A stretch of 64,000 nucleotides of DNA from Verrucomicrobiota bacterium JB022 (lineage in GTDB: Bacteria; Verrucomicrobiota; Verrucomicrobiia; Opitutales; Oceanipulchritudinaceae), in NCBI GenBank assembly GCA_030673845.1, contig JAUTCQ010000012.1:62001-126000 (forward strand). The letters are read 5' to 3'. Made by a program: the position numbers and the translations under genes. The notes beneath the pieces were generated by a model. It ran no database searches and was not told the origin of the DNA. It was given only the letters and a program-made list of their open reading frames with translations. Numbering within the stretch: position 1 is the stretch's first letter; each line of letters opens with the position of its first letter. Positions 1-64,000 of the stretch are shown here, piece by piece.

Positions 1-1320
1 TGCAAGCTGTGCAGCCCGTTGGGCGCCGCCCTGGTCTTCAAAGGCATCCGGGGTTGCCTCCCCTTCCTCCACGGTAGCCAAGGCTGCGCCACGTATATCC
101 GCCGCTACCTGATCAGCCACTTCCGCGAACCCGTCGATATCGCCTCCTCCAGCTTCACCGAAGACGACGCCATTTTTGGCGGGGCCCGCAACTTTGCCGC
201 CGGGGTCGACAACGTGATCCGCCAGTATCAGCCCGAGCTGATCGGCGTCGCCACCACCTGCCTCTCCGAGACGATCGGCGACCACATGCTGGGGATGATC
301 AAGACTTATCAGGACAAACACGCGGGCGACGGCCCTCCCCTCGTCCACGTCTCCACCCCGGCCTACACCGGCACCCACAGCGACGGTTATTACGCCACCC
401 TGCTGGCGGTCGTGCGGCAGTTTGCCCAGCGGACAAGTCTGCGCCTGCCGCACCGGGTCAACGTCTTGCCCGCCATAATGTCGTGCGAAGACCTGCGCCA
501 CCTGCGCGAGTGCTGCGAAGCCTACGGCCTCAGCGCGACCATGCTGCCCGACTATAACAGCACGCTGGAGGGCGGCAGCTGGGATGCTTACCACTGGATC
601 CCGCCCGGCGGCACCTCGCTGGATGAAATCGGCGAAATGGGTGCCGCCTGCGCCACGTTGGAGATCGGCCATACCCAGGCGGCCAACAGCCAGTCTGCGG
701 CGGCGTGGTTGCAGCAAACGACGGGGGTCCAGCGCCTCGCCCTGGGCTGGCCGCTGGGTATCTGCCTGGCCGACCATTTCTTCACCGCCCTTTCGATCGC
801 CTCCGGGCGCACGATGCCGCGCCGCTTTGCCGAAGAGCGGGCCCGGCTGGTGGATGCCTACGTCGACGCCCACAAATACGTGGCCGGCAAGACGGCAGCC
901 GTCTTTGGCGAGCCGGACCTGGTCGTCGCCGTCGCCTCCTTCCTCAGCGAGATCGGCATCAAGCCTGTGATCTGCGCCACCGGCTCCAAGCAGAAGCAAT
1001 GGAAGGAGCTGATCCGGGAAGCCCTTGCCAGCGACATCGGCGAATTCACCGCCCTCAGCGGCGCAGACCACGCCAAGATCGCCACGGCGGCCCGTGAATT
1101 GAAGCCGGATCTGCTGATCGGCTCCAGCAAGGGCTACCCGCTGGCTCGCGAGCTCGACATCCCGCTGGTGCGCCTCGGCTTTCCCATCCACGACCGGATC
1201 GGCAGTCAACGCCTGTTGACGGTCGGCTACCGGGGCACGCTCGAACTTTTCGACCGAGTCGTCAACGCCCTGCTGGAGGTCAAGCAAAGCACCTCCACCA
1301 GCGGCTACAGCTACCTGTAA
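1..1320 (+). CDS. nifN: Nitrogenase FeMo-cofactor scaffold protein NifN (5' end outside window)
   Basis: NifN partners NifE to form the E2N2 scaffold on which the NifB product is matured to FeMo-cofactor in the cytoplasm. The frame is open from base 1, starting CKLCSPLGA, and continues with HGSQGCATYIRR and REPVDIASSSF, all typical of NifN near its N-terminus. Roughly the first 10-20 residues are therefore missing, and nifE is expected just upstream. The visible part is about 439 residues, close to full length for the family. The oxidoreductase type 1 nitrogenase fold spans the whole protein. nifB follows after 27 bases. NifK is a related alternative, but the CKLC start and the nifB neighbour favour NifN. 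Confidence 0.9.
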   Translation, partial: CKLCSPLGAALVFKGIRGCLPFLHGSQGCATYIRRYLISHFREPVDIASSSFTEDDAIFGGARNFAAGVDNVIRQYQPELIGVATTCLSETIGDHMLGMIKTYQDKHAGDGPPLVHVSTPAYTGTHSDGYYATLLAVVRQFAQRTSLRLPHRVNVLPAIMSCEDLRHLRECCEAYGLSATMLPDYNSTLEGGSWDAYHWIPPGGTSLDEIGEMGAACATLEIGHTQAANSQSAAAWLQQTTGVQRLALGWPLGICLADHFFTALSIASGRTMPRRFAEERARLVDAYVDAHKYVAGKTAAVFGEPDLVVAVASFLSEIGIKPVICATGSKQKQWKELIREALASDIGEFTALSGADHAKIATAARELKPDLLIGSSKGYPLARELDIPLVRLGFPIHDRIGSQRLLTVGYRGTLELFDRVVNALLEVKQSTSTSGYSYL

Positions 1321-1347
1321 ACGTCTTCACCCTCGGAATCACTTGCC

Positions 1348-2670
1348 ATGAGCCTTTCATCCGCCACTGCCACCGCACCTACCCCCGAGACGATCAACCT
1401 CGAAAACCACCCGTGTTTCAACCGCGATGCGTGCGCCACCTTCGGGCGGATCCACCTGCCCGTCGCGCCGAAGTGCAACATCCAGTGCAACTACTGCAAC
1501 CGGGACTTCGATTGCGTGAACGAGAGCCGCCCGGGCGTAACCTCCACCGTGCTCTCCCCGGGGCAGGCACTGGCCTACCTCGAAAAGATCATGGAGCGGC
1601 GCGACGACATTGCGGTGGTGGGCATTGCGGGCCCGGGCGATCCCTTCGCCAACCCGGAGGCCACCATGGAGACCTTCCGCCTCGTGCGTCAGCGCTTTCC
1701 GCAGATGATCCTCTGCCTCTCCACCAACGGGCTGGGGCTGACGGAGGATTACGTGCGCGAGCTGGCCGACCTGAAGGTGAGCCACGTAACGATCACGATG
1801 AACGGCATCGATCCAGTCGTGGCAGGCCGAATCTATGCCTGGGCCCGTCACGAGAAGCGCATCTACCGCAACGAGCAGGCGGGCCGGATCATGATCGAGC
1901 ATCAACTGCAGGCCATCAAATGGATCAAGCAGTATGGGATGATCGCCAAGATCAACTCGATCATCGTACCCGGCATCAATGCCGACCACCTGGAGGCGAT
2001 CGCCAAGACCGTCTCGGAGCTGGGGGCCGACTTGATGAACTGCATCCCCCTCCTGCCGACCAAAGACACCGCTTTTGAAGACCTGCCCGAGCCGGATGCC
2101 AAGATGCGCTTCGCCCTGCGCCTGAAGTGCGGCGAACACATGAACCAGATGACCCACTGCGCGCGCTGCCGGGCCGATGCCATCGGCAAGCTGAGCGAGC
2201 CGATGAGCGAGGACATCCACGAGCTGATCCAAAGCTGCGCGCGCCTCCCGCTGAAGCCGCAGGAAAAGCGGCCTTACGTGGCCGTCGCCACCCGTGAGGG
2301 CATGCTCGTGAACCAGCACCTGGGCGAAGCGCGGGAGATCACGGTCTTTGCCATCGACCCGGAAGACGAGGAGGCCTTCATCGCCGTCGAACAGCGCTCC
2401 GCCCCGCCGACCGGGGGACGTGACGACCGTTGGGTAGAGCTGGCGGAGACCTTGCATGACTGCCGCGCCATCCTCGTCGCAGCCGCAGGCTCTACCCCCA
2501 AGACCACCCTCACCAAGCACGGTGTCCAGGTCGTGGAAATGGAAGGCATGATCGACACCGGGCTGGCGCACATCTTCTACGGCGAGCCTCTGTCGCCCAC
2601 CGTCCAGCGTTCGTTCAAAGGCTGCGGCAAGGGCCTGACCTGCGGAGGCGACGGCACCGGCTGCGGCTGA
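1348..2670 (+). CDS. nifB: Nitrogenase cofactor biosynthesis radical SAM protein NifB
   Basis: NifB fuses two 4Fe-4S clusters and inserts carbide to make NifB-co, the precursor of FeMo-cofactor. The 440-residue protein has the radical SAM motif CX3CX2C at Cys43, Cys47 and Cys50 (PKCNIQCNYCNRDFDC), the conserved GIAGPGDPFAN stretch near residue 93, and further Cys in HCARCRADA. From about residue 310 to 425 lies the NifX-like cofactor-binding domain, starting at RPYVAVATREG. It ends in a Cys/Gly tail, GCGKGLTCGGDGTGCG. No strong Shine-Dalgarno precedes the ATG. It sits between nifN and a 2Fe-2S ferredoxin. Length and motifs fit the long NifB form. Confidence 0.97.
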   Translation: MSLSSATATAPTPETINLENHPCFNRDACATFGRIHLPVAPKCNIQCNYCNRDFDCVNESRPGVTSTVLSPGQALAYLEKIMERRDDIAVVGIAGPGDPFANPEATMETFRLVRQRFPQMILCLSTNGLGLTEDYVRELADLKVSHVTITMNGIDPVVAGRIYAWARHEKRIYRNEQAGRIMIEHQLQAIKWIKQYGMIAKINSIIVPGINADHLEAIAKTVSELGADLMNCIPLLPTKDTAFEDLPEPDAKMRFALRLKCGEHMNQMTHCARCRADAIGKLSEPMSEDIHELIQSCARLPLKPQEKRPYVAVATREGMLVNQHLGEAREITVFAIDPEDEEAFIAVEQRSAPPTGGRDDRWVELAETLHDCRAILVAAAGSTPKTTLTKHGVQVVEMEGMIDTGLAHIFYGEPLSPTVQRSFKGCGKGLTCGGDGTGCG

Positions 2671-2721
2671 TCCGCCCCACCCATTTCACATCAAGTTTAA
2701 CGCATCATCTCAAGGAATCGT

Positions 2722-3030
2722 ATGAACAAGCCAACGCATCACCTCTTCATCTGCGGCAGTGCCCGTGCCTCCGGCGAACTGAAGGGCACGTGCTGCAACA
2801 AGGAGTCTATCGCGCTCCTCTCCTACGCGCAGAGCGAGGTACAGGACCGCATGATGGACGGCGTGGAAATCTCCATGACGGGCTGCCTCAACATGTGTGC
2901 GCGCGGCCCGGTGGTCATCGACTACCCCTCGGGCCTCTTCTACGAAAAAGCGACCGAGGAGCTGATCGATGAGATCCTCGACGCGATCGAAGAGGGCGAA
3001 GCCTGCCAGACCAACCTGATCGGGGACTGA
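2722..3030 (+). CDS. Thioredoxin-like [2Fe-2S] ferredoxin in the nif cluster
   Basis: This is a 102-residue electron carrier of the thioredoxin-fold 2Fe-2S ferredoxin family, which is often found in nif clusters. The probable cluster ligands are Cys11 (LFICGSARA), Cys24 or Cys25 (GTCCNKE), Cys55 and Cys59 ([10 protein letters not shown]). An AAGGAA Shine-Dalgarno lies just upstream of the ATG. The position between nifB and nifV suggests a role in electron supply to nitrogenase or to cofactor assembly rather than in general metabolism; that role is inferred. A NuoE-like domain is a remote alternative, but the length and Cys spacing fit the free-standing ferredoxin. Confidence 0.85.
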
Positions 3031-3149
3031 TCTTTAACCAGAGGCAGGCAGCGGACCGTGTACCTGTAGTGATCATCGTCGCCCCCTCCGCCATACGCCC
3101 ACCGCTGTCTGCCTCTCCCTTTCCCACTGCCACCTTCAACCCACCAACA

Positions 3150-4316
3150 GTGAATCCACTGCCTTACTTGATCGATACGACACTGCGTGACGGCGAGCAG
3201 GCTGCCGGCGTAGCCTTTACGCGCGCAGAGCGGATCGAGATTGCGCAGCGGCTGGCCGCGTGCGGCGTGCCGGAGCTGGAGGTGGGCATCCCCGCGATGG
3301 GGGCCGACGAGATCGCCCACATCCGGGCCATCGTCGCGCTGGAGCTACCCTGCCGGATCCTGACTTGGGGGCGCGCATCGCGGGCCGACCTCGAGGCCGC
3401 CCGGCAAACCGGCGCGCAAGGCTTCCACTTTTCCCTGCCCGTCAGCGACTTGCACCTGCGGGTGTGGAACAAGTCACGCGCCTGGGTCTTTGAGACCCTG
3501 AGAGCGCTGGCCGAAGAAGCGCGCGACCATTTCACCTACTTCAGCGTCGGCGCACAGGACGCCTCCCGGGCCGATCCGGCCTTCCTGGCAGGCTTCATCG
3601 AAGCGGTGGAGGCCAGCGGGGCGTATCGGCTCCGCGTGGCCGATACCGTCGGTCGGCTCCATCCGCTTTCCACCCACCAGTTGATCGCAACCCTGCGCCT
3701 GCAGACCCGTTTGCAGATCGAATTTCATGGGCACAACGACTTGGGCATGGCGGTCGGCAACACCGTGGCCGCCCTCCTCGCCGGCGCGGATTGTGCGAGC
3801 GTAACGGTCAACGGGCTCGGCGAACGGGCAGGCAACGCCGCGCTGGAAGAGGTCGTGATGGCCCTGCGCCACGCCGCCGGGATTGCCCTTCCGCTCGAAT
3901 CGCGGGAATTCGGACCTTTGAGCGACCTGGTGGCGGCGGCCTCGGGGCGTCAACTCCGCTGGGACAAGCCGGTAACCGGCTACGGCGCTCATAGGCACGA
4001 GTCGGGCATCCATTGTCGTGGGCTGCAGGCCGACCGCCAGTCCTACGAGACCGTTTCGGCCGAATCCGTCGGACGCGCACGCGCAGCGATCGTGATTGGC
4101 CGCCATTCGGGCACCGCTGCGTTGCGGGAAGCCGCCGCGCGCTGGGGCGTGTCGCTGGAGCCGGCAGACGCGGCCCGCCTGCTGACTGCCGTCCGCCAGG
4201 AGGCCGAGCTGCTGGGCCGCAGCCTGCACGAAGGCGAGTTCAAGCGCCTGCTGGACACAAGTTTTGCACTTCAATCCTCAAACGGAAACTACCATGGCAT
4301 TTTGGCTGTATCGTAA
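3150..4316 (+). CDS. nifV: Homocitrate synthase NifV
   Basis: NifV condenses acetyl-CoA and 2-oxoglutarate to R-homocitrate, the organic ligand of FeMo-cofactor. The LeuA/NifV TIM barrel begins with [14 protein letters not shown], carrying the catalytic Arg and metal Asp, and has the metal-binding HxH in [15 protein letters not shown], followed by [12 protein letters not shown] and a conserved GRHSG motif. I chose the GTG at 3150, which gives 388 residues, the usual length. An upstream in-frame ATG at 3069 would add a Pro-rich tail with no family match; neither start has a good ribosome site. The 3' end overlaps the next gene by 23 bases, suggesting coupling. Isopropylmalate synthase is a less likely alternative given the nif context. 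Confidence 0.9.
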
Positions 4317-4806
4317 AGTCGGAGACACTTATCGCCGCGTTCGCCCGGTCGTGATAACGGGCAAGGATGGCCTCATGGGCCGGTTTCTCCGGGGGCTTCA
4401 GGCCAAGGACACCCCTTGCCAATGGCAACTGCCCGTCTCCGAGCTAGCGCGGCTCGAATCAGCCGCCGAAGGCGGCGGGGAGCCCGCCTTGGTGCTCGAC
4501 ATGTTGCCCGAAGATTTTACGCGCGCCAGCCTCTATCTGGTAACGGATATCCGGGGCTCTTCCGAGGATGACGAGACCGACCTGGTGATGTCGTGCGAGC
4601 TGCTCTTCCAAGGGCCGGTGCCGGGGCCGATGCAAGACTTCAAGGCGCAGCTCACCATCCCGTTGCTCACCGATACGCGCCGCATGGTCGAGGCCATGCG
4701 CATCACCGGCGGGCTCAAGACCGGCACCTACCGCTGGGCCCGCCCAAAAATGGATATCGGGGCCGCAATCTGCCCGGCCAAGGCGCCCAGCCCGGCCCTG
4801 GCCTGA
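4294..4806 (+). CDS. Unrecognised nif-cluster protein, 170 residues
   Basis: I do not recognise this family. The ATG at 4294 lies inside the 3' end of nifV, a 23-base overlap, and the reading frame keeps the codon use of its neighbours, so it is very likely a real gene. The product is a soluble acidic-to-neutral protein of 170 residues, starting [18 protein letters not shown], with no signal peptide or membrane segment. It has three scattered Cys, near residues 42, 105 and 163, which do not form a known cluster motif. It sits between homocitrate synthase and the flavodoxin/nifJ pair, so a role in nitrogenase maturation or protection can be suspected from position only. Confidence 0.75.
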
Positions 4807-4844
4807 CCCAACGCTTTATAAAACTTACCTGCGGAGTACAAGAC

Positions 4845-5303
4845 ATGAAACTCACAATTCTCTACGGAACTGAAACCGGCAACTGCCGCGGCCTCGCCCA
4901 AAAAGTCGCGGCCAAAGGCCAGAGCAACGGCGTGGAAGTGGCCGTGCACGACCTCGCGACCTACAGCATCGAGCAATTGGCCACGCTGGACCACCCCACC
5001 CTCGTCATCATCTCCACCTGGGACGACGGGCTGCCGCCGCCCAAGTGCGTGCCCTTCGTCAAGGCACTGAAAGCGGCCGAAATCGACCTGTCGTCGATGG
5101 CCTATACCGTCCTGGCCCTGGGCGATCAGGACTACCCGCTCTACTGCGAATGCGGCAAGCAACTCGACGCCCGTCTCGCAGAACTGGGGGCCCAAAAGAT
5201 CCTGGACCGCACCGACCTGGGGGCCGACTTCCTCGTCGGCTACATCGGCTGGTCCAAGAAGTTCTGGAAAACCATGGCGGGCGTCTACGGCATCGCCAAG
5301 TAA
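4845..5303 (+). CDS. Flavodoxin, probable electron donor to nitrogenase
   Basis: This is a single-domain FMN protein of 152 residues that shuttles one electron at low potential. The phosphate-binding loop YGTETGNC (residues 7-14) has the T/S-x-T-G-N pattern. TWDDGLPPP and LALGDQDYPLYCECGK match the second and third flavin loops of the short MioC/sulfite-reductase-type flavodoxins. A GGAG Shine-Dalgarno precedes the ATG. nifJ starts 66 bases downstream, so the natural pathway is pyruvate to NifJ to this flavodoxin to NifH. It differs from classical NifF in the D-Y-P-L-Y-C-E-C loop, so I withhold the nifF name. Confidence 0.88.
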   Translation: MKLTILYGTETGNCRGLAQKVAAKGQSNGVEVAVHDLATYSIEQLATLDHPTLVIISTWDDGLPPPKCVPFVKALKAAEIDLSSMAYTVLALGDQDYPLYCECGKQLDARLAELGAQKILDRTDLGADFLVGYIGWSKKFWKTMAGVYGIAK

Positions 5304-5369
5304 ACCGCCGGGGAGGCAAATTCCAACGCGTCTCCCCCTTATCCATCGGCATTGAGAGGAGCAGGAACC

Positions 5370-8300
5370 ATGTCCCAGTCTAGCACATCCAAGCGCGTCA
5401 CACTCGACGCCAACGAAGCGGTCGCCCATGTCGCCTACCGGCTGAGCGAAATCATTTCGATCTACCCGATCACTCCCTCCACCCCCATGGCGGAAATCTG
5501 CGACGAGTGGGCGGTCGCCGGGCGGAAGAACATCTGGGAGGAAGTCCCGGAAGTCGTCCAGATGCAGAGCGAAGCCGGGGTCGCCGGCACCATGCACGGG
5601 CTCTTGATGGGCGGTTGCATGAGCACGACTTTCACGGCGTCGCAAGGCCTGCTCCTGATGATCCCCAACATGTACAAGTTGGCGGGGGAGCTGACCCCGA
5701 GCGTGATCCACGTCTCGGCGCGCGCCGTGGCCACCAACGCCTTGTCGATCTTCGGCGACCACAGCGACGTGATGGCCTGCCGCCAGACGGGCTTTGCCAT
5801 GCTGGCCTCGAACTCCGTGCAGGAGGCGCAAGACTTGGCGGCCATCGCCCACGCGGCCACGCTGCGCAGTCGGCTGCCCTTCCTGCACTTTTTCGACGGC
5901 TTCCGCACCTCGCACGAGATCAACACCTTGAAGCCGCTGCCGGATCCGTTGCTGGGGGCCTTGGTCGACCAGAAAGCGCTGGGCGACTTCTATGCCCGCG
6001 CCTTGACGCCCGACGCGCCTACCGCCCGGGGCACCGCGCACAATCCAGACACCTATTTTCAGTCTCGCGAGGCCGTCAACCCCTACTATAAGGACACCGC
6101 CCAAATCGTCCAGACGGTGATGGACGAGTTTGCGCTGCTGACGGAGCGCCAGTACCGGCTCTTCGATTACTACGGGCACCCGGAGGCGGAGCAGGTGATC
6201 GTGATGATGGGCTCCGGAGTCCAGACGGCGGCGAAGACGGCCGAGTGGTTGAACGAATATACCGGCACGAAATACGGCGTGGTGGCGGTGCGGCTCTACC
6301 GGCCCTTCAACGCCCACGCCTTCAACCATTGCCTGCCCGCGACCGCTAAGGCTGTGGCCGTGCTCGACCGGACCAAAGAGCCTGGTTCGCTGGGCGAGCC
6401 CTTGCACCTCGATGTGTCGCTGGCCTTGCGCAAGGGCAGCCGCTGCGCGCACCATTGCCGGGCGGTCGATCCCATGGTGGTCGGCGGGCGTTACGGGATC
6501 GGCTCCAAGGAATTTACGCCGGCGATGGCGAAAGCGGTTTTCGAGCACTTGCTGGCAGAGCGGCCGGCGGACCACTTTACCGTCGGGATCAAGGACGACG
6601 TCACGCACCACTCCCTCCCCTACGACACCGGCTTTACCTTGGTCGACAAGGCCACTACGGCGGCAGTGTTTTACGGGCTCGGCTCCGACGGCACAGTGGG
6701 CGCGGCCAAGAACTCGATCAAGATCATCGGCGACGCGACCGACCTCAATGCGCAGGCCTACTTTGTCTACGACTCGAAAAAGTCGGGCGGCCTGACGACT
6801 TCGCACCTGCGCTTCGGGCCGCACGAAATCCAGGCGCCCTATCTGGTCGACCGCGCCCAATTTGTCGGCTGCCACCAACCGCAGTTCCTTGGTCGGGTCG
6901 AGATGCTGCAGCAGCTTGCGCCGGGCGGCACCTTCCTGCTCAACACGTCGGCGAGCGCCAGCGAAGTGTGGGAAACGCTGCCCTACGAAGTCCAGCAACA
7001 ACTGATCGACAAGCAGGCCAAGCTCTACGTCATCGACGCCTACAAAGTCGCCCACGAGACTGGCATGGGCCGCCGCATCAACACCATCATGCAGGTGTGC
7101 TTCTTTGCCTTGAGCGGCCTCATTCCGGTGGAAAAGGCGGTGGCAAAGATCAAGGCGGCCATCGAAAAGACGTATGGGCGCAAGGGCCCGAAGCTCGTAG
7201 CTATGAACTACGCGGCGGTCGACGCATCGCTCCAGTATCTGTATCCGGTCACGATCCCCACTGCCGCCACCGCCGTTCCTCAGGCGATCGAGTGGGTCCC
7301 CGCCGACGCCCCGAGCTTTGTGCAGCGCGTGACCGGCCCCCTGCTGGCGGGCCAGGGCGAGCTGCTGCCGGTCAGCGCCTTCCCGGTCGATGGGGTCTGG
7401 CCGACGGCGACCTCGCGCTACGAGCGCCGCCGCATCGCCATGGAGATCCCGGTCTGGAATCCCGATGCGTGCACCCAGTGCAACAAGTGCAGTCTCTTTT
7501 GCCCACACGCCGCCATCCGCCCGAAGTATTACGATGCGGCCAAACTGGAGGGCGCGCCGGAGGGCTTCAAGTCGGCAGACTACCAGGGCCCGGGCAGCAA
7601 CGGGAAGAAGTTTACCCTGCAAGTTTTCGCCGAAGACTGCACCGGGTGCACGGCCTGTGTGGAAGTCTGCCCCGCCTCCGATGCCCAGGGTCGCAAAGCG
7701 ATCCAGATGGAGCCGCTGGCCCCGATTATCGACCAGGAGATTGCCGCACTGGAGTTCTTCAAGCAACTGCCCCAGCCCACCGTGCCCACGCAAAAGGCAT
7801 CGGCCCGCACCATATCGCTGCAACAGCCGCTTTTCGAATTCTCCGGAGCCTGCGCGGGTTGCACCCAGACGCCGTATGTGCGCCTGCTGTCGCAGCTTTT
7901 CGGCGACCGCTTGCTGATTGCCAATGCCACGGGCTGCTCCTCGATCTACGGGGGCAACCTGCCGACGACACCGTATTGCACCAATAGCGAAGGTCGCGGG
8001 CCGGCCTGGGCCAACAGCCTGTTTGAAGACAACGCGGAGTTCGGCCTCGGCCTGCACCTCGCAGCCCAGCGCAAGACCCGCATCGCGCGTCAACTTGCCC
8101 ACGACTTGAAGCCGCAACTGGGCGATGAGCTGGTGGAAGCCCTCGACACCGGGGCCGAGCCGGCCCAGATCCGTAGCTTGCTGGCAGATGTCCGCGAGCG
8201 CTTGCAGGCGGTCCCGGGTGCCAAGGCCGTCCGCCTGGCCCAGCATCTGGAGTATCTCGTGAAGAAGACTACCTGGATCGTGGGCGGCGACGGCTGGGCC

Positions 8301-8942
8301 TACGACATCGGCTACGGCGGCCTCGACCACGTGTTGGCCAGCGGCCACAACGTCAACATCCTCGTGCTCGATACGGAGGTCTACTCCAACACGGGCGGGC
8401 AGGCCAGCAAGGCGACACCAATCGGGGCGCAGGCCAAGTTTGCCACCGCCGGCAAGGCGCAGGGCAAGAAGGATCTCGGCCGCATCGCGATGAGCTACGG
8501 CCACGTGTATGTCGCCCAGATCGCGCTGGGGGCCAACGAGCAGCAGACCCTCGAAGTGCTCAAGGAAGCCGAGAGCTACCAAGGGCCTTCGCTCGTGATC
8601 GCCTACGGCCCCTGTCAGGCCCACGGGATCGACCTGGCCCACGGCCCCGCACGCCAGAAGGCAGCGGTGGCCACGGGCTACTGGCCGCTCTACCGCTACG
8701 ACCCGCGCAACGCGGGCACGGAGGTGCCGGCCTTCCGTCTGGAATCGTTTGAGCCGACCGCGCCAGTGGCCGAGTTCATGCGTCAGGAAAACCGCTTCCG
8801 TGTGATTGAGCGTTCGCAGCCCGAGCGCGCCAAGGAGCTGTTTGCCAGTGCCCAGGCCTATGTGGATGAGCGCTGGAAAGCCCTCGAACGCCTCGCTGCG
8901 GTGGGGATGGATGAGGAGGACGATGACGGCGGCTGGGGTTGA
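5370..8942 (+). CDS. nifJ: Pyruvate:flavodoxin/ferredoxin oxidoreductase NifJ
   Basis: This enzyme oxidises pyruvate with CoA to acetyl-CoA and CO2, passing low-potential electrons to flavodoxin or ferredoxin. It is a 1190-residue single-chain enzyme of the usual length. Domain I begins near residue 31 (YPITPSTPMAE). The 2x4Fe-4S ferredoxin domain has CTQCNKCSLFCP near 700 and CTGCTACVEVCP near 757. The proximal cluster Cys pair CAGC lies near 831. The C-terminal TPP domain carries GGDGWAYDIGYGG and DTEVYSNTGGQ near 970-1010. The ATG at 5370 has a strong ribosome site, GAGAGGAGCAGG, at 5354-5365. Its 3' end overlaps draT by 20 bases. The neighbours point to a dedicated nitrogenase electron supply. 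Confidence 0.96.
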   Translation: MSQSSTSKRVTLDANEAVAHVAYRLSEIISIYPITPSTPMAEICDEWAVAGRKNIWEEVPEVVQMQSEAGVAGTMHGLLMGGCMSTTFTASQGLLLMIPNMYKLAGELTPSVIHVSARAVATNALSIFGDHSDVMACRQTGFAMLASNSVQEAQDLAAIAHAATLRSRLPFLHFFDGFRTSHEINTLKPLPDPLLGALVDQKALGDFYARALTPDAPTARGTAHNPDTYFQSREAVNPYYKDTAQIVQTVMDEFALLTERQYRLFDYYGHPEAEQVIVMMGSGVQTAAKTAEWLNEYTGTKYGVVAVRLYRPFNAHAFNHCLPATAKAVAVLDRTKEPGSLGEPLHLDVSLALRKGSRCAHHCRAVDPMVVGGRYGIGSKEFTPAMAKAVFEHLLAERPADHFTVGIKDDVTHHSLPYDTGFTLVDKATTAAVFYGLGSDGTVGAAKNSIKIIGDATDLNAQAYFVYDSKKSGGLTTSHLRFGPHEIQAPYLVDRAQFVGCHQPQFLGRVEMLQQLAPGGTFLLNTSASASEVWETLPYEVQQQLIDKQAKLYVIDAYKVAHETGMGRRINTIMQVCFFALSGLIPVEKAVAKIKAAIEKTYGRKGPKLVAMNYAAVDASLQYLYPVTIPTAATAVPQAIEWVPADAPSFVQRVTGPLLAGQGELLPVSAFPVDGVWPTATSRYERRRIAMEIPVWNPDACTQCNKCSLFCPHAAIRPKYYDAAKLEGAPEGFKSADYQGPGSNGKKFTLQVFAEDCTGCTACVEVCPASDAQGRKAIQMEPLAPIIDQEIAALEFFKQLPQPTVPTQKASARTISLQQPLFEFSGACAGCTQTPYVRLLSQLFGDRLLIANATGCSSIYGGNLPTTPYCTNSEGRGPAWANSLFEDNAEFGLGLHLAAQRKTRIARQLAHDLKPQLGDELVEALDTGAEPAQIRSLLADVRERLQAVPGAKAVRLAQHLEYLVKKTTWIVGGDGWAYDIGYGGLDHVLASGHNVNILVLDTEVYSNTGGQASKATPIGAQAKFATAGKAQGKKDLGRIAMSYGHVYVAQIALGANEQQTLEVLKEAESYQGPSLVIAYGPCQAHGIDLAHGPARQKAAVATGYWPLYRYDPRNAGTEVPAFRLESFEPTAPVAEFMRQENRFRVIERSQPERAKELFASAQAYVDERWKALERLAAVGMDEEDDDGGWG

Positions 8943-9738
8943 GCTGGCCCAGCTGGAGCGGACGGCGCTGAATTGTTGCGCCGTCCCGCCCTGGATCATC
9001 GCCTCCGCCGATTTCAATACCGATCCTCTGCCCCTTGAGCTGCAGGGGGTCCGCCACTTCAACCGCCGCTTGTTTGCCCAGCTCGACGGGGAGCCGCTTC
9101 CCGAGCGCCGGGGCCAAATCTTCCACGAGTATCTGCAAGTGAAGTTCGCCTTACACCTCTGGAACGAGCACCGGGGCAAAGCCCGCAGCAGCCTGCGCAA
9201 CAGCTACGTGCGCTTTCTGCAGGGCTGGGGCGTAGACAGCAACGGGATCGAAGGGGCGGTGCTCAAGGGATGGGTCCAGAGCCGCTTCGGCATTTACCCG
9301 ACCTACCACCGCGGCGTCTTGCGGCTCAAGGGCGGTGAAGACGACGCGCGCTTTGCCTACGACCGGATGCGGGGCAGCGCCAAGACCAACGCCATCTACG
9401 AGCAGCTCGACCTGCTCTACGAGTTTTGCCAGTACGAGCTGCAGCGGCGCTGGGCCGAACGCGCAACCTTGACCCTCTACCGGGGCACGAACGACCCGGA
9501 AGAGCATCCGGTGCGGGCGCGCGAAGGCCGTCGCATGTGCGTGCGGATCAACAACCTCGTATCGTTTACCGCCGACCGGGAGCGCGCGTGGGAATTTGGC
9601 TCGACCGTGTGGCAATCCACCATTGCGGCGAGCAAGATCGTGTTCTTCTCCGGCCTGCTGCCGACCAGCCTGCTCTCCGGCGAGGCGGAATATATGGTTG
9701 TGGGGGGAGACTATTGGGTGCAGGAATTATGGTACTGA
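8923..9738 (+). CDS. draT: NAD+-dinitrogen-reductase ADP-D-ribosyltransferase DraT
   Basis: DraT transfers ADP-ribose from NAD+ to an arginine of NifH, switching nitrogenase off when fixed nitrogen or energy changes. The 271-residue length fits the family. Visible family segments are KFALHLWNEH, NSYVRFLQGWGVDSNG, ESRFGI-like QSRFGIYPTYHRG, TLYRGTND near residue 182, SFTADRERAWEFGS near 210, and EAEYMVVGGDYWV near 256, which holds the likely catalytic Glu. The ATG at 8923 lies within the end of nifJ. It is followed by draG with a TGATG overlap. Coupling to nifJ and draG makes joint expression with the nif operon likely. Confidence 0.93.
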   Translation: MTAAGVELAQLERTALNCCAVPPWIIASADFNTDPLPLELQGVRHFNRRLFAQLDGEPLPERRGQIFHEYLQVKFALHLWNEHRGKARSSLRNSYVRFLQGWGVDSNGIEGAVLKGWVQSRFGIYPTYHRGVLRLKGGEDDARFAYDRMRGSAKTNAIYEQLDLLYEFCQYELQRRWAERATLTLYRGTNDPEEHPVRAREGRRMCVRINNLVSFTADRERAWEFGSTVWQSTIAASKIVFFSGLLPTSLLSGEAEYMVVGGDYWVQELWY

Positions 9739-10679
9739 TGTGCGCTGCAGATCCTCAGGTGAGTCGAGGCGTCTCGATGGACGTCGTGCGCGCGGGCATG
9801 CTCGGGTTGCTCGTGGGCGACGCCTGTGGAGTGCCCTACGAGTTCCACGACCCGCGGGGCCTGCCGCCTTTCGACCAGCTCGACATGGTGCCGCCCAGGC
9901 ACTTTCCCCGCACTTACAGCCACGTGCCCCTCGGCACCTGGTCCGACGACGGGGCGCAGGCGCTCTGCCTATTTGCCTCGCTGCGCTACTGCGGGCACTA
10001 CCACGCCCACGATTTCGCCTCCCGACTCCTGCGCTGGCACGACGAGGGTTACATGGCGGTCGACCGCTACGTCTTCGACATCGGCAACCAGACGAGCGCC
10101 GCCATCGCCCGGCTCCACGAGGGCATGACGCCTAGTGAGTCCGGCCTGTGCGGCGAGCGCAACAACGGCAACGGCTCGCTCATGCGCAGCCTGCCGCTGG
10201 TGTTGCTCCACCGGGGCAACGACGAGGCCTTGGTGGTCGACGCCCACCGGATGTCTCGCCTTACCCACGGGCACCTGCGCTCTCAGGTGTGTTGCGCCCT
10301 CTACTGCCTTTGGGCCTTGCGCACCATCCAGCGGGAGGCGGATGCCTGGGGCAGCGCGGTCGCACGGCTGCGGGAGATTTATCTACTCGACCCGCTTTCG
10401 CTGCACGAGCTGAACGTGCACATCCGCCCCGACGAACCTCCGCATGGCACCGGGAGCGGTTACGTGGTCGACAGCCTGCACTCGGCCCGGCTGGCCTGCG
10501 AAGAGGGCGATTACCGCCGGGTGGTGCAGCGCGCCATCTCGCTCGGCCACGACACCGATACGACGGCCTGCATTGCCGGCGGCATTGCTGCCCTGCGCGA
10601 CGGCCTCGACGCCATCCCCGAGCGCTGGCTCCAGCAGCTGCGGGGCAAGGACATCCTCGAATCACTCGCCTTGCAATGA
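9738..10679 (+). CDS. draG: ADP-ribosyl-[dinitrogen reductase] glycohydrolase DraG
   Basis: DraG removes ADP-ribose from NifH, reversing DraT and reactivating nitrogenase. It is an all-helical ADP-ribosylglycohydrolase with a binuclear metal site. Metal-binding motifs are visible: TWSDDGAQ near residue 68 and [13 protein letters not shown] near 269, together with [10 protein letters not shown] near 28 and NNGNGSLMR near 142. I chose the ATG at 9738, which overlaps the draT stop (TGATG) and gives 313 residues. An ATG at 9729 and another at 9777 are possible. The 3' end overlaps modA by four bases (ATGA). The family also includes unrelated ADP-ribosylglycohydrolases, but pairing with draT in a nif operon settles the assignment. 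Confidence 0.93.
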
Positions 10680-11488
10680 AACGGAAACATCTTTTGGGCC
10701 TCTGCGGCGCTCTCCTTCTCCTGCTGGCGCTTGCTGTGGGTTGTACCCGGCCGGACGAGCAAGCGCAGCCGGCGCTGCGGGTATTCGTCGCCGCGAGCCT
10801 GACCGACGTGTTGACCGAGATTGCGGAGGCTTACGAACAGGAGACAGGACGGCAGATCGAGTTCAACTTTGCCAGCTCGGGAGCCCTGGCCCAGCAGATC
10901 ACGGCGGCCAACGCGGCCGATGTGTTTATCTCGGCCAGCGAGCGCTGGATGGACCATATCGAAACGGCCGGGCGCCTGCAGCCGGGCACGCGCGGGACGA
11001 TCCTGCACAATCAACTGGTGGTGGTGGCCAACCCGGCCAGCCCTTATGCTCCTCTGGACGACGCCAGCGCGCTTTGCGGGCTCGACTTGCGCTTTCTCTC
11101 GATTGGCGATCCCGCCCACGTGCCCGCCGGGCGCTACGCCCAAGCCTGGCTGGAGAGCGTCGACTGCGACCGTGGCGCCAGCCTGTGGGCCCAACTGCAA
11201 CCCAAGCTTTTGCCCGCGCCAGATGTAAGGGCAGCCTTGACCCAGGTCGAGGGGCGCTCCGACATTGTCGGCATCGTCTATCGCACCGATTACCTGGCCC
11301 GCGCGGAGACCTTCCGCCTGCTCTATGCGGTCCCTTTGACCGAAGGCCCCAGCATCCAATACGCCGCCGCCTCCCTCGCCGAAGCGAACGATCCGGAAGG
11401 TGCGGCCGCTTTCCTCGCCTACCTGCATGCCCCGGAAGCCCAGCAACGCTTCTCGGCGCACGGCTTCCTCATCCCGGAGCAGCCATGA
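10676..11488 (+). CDS. modA: Molybdate ABC transporter substrate-binding protein ModA (lipoprotein form)
   Basis: ModA captures molybdate outside the inner membrane for the ModBC transporter, feeding FeMo-cofactor synthesis. The 270-residue protein starts with a hydrophobic signal ending in LALAVGC (Cys23), a lipobox, so it is probably membrane-anchored. The mature fold begins [16 protein letters not shown], with the oxyanion-contacting [13 protein letters not shown] and ADVFISAS, as in the ModA family. The ATG overlaps the draG stop. The lipobox is a difference from the soluble periplasmic ModA of enterobacteria. Binding of tungstate as well as molybdate is usual in the family. Position between draG and modBC makes another anion less likely. 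Confidence 0.9.
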
Positions 11489-12165
11489 CGACGGTCATCA
11501 CCTCAACGGTCGGGTGGGCGCTGCTCGCCACGCTGGTGGTCCTGATCCCGGGCCTCCCCCTCGCCTACCTGCTGGCGCGCAAGGAGTTTGCGGGCAAACG
11601 GGTCGTGCTGGCGCTGGTCAGCCTGCCGATGGTCCTGCCGCCGACTGCGGTGGGTTACCTGCTCCTGCGCCTGTTTGCCGACACGGGGCCGCTGCGGGCG
11701 CTGGGGCTCGATCTGGATGTGCTCTTTACCGGTAAAGCAGTCGTGGTCGCGTGTGCAGTAATGGCTTCCCCGCTCATCGTCCGCACGGCCAAGGTTGCCT
11801 TCGAGGCGGTCGACCCCAAACTGGAATCCATGGGGGAGAGCCTGGGCTATTCTTCGCTGGAGGCCTTCGCGCGCATCACACTGCCGCTGGCCCTGCGCGG
11901 CATCATGGCCGCCGCCATCCTCGGGTTCAGCCGGGCACTGGGCGAATTCGGCGCCACGGTGATGATTGCCGGCAACATCCCCGGGCGCACCCAGACGCTC
12001 GCCTCCGCCATTTACAGTGCTCAACAGGCCGGCGCGGTTGAAAAGACGAACCTGCTGTTGCTGGTCGCCATGGCCGTGGGGTTCAGCGCCGTGCTGATCT
12101 CCGAACACCTCACCCGCCAACCCTTAGCCAACCGTACACACCATGGGCAAAGCGCTGGAAATTGA
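11485..12165 (+). CDS. modB: Molybdate ABC transporter permease ModB
   Basis: ModB is the inner-membrane channel for molybdate. The 226-residue protein has about five hydrophobic segments and starts at ATG 11485, overlapping modA by four bases. The [15 protein letters not shown] segment and the cytoplasmic EAA-type loop [18 protein letters not shown], followed by [17 protein letters not shown], are diagnostic of molybdate/tungstate permeases. The C-terminus is open into modC, with a 23-base overlap that suggests tight coupling of permease and ATPase synthesis. No unusual insertions are seen. Confidence 0.93.
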
Positions 12166-12871
12166 GATTCGGCTGCCACTGGATCGCTTCTCCCTCTCCA
12201 TCGAGGTGGCAAGCGAAGCACAGGTGAGCGGGCTTTTCGGCCCCTCCGGCTCGGGCAAGACCAGCCTGCTGGAGGTCGTGGCCGGCCTGCGCAAGGCGGC
12301 CAGGGGCAAGGTTACGTTTGGAGACGAGGTCTGGCAGGATTCGTCGCGACGGATTTTTCGCCCGACCCAGAAGCGCCTGGTCGGCTACGTGCCCCAAGGC
12401 AATCTGCTCTTCCCGCACTGGGATGTGCGTCGCAACCTGCTCGCGGGAGAGCGGCGGGCACGGCGCCTGGGCCCCTCCCACAAGGCAACCTACGAGCAAG
12501 TCGTAAAAGTGCTGGAGCTGGGTCCTCTGCTCGCCCGCAGCACTCGCGACCTCTCCGGGGGTGAGAGCCAGCGCGTAGCCCTGGGCCGGGCCTTGTGCTC
12601 CGGAGCCCGCCTGCTGCTGCTGGACGAGCCGATGGCCTCGCTCGACAGCTCTCTACGGCTGCGCATCATCGACTACCTCCAGCGGATCAAGCACGAGTTT
12701 GGCACTCGCATGATCATCGTATCGCACCAGCCGCTGGACCTGCTGGCGATCTGCGACGAGGTCTACGTCTTGAACGCGGGCAAGCTACAGGCCAGCGGCT
12801 CGCCAGTAGAAGTGCTGGAGCAGGCACTGACTAACGGCATCGAACCGCTGCGCAGCAAGTCGGCTCTGTAA
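12143..12871 (+). CDS. modC: Molybdate ABC transporter ATP-binding protein ModC (short form)
   Basis: ModC hydrolyses ATP to drive molybdate import. At 242 residues it contains only the nucleotide-binding domain: Walker [11 protein letters not shown] near residue 33, Q-loop [11 protein letters not shown] near 88, signature [15 protein letters not shown] near 138, Walker [13 protein letters not shown] near 155, and the switch His in IVSHQ near 193. The C-terminal Mop/TOBE molybdate-sensing domain of the roughly 350-residue E. coli protein is absent, so feedback closure of the transporter by bound molybdate is not expected. It is the last gene of the collinear nif-mod block; a hairpin lies about 60 bases downstream. 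Confidence 0.93.
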
Positions 12872-12933
12872 TACTGCAATTCATAAGAACTTAACAATCC
12901 TTATTCTTAGGCAGATGGGATATGCCGCGTGGT

Positions 12934-12961
12934 CAATTTTAGCCATTTCGGCTTAAAATTG
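12934..12961. other. Inverted repeat after modC
   Basis: CAATTTTAGCC (12934-12944) and GGCTTAAAATTG (12950-12961) form an 11-base-pair stem with a five-base loop and one bulged T. No T tract follows on the plus strand, so it may be a weak terminator for the nif-mod block or an operator in the AT-rich 227-base gap before the PEP-CTERM gene. The rest of the gap shows no gene. Confidence 0.4.
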
Positions 12962-13098
12962 GCATTCTACAGGTCAATTTGGGGCTCAACGAGTGCGGGC
13001 ACGGCTTGTGCTTTTTCTGAAATGCGAAACAAGTGTTGGGTTTTCTGATTACCCTCGCTTGGTGGCTTGATCCAGTTGTCATCAAATCGCTTGTAACA

Positions 13099-13797
13099 AT
13101 GAAAAAAACTTCCGTCATCCTGCCCTTGGTGAGTTTGATCGCGGGCTCTCAGATCATTGCGAGTCCGTTCGTTATTTATGACGTGCCCGACATCACAACG
13201 GTGCCCAGCACGTTAACCCCGAACAGCGCCAATTCCAGTTTCTATGACAATAACGGCATCTGGTTGACCATGACGGTGCCGACGGTAACGGTCATCAGCG
13301 ATGGCTCGTATCCCGGCGGGCCGGATGGCACTTTCCAGCTCAATACGAGTGACTTTTACCTGGACCGTTCGGCGCTGATCTACACTCAGGGGTTGTTTTC
13401 CAATGGTAACGATGTGGCGGTAGCCGGGGTCGGATCTCAATCCAACGCCCCCGCGCGTTTTTCCTTTGGGGATACCATCGACTCGTCCTCCCTGTTTACC
13501 GGCGGCTTCAACTACTTGGAGCTGGCTGGTGGCCCAGGAGATTCTTATGGCAACTGGAACGGTTATGGGCGTGGCGCGATTGGCGTTTCTTTCCCGATTG
13601 CCGGTGAGATCCATTATGGCTTTATCGATATTACGATGAACCCGGATGAAACCATCACGCTTCATGGTTATGCATACAACAGCGTTGCGGGCGAAGGGAT
13701 TCAGGCCTTCGTCATCCCCGAAAGTTCGACCGTGAGCATGATGGCTGGCTTGAGCGTAGCGATGGGCGTGTTTTTCGTGCGCCGTCGCCGGGCATAA
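13099..13797 (+). CDS. PEP-CTERM sorting domain protein
   Basis: This is an exported 232-residue protein. It has an N-terminal signal peptide (MKKTSVILPLVSLIAG, likely cleavage after IIA-S or nearby). It ends in a degenerate PEP-CTERM signal: IPESSTVSM at the start, a hydrophobic segment MMAGLSVAMGVFF, and a basic tail VRRRRA. Such tails are cleaved and sorted by an exosortase to the cell surface or exopolysaccharide. The body is low in Cys and rich in Gly, Asn, Ser and Thr. Its last 50 residues before the tail, with IHYGFIDITM and LHGYAYN, resemble the N-terminal part of the next gene's product. I chose the ATG at 13099 because the signal peptide starts there. Function is unknown. Confidence 0.85.
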   Translation: MKKTSVILPLVSLIAGSQIIASPFVIYDVPDITTVPSTLTPNSANSSFYDNNGIWLTMTVPTVTVISDGSYPGGPDGTFQLNTSDFYLDRSALIYTQGLFSNGNDVAVAGVGSQSNAPARFSFGDTIDSSSLFTGGFNYLELAGGPGDSYGNWNGYGRGAIGVSFPIAGEIHYGFIDITMNPDETITLHGYAYNSVAGEGIQAFVIPESSTVSMMAGLSVAMGVFFVRRRRA

Positions 13798-13827
13798 AGC
13801 GCCCTGACGTTGTCATTAGTTTTAGTC

Positions 13828-13859
13828 ATGCGCCCCGCCGTAGATTGGCGGGCCGCATG
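13828..13859. terminator. GC-rich hairpin after the PEP-CTERM gene
   Basis: A 13-base-pair stem pairs 13828-13840 with 13847-13859, with one mismatch and a short loop; its cores are CCCGCC and GGCGGG. It lies 31 bases beyond the stop codon of the PEP-CTERM gene and before the protease gene. There is no clear T tract, so it may be a transcript-stabilising hairpin or a weak terminator. Confidence 0.45.
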
Positions 13860-13915
13860 TGGCTTGATTGTGGATTTTAATCCGGATATACCGAGGCTGG
13901 ATCGCCGTTAATCCT

Positions 13916-16900
13916 ATGCATACCCCATTCTTTTCTCGAAGCCATTTTCTGGGCCTGTTGCTGACTTGCTCGCCGCTGGCGTTGCCCGCCGCTGTTGTGA
14001 CGTGGGACGTCAGCGACCAAAATCTGATCACCCCGCCTTCGGAGGGCGACGAAACAAATTCGGGAAATACGGCGATCGGAGTGTGGCTAAATTTGTTCAG
14101 CGGCCAAGCCTATGTCATTGAGGATGTGGCGGGCGCGCCTGGCCTCACGGATCTGGCCGACGGGCGCTACCAATTGCGCTGGAATGTCTATTGGCGCGAC
14201 AACGAAGACGGCCTCCCATCTACGGAAGTGGTGGTACAGGGCGCGATTACGACCACGCGCTTGCTGGGGACCAATGTCGCGGTGACGAATGCTGCGCGCG
14301 GGAGTCCGGAGCGCCTGGGCTTGGGCGTGAGCATCCCGACGGGCACCGCGTTTTATCCGGCTAGCTATGTCGAGATGGCCGGCGCCTTTGGCGTCTGGCA
14401 AGAGCAGGGGCGCGGCTTTCTCGGCCTCTATGCGCGCCACCCTACCCTGCCGCAGTTTCACTACGGGTATGCGGATGTCACGATTCTGGAAGACGGGCGC
14501 ATCCGCCTGAACGGCTTTGCCTATAACGACACGCCCAATACGACGCTCACCACGGCCTACATTGGTGCCGTTGCTCCGCTGCCCGCTTCCGGACTGAGCG
14601 TGACAAGCACGACCGCAACGACGGTATCCCTTGCGTGGACGGATCATTCGGACAACGAAACGGGCTTTAAAATCCAGCGCAGAGGCCCCGGCGAAGAGGT
14701 TTTTACGACCGTCGCGACGACGAACCCCGATGTGACGGCCTACACCGATGAGGGCCTCGCTGCGGCGAGCAGCTATACCTACCGAGTGGTGGCGACAACG
14801 GGCCTCGACGCGGCCCCGACCAACGAAGTCGTGGCGACGACAGGCGTTGTGACCGTGCCGCCGGCTGCCCCGAGCAATTTTGCCGTAGCCCCCGTCTCTC
14901 CGACGAGCCTGCGCCTCAGCTGGGTCGACAACGCGACGGATGAAGTGGGCTACCGGATCGAGCGGCGCACGGCGGCGAGCAGCTTTAGCGTGCTCACCAC
15001 CACGGGCCCGAGCGCGACGACCTATCTGGATCTCAACCTCTTGCCGGGGATCGAGTATTTTTACCGTATCACGGCGACCAATGGGCTTGATTCTACCACT
15101 GTGACATCCCCCGCCAGCCGCACTTTCTCCACCCGGGAAAGCACCGGCGTCGAAGCGATGGCGAACCAGTCCCCCGAACTCAATGGCGCTGGCGTTACCG
15201 TCGGCTTGTGGGATTTGGCCCCCGCCCGCTCCACGCATACGGAGTTTGCCGGCGCAGGTGGATCGCGCGTCACCAACGTGCAGGGCGGCGAAGCGTCGGC
15301 CGATTCGCGCTCCAACCATACCACGCACGCGGTCAGCCTGATCGCGGCACGCGGGGCAGATGCCACCGCGTTGGGGCTGGCTCCGGCCGCTTCCGTGCAG
15401 ATTTACGACATCAATGCCGATGTGGACGAATTCCGCTCGCTGGGCATGGAATGGCCCGGCCAAGCGGGCAGGCTGCAGGTCGCCAACGCGTCTTACGGCC
15501 CGGTCCGTGGCTGGACGCCCACCAGCGTCGGCTCCGTCACCTGGAGCTTCAATGTGGCGGAGGCCAACGGGAATCCGCAGCCTGTCGATCCGGCATTTGG
15601 GGCCTATACGAGCTTCAGTGCGGAGGTGGACGCGGCGCTGGCCGACCGGCCTTACCTGCTGCTGACGCGTCCGGCGGGCAACGACCGCGATGATGGACCC
15701 TCCTCGGGCGACCTCGTCTATCTTTCGACCGAGGATGCGAACGCCTTTACGGCCACGATCTATAACCCGACCCTGCACCCGGCCTCGGATGGCGGAAACC
15801 TGGGGGGCTATGGTATCGTTTCGGATGCTGCGGCCGCCAAAAACACGCTGACGGTGGGTGCGCTGTATGGTGCTCGTCGCGATCTTTTGACCGGTGCGCT
15901 GCTCTTTGCGGGCGACGAGACCGACTTTTCGAACTGGGGCCCGACTCAGGACGGGCGCATTAAGCCAGACCTGGTCGCCCCGGGGGTAAACCTGCGTGCG
16001 GCTGGCTACGCCACGGATGACGCCTATGTCACCCTCACGGGGTCGAGTCAGGCCGCCCCGCTGGTGGCCGGAGCGGCAGCGCTTGTCGTCAACGCCTGGG
16101 ATTATATGGATTTGGGAGGGGCCTTGCGCGCGAGCACCCTCAAGGCGCTGCTCATCCACACGGCGGACGACCTGTCGACGCCCGGTCCCGATCCGCGCAC
16201 TGGCTGGGGTCTCATCAACGCCAAGGCGGCGATTGATTTGGTGGCCGGGCATGTTGACAACGCCTCGGCGGGTTATCTGCGGGAAGGCCTGCTCTCCAAC
16301 GGCGGCTCGGGCGACAGCTATCTGGTCTGGGCCGATGGCAGCGGGGAGTTGCGTGCCACTTTGGCGTGGACGGATCCGGCGACCGTGGACGCCGCTCATC
16401 CGCTGGTCAACGACCTGGAGCTGCGCCTGATCAATGCAGCTGGCCAAACCTTCGAGCCTTACGTCTTGCCCATCGCCAACCCCTTGTCGGGCGAAAGCAG
16501 CCCAGGCGCCGCAGCCGAAACCGGGCCCAATCACGTCGACACGGTCGAGCAGATCCGCATCGCGGCCCCGGTGGGTTACTATTGGGTGCAAGTTTCTGCA
16601 GCAGGTGGCCTGAGCGGAGGGCAGCAGGCCTACAGCCTGATCGTCTCCGGTGCGCAAAGCTCGCCGGAGAATCCCGGGCCGAAACCGGTCGAACTGAGCA
16701 ACATCGGCGCCGGAGAGCTGGAGATTCGAGGCGGGCAGTTTGCGCTCGGTACTTCGGTCCAGTTGAGCGGCCCCGGTTCGGCGAGCGCCAGCGCGGTGAC
16801 GGTGACGGAAAATCGTGTCCGCTTCCGCTACGATGCCGGGGCGGTGAGCGACGGCCTCTGGCTGATCACGCTGACCCAGCCCGACGGCTTGCAAGCCACC

Positions 16901-17344
16901 ATTCGCTGGCCGGTTGGAGCAGGCACGCCCCAAGGCTACGAGACTTGGCTCCAGACCCATTTTACGGCGGGAGAACGTGCCGATGCGACCATCACCGCCT
17001 ACGACGCGGATGCCGATCGCGATGGCTACTCGATCCTGGCGGCCTATGCCTTGGGTGCGAGCAGTGGCGTAGTGCCGACGGCCAACAAGCCCACCGTTTA
17101 CGCAGTAGACTTCAATGGCCAACGTCACCTCGAAATTGCTTACACCCGCCTGCGCAATGCGGATGTGGTGATCGCGGCAGAGATCGCCACTTCACTGGCA
17201 GGGGCATGGACGCCTCTGGAGCAGGCGGGCACCGTTGAGGTCACGAACCTCGGCAACGGCACCGAGCGTGTCCGGGTGCGCATGACCGAGGCCGCGTCGA
17301 CGTCCACTCAAGTCTACGTGCGCGTCCGGGTCAGCTGGCAATAG
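13916..17344 (+). CDS. Secreted subtilisin-like (S8) serine protease with two fibronectin III repeats
   Basis: This is a 1142-residue exported protein. After a signal peptide ending near ALPA-A (residue 25) comes a domain of about 190 residues resembling the upstream PEP-CTERM protein. Two fibronectin type III repeats follow at roughly 222-310 and 315-405. The S8 protease domain is at about 418-780, with Asp in VGLWDLA near 431, His in NHTTHAVSLIA near 469, oxyanion Asn in RPAGNDRDDG near 587, and Ser in GSSQAAPLVAG near 709. A beta-rich region and a final W-x(n)-HF, DADADRDGY segment end the protein. The triad is complete although all three motifs are atypical. Probable substrates are extracellular proteins; this is inferred. 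Confidence 0.88.
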   Translation: MHTPFFSRSHFLGLLLTCSPLALPAAVVTWDVSDQNLITPPSEGDETNSGNTAIGVWLNLFSGQAYVIEDVAGAPGLTDLADGRYQLRWNVYWRDNEDGLPSTEVVVQGAITTTRLLGTNVAVTNAARGSPERLGLGVSIPTGTAFYPASYVEMAGAFGVWQEQGRGFLGLYARHPTLPQFHYGYADVTILEDGRIRLNGFAYNDTPNTTLTTAYIGAVAPLPASGLSVTSTTATTVSLAWTDHSDNETGFKIQRRGPGEEVFTTVATTNPDVTAYTDEGLAAASSYTYRVVATTGLDAAPTNEVVATTGVVTVPPAAPSNFAVAPVSPTSLRLSWVDNATDEVGYRIERRTAASSFSVLTTTGPSATTYLDLNLLPGIEYFYRITATNGLDSTTVTSPASRTFSTRESTGVEAMANQSPELNGAGVTVGLWDLAPARSTHTEFAGAGGSRVTNVQGGEASADSRSNHTTHAVSLIAARGADATALGLAPAASVQIYDINADVDEFRSLGMEWPGQAGRLQVANASYGPVRGWTPTSVGSVTWSFNVAEANGNPQPVDPAFGAYTSFSAEVDAALADRPYLLLTRPAGNDRDDGPSSGDLVYLSTEDANAFTATIYNPTLHPASDGGNLGGYGIVSDAAAAKNTLTVGALYGARRDLLTGALLFAGDETDFSNWGPTQDGRIKPDLVAPGVNLRAAGYATDDAYVTLTGSSQAAPLVAGAAALVVNAWDYMDLGGALRASTLKALLIHTADDLSTPGPDPRTGWGLINAKAAIDLVAGHVDNASAGYLREGLLSNGGSGDSYLVWADGSGELRATLAWTDPATVDAAHPLVNDLELRLINAAGQTFEPYVLPIANPLSGESSPGAAAETGPNHVDTVEQIRIAAPVGYYWVQVSAAGGLSGGQQAYSLIVSGAQSSPENPGPKPVELSNIGAGELEIRGGQFALGTSVQLSGPGSASASAVTVTENRVRFRYDAGAVSDGLWLITLTQPDGLQATIRWPVGAGTPQGYETWLQTHFTAGERADATITAYDADADRDGYSILAAYALGASSGVVPTANKPTVYAVDFNGQRHLEIAYTRLRNADVVIAAEIATSLAGAWTPLEQAGTVEVTNLGNGTERVRVRMTEAASTSTQVYVRVRVSWQ

Positions 17345-17442
17345 CCGGTTCACTTTTGGGCGCCCACTTCATTTCGCTGATTCTAGTCCATTAATCCTGC
17401 GGGCAAGACGCGCGTCTGCCCACCCTGAGAAGCTTTCTTGTG

Positions 17443-20118
17443 ATGAACCTCCGGAAATTTACCGTGTTGGGAAGTTTGGCACCGCTGCTGGCAACGCCCC
17501 TTGGGGCCCAGTCTTCGGCGGATTCGGAAGAAATCCTCGACCTCGACGCCTTTGAGGTTGTCGGCTCGCGGATCGAAACAGTCGACCTGAACACGCCGAG
17601 CCCCGTCACGTTCATTTCGGGGGATCAGATTGCCGACCTGGGTTACGTCTCGCTGGGCGACCTCGTGCGCAACCTCCCGATCAATACGGGATCCACGATC
17701 GGGATCGAAGGGGCGGCGGTCGGTTTCAGCGCAGGCACCGCTGCGATTAACCTGCGCGGGCTGGGCAACAACAACACGCTCGTCTTGCTGGATGGTCGCC
17801 GCTCTTCGCCGGCGGGGGCCTCGGGATTCGACGGCTTTCAAACGGTGTTCGACTTCAACAGCGTCCCGACCGCCCTCGTGGAGTCGATCCAGATCCTGAA
17901 GGACGCCGGTTCGGCCGTCTATGGTTCCGACGCCGTGGCCGGCGCCGTCCAAGTCAACCTGAAGGAACGCATCAAAGGGACTTACGTCGAGAGCTCGGTC
18001 GGCAACTCGACCGAAGTCTACTCCCCCTATTATCAAAGCAGCCTGACGCATGGGGTAGAGATGGGCAAAGTGGATTTGCTGATCCACCTCGACTACCGCT
18101 TCCAAGGCCGGTCCAAATACCGCGACCGGCCCTTCTCCCGCACCGGAGACCAGCGTTGGCGGGGTGGGCTCGACCTGCGCAGCACAACGCCGTATCCGGC
18201 CCGCGTCTCCTACTTCGGGAATTTCTATACGGCGGCCGAGCCAACGACCGAACCCCGCTGGGACTTCGATTTCGGGCCCGCATTTGGCAATGTGACTGCG
18301 GAAAGCAATCTGGAGGACCCGCCGCGCTACGACTTCAATCAGGACGAAGACATGTTCCCCGAGTCTCAGAACTGGGGGGCCTTCATCCGCCTGCGCTTCG
18401 ACGAAGACCTGGAGATCGAGCCCTTCTTCGACTTTTCCTTTCGCCAGAACATCACCGACTACATCGCCGCCCCCGTCGCCTTCCGGAATACCCTCGAAAA
18501 TGGAGACGGGCCCGACGGCCAGATCGTCATCCCCTACGAGAATCCTTACAACCCGTTTGGCATCAGCATCGGCTTCCCAGACGTTTTGTACGAGGACATC
18601 CGCTGGCGTTTGACCGAGCTGGGCAACCGACGCTTTCACAACGTTTCGAACTACACCCGGGCCCTGGGCGGCATCAAAGGCGAGGCCGATCTGGGCCGTT
18701 GGGAGACCGCCCTCCTGTATGCCCGCAGCGATGCGAGCTATCGCACCGATCATGTCGTCTTCGACGCCGACCTGCAGGCCGCGCTCAACGGCACCTACCC
18801 GGGTTGGGAAGGCGTCTACGCCAACCCCTTCGGGCCCAGCGAGCCGGGGCTTTTCGAAGCGCTCGACCGTAGCAACACCAACGAGGCCACCTTTGCCATG
18901 GCCTCCTGGGACGGCTTTATCACCGGCGACGTGATGGAGGTCTTCGACGACAAGCTGCGCTACGCCACGGGCTTCGAGATCCGCTCGGAGACGCTCGACG
19001 ACCGCCGCAGCGAAGTCAGCCAAACCGGCCAGATGGTGGGGGGCTCGGAAGGGGCCGCCTTCAAGGCCTCGCGCGATGTCTACGCAGCCTACGTCGAAGC
19101 GTCGATGCCGCTCCCTGCCGCAATCGAGCTGCGAGCCGCCGCCCGCACGGAGTATTACTCCGATTTTGGCCACACCACCAAGCCCAAGGTCGCCGTGGCC
19201 TGGACGCCTTTGCCGCGCCTGACCTTCCGGGCGTCTTATGGCGGAGCCTTCCTCGCGCCCAACCTGCCTTACCTCTTCACGCCCCAGCTTACGACCTTCG
19301 AGCCCGGGCTGATTCCCGACCCCAAGCGAGGTGGCGAACCCACACAAATTCAGGTCGTGACCGGTGGCGATCCCGACCTGGAGCCCGAAGAGACCTGGGT
19401 GACTTCCGCGGGGGTGCTCTGGCATGCACGCGACGACGGCACCGGCTTTGCGGTCGAAGCGACATGGTTCCAGTTCGAGCAGGAAAACCTGCTCCGCCGC
19501 TTCACCGCCGCTTTTCTGGTGGCCAACGAAGACTCCTTCCCGGATTCCGTCGTGCGGGCCCCGCTCGCGCCCGGGGCGCCCCCCGGCTCGTTCGGCTCCA
19601 TCCAATACGTCCGCAGCACCTACCAGAACGTGGGCGAAGGGCTCTACCGGGGCTACGACCTCGACCTGCGTTATCTCTTTGTCTTCGAAGGCGGCAGCAG
19701 CCTCAACCTCAGCTCTTCCCTCACCTACGTCGATACCCTGCAGTTCGCGGAAGAGCAGACTTTGGATGATGGCAGCACGCGCCTCGTCGTCTCCGATTAC
19801 GCCGGGGACTACGGCAACTCGCGCGTGCGCGGCAATCTGTCTGCCGCCTGGCGCTGGAACGATTGGAGCGCCAGTATCTTTTACAACTACATCGGCGCTT
19901 ACGACCAGCAATTCGAGCCCGGCGAAGTCGATGCCGACGGTCGCATCAATCTGACCCTCGGCCATCAGAACGTGTTTGGCTGGGCCGTCTCCGTGAGCAT
20001 CCGCAACCTGCTGAACGAAGAGCCGCCCCTCGATTTGTCCCGCGCAGAGGGCTACAACATGGCGGTAAACTCCGGCGAGAGCCGATTCGTCACCCTCAAG
20101 GTATCGCGCGCCTTTTGA
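17443..20118 (+). CDS. TonB-dependent outer membrane receptor
   Basis: This is an 891-residue outer membrane transporter that imports a ligand with energy from TonB. A signal peptide ends near GAQ-S (residue 22). A TonB-box-like stretch (LDLDAFEVVGSRI) leads into the plug domain (about 45-180), with AAINLRGLGNNNTLVLLDGRR and IQILKDAGSAVYGSDAVAGAVQV. A beta-barrel of about 700 residues ends in aromatic FVTLKVSRAF, typical of outer membrane insertion. The plug and final strand are intact. It lies 98 bases after the subtilisin gene in the same direction, so peptide uptake after extracellular proteolysis is a reasonable guess. The true ligand cannot be read from the sequence. I chose the ATG at 17443 over a GTG at 17440. 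Confidence 0.92.
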   Translation: MNLRKFTVLGSLAPLLATPLGAQSSADSEEILDLDAFEVVGSRIETVDLNTPSPVTFISGDQIADLGYVSLGDLVRNLPINTGSTIGIEGAAVGFSAGTAAINLRGLGNNNTLVLLDGRRSSPAGASGFDGFQTVFDFNSVPTALVESIQILKDAGSAVYGSDAVAGAVQVNLKERIKGTYVESSVGNSTEVYSPYYQSSLTHGVEMGKVDLLIHLDYRFQGRSKYRDRPFSRTGDQRWRGGLDLRSTTPYPARVSYFGNFYTAAEPTTEPRWDFDFGPAFGNVTAESNLEDPPRYDFNQDEDMFPESQNWGAFIRLRFDEDLEIEPFFDFSFRQNITDYIAAPVAFRNTLENGDGPDGQIVIPYENPYNPFGISIGFPDVLYEDIRWRLTELGNRRFHNVSNYTRALGGIKGEADLGRWETALLYARSDASYRTDHVVFDADLQAALNGTYPGWEGVYANPFGPSEPGLFEALDRSNTNEATFAMASWDGFITGDVMEVFDDKLRYATGFEIRSETLDDRRSEVSQTGQMVGGSEGAAFKASRDVYAAYVEASMPLPAAIELRAAARTEYYSDFGHTTKPKVAVAWTPLPRLTFRASYGGAFLAPNLPYLFTPQLTTFEPGLIPDPKRGGEPTQIQVVTGGDPDLEPEETWVTSAGVLWHARDDGTGFAVEATWFQFEQENLLRRFTAAFLVANEDSFPDSVVRAPLAPGAPPGSFGSIQYVRSTYQNVGEGLYRGYDLDLRYLFVFEGGSSLNLSSSLTYVDTLQFAEEQTLDDGSTRLVVSDYAGDYGNSRVRGNLSAAWRWNDWSASIFYNYIGAYDQQFEPGEVDADGRINLTLGHQNVFGWAVSVSIRNLLNEEPPLDLSRAEGYNMAVNSGESRFVTLKVSRAF

Positions 20119-20247
20119 TTCAAGCGGTGGGGCAACAGAGGTGATACCTTGGGCGATCTATCACCATCCAAGGTCTCGCCCATCCCACACCAAAAAGATT
20201 CCAAACTAGTGAAAAGTCCGAAGCGATATTACAAGTCGTTGATACAC

Positions 20248-20603
20248 TGGTGGAGGTGGCGGGATTTGAACCCGCGTCCCGAGAGCCTTCTTGGCACGCT
20301 TCTACAGGCATAGTTGCGCTTTTGGGTTTTCGCTGATCGGTTGCGGTGCAACGCGCGGCCGGGTCGCTAGCTACCGGTAAGTTACGGCTGCTTCCCCGGT
20401 GGCCCGGAAGCAGCTATATCCGCTAGTCGTCGGATTACCTCTTAGCGGACGTGAGAGGTTCTCCGCGCTGATAGGTTAAACTACGCAGCGAGGGCGTATT
20501 CTTGTTCGCCATTTATTGGTTTGGCCGATTTTAAAGGAGCCTTCGGCCAACTCCTGCCTGCCACGAGCCATTCCGTCTCAAGGTCGAATTCCGGAACACC
20601 CCC
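20248..20603 (-). ncRNA. ssrA: Transfer-messenger RNA (tmRNA)
   Basis: tmRNA rescues stalled ribosomes and tags the incomplete protein. The 5' end (GGGGGTG, complement of 20603-20597) pairs with the 3' acceptor strand CACCTCC, followed by A and CCA (complement of 20251-20248), giving a seven-pair stem with one G-U. The 5' part continues TTCCGGAATTCGACC, as in other tmRNAs. The T-arm GCGGGTTCAAATCCCGC is perfect. The tag frame reads, on the minus strand from 20525 to 20484, AKPINGEQEYALAA and then a TAG stop at 20483-20481; the LAA end is the usual protease signal. The gene is one-piece, about 356 nucleotides. The exact resume codon (GCC at 20525) is inferred. Confidence 0.94.
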
Positions 20604-20641
20604 AGTGGTCTTTCACTAGGAAAGAACAATTTGAATCGACC

Positions 20642-20670
20642 AAGATTGCGCATAGTTGGCCTCGTGTCAA
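20642..20670 (-). promoter_or_regulatory. Possible sigma-70 promoter of ssrA
   Basis: On the minus strand a perfect TTGACA (20670-20665) is followed after 17 bases by a weak -10, AATCTT (20647-20642). Transcription would start near 20634, leaving a leader of about 30 bases to be removed by RNase P at 20603. The -35 is convincing; the -10 is not. Confidence 0.35.
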
Positions 20671-20698
20671 GCGAACGTCGACTTGGCTAAATATGCAA

Positions 20699-21253
20699 TT
20701 ACGGAAGCTCTTTGAGCACTTTGGCGGGAACGCCGCCGACGGCGGTGTTGGCTGGGACGTCTTTGGTCACCACGGCGCCGGCTGCAACGACTGCGTTTTC
20801 GCCGATGGTGACGCCGGGGAGGATCGTGGCGTTGGCCCCGATCCAGGCGTTGCGCCGGATTACGACCGGCGCGACTTGCAGGGTTCGGCGCTGGCTGGGA
20901 TCGAGCGGGTGCCCTTCGGTCAGCACATTTACGCGCGGGCCGATCTTGACTTCGTCTTCAATCGTAATGCCGCCCATGTCGAGAAAGACGCAGGCGTGGT
21001 TGATGAAGACGTTGCGGCCTAGCTGGGTAAAGATCCCGACATTGATGTGAAAGGGGGCAAAGATCGTCGTGCTGGGGTCGATGGGGCGTGCCATGATCTC
21101 CGACAGGCGTTGCCGGAACTCGTCTACGGAGGTCGAGGCGTTGAGCGCGACCGACAGTCGCATGGTGCGGGCGGCCTGCTCGTGCACCAGCGCGAAGTCG
21201 GGGTCGTCGATAGGGATGGAGTGGCCGGCCCTCAAGCGGTCGAAGATGTGCAT
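20699..21253 (-). CDS. Maltose/galactoside-type O-acetyltransferase (left-handed beta-helix)
   Basis: This 184-residue acetyl-CoA-dependent acetyltransferase belongs to the LacA/Maa/NodL family. An N-terminal helical region (MRLSVALNASTSVDEFRQRL) precedes hexapeptide repeats such as INVGIFTQLGRNVFINHACV, and the catalytic His lies in LTEGHPLDP. The loop PVVIRRNAWIGANATILPGVTIGENAVVAAGAVVTKDVPANTAV is split over the late coils and the protein ends in VGGVPAKVLKELP, as in the family. I chose the ATG at 21253 because the family's start aligns there; the frame stays open upstream without homology. It is the last gene of a minus-strand group and runs towards tmRNA. The acceptor sugar is unknown. 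Confidence 0.88.
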   Translation of the reverse strand: MHIFDRLRAGHSIPIDDPDFALVHEQAARTMRLSVALNASTSVDEFRQRLSEIMARPIDPSTTIFAPFHINVGIFTQLGRNVFINHACVFLDMGGITIEDEVKIGPRVNVLTEGHPLDPSQRRTLQVAPVVIRRNAWIGANATILPGVTIGENAVVAAGAVVTKDVPANTAVGGVPAKVLKELP

Positions 21254-21273
21254 GGGTCGAATACGGGAGCGGT

Positions 21274-21990
21274 TTATGCGGTGGCGTCTTCCACGCGGTA
21301 GTGCAGCCAGACGACGCCTCCTTCCAGCGTCTCGGTGGCGAGGTGCCGGAGGGCTTTGCCGGCAGCCGGCAGGTCGTCTTTGGCCCCCAGATACTCGAAG
21401 ATACCGGGCATCCCCGCCAGGCCGTCGATCCCGGGGTAGATGAGCACGCTGATTTCGTCGATCAACCCGGCCTTGAGGAACGCTCCGTTGATGACCCCTC
21501 CGCCCTGGAGGAGGAGGGTCTTGAGGCCAAAGGTCTCCCTGAGGCACTCGAGCGCACGAGGCAGGTCGTGCCCGTCCGGCCCGGCAAAGAGGTAGGAAAC
21601 GCCGTCCTGCCGGAGTTCGGCCAGGTAGTCGTCCGATACCGCTTCGCCGAGGATGGCGATGACATGGTCGCCGTGCGCGTTGTCGCCGCCATAGTGGATC
21701 TTGCCGTGGGGATCGAGCGCGATACCGACGGCGCGGCCCTGGCGGTCGGCCACGAAGGTCTCGCGGGGGATGGGTCCATCGGCGTGGGCGGGGCGGCTGG
21801 AGGTGCCGGCGTATTCTTCCATAGATTTGCGACCCGCCATCCAGCCATCGGCCTGGAAGCGGTCTGCAATCTGGTCGTAGTAGGCAAACAGGTCGTCGCG
21901 GTCGATGCTGGCGGCAGGCGGGGTCCAGCGGTCAACGAGCAGTCGCCCGTCGATGGAAGAAATCATGTGGCTGATAATCTTGGGTCTCAT
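21274..21990 (-). CDS. RibD/dihydrofolate-reductase-fold NAD(P)H reductase
   Basis: This is a 238-residue cytoplasmic reductase of the RibD C-terminal/DHFR-like family. It begins KIISHMISSIDGRL, where the SSIDG segment is the cofactor-loop hallmark, and has GWMAGRKSMEEY, followed by the LLLQGGGVINGAFLKAGLIDEI segment that marks the family's nucleotide-binding site near residues 165-187. Substrates vary between family members and cannot be assigned here. It is 20 bases upstream of the acetyltransferase gene and 24 bases after the cyclophilin-like gene, so it is part of the same minus-strand run. It is a possible target of the AraC regulator further upstream. Confidence 0.87.
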   Translation of the reverse strand: MRPKIISHMISSIDGRLLVDRWTPPAASIDRDDLFAYYDQIADRFQADGWMAGRKSMEEYAGTSSRPAHADGPIPRETFVADRQGRAVGIALDPHGKIHYGGDNAHGDHVIAILGEAVSDDYLAELRQDGVSYLFAGPDGHDLPRALECLRETFGLKTLLLQGGGVINGAFLKAGLIDEISVLIYPGIDGLAGMPGIFEYLGAKDDLPAAGKALRHLATETLEGGVVWLHYRVEDATA

Positions 21991-22014
21991 GGCAAACGCC
22001 TTTGTTCAGAGGGG

Positions 22015-22488
22015 CTACGGGGTGTCGTCGCGCTGGATGTTCACCTGGGTGTTTCCTGCCGCGATGAGGGCCTCCAGGTCGCCTTCGATCGTGCCGAGAT
22101 GGACCAGGCCCGAGGAATAGCTGAAGCCGCGGTAGAAAATCGCGAGGTTGCCCCAGGGGGCGTAGTAGGTGATGTCGCCGGCACGAGGTTCATAGCCTGC
22201 CGGGGCGCCTTGCGTCGAGAGCTTGCGCGGCAGGTCGCAGATCTTCTCCGTTTTGGCGTAGTCTTCGAGGGCGACGGTGAGCGGCAGCAGCGTGAGGAAG
22301 TCGCGCGCGGCGGGGGTGTTTACAAGGGTCGCCTTCAACGTCTTTTCGCCGACGTCGATGCGAATCTTCATGGAGTCGGCCATCGGGGCTTCATCTGGGG
22401 TTGAGGAATGGGTGGGTGCCGCGCTCAAGCTGACTCCCCCTAACAGGAGGAGCGCGCAGAGCATCCGAAGTGGGGACAGCGTTGCCAT
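22015..22488 (-). CDS. Exported cyclophilin-like fold protein
   Basis: This is a 157-residue protein with an N-terminal signal peptide (hydrophobic LCALLLLGGVSLSAA, cleavage near residue 24) followed by a small beta-barrel domain of the cyclophilin-like family. Family segments visible are MKIRIDVGEKTLKATLVNTPAARDFLTLLPLT and the GDITYYAPWGNLAIFYRG stretch, then LVHLGTIEGDLEAL. These proteins commonly sit beside aldo/keto or alcohol dehydrogenases and AraC regulators. Their biochemical role is not established; peptidyl-prolyl isomerase activity should not be assumed. It lies 61 bases downstream of the dehydrogenase gene. Confidence 0.82.
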   Translation of the reverse strand: MATLSPLRMLCALLLLGGVSLSAAPTHSSTPDEAPMADSMKIRIDVGEKTLKATLVNTPAARDFLTLLPLTVALEDYAKTEKICDLPRKLSTQGAPAGYEPRAGDITYYAPWGNLAIFYRGFSYSSGLVHLGTIEGDLEALIAAGNTQVNIQRDDTP

Positions 22489-22549
22489 ACCGTGAGCGTG
22501 TGAGCGTGAGGCGAGGGATCACTCCCCCACCCTTTTCATTCAAAGCAGC

Positions 22550-23728
22550 TTAGAAGGTGGCCGCATCGATCACGTAGCGGTAGCGGGCTTCCTTGTTCAC
22601 GACTTTGGCCCAGGCATCGTTGATCTCGGGGGCCTTGATCATCTGGATCTGGGGCAGCACGCGCTTGTCGGCGCAGTAGTGGATAACTTCCTGCGTTTCG
22701 GGAATGCCGCCGATCAGGGAGACGTCGAACTTGACCCGGGATTGGGCGAGGCCGATCGCGCTGACGTCGAACGCCATGCCTTCCGGCATCCCCACCTGGG
22801 TGAAGGAGCCGTGCGGTTTGACGACCGAGGAGTAGGCCGCGACGTCGAACTGCACCGGGATGGTGGAGATCATGTAATCGAGCTTGCCCTTGTAGGGTGC
22901 CAGCTTCGACAGATCGTCGACGAGGATGGCTTCCTTCGCCCCGAAGGCGAGGATGTCCTTCACCTTGCCGGGCGTGGTGGTGAAGCCGTAGACTTCGGCG
23001 CCCTTGGAGACGGCGAGCTTGATGGCCAGGTGGCCGAGCCCTCCGATCCCGGCGACGCCCACCTTGTCCCCAATGTCGAAGTTGGCCTGCATGAGCGGCG
23101 AATAGGTCGTGATGCCGGCGCACAGCAGGGGGGCCGCTTCTTCCAGCTTGATGTGATCGGGGATGCGGACGGCAAAATGGTCGCGCACCACGATGTTGTT
23201 GGCGTAGCCGCCTTGCGTGATGCCGGTGGGAGAAGTCTGGTCGGGGTAACCGTAGGTAAAGAGCGTTTTGCCGTTATCGCAGTAGTGCTCTTCTCCGTGC
23301 TCGCAATGGTCGCAATCCATACAGCTGTCGACCATGCAGCCGACGCCGGCCCGGTCGCCTACCTTGAACTTGGTGACGTTCTTGCCGACTGCCGCCACGA
23401 TGCCCACGATTTCGTGCCCCGGCACCTGGGGATACTTTTGCGGGCCCCAGTGGCCTTTCATCTGGTGAATGTCGGAGTGGCAAATGCTGGCGTATTTGAT
23501 TTCGATCAGGACGTCGTTATCGCGCATGGCCCGGCGCTCGAACTCCCAGGGGGTCAGCTTGCCGGAGGCATCCGTCGCAGCATAGCCACGCGATTTGATC
23601 TTTCCAGTGGGGGCCGATGGAGCGGATTGGGCAAAGGTCGTGTTTTGGGCGATCAAAAGCCCGGCTCCGGCCACGGCAGACTTTTGCATGAATTGGCGTC
23701 GATTCACTTTGCTGTTTTCGAGTTCCAT
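22550..23728 (-). CDS. Tat-signal zinc-dependent NAD(P) alcohol/aldehyde dehydrogenase (YahK-like)
   Basis: This is a 392-residue medium-chain dehydrogenase of the YahK/cinnamyl-alcohol type, usually reducing aldehydes with NADPH. The catalytic zinc site is visible as ASICHSDIHQMKGHWG and PGHEIVGIVAAVG. The structural zinc cluster is CMVDSCMDCDHCEHGEEHYC. The nucleotide loop is VGVAGIGGLGHLAIKLA. Unusually, it starts with NRRQFMQKSAVAGAGLLIA, a twin-arginine signal followed by TFAQS, so export is predicted; cytoplasmic homologues begin near residue 45. I chose the ATG at 23728 because the Tat motif follows at once. Adjacent AraC control is likely. Confidence 0.9.
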   Translation of the reverse strand: MELENSKVNRRQFMQKSAVAGAGLLIAQNTTFAQSAPSAPTGKIKSRGYAATDASGKLTPWEFERRAMRDNDVLIEIKYASICHSDIHQMKGHWGPQKYPQVPGHEIVGIVAAVGKNVTKFKVGDRAGVGCMVDSCMDCDHCEHGEEHYCDNGKTLFTYGYPDQTSPTGITQGGYANNIVVRDHFAVRIPDHIKLEEAAPLLCAGITTYSPLMQANFDIGDKVGVAGIGGLGHLAIKLAVSKGAEVYGFTTTPGKVKDILAFGAKEAILVDDLSKLAPYKGKLDYMISTIPVQFDVAAYSSVVKPHGSFTQVGMPEGMAFDVSAIGLAQSRVKFDVSLIGGIPETQEVIHYCADKRVLPQIQMIKAPEINDAWAKVVNKEARYRYVIDAATF

Positions 23729-23904
23729 CGGATTCCTGGTTTTGGTGGGTGGTGCAACGGGTTCGCTGGCGGGCTCATCGACGCCGCCTCGGGCTAACCC
23801 AGATCGTGCACCAGTATACCGCAGGCAGGGGTGCAAGTCGCCCAATCCGTTGCTGTGGCTGTAGGAATATTGCGCAAAAGCAGCGCAGGGGCTCGGCCTG
23901 CCGC

Positions 23905-24843
23905 TCAGCGCTGCCTGCGGTATTCGCTCGGCGACAGGCCGACGACCCGCCGGAAGACGTTGGCAAAGTGGCTGGGGTTGGCATACCCCACGTCCAGCGC
24001 GACGGCCGAGATGCTGTGCCGGGTCTCACGCAAGAGGCGGCGCGCTTGCTTCATGCGCACTTCCGTCTGGTAGGCGTATGGCGTCATGCCCATTGCACTC
24101 TTGAAGAGACGGTGGAAGTAAAATTCGCTCAAGCCAGCCAAGGTCGCGAGGCGGCCCAGGTCGAAGTCCTGATCGAAGTGCTGGTCGATCCAGTCGGTGA
24201 CCTGGCGGAGCTTGTAACCGGGCAGCGAGGAAAGGCTGTGCGCGCTGTGGCTGACGACTTCCGCGTAGTTGCGCGCCAGATGCACCGCGATCAGCTGGGC
24301 CAGGCTTTTGACGGCGAGCGCGCTGGCCTTTGGGCTCTGGAGTTCGCGATAGACCTGCCGCATGAGAAGGCTCAGGGTCTCATCGCTGAAGCCGCAAAAG
24401 TCTTGCAGCTGCACGTGGTCGGCCTCCGCGCCAAACACTTCTTCGTATGCCTCCTGCAAGACGGGGACGGCAATCGTCACCATCATGTATTCGAAGGGTT
24501 CGCCCGAGAGGGCGCGCCACCGGCAGTCGTAGGGCCCTGTCGAGCCCGTCAGGAAAAACGAATCCTTCTTGATCAGGGTGCGGCTCCAGGCGCCGTCGCC
24601 TTCGCGGTCTTCCACTTCCACCTCTCCGGATATCGTCCACTGCAAAAGCGGCTCGCTCAGGCCGGGTGAGGTGGTGGTACCTTTGGCTGGGGCGGAGTAG
24701 ACGGCCGCGCGGAGTTCGCGCCATGCTGGCCCTTGGGCAGTCGCGATGCGCTTGCCGGGGATGTAGGAATCAAATTCATCAGCGGATGTGACCTCTGGAA
24801 CCAGCATGCTGGGAATGATGGGGGCGATCTGGCGGCATGGCAA
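23905..24843 (-). CDS. AraC-family transcriptional regulator
   Basis: This is a 312-residue regulator with an N-terminal ligand-sensing region (about 40-190) and a C-terminal pair of helix-turn-helix motifs (about 215-308). The second includes [35 protein letters not shown], the AraC signature, split here between residues 276 and 310. The ATG at 24843 is used; an internal ATG at 24807 is possible. It lies between two groups: the dehydrogenase group downstream on the same strand and the cupin/MFS/SDR group divergent on the plus strand. Regulation of both arms is inferred from this layout. The inducer is unknown. Confidence 0.9.
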
Positions 24844-25172
24844 TGCTATCGCATCTCCAATCCCCCGCCCCTGCCCGCCCGCGACAAGCGGCCGCAGGTG
24901 CCCCCCTCGGGGCCAAAGTGTGTTTTGCGCAACCTCAGAACAGGTCCGGCAACAGGATGTTAGACGAGCGGCGCAGATCGGAGTATCATCCAGCCATGTC
25001 GATGGGCACCTCCGGCAATCTGGACGTTTTCCCCACCCCGGGGACCGACCGGCCTGGCCGAGAAAGCCGATCGTTTTGGCGCGCCACTTGCGCCCCAGGT
25101 TTATCTCCTCCTCCCCCGACCGGCCTCCTTGCAGGGCGAAAGGTCACCGACGTCAACTCAACGCACACCGAC
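24844..25172. other. Divergent intergenic region between the AraC gene and the cupin gene
   Basis: These 329 bases separate two divergent units. Reading frames continue open here because of high GC, but they show no homology or start signal I trust. The region should hold the promoters and AraC binding sites for both directions. I see no convincing -35/-10 pair and no long repeat. Confidence 0.5.
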
Positions 25173-25682
25173 ATGAATCGCACCCTACGCACCTTCATCC
25201 AAGCGACGACGATAACTGGACTCACCTTGCCTGCCATTCTTCAGGCCCAGGCGACGAACGCATCTCACCCCGAAAAAGAATCGACCATGAAAATCACACG
25301 AAACGGCGCACAAGAATCGGCCAAAGGCCCCGCTGACTGGTTTACCGGCAATGTCCGGATCGACCCGCTTTTCAGCCCCAACGATCCGGCCCGAACCGGC
25401 GCAGCCACGGTGACGTTCGAGCCCGGGGCCCGCACGGCCTGGCACACGCACCCGCTGGGCCAGACCTTGATCATCACCTCCGGCGTGGGCTGGGTCCAGA
25501 CCGAGGGTGGCCCGATCGAGGAAGTGCGCCCGGGCGATGTGGTGTGGTTCCCGCCGCACACGAAGCACTGGCACGGCGCCTCCCCCAAGAAGGCGATGAC
25601 CCACATTGCGATCCAGGAATACCAGGACGGCTCCCCCGTTACCTGGATGGAGAAGGTGACCGACAGCCAATACCAGAAGTAG
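25173..25682 (+). CDS. Exported cupin-domain protein
   Basis: This is a 169-residue protein with a signal peptide (hydrophobic [21 protein letters not shown], here residues 7-27) and one cupin barrel. Metal ligands are visible as [17 protein letters not shown] (two His, with Gln at the usual third position) and [11 protein letters not shown] (final His residues). Family members near quinone and aldehyde genes are often annotated as carboxymuconolactone-decarboxylase-associated cupins, but their reaction is not fixed. I chose the ATG at 25173 because the signal peptide starts there; the ATG at 25287 (MKITRNG) would give a cytoplasmic form. It leads the plus-strand arm of the AraC region. Confidence 0.87.
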
Positions 25683-25686
25683 TATC

Positions 25687-26070
25687 ATGAGCGACTGGAG
25701 CTCAGAGGAGCTGGAGAAGATCCGGCCGGCAGACGATCTGCACATCTCGCCCTTCCGTGCCGACGGCAAAACCTATGGTACGCCTACCTGGATCTGGTCC
25801 GTCGTAGTCGACGGCCAGCTCTTTGTGCGGGCCTACCACGGGCGCAAGTCTCGCTGGCATCAGGCGGCGGTAACGCAGAGAGCCGGGCGGATCCAGGTGG
25901 CAGGTATGCAGCCGGAGGTGACGTTCGAGGAGGTCGACGATCCGCAGCTTAATGGCCGGATCGACGCAGCCTACCGCGAGAAATACGCCGAAAGCCCTTA
26001 CCTGCCTCCGATGATCAGCGACCGGACGCGGGCGGCCACCATCCTCATCCAACCCAATCGCGAGGCCTAG
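25687..26070 (+). CDS. DUF2255 family protein
   Basis: This is a 127-residue cytoplasmic protein matching DUF2255, a small split-barrel family related to flavin/F420-type nitroreductase folds. Typical segments are the start WSSEELEKIRPADDLHISPFR, the central TPTWIWSVVVDGQLFVRAYHG, and SRWHQAAV followed by a strand with GRIQVAG. The C-terminus (YREKYAESPYLPPMI) also fits the family. It begins four bases after the cupin stop and 48 bases before the MFS gene, so it is in the operon. A role in oxidant or electrophile handling is inferred from the context only. Confidence 0.85.
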   Translation: MSDWSSEELEKIRPADDLHISPFRADGKTYGTPTWIWSVVVDGQLFVRAYHGRKSRWHQAAVTQRAGRIQVAGMQPEVTFEEVDDPQLNGRIDAAYREKYAESPYLPPMISDRTRAATILIQPNREA

Positions 26071-26118
26071 CCTGAAAGGCGCGACCTCACCGATGGAAGG
26101 CATTGGAATCCCCTTGCC

Positions 26119-27525
26119 ATGAGCACTACCGATCTCTCCTCACGGCGCTCCCCTGCTGCAACCCTTGGGGTGGTGGCAGGCGGCACCATGCTGGCCTTGA
26201 TCGTGTTCACCCTGCCGTTGACGACGGTCGCGGCGACGGTCGCCGAATTGTCTGCGGGGCCCAGGGGACAGGCATGGATCCTGAGCGGTATGCCCTTGGG
26301 GGCCGCCGCCGGGCTGCTCGGGGCCGGGGCACTGGGTGATAACCATGGGCGCAAGCGCGTCTTCGTCGCCGGCCTCGTCCTCCTCGTGGCAGCGTCGATC
26401 ATGGGAGCCCTGGCGCCTTCCACCTTGCTGCTGATCCTGGCGCGGCTGCTGCAAGGGCTTTCCTCTTCGGCCATGCTCGCCTGCGGGCTGGGCTTGATCG
26501 GGCAGGTTTTCCCCAGCGGGCATGAGCGGGCCAAGGCAGCCGGCGTCTGGGCTGCCGGGCTGGGGGCCGGCGTGGCCGTAGGGCCTATCATCGCCGCAGC
26601 GCTGCTGTCGCTGGGTGGATGGCGCGCCTCTTATTGGGTGATGGCTGCCCTGGCAGCCCCACTCGCCGTTGTCGGGCAATGGCTCTTGCCGGATACGGAG
26701 GCTGTTGGCGGGCGACGCGTCGACTACGCCGGCGCACTGGTCCTCATGCTCGGCCTCACCGCCTTTCTCTCGGCCTTGACGGAAGCGCGCCTCGGCCTGC
26801 GCCCGCTCGTGCTGTGGCTGCTGGCCGCCGGAGTAGTCCTGCTCGCTGGTTTTATGTGGATCGAAGCCCGGAGCGACAACCCGATCCTGCAGCTATCCCT
26901 CTTTCGACGGGCCGACTTTGTAGGTGCCACGATGGGAGCCTTCGCTTCCGGCGCGGGCGTGCTGGCCATCATGACGCTTGTGCCCACCGTGCTGGAGCAA
27001 TCGTTGGGCGTGAGCCCGCTACTGGCCGCAGTGGTATTGGTCGCGTGGTCGGCCATGACCGCCGTCACCGCGCTTGCAGCCCAACACCTGCACGCGGGGC
27101 TCCGCCCACGCACGCTGCTCTTTACCAGTATGGCGGGTTGTGGCTTGGGGCAGTTGCTGCTCCTGCTGATCCATCCGGCCGGAGGCGTCTTGCGGGCGCT
27201 TCCCGGGCTGTTTCTGGCCGGTGTTTCAAATGGCTTCCTCAATGCGGCGCTTGGGCACCAGGCGGTGCAGAGCGTGCCGCACCACCGCACGGCAATGGGC
27301 AGTGCGGCCAACAACACGGCCCGCTACCTCGGCTCGGCCATCGGCATCACGACCGCAGCCATCCTGATTGCCCACGGGGCCGAAAAGGGCGGTGCGAGCG
27401 GTCTCTTCGAAGGCTGGCACCAGGCTCTGCTCGTCTCCGTGGCGTTCACGGCCGTCGGCGCGGCCACCGTTTATTTTGCCCGGGAGCAGGCAAGCCCTGC
27501 CGCTCCCCAAACCCAACCCCTCTAA
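26119..27525 (+). CDS. MFS transporter, DHA2-like drug/proton antiporter
   Basis: This is a 468-residue inner-membrane exporter with about 14 predicted hydrophobic helices. The motif A loop after the second helix reads [10 protein letters not shown], as in proton-coupled multidrug exporters. A motif C-like stretch, [17 protein letters not shown], lies in helix 5, supporting an antiporter. Length and helix number fit the DHA2 (EmrB/QacA) group. Substrate cannot be read. It follows the DUF2255 gene by 48 bases and precedes the SDR by 13 bases, which supports co-transcription. Possible export of a toxic aldehyde, quinone or acid product of the neighbouring enzymes is inference. Confidence 0.9.
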
Positions 27526-27538
27526 ACAAGAAAACCTC

Positions 27539-28273
27539 ATGAACAACATCCAAGACAAAGTCATCGTCATTACAGGTGCCTCCAGTGGACTGGGGGCCGA
27601 GACCGCCCGCTACCTTTCCAGGCTGGGCGCCAAGGTCGTCCTCGGCGCACGCCGGATGGAGCGCCTCGAAAAACTCGCCCAGGAAATCGGCCTCGACGCC
27701 AAGGCGATCGTCAAAACCGACGTAACCGACCGTCACCAGGTCAAGGCGCTCGTCGACCGCGCGATTGAGCTGCATGGGCGCGTCGACGTGATCCTGAACA
27801 ACGCCGGCCTGATGCCCAGCTCGATGCTCGACAAGCTGAAGTTTGACGAGTGGGACCAGATGATCGACGTCAACATCAAGGGCACCCTCTACGGGATCGC
27901 CGCCGCCCTGCCCTACATGCAAAAGCAGAAGTCGGGGCACATCATCAACGTGTCGTCCGTCGCCGGCCACAAGGTGGGCCCGGGCGGTGCCGTCTACGCC
28001 GGCACGAAGTGGGCCGTGCGCGCGATCTCCGAAGGCCTGCGCCAGGAAGTAAAACCCTACAACATCCGCACCACCATCGTTTCGCCTGGAGCCGTGGATA
28101 CCGAACTGACGGACACGATTACCGACGAAGACGTCGCCGCCGGCATGAAGGAAGTCTACCAGCAGGCGATCCCCGCCAGCTCTTTCGCCCGCGTGATCGA
28201 GTTTGCGCTCAACCAGCCGGCCGAGGTGGACATCAACGAGGTGCTCTTCCGCCCCACCAGCCAGCAATACTAG
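27539..28273 (+). CDS. Short-chain dehydrogenase/reductase
   Basis: This is a 244-residue classical SDR oxidoreductase. The cofactor motif [16 protein letters not shown] is at residues 11-26; ARRMERL following beta-2 suggests NADP(H) preference. NNAG is near residue 86. Catalytic Ser lies in INVSSVAGH near 138, and the active-site pair Tyr-x3-Lys in [12 protein letters not shown] near 151-155. The [10 protein letters not shown] segment closes the cofactor site. It is highly like YdfG-type serine/3-hydroxy-acid dehydrogenases of cytosolic detoxification clusters. I chose the ATG at 27539, 13 bases after the MFS stop. Substrate is unknown. Confidence 0.93.
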
Positions 28274-28291
28274 GCTAGTCAGCATCCGCCG

Positions 28292-28519
28292 ATGCCGCAC
28301 ATCGCCGTCAAAGTCATACCGGGCAAAACGGAGGCGCAAAAGCAACGTCTCGCCGATGCCATCACCCGCGACGTCGTGGAGATCTTTGGATACGAAGAGG
28401 CCGCGGTCTCGATCGCACTCGAAGAAATCCCGGCGGAGCGCTGGAAGGAAGATGTATATCTTCCCGAGATCCAGGGGCACCCTCAACGGCTGCTGAAGGA
28501 GCCGGGATATCAGCTTTAG
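28292..28519 (+). CDS. 4-oxalocrotonate tautomerase-like protein
   Basis: This is a 75-residue member of the tautomerase superfamily. After removal of Met the chain starts with Pro (PHIAVKVIPGKTEAQKQRLA), the catalytic base of this family, and a central helix is followed by AAVSIALEEIPAERWKEDVY. Length is right for the short 4-oxalocrotonate tautomerase group, which acts as a hexamer on enol/keto or unsaturated acids. It begins 18 bases after the SDR and ends nine bases before the Gfo/Idh gene, so is co-transcribed. The residue usually filled by Arg11 is Thr-Glu here, so specificity may differ from the classical enzyme. Confidence 0.9.
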   Translation: MPHIAVKVIPGKTEAQKQRLADAITRDVVEIFGYEEAAVSIALEEIPAERWKEDVYLPEIQGHPQRLLKEPGYQL

Positions 28520-28528
28520 AATCTTATC

Positions 28529-29620
28529 ATGAAAAACGGATCTATTCGCGTTGGATTCATCGGCTTGAATCCCGACTCTCACTGGGCGGCCACCGCCCAC
28601 CTTCCGGCGCTCAAAGCCTTGGGAGAGCGCTACGAAATCGTAGGGGCCGCCAACTCGTCGCCCGAAAGCAGCCAGCGAACGGCCAAGGCCCTCGGCCTGC
28701 GGCACGCTTTTGTCAATGCGCAGGAGCTCGTGACCTCGCCGGAGGTAGACCTGGTGGTGGTGACCGTGAAGGTGCCTCACCATCTTGAGCTGGTGACTGC
28801 CGCCCTCGAAGCCGGCAAGCACGTCTACTGCGAGTGGCCGCTGGGCAACGGCCTGGCCGAAGCCCGCCAGCTGGCGGCGCTCGCTGCGGCAAAAGGAGTC
28901 GTGGCCGTGGCGGGCACGCAGGCCCGCGCCGCAATCGAAGTCGAACACCTCCGCCGACTCATTGCCGACGGCTATGTCGGTACCGTCCTTTCCACCACAC
29001 TCGTGGGTTCAGGCGGCAACTGGGCCGGCGAGTGCATTGCCGACCACGCCTACCTTTTCGACTCCGCGAATGGAGCGACGATGCAGGCCATCCCTCTCGC
29101 CCACACCTTGGCCGCTTTGCAGGACGTGCTCGGGCCGATCGACGATGTATCTGCCCGCTTCATCAGCCGTTTCGACAAGGTGAAGGTGAGCGAGACCGGC
29201 GAATCGCTCCCCAAAAACGCACCTGATCAGGTGATGATCCACGGGGCGCTCGCCAGCGGTGCCGCCCTCTCCGTCCACTATCGCGGCGGGCAATCGCGCG
29301 GCACCAATCTCTTGTGGGAAATCAACGGGACCTCGGGCGACATTCAGGTAACGGCGGGCAGCGGCCATGCCCAAATGGCTCCGCTGACGATCCGTGGCGC
29401 CCAGGGCGACGCCGAGGAGCTGGAGCTGTTGATGCCTCCTGCCTCCGCCTATGATGGCTGGCCGGATAGCTCGATCGCCCGCAACGTGGCCCGGATGTAT
29501 GCCCGCATGGCCGACGATATCCAGCACGGCACGCGCACGGCTCCCAGCTTTGAAGACGCCGTCGCACTCCATCAGGTGCTCGACAACATCGAGCGATCGG
29601 CCGCCGCGTCTCACCCATAG
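28529..29620 (+). CDS. Gfo/Idh/MocA family oxidoreductase
   Basis: This is a 363-residue NAD(P)-dependent oxidoreductase. The N-terminal Rossmann domain begins IRVGFIGLNPDSHWAATAHLPAL, somewhat like Gal80 and its relatives, with the EWP variant of the conserved EKP motif in HVYCEWPLGNGLAEA near residue 100. The C-terminal alpha/beta domain (about 135-300) includes GSGGNWAGECIADHAYLFD. EWP in place of EKP removes the usual catalytic lysine, so it could be a sensor or have altered chemistry, as in Gal80. An intrinsic terminator follows 22 bases after the stop, ending the operon. Confidence 0.88.
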   Translation: MKNGSIRVGFIGLNPDSHWAATAHLPALKALGERYEIVGAANSSPESSQRTAKALGLRHAFVNAQELVTSPEVDLVVVTVKVPHHLELVTAALEAGKHVYCEWPLGNGLAEARQLAALAAAKGVVAVAGTQARAAIEVEHLRRLIADGYVGTVLSTTLVGSGGNWAGECIADHAYLFDSANGATMQAIPLAHTLAALQDVLGPIDDVSARFISRFDKVKVSETGESLPKNAPDQVMIHGALASGAALSVHYRGGQSRGTNLLWEINGTSGDIQVTAGSGHAQMAPLTIRGAQGDAEELELLMPPASAYDGWPDSSIARNVARMYARMADDIQHGTRTAPSFEDAVALHQVLDNIERSAAASHP

Positions 29621-29641
29621 CCAGACGGCAACTTTCACCTC

Positions 29642-29679
29642 AAGCGGAAGCCTCCGACCGGTAGACTTCCGCTTTTTTT
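29642..29679 (+). terminator. Rho-independent terminator of the cupin-to-Gfo/Idh operon
   Basis: A nine-pair stem AAGCGGAAG (29642-29650) with CTTCCGCTT (29666-29674) is followed by a run of T to 29679. This is a classic intrinsic terminator just after the Gfo/Idh stop codon. Confidence 0.88.
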
Positions 29680-29859
29680 GTTTCCCCTCGTGGTCGCGAG
29701 GCAAAGCGCATCTTGCACGAATGTTGAAGGAGACGCGGGGCGCATGGCTGGATTCCCCGACCGCCCAGGCCCGGGATATGCCACTCACGAGGTGGTGGCA
29801 GGGGCTGGTATATGCCGTGCTTTAGAGGAGACAGCACTAACCTCAACCCACATCACACC

Positions 29860-30591
29860 ATGGATATCCCGTCATACTCACTTTACCCGGAGCCGCCCGC
29901 CAGTGGCTCCAGCCACATCAACGTCAGCAACCCCGAGCGGATCATCTCGGCGGTAGGAGGCCTTGCGCTGACGGCTTTCGCTTTCCGCCAGCGCCAACCT
30001 TGGCTGGGCCTCCTGATGGGCGCGGCAGGCGGTGGCCTGCTTTATCGCGGCCTCTCGGGCCATTGCCCGCTCAGCTCGGCGGTGGGGCGCGATACGGCCC
30101 CCACCCAGAGCGCCCGCCCGATCAGCGCGCATGTGACGGAAACGATTCTCGCCCCGCGCGAGGAAGTCTACCGCTATTGGCGCCAACTCGAAAATCTGCC
30201 GCGCTTCATGCACCACGTGGTGAAGGTCTCGGAATACGACGAGCGCACTTCGCACTGGGTGGCCCACCTGCCGGGCGGTCGCGGTCGCGTCTCCTGGGAT
30301 GCCGAGATCCACTACGACGAGCCCGAGGAGCGTATTGCCTGGCGTTCGGTGCCGGGTGCAGCCGTAGACAACGCGGGCGAAGTCCAGTTTGTCGACTCCC
30401 CCGGCGGTTACGGCACGGAGGTGCACGTCCATATCTCTTATCGCCCCCCGGTCGGCGCCATCGGCCTGGTGATGGGCAAGGCGCTCAACAAGTCCTTTGA
30501 GCAAATGGTGAAGGAGGACTTGCAGCGCCTGAAGGAGAATCTGGAAACCGAGCACGCACCGGTCGAGACCGGCATGCCGGCGATGATTTAA
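29860..30591 (+). CDS. SRPBCC-domain membrane-anchored protein
   Basis: This is a 243-residue protein with an N-terminal DUF2892-like segment of one or two hydrophobic helices (about residues 25-65, including ISAVGGLALTAFAF and GLLMGAAGGGLLYRG). A C-terminal START/SRPBCC (polyketide cyclase-like) domain covers about 85-225, with the family stretches FMHHVVKVSEYDERTSHWVA and ISWRSVPG-like ERIAWRSVPGA. The domain binds lipids or hydrophobic ligands in other proteins. This arrangement is common beside stress-response genes. Preceded by a terminator, so it has its own promoter in 29680-29859; I chose the ATG at 29860. Confidence 0.86.
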   Translation: MDIPSYSLYPEPPASGSSHINVSNPERIISAVGGLALTAFAFRQRQPWLGLLMGAAGGGLLYRGLSGHCPLSSAVGRDTAPTQSARPISAHVTETILAPREEVYRYWRQLENLPRFMHHVVKVSEYDERTSHWVAHLPGGRGRVSWDAEIHYDEPEERIAWRSVPGAAVDNAGEVQFVDSPGGYGTEVHVHISYRPPVGAIGLVMGKALNKSFEQMVKEDLQRLKENLETEHAPVETGMPAMI

Positions 30592-30615
30592 GAATCTTCC
30601 AACTCTTCTGACACA

Positions 30616-30646
30616 AAAGCCGCCTTCCGATCTGGAGGGCGGCTTT
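30616..30646. terminator. Hairpin between convergent genes
   Basis: AAAGCCGCCTTCC (30616-30628) pairs with GGAGGGCGGCTTT (30634-30646), with one G-U, making a 13-pair stem between the SRPBCC gene (plus) and the Cys-rich protein gene (minus). A's and T's flank both sides, so it may end transcripts in both directions; the T tracts are short. Confidence 0.7.
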
Positions 30647-30666
30647 GCTGCGTTTATGAGGTTGTC

Positions 30667-31071
30667 TTAGGCGGCGGCAAGGGCAGCCCGGCAGGCCTTT
30701 TCACAGGCGCGGCAGGCTTCGGCGCAGATACGGCAGTGCGCGTGCATCTGGGCGTGTTGCTCACACTCCTTCGCGCACATGCCGCAGGCCTTCTCGCAGG
30801 TCTCGACTTGCGCGCGAACCAGTGAATCGTCCCGCGCAGTTTGGGTGAGCAGCAGGCTGAGGGTCGTCTCGCAGATTTTGGCGCAGGCGATATCCGTCTG
30901 GATGCAACGGCGGAGCATATCCAGCTTTTCCTCCGCCAGGCAGGCATCGGCGCAGCCTTGGCAAGTTGCCGCACAGTCGCCCGTAGCCTTGATCAACTGC
31001 TGCCAGGCGTCGGTGGAGCCAAAGGGAGTTGGATGGGGATGGGTCGGGAGTATTTCGATTAAATGTTTCAT
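30667..31071 (-). CDS. Cys-rich four-helix-bundle copper-storage-like protein
   Basis: This is a 134-residue protein with 16 Cys, mostly in CXXXC pairs on predicted helices (CAATCQGCADAC, CIQTDIACAKIC, CEKACGMCAKEC, CRICAEACRACEKAC). It also has several His. The spacing matches the DUF326/Csp family, which line a four-helix bundle with thiolates and store Cu(I). No signal peptide is seen, so it is a cytosolic Csp3-like type. I chose the ATG at 31071, which has a GGGGATGG ribosome site; the frame is open further upstream. It is divergent from the DUF4396 gene, with 56 bases between, so they probably share a control region. Copper binding is by family, not shown. Confidence 0.9.
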   Translation of the reverse strand: MKHLIEILPTHPHPTPFGSTDAWQQLIKATGDCAATCQGCADACLAEEKLDMLRRCIQTDIACAKICETTLSLLLTQTARDDSLVRAQVETCEKACGMCAKECEQHAQMHAHCRICAEACRACEKACRAALAAA

Positions 31072-31127
31072 ACCATCCCCAACGTTTGCAGGTTGGATGC
31101 CACTCGCTCCTCTCACTGGTATGGCAT

Positions 31128-31847
31128 ATGCACCCAATCGGTGACATGAATGCGATTCGCGACTTCATCTCCAACCCTACCGTCATGAGCATCTGGTTGG
31201 TGCTGATGGCCCTCTCCCTTGCGGTCCTGATCTGGGATTTGGCAAAAAACAACCGCGAGATCATGCCCTTGATGAAAGTAGTCTGGGGGCTCACGGTGCT
31301 GTATTCGGGCCCCGTCGGGCTGGCGGTCTACTACTACTCGGGCCGCAAACAGATCGCGCGTGACTCGCTGTGGCGCAAGAGCTTCCGCTCGGTCTCACAC
31401 TGCTATTCCGGCTGCGGCGCGGGCGAGGTCACCGGCCTCGTCGTCCTGACCGGCGTGCTGGCCGTCAACAGCAACCTGTGGGTGGGCCTCTGCACCTTTG
31501 TGCTGGCCTACATCTTCGGTTTTGGCATGACGATGGGGCCACTCCTGCAAGATGGCGAGAGCTTCGGCACGGCGTTGAAAGATGCCGCCTACAGCGAGTC
31601 TGCCAGCATCGCGGTGATGGAGGTGGTCGCGATTGGGGTCGACTTCTGGCTGGCGAAAAACGCCCAATTTGGCGAGCCGCTGTTCTGGTCTTCGCTTGTC
31701 GTATCGCTTTCCGTGGGCCTGATCGCCGCTTATCCGGTCAACGTGCTGCTGATCAAGTTTGGGGTCAAGGAAGGCATGCACAACCCCAAGGAGATGGCGA
31801 AGCATGCCCACCACGGGGAGGATGGGGGCCACGCCCATGCGCACTGA
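31128..31847 (+). CDS. DUF4396 membrane protein with His-rich tail
   Basis: This is a 239-residue integral membrane protein (ATG at 31128; ATG 31146 is a possible alternative). It has about five or six hydrophobic segments. The family stretch SHCYSGCGAGEVTGLVVL matches DUF4396, with its conserved His and Cys in the membrane-facing part. The tail ends GMHNPKEMAKHAHHGEDGGHAHAH-like sequence, carrying seven His, which suggests metal binding. It is divergent from the copper-storage-like gene 56 bases away, pointing to metal handling. Function of DUF4396 is not established. Confidence 0.85.
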   Translation: MHPIGDMNAIRDFISNPTVMSIWLVLMALSLAVLIWDLAKNNREIMPLMKVVWGLTVLYSGPVGLAVYYYSGRKQIARDSLWRKSFRSVSHCYSGCGAGEVTGLVVLTGVLAVNSNLWVGLCTFVLAYIFGFGMTMGPLLQDGESFGTALKDAAYSESASIAVMEVVAIGVDFWLAKNAQFGEPLFWSSLVVSLSVGLIAAYPVNVLLIKFGVKEGMHNPKEMAKHAHHGEDGGHAHAH

Positions 31848-32037
31848 ACGCCCACGGGTGCAGTGCGCCCTAACGCGGCATCAGATTGAAGGCAGCCTGC
31901 AACGGATCTTCTTCCGCTCCTCTCAAGTCGGAACCGCAGGCAAGTAAATAGCGTTGTCCAACGGTGATTTGGACCATTCACCACAGATTGGCGCAGGCCC
32001 TGCGCACTCCTAGCCAAACCTTCAAACTATTGACGCT

Positions 32038-33792
32038 ATGGCGAAGACAGCAGCAGACATCCTTGTAGAAACCCTGATCGACTGGGGGGTAGAAGTAATT
32101 TTCGGTCTCCCAGGCGACGGGATCAACGGCATCATGGAGTCGCTCCGCACGCGGCGGGACAAGATCCGCTTCGTGCAAGTGCGGCACGAAGAATCCGCAG
32201 CCTTCATGGCTTGTGGCTATGCCAAATATACCAAGAAGCTCGGCTGTTGCCTGGCGACTTCGGGCCCCGGCGGCGTTCACTTGCTCAACGGCCTCTATGA
32301 CGCCAAGATGGACGGCGCTCCGGTGCTGGCGATCACCGGCCACCATTACCATGACCTGATCGATACCATGGCCCAGCAAGACGTAGCGCTCGACCGCCTC
32401 TTTATGGATGTGGCGGCCTACAATACGCGCGTAATGGGGCCTGAACATGTCGCCAACGTCACCCAAATGGCTTGTCGCACGGCCGTAGCCCGCCGGGCGG
32501 TAACGCATATCAATTTCCCGGCCGACCTGCAGAGCCTGACCGTCGAGGACGGAAGCCGGTCCAGCCGCAACGTCCCGAAGCACGATCGTGGCTCTTATTA
32601 CGTGGAGCCGCCCACCCCACAGGAAGCACACCTCAAAAAAGCCGCAGAAGTGCTCAACTCGGGCAAGAAGGTGGTGATGCTCGTCGGTCAAGGGGCCTTG
32701 GGATGCACCAAGGAGCTGCTGGAAGTCGCGGACATCCTGGGCGCGCCTATCGTCAAGGCGCTGCTGGGCAAGGCGGCGGTGCCCGATCACCATCCTTTGA
32801 CCACTGGCGGGATCGGCCTGCTGGGTACCCTGCCCTCCGAAAATGCGATGCAGGAGTGCGATACCTTGCTCATGGTCGGCACGTCATTCCCCTACATCGA
32901 GTATTATCCGAAGCCCGGGCAGGCGAAGTGCGTGCAGATCGACATCGAGCCAGCCCGCATTGGCCTGCGTTACCCGGTGGAGGTCGGCCTGCCCTACGAC
33001 AGCAAGTCGACCCTGCGCGGTCTCAAGGCCCACTTGAAGCGTCAGGAAGACCGCAGCTTTCTGGAGCAGCGCCAGAAGGAAACCCACGAGTGGTGGCAAC
33101 TGATGGAAAAGCGGGGCACGCGGCAGGACAAGCCGATGAAGCCGCAAGTGGTCGCATGGGAGCTGGGCAAGCGCCTGCGAGACGACGCGATCATCACCAG
33201 CGATTCGGGCACGATCGCGACTTGGTTTGCACGCCAGATCCCGGCCAAGGGCAACCAGATGTTCTCGCTTTCGGGCAACCTCGCCACGATGGCCAATGGC
33301 CTCCCCTACACCATCGCCGCACAGGTCGCGCACCCCGACCGGCAATGCGTGGCGTTTATCGGCGACGGCGGCTTCAGCATGCTGATGGCGGAATTTGCCA
33401 CCGCCGTGCGCTACGAATTGCCGATCAAGGTGATCCTCATCAACAACGGGACGCTGGGCCAGATCAAGTGGGAGCAAATGGTCTTCCTCGGCAACCCGGA
33501 ATTTGAAGTGGACCTCGCGCCCATCGACTTTGCCAAGGTGGCGGAGGCCTGCGGCGGAGTGGGCCTGCGTTGCGACGACCCGGCGCGGATCGGCGAAGTG
33601 CTCGATCAGGCCCTGGCTTACCCCGGGCCGGTCCTCGTCGATGCCATTGTGGACAAGCAGGAGCCTCCGATGCCGAGCAAGATCAAGGTGGGCCAAGCCA
33701 CGAAGTTCGCCAAATCGATGCTGAGGGGCGAAAAGTACCGCGAAGAGATCGTCACCACTGTCGCCCGCGACAAGGTGAAAGAAATGATCTAG
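32038..33792 (+). CDS. Thiamine-diphosphate enzyme, pyruvate oxidase/dehydrogenase (quinone)-like
   Basis: This is a 584-residue TPP-dependent enzyme. The N-terminal PYR domain has VIFGLPGDGINGIMESL and the catalytic Glu in FVQVRHEESAAFMACGYAK. The central FAD/DHS-like domain covers about 190-335. The C-terminal PP domain has GDGGFSMLMAEFATA and the metal ligands in GDGG followed 27 residues on by NNGTLGQIK. Overall it is close to PoxB-type pyruvate oxidases, but acetolactate synthase and other members are related. It starts a three-gene set; the next gene begins two bases after its stop. Products from pyruvate (acetate, CO2) are inferred. No strong Shine-Dalgarno. Confidence 0.88.
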   Translation: MAKTAADILVETLIDWGVEVIFGLPGDGINGIMESLRTRRDKIRFVQVRHEESAAFMACGYAKYTKKLGCCLATSGPGGVHLLNGLYDAKMDGAPVLAITGHHYHDLIDTMAQQDVALDRLFMDVAAYNTRVMGPEHVANVTQMACRTAVARRAVTHINFPADLQSLTVEDGSRSSRNVPKHDRGSYYVEPPTPQEAHLKKAAEVLNSGKKVVMLVGQGALGCTKELLEVADILGAPIVKALLGKAAVPDHHPLTTGGIGLLGTLPSENAMQECDTLLMVGTSFPYIEYYPKPGQAKCVQIDIEPARIGLRYPVEVGLPYDSKSTLRGLKAHLKRQEDRSFLEQRQKETHEWWQLMEKRGTRQDKPMKPQVVAWELGKRLRDDAIITSDSGTIATWFARQIPAKGNQMFSLSGNLATMANGLPYTIAAQVAHPDRQCVAFIGDGGFSMLMAEFATAVRYELPIKVILINNGTLGQIKWEQMVFLGNPEFEVDLAPIDFAKVAEACGGVGLRCDDPARIGEVLDQALAYPGPVLVDAIVDKQEPPMPSKIKVGQATKFAKSMLRGEKYREEIVTTVARDKVKEMI

Positions 33793-33794
33793 CG

Positions 33795-34895
33795 GTGACT
33801 GCCGTCGAGCAGTCGATTACGCGGTCGCGGGTCCGAATTTTCAGGATCCCGACCGCTTCCCCGGAATCGGACGGCACGCTTGCGTGGGATGCGACCACGT
33901 TGGTGCTGGTCGAGGTATGGAGCGCCGAGGCCAAGGGCTTCGGCTACACCTACGCCGACGCCAGCGCCGCGCATTTCATCCACGAGCACCTCCTGTCTTT
34001 GCTTGAGGATGCCTCCGCGCTCACACCTGCGGCGCATCATGAAGCCATGCTCAACACGATTCGCAACCTGGGGCAAACGGGGCTGCCCATGATGGCGATT
34101 TCCGCCGTCGACACCGCCTTGTGGGATCTCTACGCCCGCTTGCTGGACCAGCCTCTCGCTCGCCTCCTGGGCCAGGCTCAGGACAGCGTGATGGCCTACG
34201 GCAGCGGCGGCTTTACCTCGTATGAGCTGGGAGAGCTGGAGAGCCAGCTGCGCAGCTGGAGCGAGCGCGGGCTCCGCGCGGTAAAGATGAAGGTAGGTCG
34301 TCAACCCGATCGCGACCGAGAACGAGTGGAAGCCGCTCGCTTGGTGATCGGCCCCGACACCGCTTTGATGGTGGATGCCAACAGCGCCTACACCCTCTCC
34401 CAGGCGCGCCAATGGGCGGAGGTCTTTGCCGAGGTCGGCCAGATTTCGTGGCTGGAGCAGCCGCTGAACCCCGCCGATCTGCCGGGCCTGCACGCGCTCC
34501 GCCCCAACCTGCCGCCGGGGGTGGAATTGGCTGATGGCGAATACCTCTACCGCAGCTCCGAAGCCCGGCGTTTCCTTGAGCAGCGGTCGGTCGACGTGCT
34601 CATGCCCGACGTTACCCGCTGTGGCGGCTATACCGGATTTCGGCGAATTGCCGTGCTGGCGGAGGCGTTCGAAACCCCGCTGAGTGCCCACTGCGCCCCC
34701 GCCTTGACGGTTCCCATTGCCTGCGCGTCGCCGGGGCTGCGGCACCTTGAATATTTCTACGACCATACTCGGCTGGAGGCGATGGCTTTCGAAGGCCTGC
34801 CCGAGCTGAAAGGTGGCGATCTTTACCCTGCCCTCGACCGGCCCGGCCATGGGCTGGAGCTGCGGGAAAGCGATTTGAAACCCTTCTCTCTCTGA
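33795..34895 (+). CDS. Enolase-superfamily enzyme (mandelate racemase/muconate lactonizing group)
   Basis: This is a 366-residue protein if it begins at GTG 33795, two bases after the preceding stop. The barrel carries the KxK motif (AVKMKVGRQP near residue 163), metal ligands Asp (MVDANSAYT near 193), Glu (SWLEQPL near 219) and the third acidic ligand in LADGEYLY near 246, then MPDVTRCGGYTG near 273, and a His (LSAHCAPAL near 298). The KxK plus D/H arrangement fits the mandelate racemase subgroup, which act on sugar acids or alpha-hydroxy acids. Substrate not known. Neighbours act on pyruvate and probably lactate, so a role in hydroxy-acid metabolism is plausible. Confidence 0.85.
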   Translation: MTAVEQSITRSRVRIFRIPTASPESDGTLAWDATTLVLVEVWSAEAKGFGYTYADASAAHFIHEHLLSLLEDASALTPAAHHEAMLNTIRNLGQTGLPMMAISAVDTALWDLYARLLDQPLARLLGQAQDSVMAYGSGGFTSYELGELESQLRSWSERGLRAVKMKVGRQPDRDRERVEAARLVIGPDTALMVDANSAYTLSQARQWAEVFAEVGQISWLEQPLNPADLPGLHALRPNLPPGVELADGEYLYRSSEARRFLEQRSVDVLMPDVTRCGGYTGFRRIAVLAEAFETPLSAHCAPALTVPIACASPGLRHLEYFYDHTRLEAMAFEGLPELKGGDLYPALDRPGHGLELRESDLKPFSL

Positions 34896-34899
34896 TCTT

Positions 34900-37836
34900 A
34901 TGGCCCAGCCACCCGCCGCCTCACCCGAAGCCCTCGTCAACCGGCCGCCCGTCGACCTGGTCCGCCTCAGCAATCGTCTGAAGCAGAAGCTGCAGGGCGA
35001 AGTCCGCCTGGGGCCAGGAGCCAGCGCGCTCTATGCGACAGACAGCTCCAACTACCGCCTGCCACCGCTTGGAGTCGTCATCCCCAAAACGGTCGACGAC
35101 GTGGTGCACACGCTGGAGGTCGCGCGTGAGATGGGGGTGGCAATTACCTCGCGGGGCGGGGGAACCGGGCTGGCCGGGCAGACGGCCAACCATGGGCTGA
35201 TCCTGGATTTCTCAAAATACCTGCATCGCGTAACGGAGGTAAATGTGGAGGAGCGCTGGGCCCGGGTGGAGCCGGGTTGTGTGCTCGACACGCTGCAGCA
35301 TCAGGTGAAGCCGCACGGTCTGCGCTTTGGGCCCGACCCTTCCACGCACAACAACTGCAGCTTTGGCGGCATGATCGGCAACAATGCCTGCGGCACCCAC
35401 AGCGTGCTGGCGGCTTTTGAAGGCGAGGGCGCGCGGACGAGCGATCAGGTGATCGAGCTGGAAGTGCTCACTTACGATGGCCTGCGCCTCACCGTCGGCC
35501 GCACCCCCGAGCCGGAACTTGACGCAAAGATCCGAGCCGGAGGCCGCAGCGGCGAGATCTATGGCGGCCTCAAGCGTATCCGCGACCAGTATGGAGGCTT
35601 GATCCGCGAACGCTTCCCCGATATCCCGCGCCGCGTTTCGGGTTACAACCTCGACGATCTTTTACCCGGGCACGGTTGCCACGTCGCCCGTGCCCTCTGC
35701 GGCACCGAAGGCACCTGTGTGGTCGTGCTCAGCGCCAAGGTGCGCCTGTTGCCCGAGCCGAAAGAAAAGGCCATGCTGGTGCTGGGGTTCCCCGATATCG
35801 CCACCGCCGCCGACCATGTGCCGCTGGTGATGGAACATCGCCCAATGGCCTGCGAGGGGATGGACCAGCGCCTGCTCGGCGATATGGAGGTGAACGACCT
35901 GCACACCGAAGACATCCAGTATCTGCCCGACGGCCACGGTTGGCTGATTGTAGAATTTGGAGGCGATACGCGAGACGAGGCCAAGCAGAAAGCAAGCGCA
36001 CTGGAGCAGGCGTTGCAGAAGCAAAAAACGCCGCCTTCCACCGCGCTGTTTGACGACCCGGAGCAGCAAAAGCGGGTATGGGAGGGCCGCGAATCCGGTC
36101 TCGGCGCCACCGCACATATCCCCCACCAGGACGACACCTGGGAGGGGTGGGAAGACACGGCGGTGCCGCCGGAGAAACTGGGCGATTACCTGCGCGACTT
36201 CCGCAAGCTCTTCCAGAAATACGACTACGACGGGCCCTTTTACGGCCACTTTGGGCAAGGGCTCGTGCATACGCGCATCAACTTCCTGCTCAAGGACGAG
36301 CAAGGGATCGGAAAGTTTCGCCGGTTCCTCGAAGAAGGTGCGGATCTGGTCGTCAGCTATGGCGGCACGCTCTCGGGGGAACACGGCGACGGGCAGTCCA
36401 AGGCCGAACTGCTGGAAAAGATGTATGGCCCGGAGTTGATCCAAGCCTTCGCCGAATTCAAAGCGCTGTGGGATCCGGATAACGGCATGAACCCGCACAA
36501 GGTCGTCGACCCCTACCCGCTCGACAGCAAACTGCGACTGGGTGCCGGTTACCGGCCGCGCGAGCCCAAAACGCACTTCAAGTTTCCGCAGGACGACGGC
36601 AGCTTTGCGCAGGCCACCTTGCGCTGCGTGGGCGTCGGCAATTGCCGCAAGACGGAAAACGGGACGATGTGCCCCAGCTACATGGTAACGCGCGAAGAGC
36701 AGCACGCCACGCGCGGGCGAGCCCACCTGCTTTTCGAGTTGCTGCAGGGCGATGTGATCGGCCAGAACGGCTGGAAAGACGACACCGTCCACGAGGCCCT
36801 GAGCCTTTGTCTCGCCTGCAAGGCCTGCAAGAGCGAGTGCCCGGTGAATGTAGATATGGCCACCTACAAGGCCGAGTTTATGAGTCACTACTACGAGGGC
36901 CGTCTGCGCCCTCGCCCGGCCTACGCCATGGGCTACATCTACTGGTGGGCGCGCCTGGCTTCGAAGCTGCCGGGGCTGGCCAACTTTATGACGCAGGCCC
37001 CTGGGATTTCCACCTTGGCCAAAAAGACCGCAGGGCTCGCCACCGAGCGCCAGATGCCGCGCTTTGCCCGCCAGACCTTCCGCGCATGGTTTGAAAAGGA
37101 GCATCGGGAGCCGACAGATGCCGCCAGCCGCCCTGTCGCGCTGCTCTGGCCGGACACCTTCAACAATTTTTTGCTCCCCCATACGGCGCAGGCGATGGTC
37201 AAGGTGCTGGAGCACGTAGGCTACCGGGTCGTGCTGCCGCCGCAGACGCTCTGTTGCGGTCGACCGCTCTACGACTACGGCCTGCTCGATCGCGCAAAAA
37301 AGCTACTCTTCCAGACGATGGAGGTGCTGCGCCCACAACTGGAGGACGACAGCGTGATCGTCGGCATCGAGCCGAGTTGCCTCACGGTCTTTCGTGACGA
37401 GCTGCAGAATCTCTTCCCCCACCACGAGGATGCCCGACGCCTCGGCAAGCGCGTCTTCACGTTGGCGGAGTTCCTGCAAAAAATGGTGCCCGATGCGGCG
37501 CTGCCTCAGATCAGGCGCAAGGCCTTGGTCCATCGCCACTGCCACCACCAATCTATCTTGAAGTTCCACCACGACCAGAAGCTGCTGGAGCGCCTGGGGC
37601 TGGATTTCGAGGTGCTCGACAGTGGTTGTTGCGGCATGGCGGGCTCCTTTGGCTTTGAGGCCGACAACTACGCAGTGTCGGTGGCGGCGGGCGAGCGCGT
37701 GCTCTTGCCACGCGTGCGTGCAGCCAAGCCAGATACGCTGATCATCGCCGACGGCTTCTCCTGTCGCGAGCAGATCCTGCAGCTGACCGACCGCGAACCC
37801 AAGCATGTGGCCGAAGTAATTGCGGAAGCGCTTTGA
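34900..37836 (+). CDS. FAD and Fe-S D-lactate/2-hydroxyacid dehydrogenase-like protein
   Basis: This is a 978-residue protein with an FAD-binding type 4 domain (about 50-270; ITSRGGGTGLAGQ near 85, NNCSFGGMIGNNACGTHS near 150), an FAD-linked C-terminal domain (to about 560, HGDGQSKAELL), a 4Fe-4S part (about 600-660: VGNCRKTENGTMCPSY and CLACKACKSECP), and a C-terminal CCG domain (TLCCGRPLYDYG near 790, DSGCCGMAGSFG near 908). This order matches long FAD/Fe-S D-lactate dehydrogenases that pass electrons to quinone. It starts four bases after the enolase-superfamily gene. Glycolate or another 2-hydroxy acid could be the substrate. Confidence 0.9.
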   Translation: MAQPPAASPEALVNRPPVDLVRLSNRLKQKLQGEVRLGPGASALYATDSSNYRLPPLGVVIPKTVDDVVHTLEVAREMGVAITSRGGGTGLAGQTANHGLILDFSKYLHRVTEVNVEERWARVEPGCVLDTLQHQVKPHGLRFGPDPSTHNNCSFGGMIGNNACGTHSVLAAFEGEGARTSDQVIELEVLTYDGLRLTVGRTPEPELDAKIRAGGRSGEIYGGLKRIRDQYGGLIRERFPDIPRRVSGYNLDDLLPGHGCHVARALCGTEGTCVVVLSAKVRLLPEPKEKAMLVLGFPDIATAADHVPLVMEHRPMACEGMDQRLLGDMEVNDLHTEDIQYLPDGHGWLIVEFGGDTRDEAKQKASALEQALQKQKTPPSTALFDDPEQQKRVWEGRESGLGATAHIPHQDDTWEGWEDTAVPPEKLGDYLRDFRKLFQKYDYDGPFYGHFGQGLVHTRINFLLKDEQGIGKFRRFLEEGADLVVSYGGTLSGEHGDGQSKAELLEKMYGPELIQAFAEFKALWDPDNGMNPHKVVDPYPLDSKLRLGAGYRPREPKTHFKFPQDDGSFAQATLRCVGVGNCRKTENGTMCPSYMVTREEQHATRGRAHLLFELLQGDVIGQNGWKDDTVHEALSLCLACKACKSECPVNVDMATYKAEFMSHYYEGRLRPRPAYAMGYIYWWARLASKLPGLANFMTQAPGISTLAKKTAGLATERQMPRFARQTFRAWFEKEHREPTDAASRPVALLWPDTFNNFLLPHTAQAMVKVLEHVGYRVVLPPQTLCCGRPLYDYGLLDRAKKLLFQTMEVLRPQLEDDSVIVGIEPSCLTVFRDELQNLFPHHEDARRLGKRVFTLAEFLQKMVPDAALPQIRRKALVHRHCHHQSILKFHHDQKLLERLGLDFEVLDSGCCGMAGSFGFEADNYAVSVAAGERVLLPRVRAAKPDTLIIADGFSCREQILQLTDREPKHVAEVIAEAL

Positions 37837-38021
37837 GGGCAGGGAAGCCTGGGAAGCGTGATGCGGGGTCCCAAACCTCCCCATCGATTGGCGGAGGCGG
37901 CGCGTAAATGGCGCATGGAGGGTGACGGGCCTCTCCCCAAAGAAGGCGGTCGCACCCCTTGCAACCGTTGCGCGCACCTTGCGTGGGCCCGAAGAGCTCA
38001 CCTCCCCCCTCACTCCCCCCC

Positions 38022-40811
38022 ATGGACTCCCACCGTTTCAAGGCGCTGGCTGTATTGGCCTGCGCTCCGCTGCCATTGTCGGCGGCACCCGTGCCCATTT
38101 TCAGCAGCACCGCATCGGTCCACGACCCTTCCATTGTGCAGGATGGCGAATACTATTACGTCTTCGGCTCGCACGCCGCCTCCGCCTGGTCGCCCGACCT
38201 GATAAACTGGTATCAATATTCGACCCACGTCGCGGTCGGCAACCCGCTCTTTCCCGATCCCTTCACGGAGCTGTCCGAAGCCTTTGACTGGACTGGCGCT
38301 GATACGCTGTGGGCTCCCGATGTTTACCAGCTACCCGACGGCACCTGGGCCTACTACTACTGCGCGTCCGAAGGCTCGTCGCCGCGGGGCCTTACCGGAA
38401 TTGCCGAATCCGACACCGTACTGGGTCCTTACACCGATCGCGGTGTCCTCCTGCGCTCGGGCATGTGGGGGCAGGTAAGCCCCGACGGCACCATCTACGA
38501 CGCCACACGCCACCCGCATGCGGTCGACCCTGCAATGTTCAACGACCCAAGCGGCGGACTCTGGATGGCCTATGGATCCTATTCGGGCGGCATCTTTGTG
38601 ATGGAGATGGACCGCAACACCGGCGTGCAGCTCGATGGTCAAGGCTACGGCACCAAGATCATGGGCGGCAACCATGCCCGGATCGAAGGGGCTTATGTGG
38701 TCTACCACCCGGAGACCCAGTATTACTACATGTTCGTCTCCTTCGGCGGGCTGGGAGCCGACGGGGCTTACAATATCCGCGTGGCGCGTTCGACGACCCC
38801 CGAAGGCCCCTATTTCGATGCGGCAGGCCAGGATATGATCGCAGCCAAGGGGGCTGCGGGCACGATCTTCGACGATGTCTCCATTGCACCCTACGGGGCC
38901 AAGCTGATGGGCAATTACCAATTCCTGCATGCGGAGGGTGAGCCCTACACCACCAGCCGCGGATATGTTTCGCCCGGTCACAACTCCGTGCTGCACGATG
39001 CTGCCACGGGCAAGTGGTTCAACGTCTTCCATACCCGCTTTGTGGGGCGCGACGAGCAGCACGAGGTGCGCGTACATCAGGTGTTCTTTAGCGAAGACGG
39101 CTGGCCCGTGGTGGCGCCCCATCGCTACGCGGGTGAAACCATCGGTACCTACACGGCAGCCGACATCGCCGGCAGTTACAAGGTGATCCATCACGGCACC
39201 GATGTCTCCACCACGGTCAAGACTTCGACTGAGGTCGAGCTGCTGGCCAACGGCACGCTCTCCGGCACCAGCGGCACCTGGAGCTTGTCCGGCGATCACT
39301 ACATCACGATCACGATGGGCGGTGTGGCCTACAAGGGCGTCGTCTGCCGGATGTGGGACGACGATAACCGGATGTGGGTCGATACCTTCTCCGCGCTGGC
39401 GCCCAACAACGCCGCCATCTGGGGCAGCGCGGTGGCGATCCCGGAGAGAAGCGCGCCCTACACGCCCATCGACCTGACGCCCGTCGCGGCCCAAGCCATC
39501 GGCATCGGCGAGACGCTCGACCTCGTGCTCAGCGACCGGCAGGACGATACGCCCTATGTGCTCGAATATGCCCTGCGCGAAGCCCCTGCCGGCACCACCA
39601 TCAACCCGCTGACGGGGCAACTGACCTTTACCCCACTCCTCAGCCAGCAGGGCCAGACCTTTACCATCCGCGCGCAAGCGCATGACGTGCTGGAGCCGGA
39701 ATATACGGACGAGGTGACGTTCAACGTCTATGTGGGCGCGCCGATCGACGTGGCGCAGTCGACCGTCACCTTCACCGGCGAAGCCACGGGCGGCATTCTC
39801 GATCAGGACGGCACGCCCACCGGCTTCACCACCCGCCTTGGCGGCACCGGAGGCACCCTCGCTACCCACGACCCGAAACTGAACCTCGACACCACCGCCG
39901 AAGTGCTGGAAATCCGCTCCAGCCAGGCCGACTTTGCGGGTCAGGCGGGCATGGCGGGGCTCTCTGCACCGGGTCTGCGGCTCTCGGACTTCGGCTTTAC
40001 CGGCGATCAGGACTTCGTGATCCGGGCTGAGTTTGCCCCGGTCGTTGGCTTCGCATTTGTGGACCAGCTCGGCCTCTACGTCGGCACGGCCAGCACAAAC
40101 GTCACCCGCGCCGGTTTCATCCTTCTGGATGCTCCGCAGGCCTACTCGGCTCACACGCCCGGCACTCAAGACGCAGGTGCACATTTCTCGAGCTTTATCG
40201 ACGTCAGTGACGGCCTCTCGGTGGTGATTGCGCGCCAGAACGGCGCGTGGTCCTACTTCGTCGATGGCGTTTCCACCCACCCGACGACGGGCGAAGCGAC
40301 CTTCCTCAATGGCCAGAGCGACCTGACCTTCGGCGTCTTTGCCATCACGCCGCTGAATGCCGACGTGAAGACCGCGCAGCTGCAATCGCTCACCGTGATG
40401 ATCGAAAACGGGGATTCTTCACAGACCGACTGGGCCCAATGGGTGATCACGCACTTTGGGGCGAATCCCCTGCCGGCGGTGGCCGCGCAGGATGCCGACC
40501 CCGATGTCGACGGCCTGCCCAACCTGATCGAATACGCCACCGGGACCGATCCGATGGTGCCCGACGCCAATGGCGCGCTGCAGGCCTCATCAGCCAACGG
40601 CATGCTTTCGTTGAGCTTCGACCGCATCGCCGACCCGGCCTTGCGCTACTACATCGAGGCAAGCGATGACCCGACCATGGCCGAATGGCCCCATCAACTG
40701 TGGTCGAGCGCGGGCTCGGACAACGCTGCCGGTAAGGTGGCCCTGCCAGAAGTCGCCGCACCCAGCGACAGCGCCCGCTACTTCCGCCTGCGCGTGGAGA
40801 CGGTGGAATAA
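38022..40811 (+). CDS. Secreted glycoside hydrolase family 43 protein, arabinanase-like
   Basis: This is a 929-residue exported enzyme. A signal peptide ends near LSAAP (residue 21). The GH43 five-bladed propeller covers about 25-370: base Asp in SVHDPSIVQDGEYYYVFG near 36, Asp in HAVDPAMFND near 168, and acid Glu in RIEGAYVVYHP near 224, with FDDVSIAPYG. The arabinanase-type accessory domain at about 380-470 resembles those of endo-1,5-alpha-L-arabinanases. An Ig/cadherin-like domain, a LamG-like domain (near 620-790) and a W-x(n)-HF, DADPDVDGLPNLIEYATGTDP tail end it. A clear terminator follows. Arabinan as substrate is probable, not certain. Confidence 0.88.
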   Translation: MDSHRFKALAVLACAPLPLSAAPVPIFSSTASVHDPSIVQDGEYYYVFGSHAASAWSPDLINWYQYSTHVAVGNPLFPDPFTELSEAFDWTGADTLWAPDVYQLPDGTWAYYYCASEGSSPRGLTGIAESDTVLGPYTDRGVLLRSGMWGQVSPDGTIYDATRHPHAVDPAMFNDPSGGLWMAYGSYSGGIFVMEMDRNTGVQLDGQGYGTKIMGGNHARIEGAYVVYHPETQYYYMFVSFGGLGADGAYNIRVARSTTPEGPYFDAAGQDMIAAKGAAGTIFDDVSIAPYGAKLMGNYQFLHAEGEPYTTSRGYVSPGHNSVLHDAATGKWFNVFHTRFVGRDEQHEVRVHQVFFSEDGWPVVAPHRYAGETIGTYTAADIAGSYKVIHHGTDVSTTVKTSTEVELLANGTLSGTSGTWSLSGDHYITITMGGVAYKGVVCRMWDDDNRMWVDTFSALAPNNAAIWGSAVAIPERSAPYTPIDLTPVAAQAIGIGETLDLVLSDRQDDTPYVLEYALREAPAGTTINPLTGQLTFTPLLSQQGQTFTIRAQAHDVLEPEYTDEVTFNVYVGAPIDVAQSTVTFTGEATGGILDQDGTPTGFTTRLGGTGGTLATHDPKLNLDTTAEVLEIRSSQADFAGQAGMAGLSAPGLRLSDFGFTGDQDFVIRAEFAPVVGFAFVDQLGLYVGTASTNVTRAGFILLDAPQAYSAHTPGTQDAGAHFSSFIDVSDGLSVVIARQNGAWSYFVDGVSTHPTTGEATFLNGQSDLTFGVFAITPLNADVKTAQLQSLTVMIENGDSSQTDWAQWVITHFGANPLPAVAAQDADPDVDGLPNLIEYATGTDPMVPDANGALQASSANGMLSLSFDRIADPALRYYIEASDDPTMAEWPHQLWSSAGSDNAAGKVALPEVAAPSDSARYFRLRVETVE

Positions 40812-40832
40812 CGAAGGTTTCAGCAGGATTCA

Positions 40833-40869
40833 AAGCGGTTCAGGGAGATCTCTGAACCGCTTCTTTTTT
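40833..40869 (+). terminator. Rho-independent terminator of the GH43 gene
   Basis: AAGCGGTTCAG (40833-40843) pairs with CTGAACCGCTT (40852-40862), 11 pairs, followed by six T after a C (40864-40869). It is a strong intrinsic terminator 21 bases after the GH43 stop codon. Confidence 0.92.
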
Positions 40870-40917
40870 GGTCCTAACCAACATTGACAGATTATTTTGT
40901 CGGCCCATTTTAGAGGG

Positions 40918-41511
40918 ATGCTAGATCTTCAGGTGATTGAAGAGCCCGTGGCCGCCTCCTTGACAATGGATCCCATCAAGGCCCGAATTCTGGCCGAGCT
41001 GCGTGCGCCTGCCTCGGCGGCAGCATTGGCGCCTCGCGTGGGTCTGACGCGGCAAAAAGTCAATTACCACCTCAAGGCGCTGGAAGAGCACAAGCTGGTG
41101 GAGCCCGCCGAATCCCGCCAATGGGGAGGCATCACGGAGCGGGTGCTGGTAGCCAGCGCCTCGACCTACATTATCTCGCCCGCCGCCTTGGGCGACTTGG
41201 CCCCGGCCCCCGAGCGGCGCCCCGACAAGCTGCTGGCCAGCTACGTGGTAGCTTTGGCTTCCCGCATGGTGCAGGAGGTCGGGCGACTGTGGCGTCGCTC
41301 GCACGAGGAAAACAAACGACTCTTTACCTTCTCGCTCGATACCGTCATCCGCTTCCGCTCGCCTGCCGAGCGCACCGCCTTTACCGAAGAACTGACGCAA
41401 GCAGTTTCAGAACTCGCCTCCCGCTACCACGCCGAGCAGGCGGGCGCGCGGCCCCACCGGCTCGTGGTTGCTGCGTATCCCGCCCCACAAGAAACCTCTC
41501 ACTCATCGTAG
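40918..41511 (+). CDS. ArsR-like winged-helix transcriptional regulator
   Basis: This is a 197-residue DNA-binding protein. The winged helix is at about residues 20-90: PIKARILAELRAPASAAALA then VGLTRQKVNYHLKALEEHKLVEPA, the recognition helix and wing of the ArsR/HTH_20 type. The rest (about 95-190) has SYVVALASRMVQEVGRLWRR and LFTFSLDTVIRFRSP, a helical dimer or ligand region, with no Cys-pair metal site. I chose the ATG at 40918; an in-frame TTG at 40897 would add seven residues, and the AGAGGG before the ATG is unusually close. Its target is not evident; RtcB is convergent, not divergent. Confidence 0.84.
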   Translation: MLDLQVIEEPVAASLTMDPIKARILAELRAPASAAALAPRVGLTRQKVNYHLKALEEHKLVEPAESRQWGGITERVLVASASTYIISPAALGDLAPAPERRPDKLLASYVVALASRMVQEVGRLWRRSHEENKRLFTFSLDTVIRFRSPAERTAFTEELTQAVSELASRYHAEQAGARPHRLVVAAYPAPQETSHSS

Positions 41512-41559
41512 AGCGACGTCACTCTGGAAGACCCTTCCCGGCAGCTGAATAACGAGCGC

Positions 41560-41591
41560 AAAAAAGAGGTGGGCGTGATGACGCTCACCTC
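41560..41591 (-). terminator. Rho-independent terminator of rtcB
   Basis: On the minus strand GAGGTGAGCGT (41591-41581) and ACGCCCACCTC (41576-41566) make an 11-pair stem with one G-U, followed by six T (41565-41560). It ends rtcB and may also block read-through from the regulator gene. Confidence 0.85.
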
Positions 41592-41605
41592 GATTACTTT
41601 CAGGC

Positions 41606-42808
41606 TCAATCTTCCGGGCGTTCTCCGGCCGGGGCCATCTTGACGATCCGCGGGTGGAAGGCCGCAAAGGTCTCGACGAGGTCTTGCTGCTCGGCCATCA
41701 CTTCGTCGATGTCCTTATAGACAAACGGCACTTCGTCCAGTCCGGCTGAGATCAGGTGCACCCCGCGCTCGGTCAGGAGCTGGCGAGCATCGGCCCAGTT
41801 GAGCGACTTCCTGGCCTTTGTGCGGCTCATCACGCGGCCGGCACCGTGTGAGGCGCTGCAGAGGGATTCCGGCTGCCCCTTGCCCATTACAATGTAGGCG
41901 GGGCTGGCCATGGTGCCAGGGATGATGCCGAGCACGCCCGCGTGGGCGGGCGTGGCACCCTTGCGGTGCACGACCACCTCGCGGCCTTCGTGCACTTCCT
42001 TCCAGGCGAAGTTGTGAGGGTTTTCGAGGTCGAGCAGCACCTCGGCCCCCAGGTTGCCGGCCATTGCGCGGTGAATGCAGGCGTGGTTGGCGGCGGCGTA
42101 ATGCCCCATCAGCTCCATCGCGGCCCAGTATTCCTGCCCTTCGTGCGTATCCAGCCCCAGCCAGCTGAGGAAGCGGAGGCGCTCCGGGATGTCCGGGTGC
42201 TGGCTCTTGGCCAGCTTGCTGTAATGGTCGCAGACGGCCGCCCCGGTCCCACGGCTTCCGCTGTGCGAGAGCAGCGCCAGGTATTTCCCCGGTGCCAGCC
42301 CCGCCCGAGCGTCTTGAATGATCAACTCTCCAAACTCGACGAAGTGGTTACCGCTCCCGCTGGTCCCAAGCTGGCCCCACGCGCGGTCCTTGTTCTGGTG
42401 GGTGATCGGCGATACGCTCCAGTCGCGGTCCATTACGTCATGTAGGTGGCGGCGCTTGAACTTGGCCCCCACCCCAAACTGGGTCTCACGCTCCAAGGCA
42501 TCACGCAGGCGCTTGCGGCCCACTTCGTCTTTCAGCGTCTCGACCGGCAAGTCCAGCACGGTCATCTTCATGCGGCAGGCGATGTCGACCCCCACGGCGT
42601 AGGGGATGACGGCGTTTTCTGTCGCCAGCACCCCACCGATGGGCAAGCCGTAACCGAGGTGGGCATCCGGCATCAGGGCCCCACGAACGGAAATCGGCAG
42701 CTCGGCCGCGTCGGCGATCTGTTGCAACGACTCCGGCTCCAGGTCCTTACCCCAGATGCGAACGGGAGCGGCCTGAGCGCGGGGCGTAAAGGGATAGGCG
42801 TGCTTCAT
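41606..42808 (-). CDS. rtcB: RtcB-family RNA ligase
   Basis: This is a 400-residue GTP/Mn-dependent RNA-splicing ligase-like enzyme that joins RNA 2',3'-cyclic phosphate and 5'-OH ends during RNA repair. Active-site pieces are visible: the metal Cys in YAVGVDIACRMKM (near residue 78; DIACR replaces the more common DIGCG), GSGNHFVEFG, LLSHSGSRGTG, ANHACIHRAM, and the guanylylated His in CSASHGAGRVMSR near 327. The shorter length and the DIACRM variant suggest the RtcB2-like branch. It stands alone between a terminator and the TonB receptor gene; no archease or RtcA neighbour is visible, and the regulator on the other side is convergent. Confidence 0.9.
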   Translation of the reverse strand: MKHAYPFTPRAQAAPVRIWGKDLEPESLQQIADAAELPISVRGALMPDAHLGYGLPIGGVLATENAVIPYAVGVDIACRMKMTVLDLPVETLKDEVGRKRLRDALERETQFGVGAKFKRRHLHDVMDRDWSVSPITHQNKDRAWGQLGTSGSGNHFVEFGELIIQDARAGLAPGKYLALLSHSGSRGTGAAVCDHYSKLAKSQHPDIPERLRFLSWLGLDTHEGQEYWAAMELMGHYAAANHACIHRAMAGNLGAEVLLDLENPHNFAWKEVHEGREVVVHRKGATPAHAGVLGIIPGTMASPAYIVMGKGQPESLCSASHGAGRVMSRTKARKSLNWADARQLLTERGVHLISAGLDEVPFVYKDIDEVMAEQQDLVETFAAFHPRIVKMAPAGERPED

Positions 42809-42856
42809 GGCTCTTCCACATCTTTGGGAGTGGAGCCCACGATGCCAACCAGTAAC

Positions 42857-42886
42857 AAAAAGGACGACCCCACCACAGGGTCGCCC
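42857..42886 (-). terminator. Rho-independent terminator of the second TonB receptor gene
   Basis: On the minus strand GGGCGACCC (42886-42878) pairs with GGGTCGTCC (42870-42862), nine positions with one mismatch, followed by five T (42861-42857). It lies 34 bases after the receptor stop codon. Confidence 0.85.
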
Positions 42887-42919
42887 TTGCTCTCAAGTCA
42901 GTTCCAGGCGTTTGCGCGA

Positions 42920-45787
42920 CTAGAAGTCGTAGCGCATGCCGACCGCGAAGGTACGGCTGACGATCCAGTTGCCGAAGTTGAAGAGGTCTTCGTCTTCGTA
43001 ATAGCTGTGGAAGGTCTCCTGCGTGAGGTTCGTCGCGTCGAAGGTCACCGTCAGCGCTTCCGTCACCGCCCAGGAGACTTGCAGGTCGAGGCTCTTGTCG
43101 GGAGTGCGGTAAACGCCTCTGGGGTTAGCAAACTGGGGAGCCTCATACTCGTTCATGAAGTTGTCTCGCCAGACATAGCCCAGGCGGGCGCTCACCGGGC
43201 CACGCTCATAGGCGAGCACAACACTATAGGAAGTGTCGGAAACGCCGAAAAATGGCCTGCGATCTTCCCTCACGACTTCCCCTTGATTATTGGTTACAGG
43301 GATGGTCTGCTCCGAATCAAGCAGTGTAAGGCTCGCCTGCACTCCAAAACCATCGAGGACTGAAGGCAGGCTCTCCGGGAAATAGATCAAACCAAATTCA
43401 AACCCATCCAAGGTGCCATCAGAGGTGTTATCAGGCCGTGTGAGGATATAAGGATAGTCCTCGCCTTGGGCATTCTGCGCAATGATGCGACTGCGGAAAG
43501 TCTCCACCAAACCTTCAACCTCGCGCTTGAACCAAGTGCCATAGATGGCATTGCCTTCGCCAAAGTAGTATTCAAGGGAGATGTCGTAGTTTTTCGACGT
43601 CGTTGGATCAAGATAAGGGTTACCGCTGGTAGCCTCACCATAACCAATGTTGGTCACGTCGTCGACCAAGTTAAGATTTGGATTCAACTGGCTGAAATTC
43701 GGACGTCGCAACGTTTCGCCGTAGCTCAGGCGGAGACGGAGATCTTCCGTCAGGCTGTAGCGGACCGAAGCACTGGGGAGAAATTTCTCAACATCAACAC
43801 TGACGGTCTCCCCAAACTGCATATCGGTAGTGACGGTGACGTAACGGACACCGAACTGCCCGTCCAGCTTCCGTCCGAACAGCTCGGTTGCGAAAGTAGA
43901 CATGAGGTAGGCAGAAGTGGTGGCTTCCTCTACATCGAAGTTCTTCTCAATAGGATTATTGTAAATAGTCGGATCGTCCAACGTGTTCCGATAGAGCTGA
44001 CGGATAGCCTCCCGGTTGTCGAAAATGAAATCGCCATCAGCAGAGAGCCAACTACTGGGAATATCAGCCCGCCCATCGAAAAATCCGCTATTGGTACTAC
44101 CGAACTCTGGAAAACTGCTCAGCGGCTGCCCAAGGAATGGCACTGCAGCTTGCGGTCGATCTGCTTCCGAGGCACTGCGGTCATCGTAGCGAACCCCAAA
44201 CTTGAGCGATTCGAGGACAGGCCAATCGAGCTTGTAGTCGCCATCGGTGGTATAGGTCCAAGCTTCGCCTTCGTGCCTGACCGAGTTATCGTACAATTGG
44301 GCTACAGTCCACAGCGACGGGTCGGTGAGAGAACTTTCATCAGCGGCAGTGGTTGGGTTATCCCCAAAACTGAAAGCAGGGAGGCCGCCCTTACTATTGA
44401 AATCAATATCGATGGAATCGAAGACCCGATCGAAACGCATACCAAAGAATTCCTCTTTAAATTCGCTGGTTTGGTATGTAATCTCGGACTTCAGCGTCAG
44501 GTTATCGCCGATATCCCAGCGCCCGCCTACAGCATAGAGATAGCTGTCGGTCTCGCTGCGAGTAATATCACCGCTAGTAAAGCCGTAGGGAGCTCCGACT
44601 CTGCGCGACTTAATAATATTGGTCCCCGGGTAGAGCTCGACTTCTGGATCGTCGCCAAGTGCTCCCCACCAGTCTGCAAAGGAGAAGAGCAGCGAGTTGC
44701 TGGTCTCGTTACGATAACCGTTATAAAACGCCTCGAAGACGTATTCTGACCAATCATTAGGGGCGTATTGAATGGAAAGGTTGCCTGCCGGACGTTCGCG
44801 GGATCCGAGAAGATCGCTCTGGAAAATCGCATCGCGGCTCAGCAGGTAGGGCACCTGCACGGTCTGGCCGTCGATAATCATGGGCAAAGTGGAGCCTTCT
44901 GCATAGGGCAGGCCTGCGTCCAGGCCCGGCTCCCACAGGTCGCCCCCTTCCACGATCGGCGAGACTCCTTCACGTTCGAGGAAAATACGCTCATAAGGTG
45001 TCCACGGGGCGGGAGGGGTGCCATTTACGAAAGGCACGGCAGCGCCTGGGGTCACGCTTTGGTCGCGGTAGTTCGTCTCTGCATAGGAGACATTGAAGAG
45101 TACCCCGAGGCGAGCCCCACCCTGAAGTTCCCAGGTGTTACTGATGAGCGCGCTGAGGTTGGGGTCGAACTCATCGGCCTGCTCCTGATAGATACCGCGG
45201 GCCGCGACCACGGCCTTGAAGCCGTCGAAGTTGAAAGGCCGGTGGGTCCTGATGTCGATCACACCGGCAATCCCGGTCTCGATCTGGTCGGCGGAACGGG
45301 TTTTGTAAACGTCGACCCGGTGCAGCAGGCTGGCCGGAATGTCTTGCAAGGAGACGTGGCGGCCGGAAGAAGTAAAGATGTTGCGGCCGTTGATAGTGGT
45401 GTTGACGTCGTTGAGGCCGCGAATGGATACGGTGGAGACTTCGCCGCCAGCACGGTCGGTCACCTGCACGCCGGAGACGCGCTGGAGGGCTTCGACGAGA
45501 TTGTTGTCCGGGAACTTGCCGATGTCTTCCGCCACGATCGCGTCGACCATCTCATACGAGCCGCGCTTGATTTCGATCGACTGGATCATGCTCTCGCGCA
45601 TGCCGGTGACGACGAACTCTTCCAGCTCGAAGACCTGGTCGTCGTCGGGCGTTTCGTTGCTGGCGGTCTGGGCCAGCGTGAGGTTGGCGCCGGCCGCGAG
45701 GGCCAGAAGGAAAGACAGGGAAAAAAGCGCGGCTTTCCGGGGGGAACGCGGAAAACCCGGGGCTTGGGTTTGTAGATTGGGGGTCAT
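42920..45787 (-). CDS. TonB-dependent outer membrane receptor, large type
   Basis: This is a 955-residue outer membrane transporter of the TonB-Xanthomonas-Caulobacter type usually seen in carbohydrate uptake. A signal peptide ends near LTLAQ (residue 40). The TonB box FELEEFVVTGMRESM leads into the plug (about 75-190) with EDIGKFPDNNLVEALQRVSGVQVTDRAGGEVSTVSIRGLNDVNTTINGRN split over its strands and VYKTRSADQIETGIAGVIDI. The long barrel ends FAVGMRYDF, with a terminal Phe. A GH43 gene lies about 2.1 kb away on the other side of rtcB, so an oligosaccharide ligand is possible but unproven. Confidence 0.92.
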   Translation of the reverse strand: MTPNLQTQAPGFPRSPRKAALFSLSFLLALAAGANLTLAQTASNETPDDDQVFELEEFVVTGMRESMIQSIEIKRGSYEMVDAIVAEDIGKFPDNNLVEALQRVSGVQVTDRAGGEVSTVSIRGLNDVNTTINGRNIFTSSGRHVSLQDIPASLLHRVDVYKTRSADQIETGIAGVIDIRTHRPFNFDGFKAVVAARGIYQEQADEFDPNLSALISNTWELQGGARLGVLFNVSYAETNYRDQSVTPGAAVPFVNGTPPAPWTPYERIFLEREGVSPIVEGGDLWEPGLDAGLPYAEGSTLPMIIDGQTVQVPYLLSRDAIFQSDLLGSRERPAGNLSIQYAPNDWSEYVFEAFYNGYRNETSNSLLFSFADWWGALGDDPEVELYPGTNIIKSRRVGAPYGFTSGDITRSETDSYLYAVGGRWDIGDNLTLKSEITYQTSEFKEEFFGMRFDRVFDSIDIDFNSKGGLPAFSFGDNPTTAADESSLTDPSLWTVAQLYDNSVRHEGEAWTYTTDGDYKLDWPVLESLKFGVRYDDRSASEADRPQAAVPFLGQPLSSFPEFGSTNSGFFDGRADIPSSWLSADGDFIFDNREAIRQLYRNTLDDPTIYNNPIEKNFDVEEATTSAYLMSTFATELFGRKLDGQFGVRYVTVTTDMQFGETVSVDVEKFLPSASVRYSLTEDLRLRLSYGETLRRPNFSQLNPNLNLVDDVTNIGYGEATSGNPYLDPTTSKNYDISLEYYFGEGNAIYGTWFKREVEGLVETFRSRIIAQNAQGEDYPYILTRPDNTSDGTLDGFEFGLIYFPESLPSVLDGFGVQASLTLLDSEQTIPVTNNQGEVVREDRRPFFGVSDTSYSVVLAYERGPVSARLGYVWRDNFMNEYEAPQFANPRGVYRTPDKSLDLQVSWAVTEALTVTFDATNLTQETFHSYYEDEDLFNFGNWIVSRTFAVGMRYDF

Positions 45788-45974
45788 AAGCAGAGGATGT
45801 GAGTGAACATGAAGTCTCGGTCATGTCCGTCGTGCCTCAGGAGCCAAGGTGCGGGCACAGAACCGATTGGGTGCTTCACGGGTATATGCGCCAACGGCAG
45901 CCGATTCCCGCCACTCGTCCAGAAGGTTTCATAAAACTCCGCCTGACGCGCGCTTGATCTTCCCTCCCGGGCAC

Positions 45975-46000
45975 AAAAAAAGGAGCCCTTGGTGGGCTCC
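45975..46000 (-). terminator. Rho-independent terminator of typA
   Basis: On the minus strand GGAGCCC (46000-45994) pairs with GGGCTCC (45988-45982), a seven-pair GC stem followed by seven T (45981-45975). It lies 31 bases after the typA stop codon. Confidence 0.9.
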
Positions 46001-46030
46001 CTCTGCAAATGCTTATGAACGCAACAGGCG

Positions 46031-47863
46031 CTAGGCGTTGAGCGCAGCTTCGCGCTTTTCGGCCTTGCGGCGCTCGTTGGAGTTGAGGATGCGCTTGCGC
46101 AGGCGCAGGTAATTCGGCGTGGCTTCAACAAACTCGTCGCCCGCGATGTACTCCAGCGCGCGCTCCAGCGAGAAGCGGAGGGCCGGGGCGAGCTGGACAT
46201 TGTCGTCGCGACCGGAAGCGCGCATGTTGTCGAGCTTCTTGGCCTTGGTCGGGTTGACGGGGATCTCTTCCTTGCGGGGGTTTTCGCCGACCACCATACC
46301 TTCGTAAACCATGTCGCCCGGGCCGACAAAGAGCTTGCCGCGCTCTTGCAGGGCCATCAGCGAGTAGCCGGTGGCTTCGCCGGTGTCCATGGAGACGAGG
46401 GTGCCGGTGAGGCGGGTATTGATTTCGCCCGCCCAGTTGCCGTAGTCCTTGAAAAGGTGAGACATCACGGCGCGGCCGGACGTCAGGTTCATCAGGTCGA
46501 ATTCGAAACCGATCAAGCCGCGCGTCGGCAGGTAGCACTCTACCGTGGTGCCGAGCTTGTGGTTGATCATGTTGTCGATGCGGGCCTTGCGGCCAGCGAG
46601 CGACTTGAGGATGCCGCCGAGGCAGTCGTCGGGCGTCTCGACCCAGAGGGTTTCGTACGGCTCAAGCGTGTTGCCTTGCTCGTCCTTGCGGGTAATGACC
46701 TTGGGGCGCGAAACGAGCACTTCGTAGCCTTCGCGGCGCATGGTTTCGACGAGCACGGCCACCTGCATGGCGCCACGGGCCACGACTTCAAAGGTGCCAC
46801 CAAATTCGCCATCGCTGATGCGCAGGGAGATGTTGATCTTCTGCTCGCGGGCGAGGCGGTCGCGGATTTGGCGGGAGGTGACGTATTTGCCGTCCTGGCC
46901 AGCCAGCGGGCCGTCATTGACCGCGAACATCATGGAGATGGTGGGCGGGTCGATTTCGACGAACGGCAGCGGCTCGGCGGTTTCATCGGCGGCGAGCGTC
47001 ACGCCGATGTCGACGTCTTCAAAGCCGGCGAGGCCGATAATGTCACCGGCTTCACCAGCCAAAGAGTCGGAGGTCGCGAGGCCGCTGTAGGTAAAGATCT
47101 TGGTGATCTTGGTGCGCTTCTTGTTGCCTTCGCGATCGAAGACGTAGATCTGATCGCCCGCCTGGATCCGGCCGCTGGCTACCTTGCCCACCGCCACACG
47201 ACCGACGTAGTCGTTCCAGTCGATGTTGCTCACGAGCATCTTGAACGGCTGTTCCGGTTCGGCTTCCGGGCCGTGGATGGCCTCGACGATGGTCTCGAAG
47301 AGCGGGATCATGTCCTTGCGCTCGTCGTTGAGGTCGTGGACCATGAAGCCGTTCTTGGCGCTGCCGTAGATGAACGGGCAATTAAATTGTTCTTCGGTCG
47401 CTTCCAGCTCCATCAGCAGCTCGAGCACCTGATCGTGCACCTTGTGCGGGTCGCTGTTGTCGCGGTCGATCTTGTTGATCACCACGACCGGGCGCAGGCC
47501 TTGCTGGAGCGCCTTGCGCAGCACGAAGCGGGTCTGCGCCTGCGGGCCGTCGTAGGCGTCGACGAGCAGCAGCACGCCGTCGACCATCTTCATCACGCGC
47601 TCCACCTCGCCGCCGAAGTCGGCGTGGCCAGGGGTATCAACGATGTTGATGATGTAGTCGCGCCAGTGCACGGAAGTGTTCTTGGCCTTGATGGTGATGC
47701 CCTTCTCGCGTTCGAGATCCATGCTATCCATGGCTCGCTCAGCCACTTGCTGGTTTTCACGGAAGGCGCCGCCTTGGCGCAGGAGTTGGTCCACCAGGGT
47801 CGTCTTGCCGTGGTCAACGTGGGCGATGATCGCAATATTGCGGATGTGGGCGATGGTCGGCAT
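46031..47863 (-). CDS. typA: Ribosome-associated GTPase TypA/BipA
   Basis: This is a 610-residue translational GTPase related to EF-G that binds 70S ribosomes and supports assembly and stress or cold adaptation. The G domain shows [20 protein letters not shown] (G1, near residue 8), [12 protein letters not shown] with T (G2), [16 protein letters not shown] (G3), and NKIDRD (G4, near 132). Domain II and III follow, with the TypA-specific C-terminus at about 490-600, ending [17 protein letters not shown]. Size and order fit BipA exactly. It is a single gene with its own terminator, read opposite to the FkbM gene. Confidence 0.97.
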
Positions 47864-48040
47864 GCCAGTATAAGTTCAGAGACAAAAGGGCCAGAATGCA
47901 GGAACCGGGCGGGCGAAGCAAGGCTGTAGTTGGACGATCTCGCCCGGCAATTTCTGCCGCCATAATCGGAGGGCCGAGGCGGCCTTTTGGGGCAAAGAGA
48001 GCTTTACTTTCCGCAGTTGCCGGTCGATCAACAAAACACG

Positions 48041-49105
48041 ATGTTCGAACAACTTCCTTCCACTGCGGCGGACTTTTACCGGGTAACGCTGTTCAATGCG
48101 TTGGTCTCGCTCAAGATCAACCGCCATGCGGACAACTTCGACGCGTTCCGCTTCAATGTGGATGGGAAGGACCATGCGCTCGATTTCAACGTGGCGGACC
48201 ATGTCTTCTATTTCGACTGGTTTTTCCGCACCCATCCGCTGCTCTTCGCCACCTATCAGCAGCTGGGCGACGACGCTTCCAAGCGCCTCTTCCTCTTTCT
48301 GGTGCTCTATCGCCTCTGCGGGCACCTGAGCGTGAAGATCCCCCTCCCCTGGCGCGATCAGACGGCGGAGTTGGAAGCATACCGACAGGCAGAGAGCCCC
48401 CAACCTTCCACTCTGGCCCTCAGCGGGCTTTTTGGCGGGCTCAAGCACTACGATTTTACCTACCGGGGCCGGCATTACCGCATGGACTCGATGCACCTGG
48501 AGCCCGTCATCTTCCGCCGCCAGTATTTCTACGAAGACAATGGCCTGCGGATCGCGCCCGAAGCGGGGGACCACGTAATCGACGGCGGCGCGTGCACGGG
48601 AGACACGGCCGTGATTTTCTCCGACATCGTGGGCCCGGAGGGGCGCGTCTACGCCTTCGACCCGGTGGCGGACCACCTCGACGTGATCCAGCACAACCTG
48701 ACGCAAAATGGCTTCCAAAATGTCTCGCTGCTTCCCTACGGCATCTCCGAGACAGACGTGGATGCCGAGCCGATGCGCCTCAACCGCTACTGGGCTGGGT
48801 TTAATGTGCAGGACCAGCCCGTGCCGCTGCGCACGATCGACCGCCTCGTCGCCGAAGGGCAGATCGAGCGGGTCGACTTCATCAAATTCGACATCGAGGG
48901 CTCCGAGCTGGCGGGCCTCAAGGGCGCGCGACAGACCATCGAGCGCTTCAAGCCCAAGCTCGCGATCTCCCTCTACCACAAGCCGCAGGATCTCTACGAG
49001 ATCCCCCAATACCTGCGCGACAACTTCCCCTTCTACGAGTTTCGCCTCGGCCACTACACGATCCACCGCGAGGAAACGATCCTCTACGCCATCGCCCGGG
49101 CTTAA
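48041..49105 (+). CDS. FkbM-family SAM-dependent methyltransferase
   Basis: This is a 354-residue methyltransferase if it begins at ATG 48041. The N-terminal 150 residues match nothing I recognise. The C-terminal FkbM domain (about 175-345) has the SAM motif I in HVIDGGACTGDTAVIFSDIV, the acidic loop GRVYAFDPVADHLDVI, and the FIKFDIEGSELAGLKGA stretch. Family members often O-methylate sugars or small molecules, though many are of unknown substrate. It lies 63 bases upstream of hemE in the same direction, which may be chance. Its promoter would be in the 177 bases between typA and this gene. Confidence 0.86.
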   Translation: MFEQLPSTAADFYRVTLFNALVSLKINRHADNFDAFRFNVDGKDHALDFNVADHVFYFDWFFRTHPLLFATYQQLGDDASKRLFLFLVLYRLCGHLSVKIPLPWRDQTAELEAYRQAESPQPSTLALSGLFGGLKHYDFTYRGRHYRMDSMHLEPVIFRRQYFYEDNGLRIAPEAGDHVIDGGACTGDTAVIFSDIVGPEGRVYAFDPVADHLDVIQHNLTQNGFQNVSLLPYGISETDVDAEPMRLNRYWAGFNVQDQPVPLRTIDRLVAEGQIERVDFIKFDIEGSELAGLKGARQTIERFKPKLAISLYHKPQDLYEIPQYLRDNFPFYEFRLGHYTIHREETILYAIARA

Positions 49106-49168
49106 ATCCAGGCTGCAAGCACTTCCGCCTTGCCAGATTGCAGCGCTACCCGTGAACATGCGCGCACA

Positions 49169-50194
49169 ATGAATTCCCGCGAACGCATGCTCGCCGCCCT
49201 CGCTTGCCAACCGGTGGACCGCCCTCCCCTTTGGGTGATGCGCCAGGCCGGTCGCTATTTGCCCGAATACCGGGAACTGAAGGCGCAACATGGCTTCCTG
49301 AAAATGGTGAAGACGCCTGATCTCGCGATGGAGGTGACGCTGCAGCCGCTGCGCCGCTTCGCGCTGGATGCGGCCATCCTCTTTAGCGACATCCTCGTGA
49401 TCCCCGAGGCACTGGGCCAGCCTTACCGTTTCCGCGACGAGGGGGGCATCGCGATGGATTTCCGCCTCGATTCCGCCGCCGACATCGACCGCCTGAAGCC
49501 GGCCAGCAACGTGCGTGAGGCCCTCGCCTACATGCCCGCCGCCCACCGACTGCTGCGGGCCGAGCTGCCGGAGACGGCGCTGCTGGGCTTCGTCGGCTCG
49601 CCCTGGACGCTGGCCACTTACATGGTCGAGGGCGGCTCAAGCGATACCTACGCGCGGATCAAGGCTCTCTATTATAGCGACCGGCCTCTTTTCGAGCGTC
49701 TGATGACGCGCGTGACCGATGCCGTGATCGAGCTCTGCCGTATGCAAGTGGAGGCCGGGGCCGATGCAATTCAGATTTTCGACTCCTGGGCCGCCGCCTG
49801 CCCGGGCAATCTCTATACGGATCTTTCGCTGCGCTGGGTGTGGCGCGTGATCCAGGCACTGCCGGAGGGCTACCCAGTGATCTTTTTCGGCAAGGGCATG
49901 GCGCACCAGCAGGCCAATCTCGTGGCGACGGGTGCCTGCTGCCTCGGGCTCGATTGGACGGTCGACCTCCCGGCATACGCCCGCCAGCTCCGCCCCGACG
50001 TGGCCGTGCAGGGCAATCTCGACCCGGTGCTGATGACGTTGCCGCCCGAGCACGTGGCCGCCGCCGCGCGCGAACTGGTGCAGAGCATGCGCGACCGCCC
50101 GGGCTTCGTCGTCAACCTCGGCCATGGCATCACCCCGCAGGCGCGCGTCGAATCCATGCAAGCTTTGGTGGACGCGGTCGGTTCCTTCGCCTAA
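49169..50194 (+). CDS. hemE: Uroporphyrinogen decarboxylase HemE
   Basis: HemE removes four acetate carboxyls from uroporphyrinogen III to form coproporphyrinogen III. The 341-residue protein starts at ATG 49169 and has the signature PPLWVMRQAGRYLPEYRELK, including the catalytic Arg pair, and FSDILVIPEALGQPYRF with the essential Asp. GFVGSPWTLATYMVEGGSS and the late HGITPQA loop also fit. Length is typical. It starts a heme group with hemN nine bases after it. The group continues after the pilin-type operon with hemG. Confidence 0.97.
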   Translation: MNSRERMLAALACQPVDRPPLWVMRQAGRYLPEYRELKAQHGFLKMVKTPDLAMEVTLQPLRRFALDAAILFSDILVIPEALGQPYRFRDEGGIAMDFRLDSAADIDRLKPASNVREALAYMPAAHRLLRAELPETALLGFVGSPWTLATYMVEGGSSDTYARIKALYYSDRPLFERLMTRVTDAVIELCRMQVEAGADAIQIFDSWAAACPGNLYTDLSLRWVWRVIQALPEGYPVIFFGKGMAHQQANLVATGACCLGLDWTVDLPAYARQLRPDVAVQGNLDPVLMTLPPEHVAAAARELVQSMRDRPGFVVNLGHGITPQARVESMQALVDAVGSFA

Positions 50195-50203
50195 CTTGTC
50201 TGC

Positions 50204-51556
50204 ATGCTTCCCCGTGCCTTAGTGGAAAAGTATCAGCGCCCCGGGCCTCGCTACACGTCGTACCCGACGGCGCTGCACTTCACGGACAAGGTCGAGCCGG
50301 CCACGTTGATCGCCGACGCGGTCCAGCAAACCGGCCCGCGTTCCCTCTACTTTCACCTGCCGTTTTGCGAGAGCCTGTGCTGGTTTTGTGCCTGCGCCAA
50401 GGTGATCACCAAGGACACTTCGCGTGCCGACCGCTACCTGCAGGCGCTGGAGCGCGAGTTGGACCTCTATGTGGCCGCGACCGGGGCCGAACGCCCGGTG
50501 GAGCAGTTGCACCTCGGCGGCGGTTCGCCCAGCTTTTTCACCGTGGCGCAACTGGCCCGGTTGATGGAGCTGGTGCGCCAGCGTTTTACGTATGCGCCTG
50601 ACGCAGAACTGTCGGTGGAGTTGGACCCGCGGACCGTCGACGCCGAGAAGATCGCGGTATTGGCCGAGACGGGGTTCCGGCGTGCGTCCTTTGGCGTGCA
50701 GGATGTGGAGCCCAAGGTGCAGGAGGCAATCCACCGGATTCAGCCGAGTGAGATGAACCGCCAGTGCATCGAACAGGCCCGCGCCGCCGGTTTCAACTCC
50801 GTCAATATCGACCTGATTTACGGCCTGCCCGAGCAGACGCCGCAGAGCTGGACGCGCACGCTCGACGAGGTGCTGACTTATCAGCCCGACCGGCTGGCGA
50901 TCTTTGCCTACGCCCATGTGCCGTGGTCGGCCCCCGCCCAGAAGATTCTGGAGCGCAAGACGCCGCTGCCGGAGACGGAGGAGCGCCTGGCCATGCTCGA
51001 AAGAGCCAACGAGCGTCTGTTGGCCGCCGGCTATGCCTTTATCGGGATGGACCACTACGCGTTGCCCGATGACGAGCTGGCGGTGGCCCAGCGCGAAGGC
51101 ACCCTGCACCGCAACTTCCAGGGCTACAGCACGCGCGCGGGCCGCGAGATCGCAGGCTTTGGCATGAGTGCCATTTCGCAGACTTCGGGCAGCTTCCGCC
51201 AAAACGTGAAAGACCTCAAGGGCTATTACGCAGCGGTAGAGGGTGGATCATGGCCCGTGGATCGTGGTTACTTGCTGACCGACGACGACCAGATCCGCCG
51301 TCATGCGATCATGGAAGTGATGTGCCACGGTCGCCTGCAGTGGGCAGACCTGAAGCGCGCTTATGGGATCCAGCCGCTGGAGTATTTCCAGCGCAGCCTG
51401 CCCAGCCTGGCCGAAATGGAACAGGACGGCCTCCTGACGCTTACCCCGGCGGGGCTGGAAGTGACGGATATCGGCTGGCGCCTGTTGCGCAACATTGCGA
51501 TGACCTTCGACGCTTATTTGAAGCCCGAAGAAAAGCGGCACGCCCGCACGATCTAA
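50204..51556 (+). CDS. hemN: Oxygen-independent coproporphyrinogen III oxidase HemN
   Basis: HemN is a radical SAM enzyme that decarboxylates coproporphyrinogen III to protoporphyrinogen IX without oxygen. The 450-residue protein has the HemN start RYTSYPTALHF and the cluster motif CX3CX2C with an extra Cys, FCESLCWFCACAK (near residues 60-68). LHLGGGSPSFF, ELDPRTV, NIDLIYGLPEQTPQSW and GMDHYALPDDELAVA follow, the last being specific for true HemN rather than HemW. It is nine bases after hemE. An oxygen-independent enzyme suits a nitrogen fixer that faces low oxygen. Confidence 0.96.
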   Translation: MLPRALVEKYQRPGPRYTSYPTALHFTDKVEPATLIADAVQQTGPRSLYFHLPFCESLCWFCACAKVITKDTSRADRYLQALERELDLYVAATGAERPVEQLHLGGGSPSFFTVAQLARLMELVRQRFTYAPDAELSVELDPRTVDAEKIAVLAETGFRRASFGVQDVEPKVQEAIHRIQPSEMNRQCIEQARAAGFNSVNIDLIYGLPEQTPQSWTRTLDEVLTYQPDRLAIFAYAHVPWSAPAQKILERKTPLPETEERLAMLERANERLLAAGYAFIGMDHYALPDDELAVAQREGTLHRNFQGYSTRAGREIAGFGMSAISQTSGSFRQNVKDLKGYYAAVEGGSWPVDRGYLLTDDDQIRRHAIMEVMCHGRLQWADLKRAYGIQPLEYFQRSLPSLAEMEQDGLLTLTPAGLEVTDIGWRLLRNIAMTFDAYLKPEEKRHARTI

Positions 51557-51686
51557 GAGCGCGTTGCATTCCGCATGGATAAGAGCTCTACTTAAGCAAA
51601 AATAGGGCTTTACGCTTTCTCGATAAGAGGGTATTTAAGCCCATAATTACCAACTAAAGTTGACCTTTAAACTTAAATTTGGTTAG

Positions 51687-51724
51687 ACCTTCAGGAGTCG
51701 CTGAGATTCCCGATACCTGAAGGT
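51687..51724 (+). promoter_or_regulatory. Inverted repeat covering the ribosome site of the pilin-type operon
   Basis: ACCTTCAGG (51687-51695) is a perfect nine-base inverted repeat of CCTGAAGGT (51716-51724). The second half contains the GAAGG Shine-Dalgarno (51719-51723) just before ATG 51727. In the mRNA the stem would hide the ribosome site, so it could control translation. The gap from hemN (51557-51726) is AT-rich compared with its surroundings, with TTGACC at 51660-51665 as a possible -35. Confidence 0.5.
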
Positions 51725-51726
51725 AA

Positions 51727-52242
51727 ATGCTGCTACTGTCCCCTTATGCTCGCAGGCCTCGCCGTGGCTTCACCTTGGTGGAAATGGCGATCGGCATGGC
51801 CATCTTTGCGGTCGTCGCGATGGCCGTGATGGCCGCAGCAATGCGCGCCTACAAGGAGGCCGAAGACACGAACCGCTTTCTGGCCGCACACTCGCTGGCC
51901 CTGAGCATGTTGCAGCAGGTGACCAGCGCACCGGGTGACCGGCAGGCTCACATCACCAACGGAATCTCTTACGAGGTATACGATTCTGAAGGCCAGAAGT
52001 ATAACCTGCCTATCAACGGGGCCACGCCGGTCACGATCTCGCTTCACTCCACGCTCGATCAGGGTCAGCGGCACGTAAGCGGCTCTTTCGACGTGAACAT
52101 CTTTCTGACGGTCACGCGCGTTTCGGGCTACCGTTCTTACCAGATCACGGTGACGTGCGACTATGGTGTGACCAGCGGTGGAGGCGAGCGCAGCATTGCG
52201 ATCAGCGCCTTTGCTCCTAACACCAACAACAACGCTTCCTGA
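51727..52242 (+). CDS. Type IV pilin/type II secretion pseudopilin-like protein
   Basis: This is a 171-residue protein with a class III signal peptide: basic leader PYARRPRRG, then FTLVEMAIGMAIFAVVAMAVMAAAM split as methylation site and hydrophobic helix. The prepilin peptidase cleaves after Gly14, leaving Phe at position 1 and Glu at position 5. The rest is a small globular domain (about 60-165) of unknown function, with only one Cys. It opens a four-gene run inside the heme cluster. The similarity to PilV/GspI-type minor pseudopilins is by layout, not by close motif. Confidence 0.88.
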   Translation: MLLLSPYARRPRRGFTLVEMAIGMAIFAVVAMAVMAAAMRAYKEAEDTNRFLAAHSLALSMLQQVTSAPGDRQAHITNGISYEVYDSEGQKYNLPINGATPVTISLHSTLDQGQRHVSGSFDVNIFLTVTRVSGYRSYQITVTCDYGVTSGGGERSIAISAFAPNTNNNAS

Positions 52243-52246
52243 GCCC

Positions 52247-53071
52247 ATGCAGATGCGTCACCGATTTGTCCTTTCGCCCTCCCGCCAGGCCTTCACGCTG
52301 CTGGAGGTGCTGATCTCGATGGCGATTCTCTCCATGCTGCTGGGGGCGATCGGGGTCTTCATGATCGAAGTGTCGCGCTCTTATTATGGCGCGGCAGCCA
52401 AGACCGCCTACGCCAGCGAGGTGCGCGACCTGGCCGACCACATCGGCCGCGATGTGCTCAGCTCGTTCACCACCACCGTCTACCGCTCGACCACCGCCGA
52501 GGATTGGGACGACCCCAAGAACGACCAACTGGGGGCCAACGAAGCGGGCCGCCTTCTGTTTCTCGTGCAGGCGACCGTCAACTACGACTCCCTGCCGGCC
52601 TATGAGCGAATCGACCGGCTGATAGCCTATTCGGTGGATAGCAGCAAGCCGGTGCGCAATCAGGATGGTGAGACGATCGGCTATCCCCTCTTCCGCTACG
52701 AGCTGGTGCCGCCAGCGGGCGAAGACTGGGTACTGCAGGTGGGCGTCTACCAGAACGGCGAATACGACCCAAACCCGGGTGAGGCTATCAACCATCCTGC
52801 CACGATCGACGCGTATTCAGACTACATTGCGCTGACTTTGCAGCAGCAGCCTGAATACATGCTGACGGTCTCTTCGGAAAACGGCACCTTTAACCACAAT
52901 CGTGCTTTCATCAAGCTGCCCAACGATGGCGTGGCCTTGGCCCTTGGGGTCGTGGCCAGCAGCGGCAACATCACCGACAGCAACGGAGACGGCATTTACG
53001 AGGCCAGCAACGCCAGCATCGTCACGGCCAACACTCTCAACCTTTCCTTCGCACCAAGGGGTTACGAATGA
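52247..53071 (+). CDS. Minor pseudopilin-like protein (PilW/GspJ-like)
   Basis: This is a 274-residue protein with the prepilin motif QAFTLLEVLISMAILSMLL (cleavage expected before Phe; the usual Gly is Ala, tolerated in some pseudopilins). Then a long helix and a globular domain (about 40-265) with RDLADHIGRDVLSSF, rather like PilW/GspJ. I chose ATG 52247, four bases after the upstream stop; ATG 52253 is also possible. The end overlaps the next gene by four bases (ATGA), so translation is coupled. Confidence 0.86.
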   Translation: MQMRHRFVLSPSRQAFTLLEVLISMAILSMLLGAIGVFMIEVSRSYYGAAAKTAYASEVRDLADHIGRDVLSSFTTTVYRSTTAEDWDDPKNDQLGANEAGRLLFLVQATVNYDSLPAYERIDRLIAYSVDSSKPVRNQDGETIGYPLFRYELVPPAGEDWVLQVGVYQNGEYDPNPGEAINHPATIDAYSDYIALTLQQQPEYMLTVSSENGTFNHNRAFIKLPNDGVALALGVVASSGNITDSNGDGIYEASNASIVTANTLNLSFAPRGYE

Positions 53072-55449
53072 GCATCCTGAAATCCTTCCGCGAGCGAACA
53101 GGCTCCGTGTATCTCCTCATCCTGTTTTTGGCGACGGCCTTCGGTGCCCTCGTCTACTCCATGTTGGCCTACCAGAATACGGAGGTCATCAACAACTACT
53201 CCTACGCCTTGCGCAAGCAGGCGCGCCTGGCCAACGAATCGCTTTTTTACCTCGTCTGCGAAGAGCTGCAGCGTATCTACGACAACAATACGAGCGCACT
53301 GCAGCCCGGCAATACCATCACGATCGATATCCCCAGATCGCAACTGGAGGCGCTGCTCCCGGACTCCCTCCATGCCGACTGGGATTTCGCCAAAACGGAG
53401 ATCCATGTCGGCACGCTCAGCGGGTGGACGATGCGGTATGTTTCCAGCGAGGTGCCAGGCATGGAAAGCTCCGCCTTTCTGGAGCAGATGAACTCGTTCC
53501 AGACGGTGCCGATCTTCACCAAGGTGACGTTGACGGGCACCAAGGGCACGCGAGCCACCAGCTATGCCCGCAGCACTTATGCGGTCAACGCCGTGCCGCT
53601 GACCTCTTACGCGATCTTTTACAACCAGCTGCTGGAGTCCTACGCCGGGGGTGACTTCACGGCGGCAGGTCGCGTGCACGTGAACGGAGATTTTTCGACC
53701 TCAAATGACGCCAGCAACGCGGTCCACCTCTACTTCGACCGCGTCACGGCCTCTGGCCGGCACTATATGGATTGGTTTCACGGGAATACCGACACCAAAT
53801 GGGTCGCCTTTCACACAGGAGACTTCCGGGCGAATGGCACTCCACGCTTTGTCGGGCTGCGTAACGGCACTTTCTCGAAAAATATCCTTGGGGATCTCTA
53901 TACGATAGATCGGCCAAGCACCGGCGACCGCAGCTTTGGCTCCATCCAGAACAACTCGACTGATTCTTCCTATCAGGGCCTCGTCTACAAGAGCTGGATG
54001 GACAACCACATTTCCGAGCAGGACGACGACTGGTATGAGCTGGCTTACAAAAACTGGAACGGCTTTCTCAAGACGGGCGCCATGGGCGTAGAGAAGGTAA
54101 CCGTACCCGGGATGGACCGTTACGAACAGCCCAGCGCCAAGCCGTTTAACCCCAAGAGCACGGATTACTGGAACACAGCCTACCAGATGATCCAGCCCGT
54201 GCGGGAATCCGACGATGCATCTTTTACCAGCGCCAACACGGCAGAAAACTCCAAGAACTGGACGCGCGAGAAGAACAAGTTTGCCTACAACGCGGGCTTG
54301 GTCATCGAGGTGACTGGAAGTTCCGGCAATGACGGTTACGGCAACGTCGAGCTGAACCCAAACGATCCCGGCATCAACGTCACCGCCTATACCTACGAGC
54401 GCGACCCGCAGACCAAGGCAATCCTTTACAATGCCGACGGGACGCCGCGCAAACGCTACGTGGGTAACCCGCGCGACCTGGGAATCGTCACCCTTGAGCC
54501 CTACGCCGAGGACATCAACGACAATACCATCGTGACGGGTGGCCTGTACGACAACCGCCGTCAGGAGCGCGTGCACCTGGTGAAGGTCGACGTGGGCAAG
54601 ATCAAGGAGGTGGTCGACAATTATGCCGACCTCCCGCCGACCCAGCGCTTTACGGAAGACCCGATCGGCAACGACCTGACCACGGGCTTCTGGAACGGCA
54701 GCGTCTATGTGCAAATGCCCTACGCGCGGAACAACCCCCGGCTCAATTCGGGCGGCGGCCCTGCCCAGGACGGCGCGCAGCCTTCGGTCGGGAACTACGG
54801 CGTCTATTTGACCAATGGCCAGGAGCTACCGCAACAGGGCCTGACCATCGCGACCAACAACGTCGTCTACGTGGCGGGGCACTACAACGCCGACGGCGAT
54901 CCCACGACTGGCAACATGCAGGTGCCGGATGATGCTGGCGAGCCGCCAGCGGCCGTCGCAGGCGACGCGGTCGTGCTCCTGAGCGCCAACTGGGAGCCCA
55001 ACAACAGCCGCGCCAATTCCAAGGCCAAAGCCCCCACCGGAGGCACTCGCCCTGCCGCGCCCACCGAATACTCGATGGCCATCATCAGCGGCAACGTGCC
55101 CACAGGTCGTAGCACCACCACCGGCAACAGCAGCCAGAGCGGCTCCATTGCAAACTTCCTCCGCTTCCTCGAAGACTGGAACACCTCGAACAAGTGGAAC
55201 TCCTCATCGGCCGGGACCGAAGCTGTCGTGCGGGGCTCTATCGTCTGCATGTGGGACAGCGAGATCGCCGAAGAGAGGTGGCCCGGCCACTCCAACGTCT
55301 ACGTGCGTCCTGCTCGCCTCTTTGGCTACAACCAGCTTTTCGAGACCAGCACACCTCCTGGCATCCCGCTCGGCGGCTTCTCCGGCCCGGGCTACTTCAA
55401 GGAAGTCGAGGCCAAGCTGTGGACGGACGAACTCGCCGAGCTCAATTAA
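53068..55449 (+). CDS. Large membrane-anchored protein of the pseudopilin operon (PilX-like position)
   Basis: This is a 793-residue protein with one N-terminal hydrophobic helix (SVYLLILFLATAFGALVYSML, about residues 13-33 with a short basic lead) but no prepilin motif. The following helix-rich stretch (NEVINNYSYALRKQARLA-like) is of the kind in PilX/DUF7305 proteins. The remaining 650 residues are a low-Cys, Asn/Gly/Thr-rich extracytoplasmic part of unknown fold. The ATG overlaps the previous gene by four bases, and its stop overlaps the next start. It is probably a large component of a pilus or secretion machine tip; this is inferred from position. Confidence 0.8.
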   Translation: MSILKSFRERTGSVYLLILFLATAFGALVYSMLAYQNTEVINNYSYALRKQARLANESLFYLVCEELQRIYDNNTSALQPGNTITIDIPRSQLEALLPDSLHADWDFAKTEIHVGTLSGWTMRYVSSEVPGMESSAFLEQMNSFQTVPIFTKVTLTGTKGTRATSYARSTYAVNAVPLTSYAIFYNQLLESYAGGDFTAAGRVHVNGDFSTSNDASNAVHLYFDRVTASGRHYMDWFHGNTDTKWVAFHTGDFRANGTPRFVGLRNGTFSKNILGDLYTIDRPSTGDRSFGSIQNNSTDSSYQGLVYKSWMDNHISEQDDDWYELAYKNWNGFLKTGAMGVEKVTVPGMDRYEQPSAKPFNPKSTDYWNTAYQMIQPVRESDDASFTSANTAENSKNWTREKNKFAYNAGLVIEVTGSSGNDGYGNVELNPNDPGINVTAYTYERDPQTKAILYNADGTPRKRYVGNPRDLGIVTLEPYAEDINDNTIVTGGLYDNRRQERVHLVKVDVGKIKEVVDNYADLPPTQRFTEDPIGNDLTTGFWNGSVYVQMPYARNNPRLNSGGGPAQDGAQPSVGNYGVYLTNGQELPQQGLTIATNNVVYVAGHYNADGDPTTGNMQVPDDAGEPPAAVAGDAVVLLSANWEPNNSRANSKAKAPTGGTRPAAPTEYSMAIISGNVPTGRSTTTGNSSQSGSIANFLRFLEDWNTSNKWNSSSAGTEAVVRGSIVCMWDSEIAEERWPGHSNVYVRPARLFGYNQLFETSTPPGIPLGGFSGPGYFKEVEAKLWTDELAELN

Positions 55450-56171
55450 TGAAAAGAATGGTGCGTTCATTTCGCCTGCCCTTGCTTGTGGCCCTCGCTG
55501 GCGCGGGTTGCAGTTTCAGCGCTCCCGTGCTCGCGCAGGCGCCCAATAATCCGACCGCAGCACAGGCCGAGGAGGACCCCTACGCCAGCCTGCCCGGCCC
55601 GGCTATCGTCTTGCCCCGCTCGGGCACCACGTCGAGCCGTTTTGAGGCGTTCGAGGAAAACGTCGACGGCTACATCTTTGAGAAGCTGGGCATCGTCTTC
55701 GGCGATCTGCGGATCAGCCACCAGTACCCGCCGGAGGGCTTTTTCCTGCAGCCTGCCGCCTCCGTAGCGCCTTTTACCGCGGTGCTGCGGCTGCCCCGGC
55801 TGGAGGGCGCCTTTGTCGGCCTCGCGCATTACGAGACGTCTCCGGTCGAAAAGTTCGACGAGCAGACGCAGCTCCGTTACCTGCGGGGAATTGCCGACCG
55901 CGCTCCGCAAGGCCAAACGGTAAGCATCACGCGCGGCCCGCTGGAGGGCAACCGTGAGACGGTGGTGCTCGGCTTCAACACCCGCTCGTATCAATACGAC
56001 TATGTGTCGGAAGAATCGGGCGAAGTCGTGCGCCGCGTGCGGGAGTTTCTGACCTTGATGGGCGACGGCAGCCTGATGCTGAGCCGCTACGAGGGCAGCC
56101 CCGCGGCCTTCGAGCAGATCGCGCCGCTGGCGGAAGCGTTTCTGCAGAATCTGCTGATCGAGCATGAGTAA
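55449..56171 (+). CDS. Exported protein of the pseudopilin operon, unknown function
   Basis: I do not recognise the family. It is a 240-residue protein starting at ATG 55449, overlapping the previous stop by one base. A signal peptide (LPLLVALAGAGC, then SFSAPVLAQA) could be cut either as a lipoprotein at Cys21 or by signal peptidase I after Ala30. The body holds two or three short beta-rich repeats such as FLQPAASVAPFTAVLRL and SRYEGSPAAFEQIAPL, no Cys and no catalytic motif. It ends the pseudopilin operon, 38 bases before hemG. Its role is likely linked to the pilin-like proteins. Confidence 0.75.
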   Translation: MKRMVRSFRLPLLVALAGAGCSFSAPVLAQAPNNPTAAQAEEDPYASLPGPAIVLPRSGTTSSRFEAFEENVDGYIFEKLGIVFGDLRISHQYPPEGFFLQPAASVAPFTAVLRLPRLEGAFVGLAHYETSPVEKFDEQTQLRYLRGIADRAPQGQTVSITRGPLEGNRETVVLGFNTRSYQYDYVSEESGEVVRRVREFLTLMGDGSLMLSRYEGSPAAFEQIAPLAEAFLQNLLIEHE

Positions 56172-56209
56172 AGCGCACTCTGGGCTGGCATTGCGCCGTT
56201 TCCTGCCCA

Positions 56210-57613
56210 ATGAGTAGCAGGATGCAGGAGCCAAGCGCAGGGGTCGTCATCGTCGGGGCCGGGATCACCGGGCTCGCATTGGCACTGGAGCTGGAACGGC
56301 AGGGCGTGAGCGTGCGCATCCTCGAAGCCGCAGACCGCGTAGGCGGAGCGATCCAGACGGTGCGCGAAGACGGCTTTCTCTACGAGCGCGGCCCCAATTC
56401 CCTGCTGTTGCGGCGCCCGGAGGTGGGCCAATGGCTGGAAAGCCATGGGCTGACCGATCGCATGGCAGCAGCATCCGGCGCGGTGTCGAAGCGCTTCCTC
56501 GTGAAGAGTGGGCGCATCCGGCCCATGCCGCGCTCGCCCCTCTCGGCCATCACCACGCCGCTTTACTCGCCGACGGCCAAGCTGGGGGTGACGCTGGAGC
56601 CTTTTCGTGCCCCGACGGACTCGGAAGACGAGAGCGTCGCCAGTTTTGTCTCACGCCGGCTAGGTCGGGAATTCCTCGACTACGGCATCGCCGCGCTCGT
56701 CAACGGTGTCTACGCGGGCGACGCCGAGCGGCTTTCCATGCGCCATGCCTTTCCTCGGGTCTGGAACCTCGAGCGACTGGGCGGCAGCCTGATCAAAGGC
56801 GCGCTCAAGCTGAAGCAGCAGCGTAAAGCCGCAGGCGAAGCCCCATACAAGAGCCGGATTGTCTCTTGGCGTGGCGGCCTGGAGGAGTTGACGGGGCAGA
56901 TGGCAGCCAAGCTGCAACAGCCCCCCACCCTGCGGGCCAGCTTGGAGGATATCCGCCGCGACGGCCCGGGCTGGCGGATCGCATTTGCAGCCGTCGGCGG
57001 CCAGCGGCAAGAGATCCGCACCCGCCATGTGGTGGTGACGACGCCGGTCCATCGCTGGGCGCAACTGCCTTGGGCGGCAGAAATCGCCCCGACGGTCGCC
57101 CAGGTGCCCGTGCCCCGCTATGCCCCCGTCGCCACGATGCTGCTGGGCTTTCGTCGCGAGCAGGTGCGGCACCCGCTGGATGGATTTGGCGTGCTGATCC
57201 CGCCCAAGGAGGGCCAGCGGCTGCTCGGCGCGATCTTCAGCTCCACCCTGTTTGCGGGGCGCGCACCAGAGGGTCAGGTGGCGCTCTCGTGCTTCCTCGG
57301 CGGCATGCGGCACCAAGAGGTAGTCGACCTCTCCCAAACCGAGCGGCTGCGCATCGCGCTGGACACACTGAAGCCACTGCTCGGCATCACAGGCGAGCCG
57401 ACCAAGGTGATGGAAACGTGCTGGCCGCAGGCGATCCCGCAATACGAGTTGGGCTACGAAAACCTGTTGGCGAGTGTGCAGGCGCTGGAGGCCGCGCAAC
57501 CGGGCCTGCACTTCCTCGGCAACTTCCGCGAGGGGCCTGGCCTCTACGACTGCCTCGATTCAGCCCGTCGCCATGCCGTTGAACTGGCAAAAGACGCCGG
57601 TGAGCATGTCTGA
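56210..57613 (+). CDS. hemY: Protoporphyrinogen oxidase HemG/HemY type (FAD)
   Basis: This enzyme oxidises protoporphyrinogen IX to protoporphyrin IX. The 467-residue protein has the FAD dinucleotide motif VVIVGAGITGLALALELERQG near residue 12, ILEAADRVGGAIQTV, YERGPNSLL near 62, the central GLVNGVYAGDAERLSMRHAFP-like IAALVNGVYAGD, and the C-terminal FAD end FREGPGLYDCLDSARRHAVELA. This is the oxygen-dependent HemY family, not the flavodoxin-like HemG of enterobacteria. It lies 38 bases after the pilin operon and 37 bases before hemH. With HemN it mixes anaerobic and aerobic-type steps. Confidence 0.92.
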   Translation: MSSRMQEPSAGVVIVGAGITGLALALELERQGVSVRILEAADRVGGAIQTVREDGFLYERGPNSLLLRRPEVGQWLESHGLTDRMAAASGAVSKRFLVKSGRIRPMPRSPLSAITTPLYSPTAKLGVTLEPFRAPTDSEDESVASFVSRRLGREFLDYGIAALVNGVYAGDAERLSMRHAFPRVWNLERLGGSLIKGALKLKQQRKAAGEAPYKSRIVSWRGGLEELTGQMAAKLQQPPTLRASLEDIRRDGPGWRIAFAAVGGQRQEIRTRHVVVTTPVHRWAQLPWAAEIAPTVAQVPVPRYAPVATMLLGFRREQVRHPLDGFGVLIPPKEGQRLLGAIFSSTLFAGRAPEGQVALSCFLGGMRHQEVVDLSQTERLRIALDTLKPLLGITGEPTKVMETCWPQAIPQYELGYENLLASVQALEAAQPGLHFLGNFREGPGLYDCLDSARRHAVELAKDAGEHV

Positions 57614-57650
57614 GGTTTGACGTCGCGGCGGATTGGCCAAGAATGTCTTT

Positions 57651-58694
57651 ATGCCGAAGCAAGCTGCGTTGCTGATCAATCTCGGTTCCCCCGATAGCAC
57701 CGACCCCGCCGACGTCCGCCGTTACCTCGCCGAATTCCTCGGCGACGAGCGCGTGATCGACCTGCCCTTTGTGCGCAAGGTCGTCGTGCCGGGCATCATC
57801 CTCAATACCCGGCCCAAGAAGTCGGCCGAGGCCTACGCCGAAGTCTGGACCGAAGAGGGCTCACCGCTGATCGTCGTGAGCGAGCACCAGCAGCAACTCG
57901 TTTCCGCGCGGGTAGACTTACCGGTTTATCTGGCCATGCGCTACGCCAACCCTTCGATCCGCTCGGTGCTGGAGCAGATCCTGCGCGACGGCGTGGAAGA
58001 GCTTTTCGTGCTGCCGCTGTACCCGCACTATGCGATGTCGAGCTACGAGACCGTGGTGGTGAAGGTGATGGAGGAAGTGAAGGCGCTCGGAGTAGAAGAC
58101 AAGCTCTTCGTGGAGCACCTGCAGCCGTTTTACAACGACCCGCAATACCTCGACGCGGTGGCCGAAAGCGCCCGCCCCTATGTGGAAAAGAACGATGGCT
58201 GGGAGCGCATCCTCTTCAGCTTCCACGGCGTGCCGGAGCGCCAGATCCGCAAGAGCGACCCGTCCCACGCACACTGCCTGGTGACGCGCGACTGTTGCAC
58301 ACGCCCCAACCCGGCTCACCATACGTGCTACCGCCACCAGTGCTACTACACGATGCAGGAGGTGGCAAAGCGCCTCGGCCTGCGGCCGGACCAGTATTTC
58401 ATGAGCTTCCAGAGCCGTCTGGGCAGCGACCCGTGGCTACGCCCCTTTACCGACCACACGCTCAAGGAGTGGGCGGCGAACGGCGTGAAGCGCATCAAGG
58501 TGATCTGCCCGGCCTTCGTGACCGATTGCCTGGAAACGTTGGAAGAGATTGCCGGAGAAGGCGCGGAAGACTTCAAGCACGCCGGCGGCGAAGCGTTTGA
58601 GCTGATCCCGTGCATGAACGAGCACCCTGCCTGGATCCAGTTTATGGTCGATCGTATCCAGCAGTGGCAGGCCGGTCGCCAAGCCGCAATCTAA
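57651..58694 (+). CDS. hemH: Ferrochelatase HemH with internal Cys-rich insert
   Basis: HemH inserts Fe2+ into protoporphyrin IX to form protoheme. The 347-residue protein has AALLINLGSPDST near its start, LPLYPHYAMSSYETVV near 127, the catalytic His in ILFSFHGVPERQIRK near 190, and FQSRLGSDPWLRPFTD near 255. An internal segment, CLVTRDCCTRPNPAHHTCYRHQC-like in two halves (about 208-232), carries five Cys; bacterial ferrochelatases with a 2Fe-2S cluster use this region. I chose ATG 57651 over a TTG at 57633. It ends 141 bases before ccsA, which has no obvious terminator in between. Confidence 0.95.
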   Translation: MPKQAALLINLGSPDSTDPADVRRYLAEFLGDERVIDLPFVRKVVVPGIILNTRPKKSAEAYAEVWTEEGSPLIVVSEHQQQLVSARVDLPVYLAMRYANPSIRSVLEQILRDGVEELFVLPLYPHYAMSSYETVVVKVMEEVKALGVEDKLFVEHLQPFYNDPQYLDAVAESARPYVEKNDGWERILFSFHGVPERQIRKSDPSHAHCLVTRDCCTRPNPAHHTCYRHQCYYTMQEVAKRLGLRPDQYFMSFQSRLGSDPWLRPFTDHTLKEWAANGVKRIKVICPAFVTDCLETLEEIAGEGAEDFKHAGGEAFELIPCMNEHPAWIQFMVDRIQQWQAGRQAAI

Positions 58695-58835
58695 GCGCAT
58701 AGCGAACCTACCCTCACGCTCGCAAAACCTGACAGCCCAGACTGCCCGGTCTTAATCTGCTTGATCCGCGCCCGATATCAGGCAGAAAGGACTGTTTTCA
58801 CCTGCAGCCAGCTCGCTACTGGCTACTGTTGAAGG

Positions 58836-59675
58836 ATGGATCGACTCTTCGTCATTATCGGCGCCATTGGTTATCTGGTGGCGTTCGCAATCGCATTGGG
58901 GGCCCTGCGGGTGCGGGAGCGCCCTCCCCGGGCGTGGATCATGACGGCGATCGGGGCCGGGTTTCTTTTCCAGACGATCGGCCTCCACCTGCGCGGCTTT
59001 GCCGTCGGAGCCTGCCCCATCGGCAACCCCTACGAGGTGCTGCAGTTCATCAGCTGGTCGATCATCCTCGTCTACCTGCTCGCTGGGCCTATTTTCCGGC
59101 TTTCGCTGCTGGGCAGCGTCTCCGCGACGCTCGCCGCGCTGCTTTCAGTGCTGGGGCTCATCGTCCCGGGTTGGGACCACCCGACGCCGGGCAAGCTTTT
59201 TGGCGACCCGTGGATCGAGATGCACGCTGCGCTCGCCTTGATGAGCTATGGTATTTTTGGCCTGCTCGCCGTGACCAGCGGCCTCTACCTCGCCCAGAAT
59301 TACGGGCTGAAGAGCAAGCGCTTTTCCGTCCTGCTGCGGCTCTTCCCTTCGCTCGTGGAGCTGGAGAGCGTCAACTTTCGCCTGCTGGTAATCGGGTGCG
59401 GCATGTTCTCGTGTGCCCTCGTCATCGGCTCGGTTTATTGGTTGAACAACTGGGGCGATACGTCGGTCCCCAAGCTGATCATTACAGTCGCCCTCTGGAG
59501 TGCCTACCTTGCCGTGCTCGTCTTGCGGCTGGGGCAAAAACTCGTGGGCTTTTCCCTTTCCGTGGCCTGCCTGAGCCTGTTCGTGGGCGCGTTGCTCGCG
59601 CTCTGGCCGGTAGAGGCCGACCGGGTGCAATCGCATCCCCAGGCGGTCCCCGCAGACGTTGCACACCATGGCTGA
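58836..59675 (+). CDS. CcsA/HemX-like cytochrome c assembly membrane protein
   Basis: This is a 279-residue integral membrane protein with eight predicted hydrophobic segments. The CcsA/ResC family pattern is visible in NPYEVLQFISW near residue 62, then HAALALMSYGIFGLLAV near 132 with the membrane His, and a WLNNWGDTSVPKL end region. It is shorter than full CcsA and lacks the WGxxWxWD haem motif in canonical form, so it may be a HemX/YpjD-like partner that affects glutamyl-tRNA reductase or haem handling. Its stop overlaps hemA by eight bases, which supports the HemX link. Confidence 0.86.
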   Translation: MDRLFVIIGAIGYLVAFAIALGALRVRERPPRAWIMTAIGAGFLFQTIGLHLRGFAVGACPIGNPYEVLQFISWSIILVYLLAGPIFRLSLLGSVSATLAALLSVLGLIVPGWDHPTPGKLFGDPWIEMHAALALMSYGIFGLLAVTSGLYLAQNYGLKSKRFSVLLRLFPSLVELESVNFRLLVIGCGMFSCALVIGSVYWLNNWGDTSVPKLIITVALWSAYLAVLVLRLGQKLVGFSLSVACLSLFVGALLALWPVEADRVQSHPQAVPADVAHHG

Positions 59676-60699
59676 GCGAGCTTCACTGATCCTCGTCGGT
59701 TGTAACCACCAGCGGGCGTCGATGGAAGTCCGCGAACGCATGGCGCTGTCCGGTAACGACGTGCAGGAGATGTATCGCGTGCTGGCCCAGCTCGAAGCGC
59801 TGGACGAGGTGGTGATCCTCAATACCTGCAACCGGGTGGAAGTCTACGCCGCCAGCAAAGACACCGATGCGCCGGAACAGGTGGTCAACGCACTCTGCCA
59901 CATCCGCCAGTTCCCGGAAGCGGAGTTTCGCGACCTCGCCTACATCAAGCACGGGCCGGAAGCGATCGAGCACCTCTACGCGGTCGCCTCGGGGCTGGAT
60001 TCGCAAATGGTGGGCGAGACGGAGATCCTGGGGCAGGTCAAGGACGCCTACCAGCGCGCCAGCAAGGCCAAATATGTGCGGGGGCGCTTGCACAAGGTGT
60101 TCCAGAAGAGCTTTCAGGCGGCCAAGTGGGCGCGATCCAATACGGGGATCAGCCAAGGGCAGGTGAGCCTCGGCAACGTGGCGGTAGATCTGGCGCAACG
60201 CATTTTCGGTCAGCTCTCTCACGCGAGCGTGCTGGTCGTCGGGTCCGGCGAAGTCGGGCAGGACGTGGCAAAGGCGTTCAAGGGGCGCGGGGTGAAAAAC
60301 ATCCTCGTCACCAGTCGCACCGCCGGGCGCGCAGACAAGCTGGCGGTCGAGATCGAGGCCAAGGTCGTGCCGTTCGACACCTGGCAGAGCGAACTGCCCC
60401 ATCACGATATCGTGCTCTGCGCCACCTCGGCCCCCACGGCCATCGTCTCGGCTGAGATCATCAAGGAGGCGGTGCACCAACGCCCGGCACGCCCGCTGTT
60501 CCTGATCGACCTGGCCATGCCGCGCGACATCGAGGCGGGAGCCGCAGAAGTAGGCAACACCTACCTTTACAACCTCGACGACCTGGCCCAAATCGCGAAC
60601 GAAAACCTTGCCGCCCGACAGGCCGAAGTCGAGCGTGCCCGCGAAGGCCTCAAACAGCGGGCCGACTTCCTCTGGCAGCATTTGCAACCCAGCCGCTAA
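59668..60699 (+). CDS. hemA: Glutamyl-tRNA reductase HemA
   Basis: HemA reduces glutamyl-tRNA(Glu) to glutamate-1-semialdehyde, the first committed step of C5-type tetrapyrrole synthesis. The 343-residue protein starts at ATG 59668, inside the end of the ccsA-like gene. The catalytic Cys is in LNTCNRVEVYAA near residue 51. VGETEILGQVKDAY near 115 and the NADPH loop VLVVGSGEVGQDVAKAF near 189 match the family. The C-terminal dimer helix is short; the protein is about 75 residues shorter than E. coli HemA, which is common. No hemC or hemB follows; a repeat element starts right after its stop. Confidence 0.95.
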   Translation: MAERASLILVGCNHQRASMEVRERMALSGNDVQEMYRVLAQLEALDEVVILNTCNRVEVYAASKDTDAPEQVVNALCHIRQFPEAEFRDLAYIKHGPEAIEHLYAVASGLDSQMVGETEILGQVKDAYQRASKAKYVRGRLHKVFQKSFQAAKWARSNTGISQGQVSLGNVAVDLAQRIFGQLSHASVLVVGSGEVGQDVAKAFKGRGVKNILVTSRTAGRADKLAVEIEAKVVPFDTWQSELPHHDIVLCATSAPTAIVSAEIIKEAVHQRPARPLFLIDLAMPRDIEAGAAEVGNTYLYNLDDLAQIANENLAARQAEVERAREGLKQRADFLWQHLQPSR

Positions 60700-60720
60700 G
60701 TTTGCTTCGTTACCTTCTGT
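60700..60720. repeat. 21-base unit of an intergenic repeat after hemA
   Basis: The 21 bases right after the hemA stop codon begin GTTTGCTTCG and end CCTTCTGT. They are an exact inverted copy of 61720-61740, part of a larger palindrome beyond aguB, so aguB lies between inverted copies. Unit position, right after a stop codon, fits an intergenic REP-like element. Confidence 0.85.
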
Positions 60721-60778
60721 TCGGTTTCCAAGCCTTATTTTCGCGTGCAAAACTCCGGAAAACGCATTTAGTGCAGCC

Positions 60779-61654
60779 ATGACCCGTTCCCCCGCCCAAG
60801 TCAAAGTGGCCCTGCCCCAGTATGTCGTGGTGGCAGACAAGCAGGCCAATCTGGCCACGGCCGAGCGCCTCGTCCGCCAGGCAGCCGGCCAAGGCGCGCA
60901 GATCATCTGCCTGCAGGAGCTGTTCGACACCCTCTACTTTTGCATCGATCAGGACCCGGAGCATTTCGAGCTGGCAGACAGCGTGCCGAGCCCGGCGATT
61001 ACGCACCTGCAGGCGGTTGCGAAGGAGCTGGAAGTCGTGCTGGTGGTGCCGTTTTTCGAGCGCCGCGCCCCGGGGCTCTACCACAACAGCGCCGCCATTA
61101 TCGACGCCGACGGCGCGCTGCTCGGGCTCTACCGCAAGATGCACATCCCGCAGGATCCGGGCTTTGAGGAGAAGTTTTACTTCACCCCCGGCGACCTCGG
61201 ATTCAAGGCGTGGGACACCCGTTACGGTCGCATCGGCGTGCTGATCTGCTGGGACCAATGGTATCCGGAGGGGGCCCGACTAACGGCTCTCGACGGTGCG
61301 CAGATCCTTTTTTACCCGACCGCAATCGGCTGGCTGCCGGAAGAAAAGGCGGCTTTGGGCGAGGCCCAGCACAATGCCTGGCAGACCGTCCAACGTGGCC
61401 ACGCAGTTGCCAACGGCTGTTATGTCGCCGCCCCCAACCGTATCGGAACCGAGGGCAAGACGGAGTTTTGGGGCCGCTCGTTTATCGCCAACCCTTACGG
61501 TCAAGTCGTGGCCGAAGGCGGGCTGGACGAGGAGATCGTGATGGCCACGGTCGACTTCGCCGAACTGGAAAACACCCGCCGCTGGTGGCCCTTTTTCCGC
61601 GACCGTCGCATCGACGCCTACGGCGATATCACCGAGCGCTGGCGGCAGGCTTAG
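60779..61654 (+). CDS. aguB: N-carbamoylputrescine amidase AguB
   Basis: AguB hydrolyses N-carbamoylputrescine to putrescine, CO2 and ammonia. The 291-residue carbon-nitrogen hydrolase has the nitrilase triad: Glu in ICLQELFDTLYF near residue 45, Lys in YRKMHIPQD near 121, and Cys in VLICWDQWYPEGAR near 158. PGLYHNSAAII and the HAVANGCYVAAPNRIG region follow the AguB pattern. It starts at ATG 60779 and is followed by aguA, so together they convert agmatine to putrescine. About 200 bases between the two genes hold a large palindrome, so they may not share one transcript. Confidence 0.95.
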   Translation: MTRSPAQVKVALPQYVVVADKQANLATAERLVRQAAGQGAQIICLQELFDTLYFCIDQDPEHFELADSVPSPAITHLQAVAKELEVVLVVPFFERRAPGLYHNSAAIIDADGALLGLYRKMHIPQDPGFEEKFYFTPGDLGFKAWDTRYGRIGVLICWDQWYPEGARLTALDGAQILFYPTAIGWLPEEKAALGEAQHNAWQTVQRGHAVANGCYVAAPNRIGTEGKTEFWGRSFIANPYGQVVAEGGLDEEIVMATVDFAELENTRRWWPFFRDRRIDAYGDITERWRQA

Positions 61655-61673
61655 GATGTAATTTTGTAATTTG

Positions 61674-61829
61674 GAACAGGAGTTAAAAGGAGTGAAAAAG
61701 AGTTCCAATCAAAGCCGTCACAGAAGGTAACGAAGCAAACGAAGAACCGTTTTTAAAGGTTACTTAGCTTTTCGTTTCCTTCGTTCTCTTCTGTTTTAAA
61801 ACTCCTTTTTACTCCTTTAACTCCTGTTC
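61674..61829. repeat. Large nested palindrome between aguB and aguA
   Basis: The outer arms 61674-61704 and 61800-61829 are near-perfect inverted repeats (GAACAGGAGTTAAA at left; TTTAACTCCTGTTC at right). Inside, AACGAAGCAAACGAA (61729-61743) pairs with TTCGTTTCCTTCGTT (61771-61785) with one mismatch, and ACAGAAG (61720) pairs with CTTCTGT (61788-61794). The centre has AACC/GGTT. The whole 156-base unit can fold on itself. The inner left arm is the inverted copy of 60700-60720. It has no coding capacity; it looks like an intergenic repetitive extragenic palindrome or MITE-like unit. Confidence 0.88.
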
Positions 61830-61855
61830 AATTCCCCTCTTCCTTTTCTATATTT

Positions 61856-62899
61856 ATGGCTTCTCCTGCTGAACTTGGATACGTCATGCCGCCCGAATGG
61901 GCGCCCCAACAAGCGGTCTGGTTTTCATGGCCGTGGCACGCTCATACCTGGCCGGACAGCAAGGACAAGGCCGTAGCCGAATACGCGGCATTTCTCGCCA
62001 CGACGACCCGCTATGCGCCGATCAAGATCGTGTGCGAGCGCAAGCAGCAGAAGGCCGCCGAAAAAGCTCTCGCCGCCGCACAGGCCGATCTGGATCGCGT
62101 GGAATGGGTCGACCTGCCTTCCAATGACGCCTGGATCCGCGACTTCGGCCCCACCTTCGTCAAGCACCGCGAGACGGGCAAGCTGGCGATGGTCGACTGG
62201 CAATACAACGCCTGGGGCGGCAAGTTCGCACCGTGGGATGAGGACAGTGCATTGGTCGAGCGACTGGAAGAGCGCTTGGAGATTCCGCGCTTTGCGGCAC
62301 CTTTTATCTGCGAAGGCGGCGCGCTGGAGGTCAATGGCCAAGGCCTGTGCCTCACGACCGAGAGCGTGTTGCTCAACCACAACCGCAATCGCGAACTGAC
62401 CGAGCCGACGATCACGCGCTACCTCAAGGAGTTCCTCGGCATGCGCGAAGTGGCGTGGCTGGAGCGTGGGCAGGCGACCGACGACACCGATGGGCACATC
62501 GACACACTGGCCCGCTTTTTCAAGGACGACGGCATCGTCGCCATCGTGACCGAAGACAGCCGTCACCACGACTACGCCGCCCTGCAGGGCAACCGGGAGC
62601 GTCTGGAGGGCTTGCGCACGGCTTCGGGTGGTCGTTTCGATCTCGCCTGGCTTCCCCTGCCCGAGCCGATCCATGTGCCGGGCGCGCGCGAAGAGTTCCT
62701 GCCCGCCAGCTACGCGAATTTCCTGATCGTAAATGACGGGGTGCTCGTGCCGGTGTATGGCCAGCCCAAGCTCGACGACCGCGCCTGCGGCATCCTGCAA
62801 GAGCTGTTCCCCCGGCACGAAGTAGTAGGCGTCTCCTGCCGCGAACTCGTCTGGGAAGGCGGCGCGGCGCACTGCCTGAGCCAGCAGATGCCGCGCTGA
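61856..62899 (+). CDS. aguA: Agmatine deiminase AguA
   Basis: AguA converts agmatine to N-carbamoylputrescine and ammonia. The 347-residue protein is a guanidino-group-modifying enzyme with a five-bladed fold. Catalytic residues are seen: Asp/Glu in DAWIRDFGPTFV near residue 94, His in DTDGHIDTLARFF near 217, and Cys in GGAAHCLSQQMPR at the C-terminus (near 341). AVWFSWPWHAHTWPD near the start is typical. It is 26 bases after a repeat unit and has no clear Shine-Dalgarno. Together with aguB it provides putrescine. Confidence 0.95.
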   Translation: MASPAELGYVMPPEWAPQQAVWFSWPWHAHTWPDSKDKAVAEYAAFLATTTRYAPIKIVCERKQQKAAEKALAAAQADLDRVEWVDLPSNDAWIRDFGPTFVKHRETGKLAMVDWQYNAWGGKFAPWDEDSALVERLEERLEIPRFAAPFICEGGALEVNGQGLCLTTESVLLNHNRNRELTEPTITRYLKEFLGMREVAWLERGQATDDTDGHIDTLARFFKDDGIVAIVTEDSRHHDYAALQGNRERLEGLRTASGGRFDLAWLPLPEPIHVPGAREEFLPASYANFLIVNDGVLVPVYGQPKLDDRACGILQELFPRHEVVGVSCRELVWEGGAAHCLSQQMPR

Positions 62900-62902
62900 T
62901 TC

Positions 62903-63763
62903 TTAGCGGAAGAGCAGCACGGGGATCTGGCAGGTGCGCACGAGGGCCGTCGTCGTGCTGCCGACAAAGAACTCCCGCAGGCGCGATTGCCCGTAGGCTC
63001 CCATCACGAGCAGTTGCGCCTTTTCGCGGGCCACGACCTCAGGGATCACCTTTTCGGGGTCGCCCGGCGGCTGGTCGACCACCACGTTGCGGCCCGCCTT
63101 CTTCAGGCTCAGCTCTGCCGCTTCCAGCTCCAGCTTGGCCGCATTGGATTGGGTGCCAACGCAGAGCAGGCGAATCGAGAGACCTTCGAAGAGGGGCGAC
63201 GTAGCCGCATATTCTGCCGCCTTTCGCGCACTGGGGCCGCCGTCAAAGGCGATCACCGCGCGCTCGATGGGCTGGAAAGCCCGGGCCGCGACCAGCACCG
63301 GGTGCTTGCTCGTGCGGATGACGCGCTCGAGGTTGCTACCGAGGTGGCCCTTGTCGAAATTGGCATGCTCACCGCGCTTGCCGATCACGATCAGCTCATG
63401 CGTGGCCGCAAATTCGCTGACGGCGTCGGCCAGACGACCGTGTCGCGCTTCGGTCTGGATCTGCACGCCAGCGATTCCTGCCGCTTCGAGGCGCGCCTGC
63501 GCCGCCTGCAGGATCGCATCGGCCCGAGACTGCGCCACGCGCGATTTGGCCCGCTCCAGCGCCACGAGCTCGTCAGACAGCTTCTGCTGGGCATCCACGC
63601 CGATAATGCCGCTAAAGTCGGCCTGGTAGGCGGCCACGGGCACGGGCTCAAGCATGTGCAGCACGCGCACGTCGCCCTGCAGGCGCTTGGCCGCCCAGGC
63701 GGCGTGGTCGCAAATGCTTTCGGCGTAAACGGAGCCGTCGGTGCAAACGAGGAGCTTGTTCAT
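62903..63763 (-). CDS. Tandem-domain universal stress protein
   Basis: This is a 286-residue cytosolic protein with two USP domains (about 1-150 and 155-286). The ATP-binding loops are present: ELIVIGKRGEHANFDKGHLGSNLERV in the first (GX2GX9GS pattern) and LLVMGAYGQSRLREFFVGSTTTALV in the second, each followed by a PVLV/PVLL strand. Tandem USPs bind ATP and respond to starvation or oxidative stress. Convergent with aguA, whose stop is four bases away. It lies just downstream of the SulP-type gene in the same direction, and such pairs are common, so joint expression is likely. Confidence 0.93.
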   Translation of the reverse strand: MNKLLVCTDGSVYAESICDHAAWAAKRLQGDVRVLHMLEPVPVAAYQADFSGIIGVDAQQKLSDELVALERAKSRVAQSRADAILQAAQARLEAAGIAGVQIQTEARHGRLADAVSEFAATHELIVIGKRGEHANFDKGHLGSNLERVIRTSKHPVLVAARAFQPIERAVIAFDGGPSARKAAEYAATSPLFEGLSIRLLCVGTQSNAAKLELEAAELSLKKAGRNVVVDQPPGDPEKVIPEVVAREKAQLLVMGAYGQSRLREFFVGSTTTALVRTCQIPVLLFR

Positions 63764-63781
63764 GATCTGGCGGGGCTGGGG

Positions 63782-64000
63782 TTAGTGGGCGCCGGCATTG
63801 TCCATCGCGCCGGGCTTGTCGTGCTGGGCTAGGCGGAGCACGAGGGTCTTGCTGGCTTCGTTGAGGCCAACCAGTTCCACTTCAGCACCTTCGCGGCGGA
63901 ACTTCAAGACAACGCGGTCGAGCGCTGTGATCGAGGTCAAGTCCCACAGGTGGGCACGAGAGACGTCGATGCGGATGTTGGGCACCACTTCGGCAAAGTC
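63782..64000 (-). CDS. C-terminal STAS domain of a SulP-family anion transporter (5' end outside window)
   Basis: The frame enters from the window edge and ends at 63782, giving 73 residues. The visible stretch RAHLWDLTSITALDRVVLKFRREGAEVELVGLNEAS, read in pieces, is the STAS domain that ends SulP sulfate/bicarbonate transporters; DLTSITALD is the usual core. The transmembrane part must lie beyond base 64000. It stops 18 bases before the universal stress protein gene. A free-standing STAS protein is less likely because SulP and USP genes often adjoin. Substrate cannot be told. Confidence 0.82.
   Translation of the reverse strand, partial: DFAEVVPNIRIDVSRAHLWDLTSITALDRVVLKFRREGAEVELVGLNEASKTLVLRLAQHDKPGAMDNAGAH

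Follow-up and report, generated by a model that had tools for sequence, protein, structure and literature searches.

A nested palindrome in an aguB–aguA spacer, probably a gene-less copy of a dispersed element carrying a GxxExxY gene

The nested palindrome that occupies most of the aguB–aguA spacer in the window (the whole stretch of 64 000 nt that was analysed) is best explained, with a probability of about 0.62, as a nested, MITE-like derivative, without the gene, of a dispersed GxxExxY element. Bracketing of GxxExxY genes by inverted arms is seen across at least 11 phyla (by record title), and the same arms also surround palindromes that hold no open reading frame. The features of the region are collated in Table 1.

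Table 1. Features of the hemA–aguB–aguA region (window positions, nt)
Feature	Position	Strand	Remarks
hemA, glutamyl-tRNA reductase	59659–60699	+	PF05201, profile match; bystander gene
Lone inner-type arm	60700–60724	−	21 nt identical to 61720–61740; immediately follows the stop codon of hemA; that spacer shows no partner arm
aguB, carbon-nitrogen hydrolase	60779–61654	+	PF00795, profile match; bystander gene
Whole nested palindrome, ORF-less composite element	61674–61829		156 nt; inverted-repeat, genome-copy and folding analyses
Outer left arm GAACAGGAGTTAAAAGGAGTGAAAAAGAGTT	61674–61704	+	Three cores, period about 10 nt; dialect as in both arms of the GxxExxY element G000 C15:131626–132083
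Inner left arm ACAGAAGGTAACGAAGCAAACGAAG	61720–61744	+	Three cores, period 9 nt; resembles arms of GxxExxY genes L092 (G001) and L146 (G047)
Inner right arm	61768–61794	−	Partner of 61720–61744
Outer right arm AACTCCTTTTTACTCCTTTAACTCCTGTTC	61800–61829	−	Partner of 61674–61704
aguA	61856–62899	+	PF04371; bystander gene; ATG 26 nt downstream of palindrome

The palindrome is exactly 156 nt long, and its outer arms pair at 61674–61687/61816–61829 (100 %) and 61678–61693/61801–61816 (94 %). The outer arms read GAACAGGAGTT–AAAAGGAGT–GAAAAAGAGTT and the inner arms ACAGAAGGT–AACGAAGCA–AACGAAG, in each case three similar cores about 9–10 nt apart. A 21-nt sequence, GTTTGCTTCGTTACCTTCTGT, is present as inverted copies at 60700–60720 and 61720–61740 that are 100 % complementary; by our own arithmetic, the chance of an exact inverted match of this length in 1.1 kb is about 1e-7. 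An earlier note on this DNA had placed the second copy beyond aguB within a nested palindrome of 156 bases, and the coordinates were found exactly as claimed there. The note had also described aguB as bracketed by the pair. The two copies are real, but the idea that they carry aguB between them found no support and was rejected, since the copy beside hemA stands alone and both gene order and the orientation of aguB are conserved in the sister species G001, in whose hemA–aguB spacer no recognisable arm copy was seen. A perfect tandem pair of TGTAATTT was also observed at 61657–61672, between the aguB stop codon and the palindrome.

The suggestion of a genome-wide and probably mobile intergenic family held up. 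In the genome itself (G000), 109 BLAST pieces of the palindrome family were found in about 40 places; the grouping of the pieces into 40 places was made by eye from printed flanks, each read singly, one gene-carrying copy accounts for two of the places, one at each of its ends, and inner-type arms alone are present in a few. The pattern GAACAGGAGTTAAAAGGAGT (≤3 mismatches) matched 36 times on the forward and 29 times on the reverse strand, the matches overlapping partly in register and therefore outnumbering the sites, against 0 + 0 for the reversed-pattern control. The count of copies, which the note had named as a check, came to about 40 places where a single one would have spoken against a family. 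Counts of the outer pattern were 36+29 in G000, 5+3 in G001 (same genus) and 0 in G002 (same family), with reversed controls of 0 except for one match in G001; those of the inner pattern were 26+24, 12+10 and 0, with all reversed controls at 0. The arms are lineage-specific.

Both outer ends were well defined in 28 of the 40 places. Around these copies, all combinations of neighbouring gene orientations occurred (++ 5, −− 10, +− 8 and −+ 5, according to a simple longest-ORF rule), and no target-site duplication was found among them, the mean direct repeat being 1.79 nt versus 1.83 nt after shuffling. Mean arm identity over 10 nested copies, compared as a guide to relative age, was 0.83 for the outer and 0.82 for the inner arms; the outer arms may have enclosed inner ones that were there before, or the inner arms may have entered older outer ones. 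The flank segments of 28/28 copies were located in G001, and 25 of the spacers proved syntenic; four of these 25 measure 20–57 nt in G001 versus 147–207 nt in G000, that is, presence and absence at orthologous sites. The contents of the G001 spacers were read by eye, and in this way the aguB–aguA spacer was seen to contain the composite in decayed form, so that the insertion would predate the species split. Half of the 16 inner-dialect sites of G001 lie within spacers orthologous to the 28 tested outer-dialect elements (a ninth is the gyrB–gyrA site described below), with 0.1–0.2 expected by chance (estimate from about 3,400 spacers). This may reflect a change of dialect at old sites or an attraction of new palindromes to those already in place.

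The connection to a gene was provided by a Pfam search of the genome. A GxxExxY gene (PF13366, PDDEXK_3; locus L087) at C15:131678–132025 lies exactly between outer-dialect arms at C15:131626 and C15:132083, and the genes on either side of the element were taken by eye, from the translated flanks, as gyrB and gyrA. The same spacer of G001 contains a different GxxExxY gene (L092, 48 % identical) with inner-dialect arms around it. Therefore, the two arm types that are nested in the window each also bound a GxxExxY gene, at one orthologous site in two sister species. GxxExxY proteins were found in 27 of the 55 related genomes searched and, beyond these, in many phyla. In one of them, G047, four of the 11 GxxExxY matches listed have in-frame stop codons (for example L094/L147), which suggests decaying copies.

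For each gene, the two 300-nt flanks were compared, and their best inverted match was taken as the bracketing score. Mismatched flanks served as the control, which is conservative because dialects are common to several loci. For the order-level relatives, 29 of the 30 loci fetched per family were used, the remainder having short flanks; 25/29 GxxExxY loci exceeded the 95th and 16/29 the 99th percentile, a level that was exceeded by 0/290 mock genes placed in the same loci. In named genomes, which were scanned with the single peptide pattern LGPGLLESxY, 80 of at least 571 confirmed loci were kept, a sample that favours one protein clade; 75 of these could be scored (the other five had short flanks), and 56/75 exceeded the 95th percentile versus 2/600 mock genes, leaving 19/75 below the threshold. 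Among the loci listed, 57/77 GxxExxY genes reached the score versus 0/57 other ORFs of 90–260 amino acids from the same loci. The cross-phylum comparison was made with 56 loci of score ≥30, whose phyla were read from record titles; the taxonomy of loci from metagenome-assembled genomes may include misbinned contigs. Successive cores of the CRCNRA type were spaced by 8, 9 and 10 nt in 61, 84 and 43 cases, respectively; exactly three cores were counted in 82 of 176 arms, and none by the strict pattern in 37.

Arm type follows protein type. For this comparison the last base of the core served as the dialect label, which was assigned to 74 of 94 loci (L156 by hand; L087 was left unlabelled and is absent from the tree). 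The labels changed 4 times on the protein tree versus 15.4 times in shuffles, with 0/200 shuffles as low, in a quick tree of few columns and many open forks on which near relatives inflate the test. A Mantel test of dialect against protein gave Spearman coefficients of 0.17–0.25 (0/500 permutations as high); the correlation fades below 50 % protein identity (62/500 and 17/500 permutations as high). One group of loci (L179/L181, L235 and L241), assigned by record title to Verrucomicrobiota, Pseudomonadota and Thermodesulfobacteriota, combines 69–76 % identical proteins and nearly identical arms with outer flanks at background similarity, and here gene and arms are common to several phyla as a unit. 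Low arm scores were obtained for other cross-phylum pairs with 69–75 % identical proteins (L227 with L233 and L239; L184/L185; L185/L208), in some of which the scored repeat is not a core-type arm.

The GxxExxY protein is best explained as a PD-(D/E)XK nuclease-fold protein with a RecB/Cas4-like active-site pattern and is a predicted nuclease. L087 scored 141.7 bits (cut-off 35) and 139.3 bits (cut-off 22) with the TIGR04256 and PF13366 profiles. Over 26 diverse aligned rows, residues G29, E32, D72, K84, Q96, Y100, N113, F114 and R125 are invariant, and the E of ExK is replaced by D in four rows and by A in one (L098). The succession of D, ExK and QxxxY is what we take to be the nuclease motif of the RecB/Cas4 type, and both this pattern and the corresponding fold were recovered, from the alignment and from an AlphaFold2 model (pLDDT 94), respectively. 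The best match of the model among solved structures was SSO0001, presumably a Cas4 protein (Foldseek E 1.2e-3; VIA Z 9.3, rmsd 3.8 over 99 residues); the other VIA Z values were mostly middling and indicate a common fold only. By sequence, no solved structure was matched significantly (best E 0.32). In a library of defence profiles, L087 matched Cas4 weakly (E 2.4e-4) and L092 had no match. The orthologous genes of G054 and G056 show dN 0.093 and dS 1.79 over 138 codons, and therefore purifying selection acts on the protein in this pair. A phage or plasmid vehicle was considered and rejected: GxxExxY was present in 0 of 50,697 phage records (one protein query), in 8 of 72,556 plasmid records (7 with the other query) and in one confirmed viral contig found with a narrow peptide pattern.

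A mechanism can be outlined for such an element. The full form consists of a left arm, in which there are typically some three 7-nt cores 8–10 nt apart, the GxxExxY gene and an inverted right arm. Most probably, the nuclease would recognise the DNA of those arms that belong to its own dialect, perhaps extruded as a cruciform, and cut there; repair of the break would then copy, delete, invert, convert or exchange arm-bounded segments, and the spacers that receive them would often already hold such a palindrome. Internal deletion would leave palindromes without an ORF, and repeated rounds with different dialects could produce the nesting seen in the window, where arms of the AACAGGAG type enclose those of the AACAGAAG type. 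On this view, the nuclease would be the driver of the movement.

The main competing explanation, which we consider unlikely yet the most serious, is that GxxExxY is a mere frequent passenger and that the arms are moved, cassette-like, by another factor or by a host process such as homologous recombination, break repair or template switching at hairpins. In the related genus g29, the pattern AACCACAGAGGACACAGAG (≤2 mismatches) matched 9, 12, 37 and 51 times in genomes G036, G054, G055 and G056, with controls at 0. Twenty arm-bounded stretches of this genus comprise palindromes of 78–80 bp, longer inserts, nested palindromes of another dialect and small ORFs; thus, nesting is not unique to the window. 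Four ORFs from arm-bounded stretches and L270 gave no Pfam match. That other small ORFs, other palindromes or nothing at all lie within the same arms counts for the passenger explanation and against a nuclease-driven element, as GxxExxY could then itself be cargo. At one orthologous site with one arm type, L311, L312 and L315 have 80 bp, 78 bp and 469 bp between the arms, the last with an ORF of 132 amino acids. In the orthologous pair L304/L317 (G055 and G056), 61 nt between the outer and inner arms are reverse-complemented and found on the opposite side of the inner palindrome (score 36 reversed, 12 forward). The inner palindrome itself has the same orientation in both (score 118 forward, 75 reversed). 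Such a difference could arise if inverted arms recombined at two levels. It also fits a passenger that the inner dialect is abundant in the window's own genome (about 50 arm matches), with no cognate gene seen among its six GxxExxY matches. Set against this explanation are the tracking of protein type by arm dialect and the bracketing of most of the GxxExxY loci tested, which is beyond expectation for arbitrary cargo.

Derivatives of the kind that the GxxExxY element would leave behind were found in the same genus. L269, a palindrome without an ORF, retains an arm and, after it, the ATGGA with which the gene begins; it can be compared with the GxxExxY element L267 of G056. The spacer between genes named by eye as gatA and gatB holds a GxxExxY element in G054 and G056 and something else in G036; in G055 (L265), a palindrome of contiguous heptamers stands in place of the element. 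By eye, L306, L308, L310 and L322 have an inverted GCGCTG–NCGCT motif just inside the arms, which suggests a subfamily.

An RNA-level element, in which a long mRNA hairpin would control aguA, end transcription or serve as a substrate of RNase III, is improbable. The folding check proposed in the earlier note did give a strong predicted hairpin: RNA of 61660–61860 folds at −65.5 kcal/mol (z −7.7, with 0/200 shuffles as good), and the start codon of aguA follows at a distance of 26 nt. Against this stand the weak fold of the decayed copy in the orthologous aguA spacer of the sister species (z −2.4 vs −8.2 for the copy of this genome) and the distribution of the copies over all four gene orientations, with 5/28 in divergent position by the simple ORF rule. 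Termination, likewise proposed as a check, was not indicated, as terminator-like sites were not above chance (2 found vs 2.5 expected); no promoter-like site was found, and the control of aguA that the note had considered was not borne out. Mismatches between arms yielded 90 G–U wobbles on the sense strand vs 115 (p 0.09), opposite to the expectation for selection on RNA; because the mismatches lack a sense-strand wobble preference, DNA rather than RNA is favoured as the recognised form. No described RNA family was recognised, the sole Rfam match in window positions 59000–64000 having E 0.87 and 18 bits against a gathering score of 100.

The note had tentatively suggested a REP-associated transposase, but a REP/REPIN family moved by such a RAYT (Y1 tyrosine transposase) can be dismissed as very improbable: intergenic palindromes in about 40 places and three Y1_Tnp genes in the genome would suit it, yet GTAG was found within 12 nt of an end in 0 of the 28 elements with defined ends, no arms lie within 1.5 kb of any of the three genes (best outer match 6 mismatches of 20, best inner 11 of 26), and G036 and G054, the two genomes of g29 that this search covers, gave no Y1_Tnp match at E 0.001 although elements of this class are present. 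The Y1_Tnp loci have inverted repeats of other kinds instead: GC-rich ones at two of the three genes in this genome (none above threshold at the third), and 18 of 25 loci here and in relatives with scores above 28.

The interpretation as a GxxExxY element has consequences beyond this spacer. GxxExxY (PF13366/TIGR04256) has no functional name other than that of the nuclease superfamily, and a tie to a variable DNA signal would be a first functional hypothesis for it; a class of intergenic palindromes would be explained, and the proteins and arms would be natural nuclease–target pairs whose specificity may differ between clades. As a tentative extension, which we regard as possible rather than probable, GxxExxY and its period-coded arms might constitute a new superfamily of mobile elements in bacteria, with a minimal Cas4/RecB-like nuclease as driver, each clade reading its own dialect and new dialects repeatedly replacing or enclosing older ones at the same spacers; S23 genes with their arms of contiguous heptamers would be a parallel case and would link the 23S rRNA intervening sequences to it. 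If this were true, a large share of the unexplained periodic intergenic palindromes would be accounted for.

GxxExxY is nearly unmentioned in the literature searched. It is named in a virus genome table and, in a classification study of reverse transcriptases, was assigned as a domain by the pipeline where another tool called cas4. A search for GxxExxY/PF13366, intergenic palindromes of Verrucomicrobia and combinations with mobile elements or MITEs, by titles and the beginnings of abstracts (subscription papers and preprints lying outside its scope), returned no description of a GxxExxY gene between repeat arms, an arrangement that is present in many bacteria.

The elements were compared with four known systems. 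Like MITEs, they are short, intergenic and present in many copies, with terminal inverted repeats common to a gene-carrying form in the same genome (the C15 gene; L269 compared with L267); an internal-deletion derivative (L269) and cargo that is present or absent at one site (L311/L312/L315) add to the likeness. They differ in that no target-site duplication was found here, so that they are likened to MITEs and not filed as such, in that the gene of the full form encodes a protein of the PD-(D/E)XK nuclease family and not a known transposase, and in that each arm is built from short cores that vary in sequence between clades. REP/REPIN–RAYT systems and TIRtrons, the latter being RAYT-like genes flanked by terminal inverted repeats (PMC3733652), share with them intergenic palindromes, a small gene within inverted repeats that vary with the gene, and repeats beyond the gene locus; the elements described here have no Y1/HUH protein and no GTAG tag, their arms are period-coded, and some of the genomes that contain them gave no Y1_Tnp match.

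The 23S rRNA intervening sequences carry an ORF for the S23 four-helix bundle between inverted repeats (PMC4990558). Common to both are a small ORF in inverted repeats, decay of the ORF, and a mobility that has been proposed and left unexplained; the protein is a different one, and the present elements are intergenic and show no sign of selection for RNA pairing. The genome of the window has no PF05635 match. At S23/23S-IVP genes of relatives (PF05635, L107–L136), inverted repeats of contiguous heptamer-like units (GGCTGTA, GGTTCTG and GCTTAAA) were observed, with 23/29 loci above the 95th and 15/29 above the 99th percentile of mismatched flanks, the latter being exceeded by 3/290 mock genes. 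Finally, the intergenic heptanucleotide repeats TAACTGA of Beggiatoaceae (PMC4679880) resemble the arms described here in being short intergenic units of many copies, often near start codons; they are direct tandem heptamers, whereas the arms are inverted pairs of spaced cores that bracket a gene.
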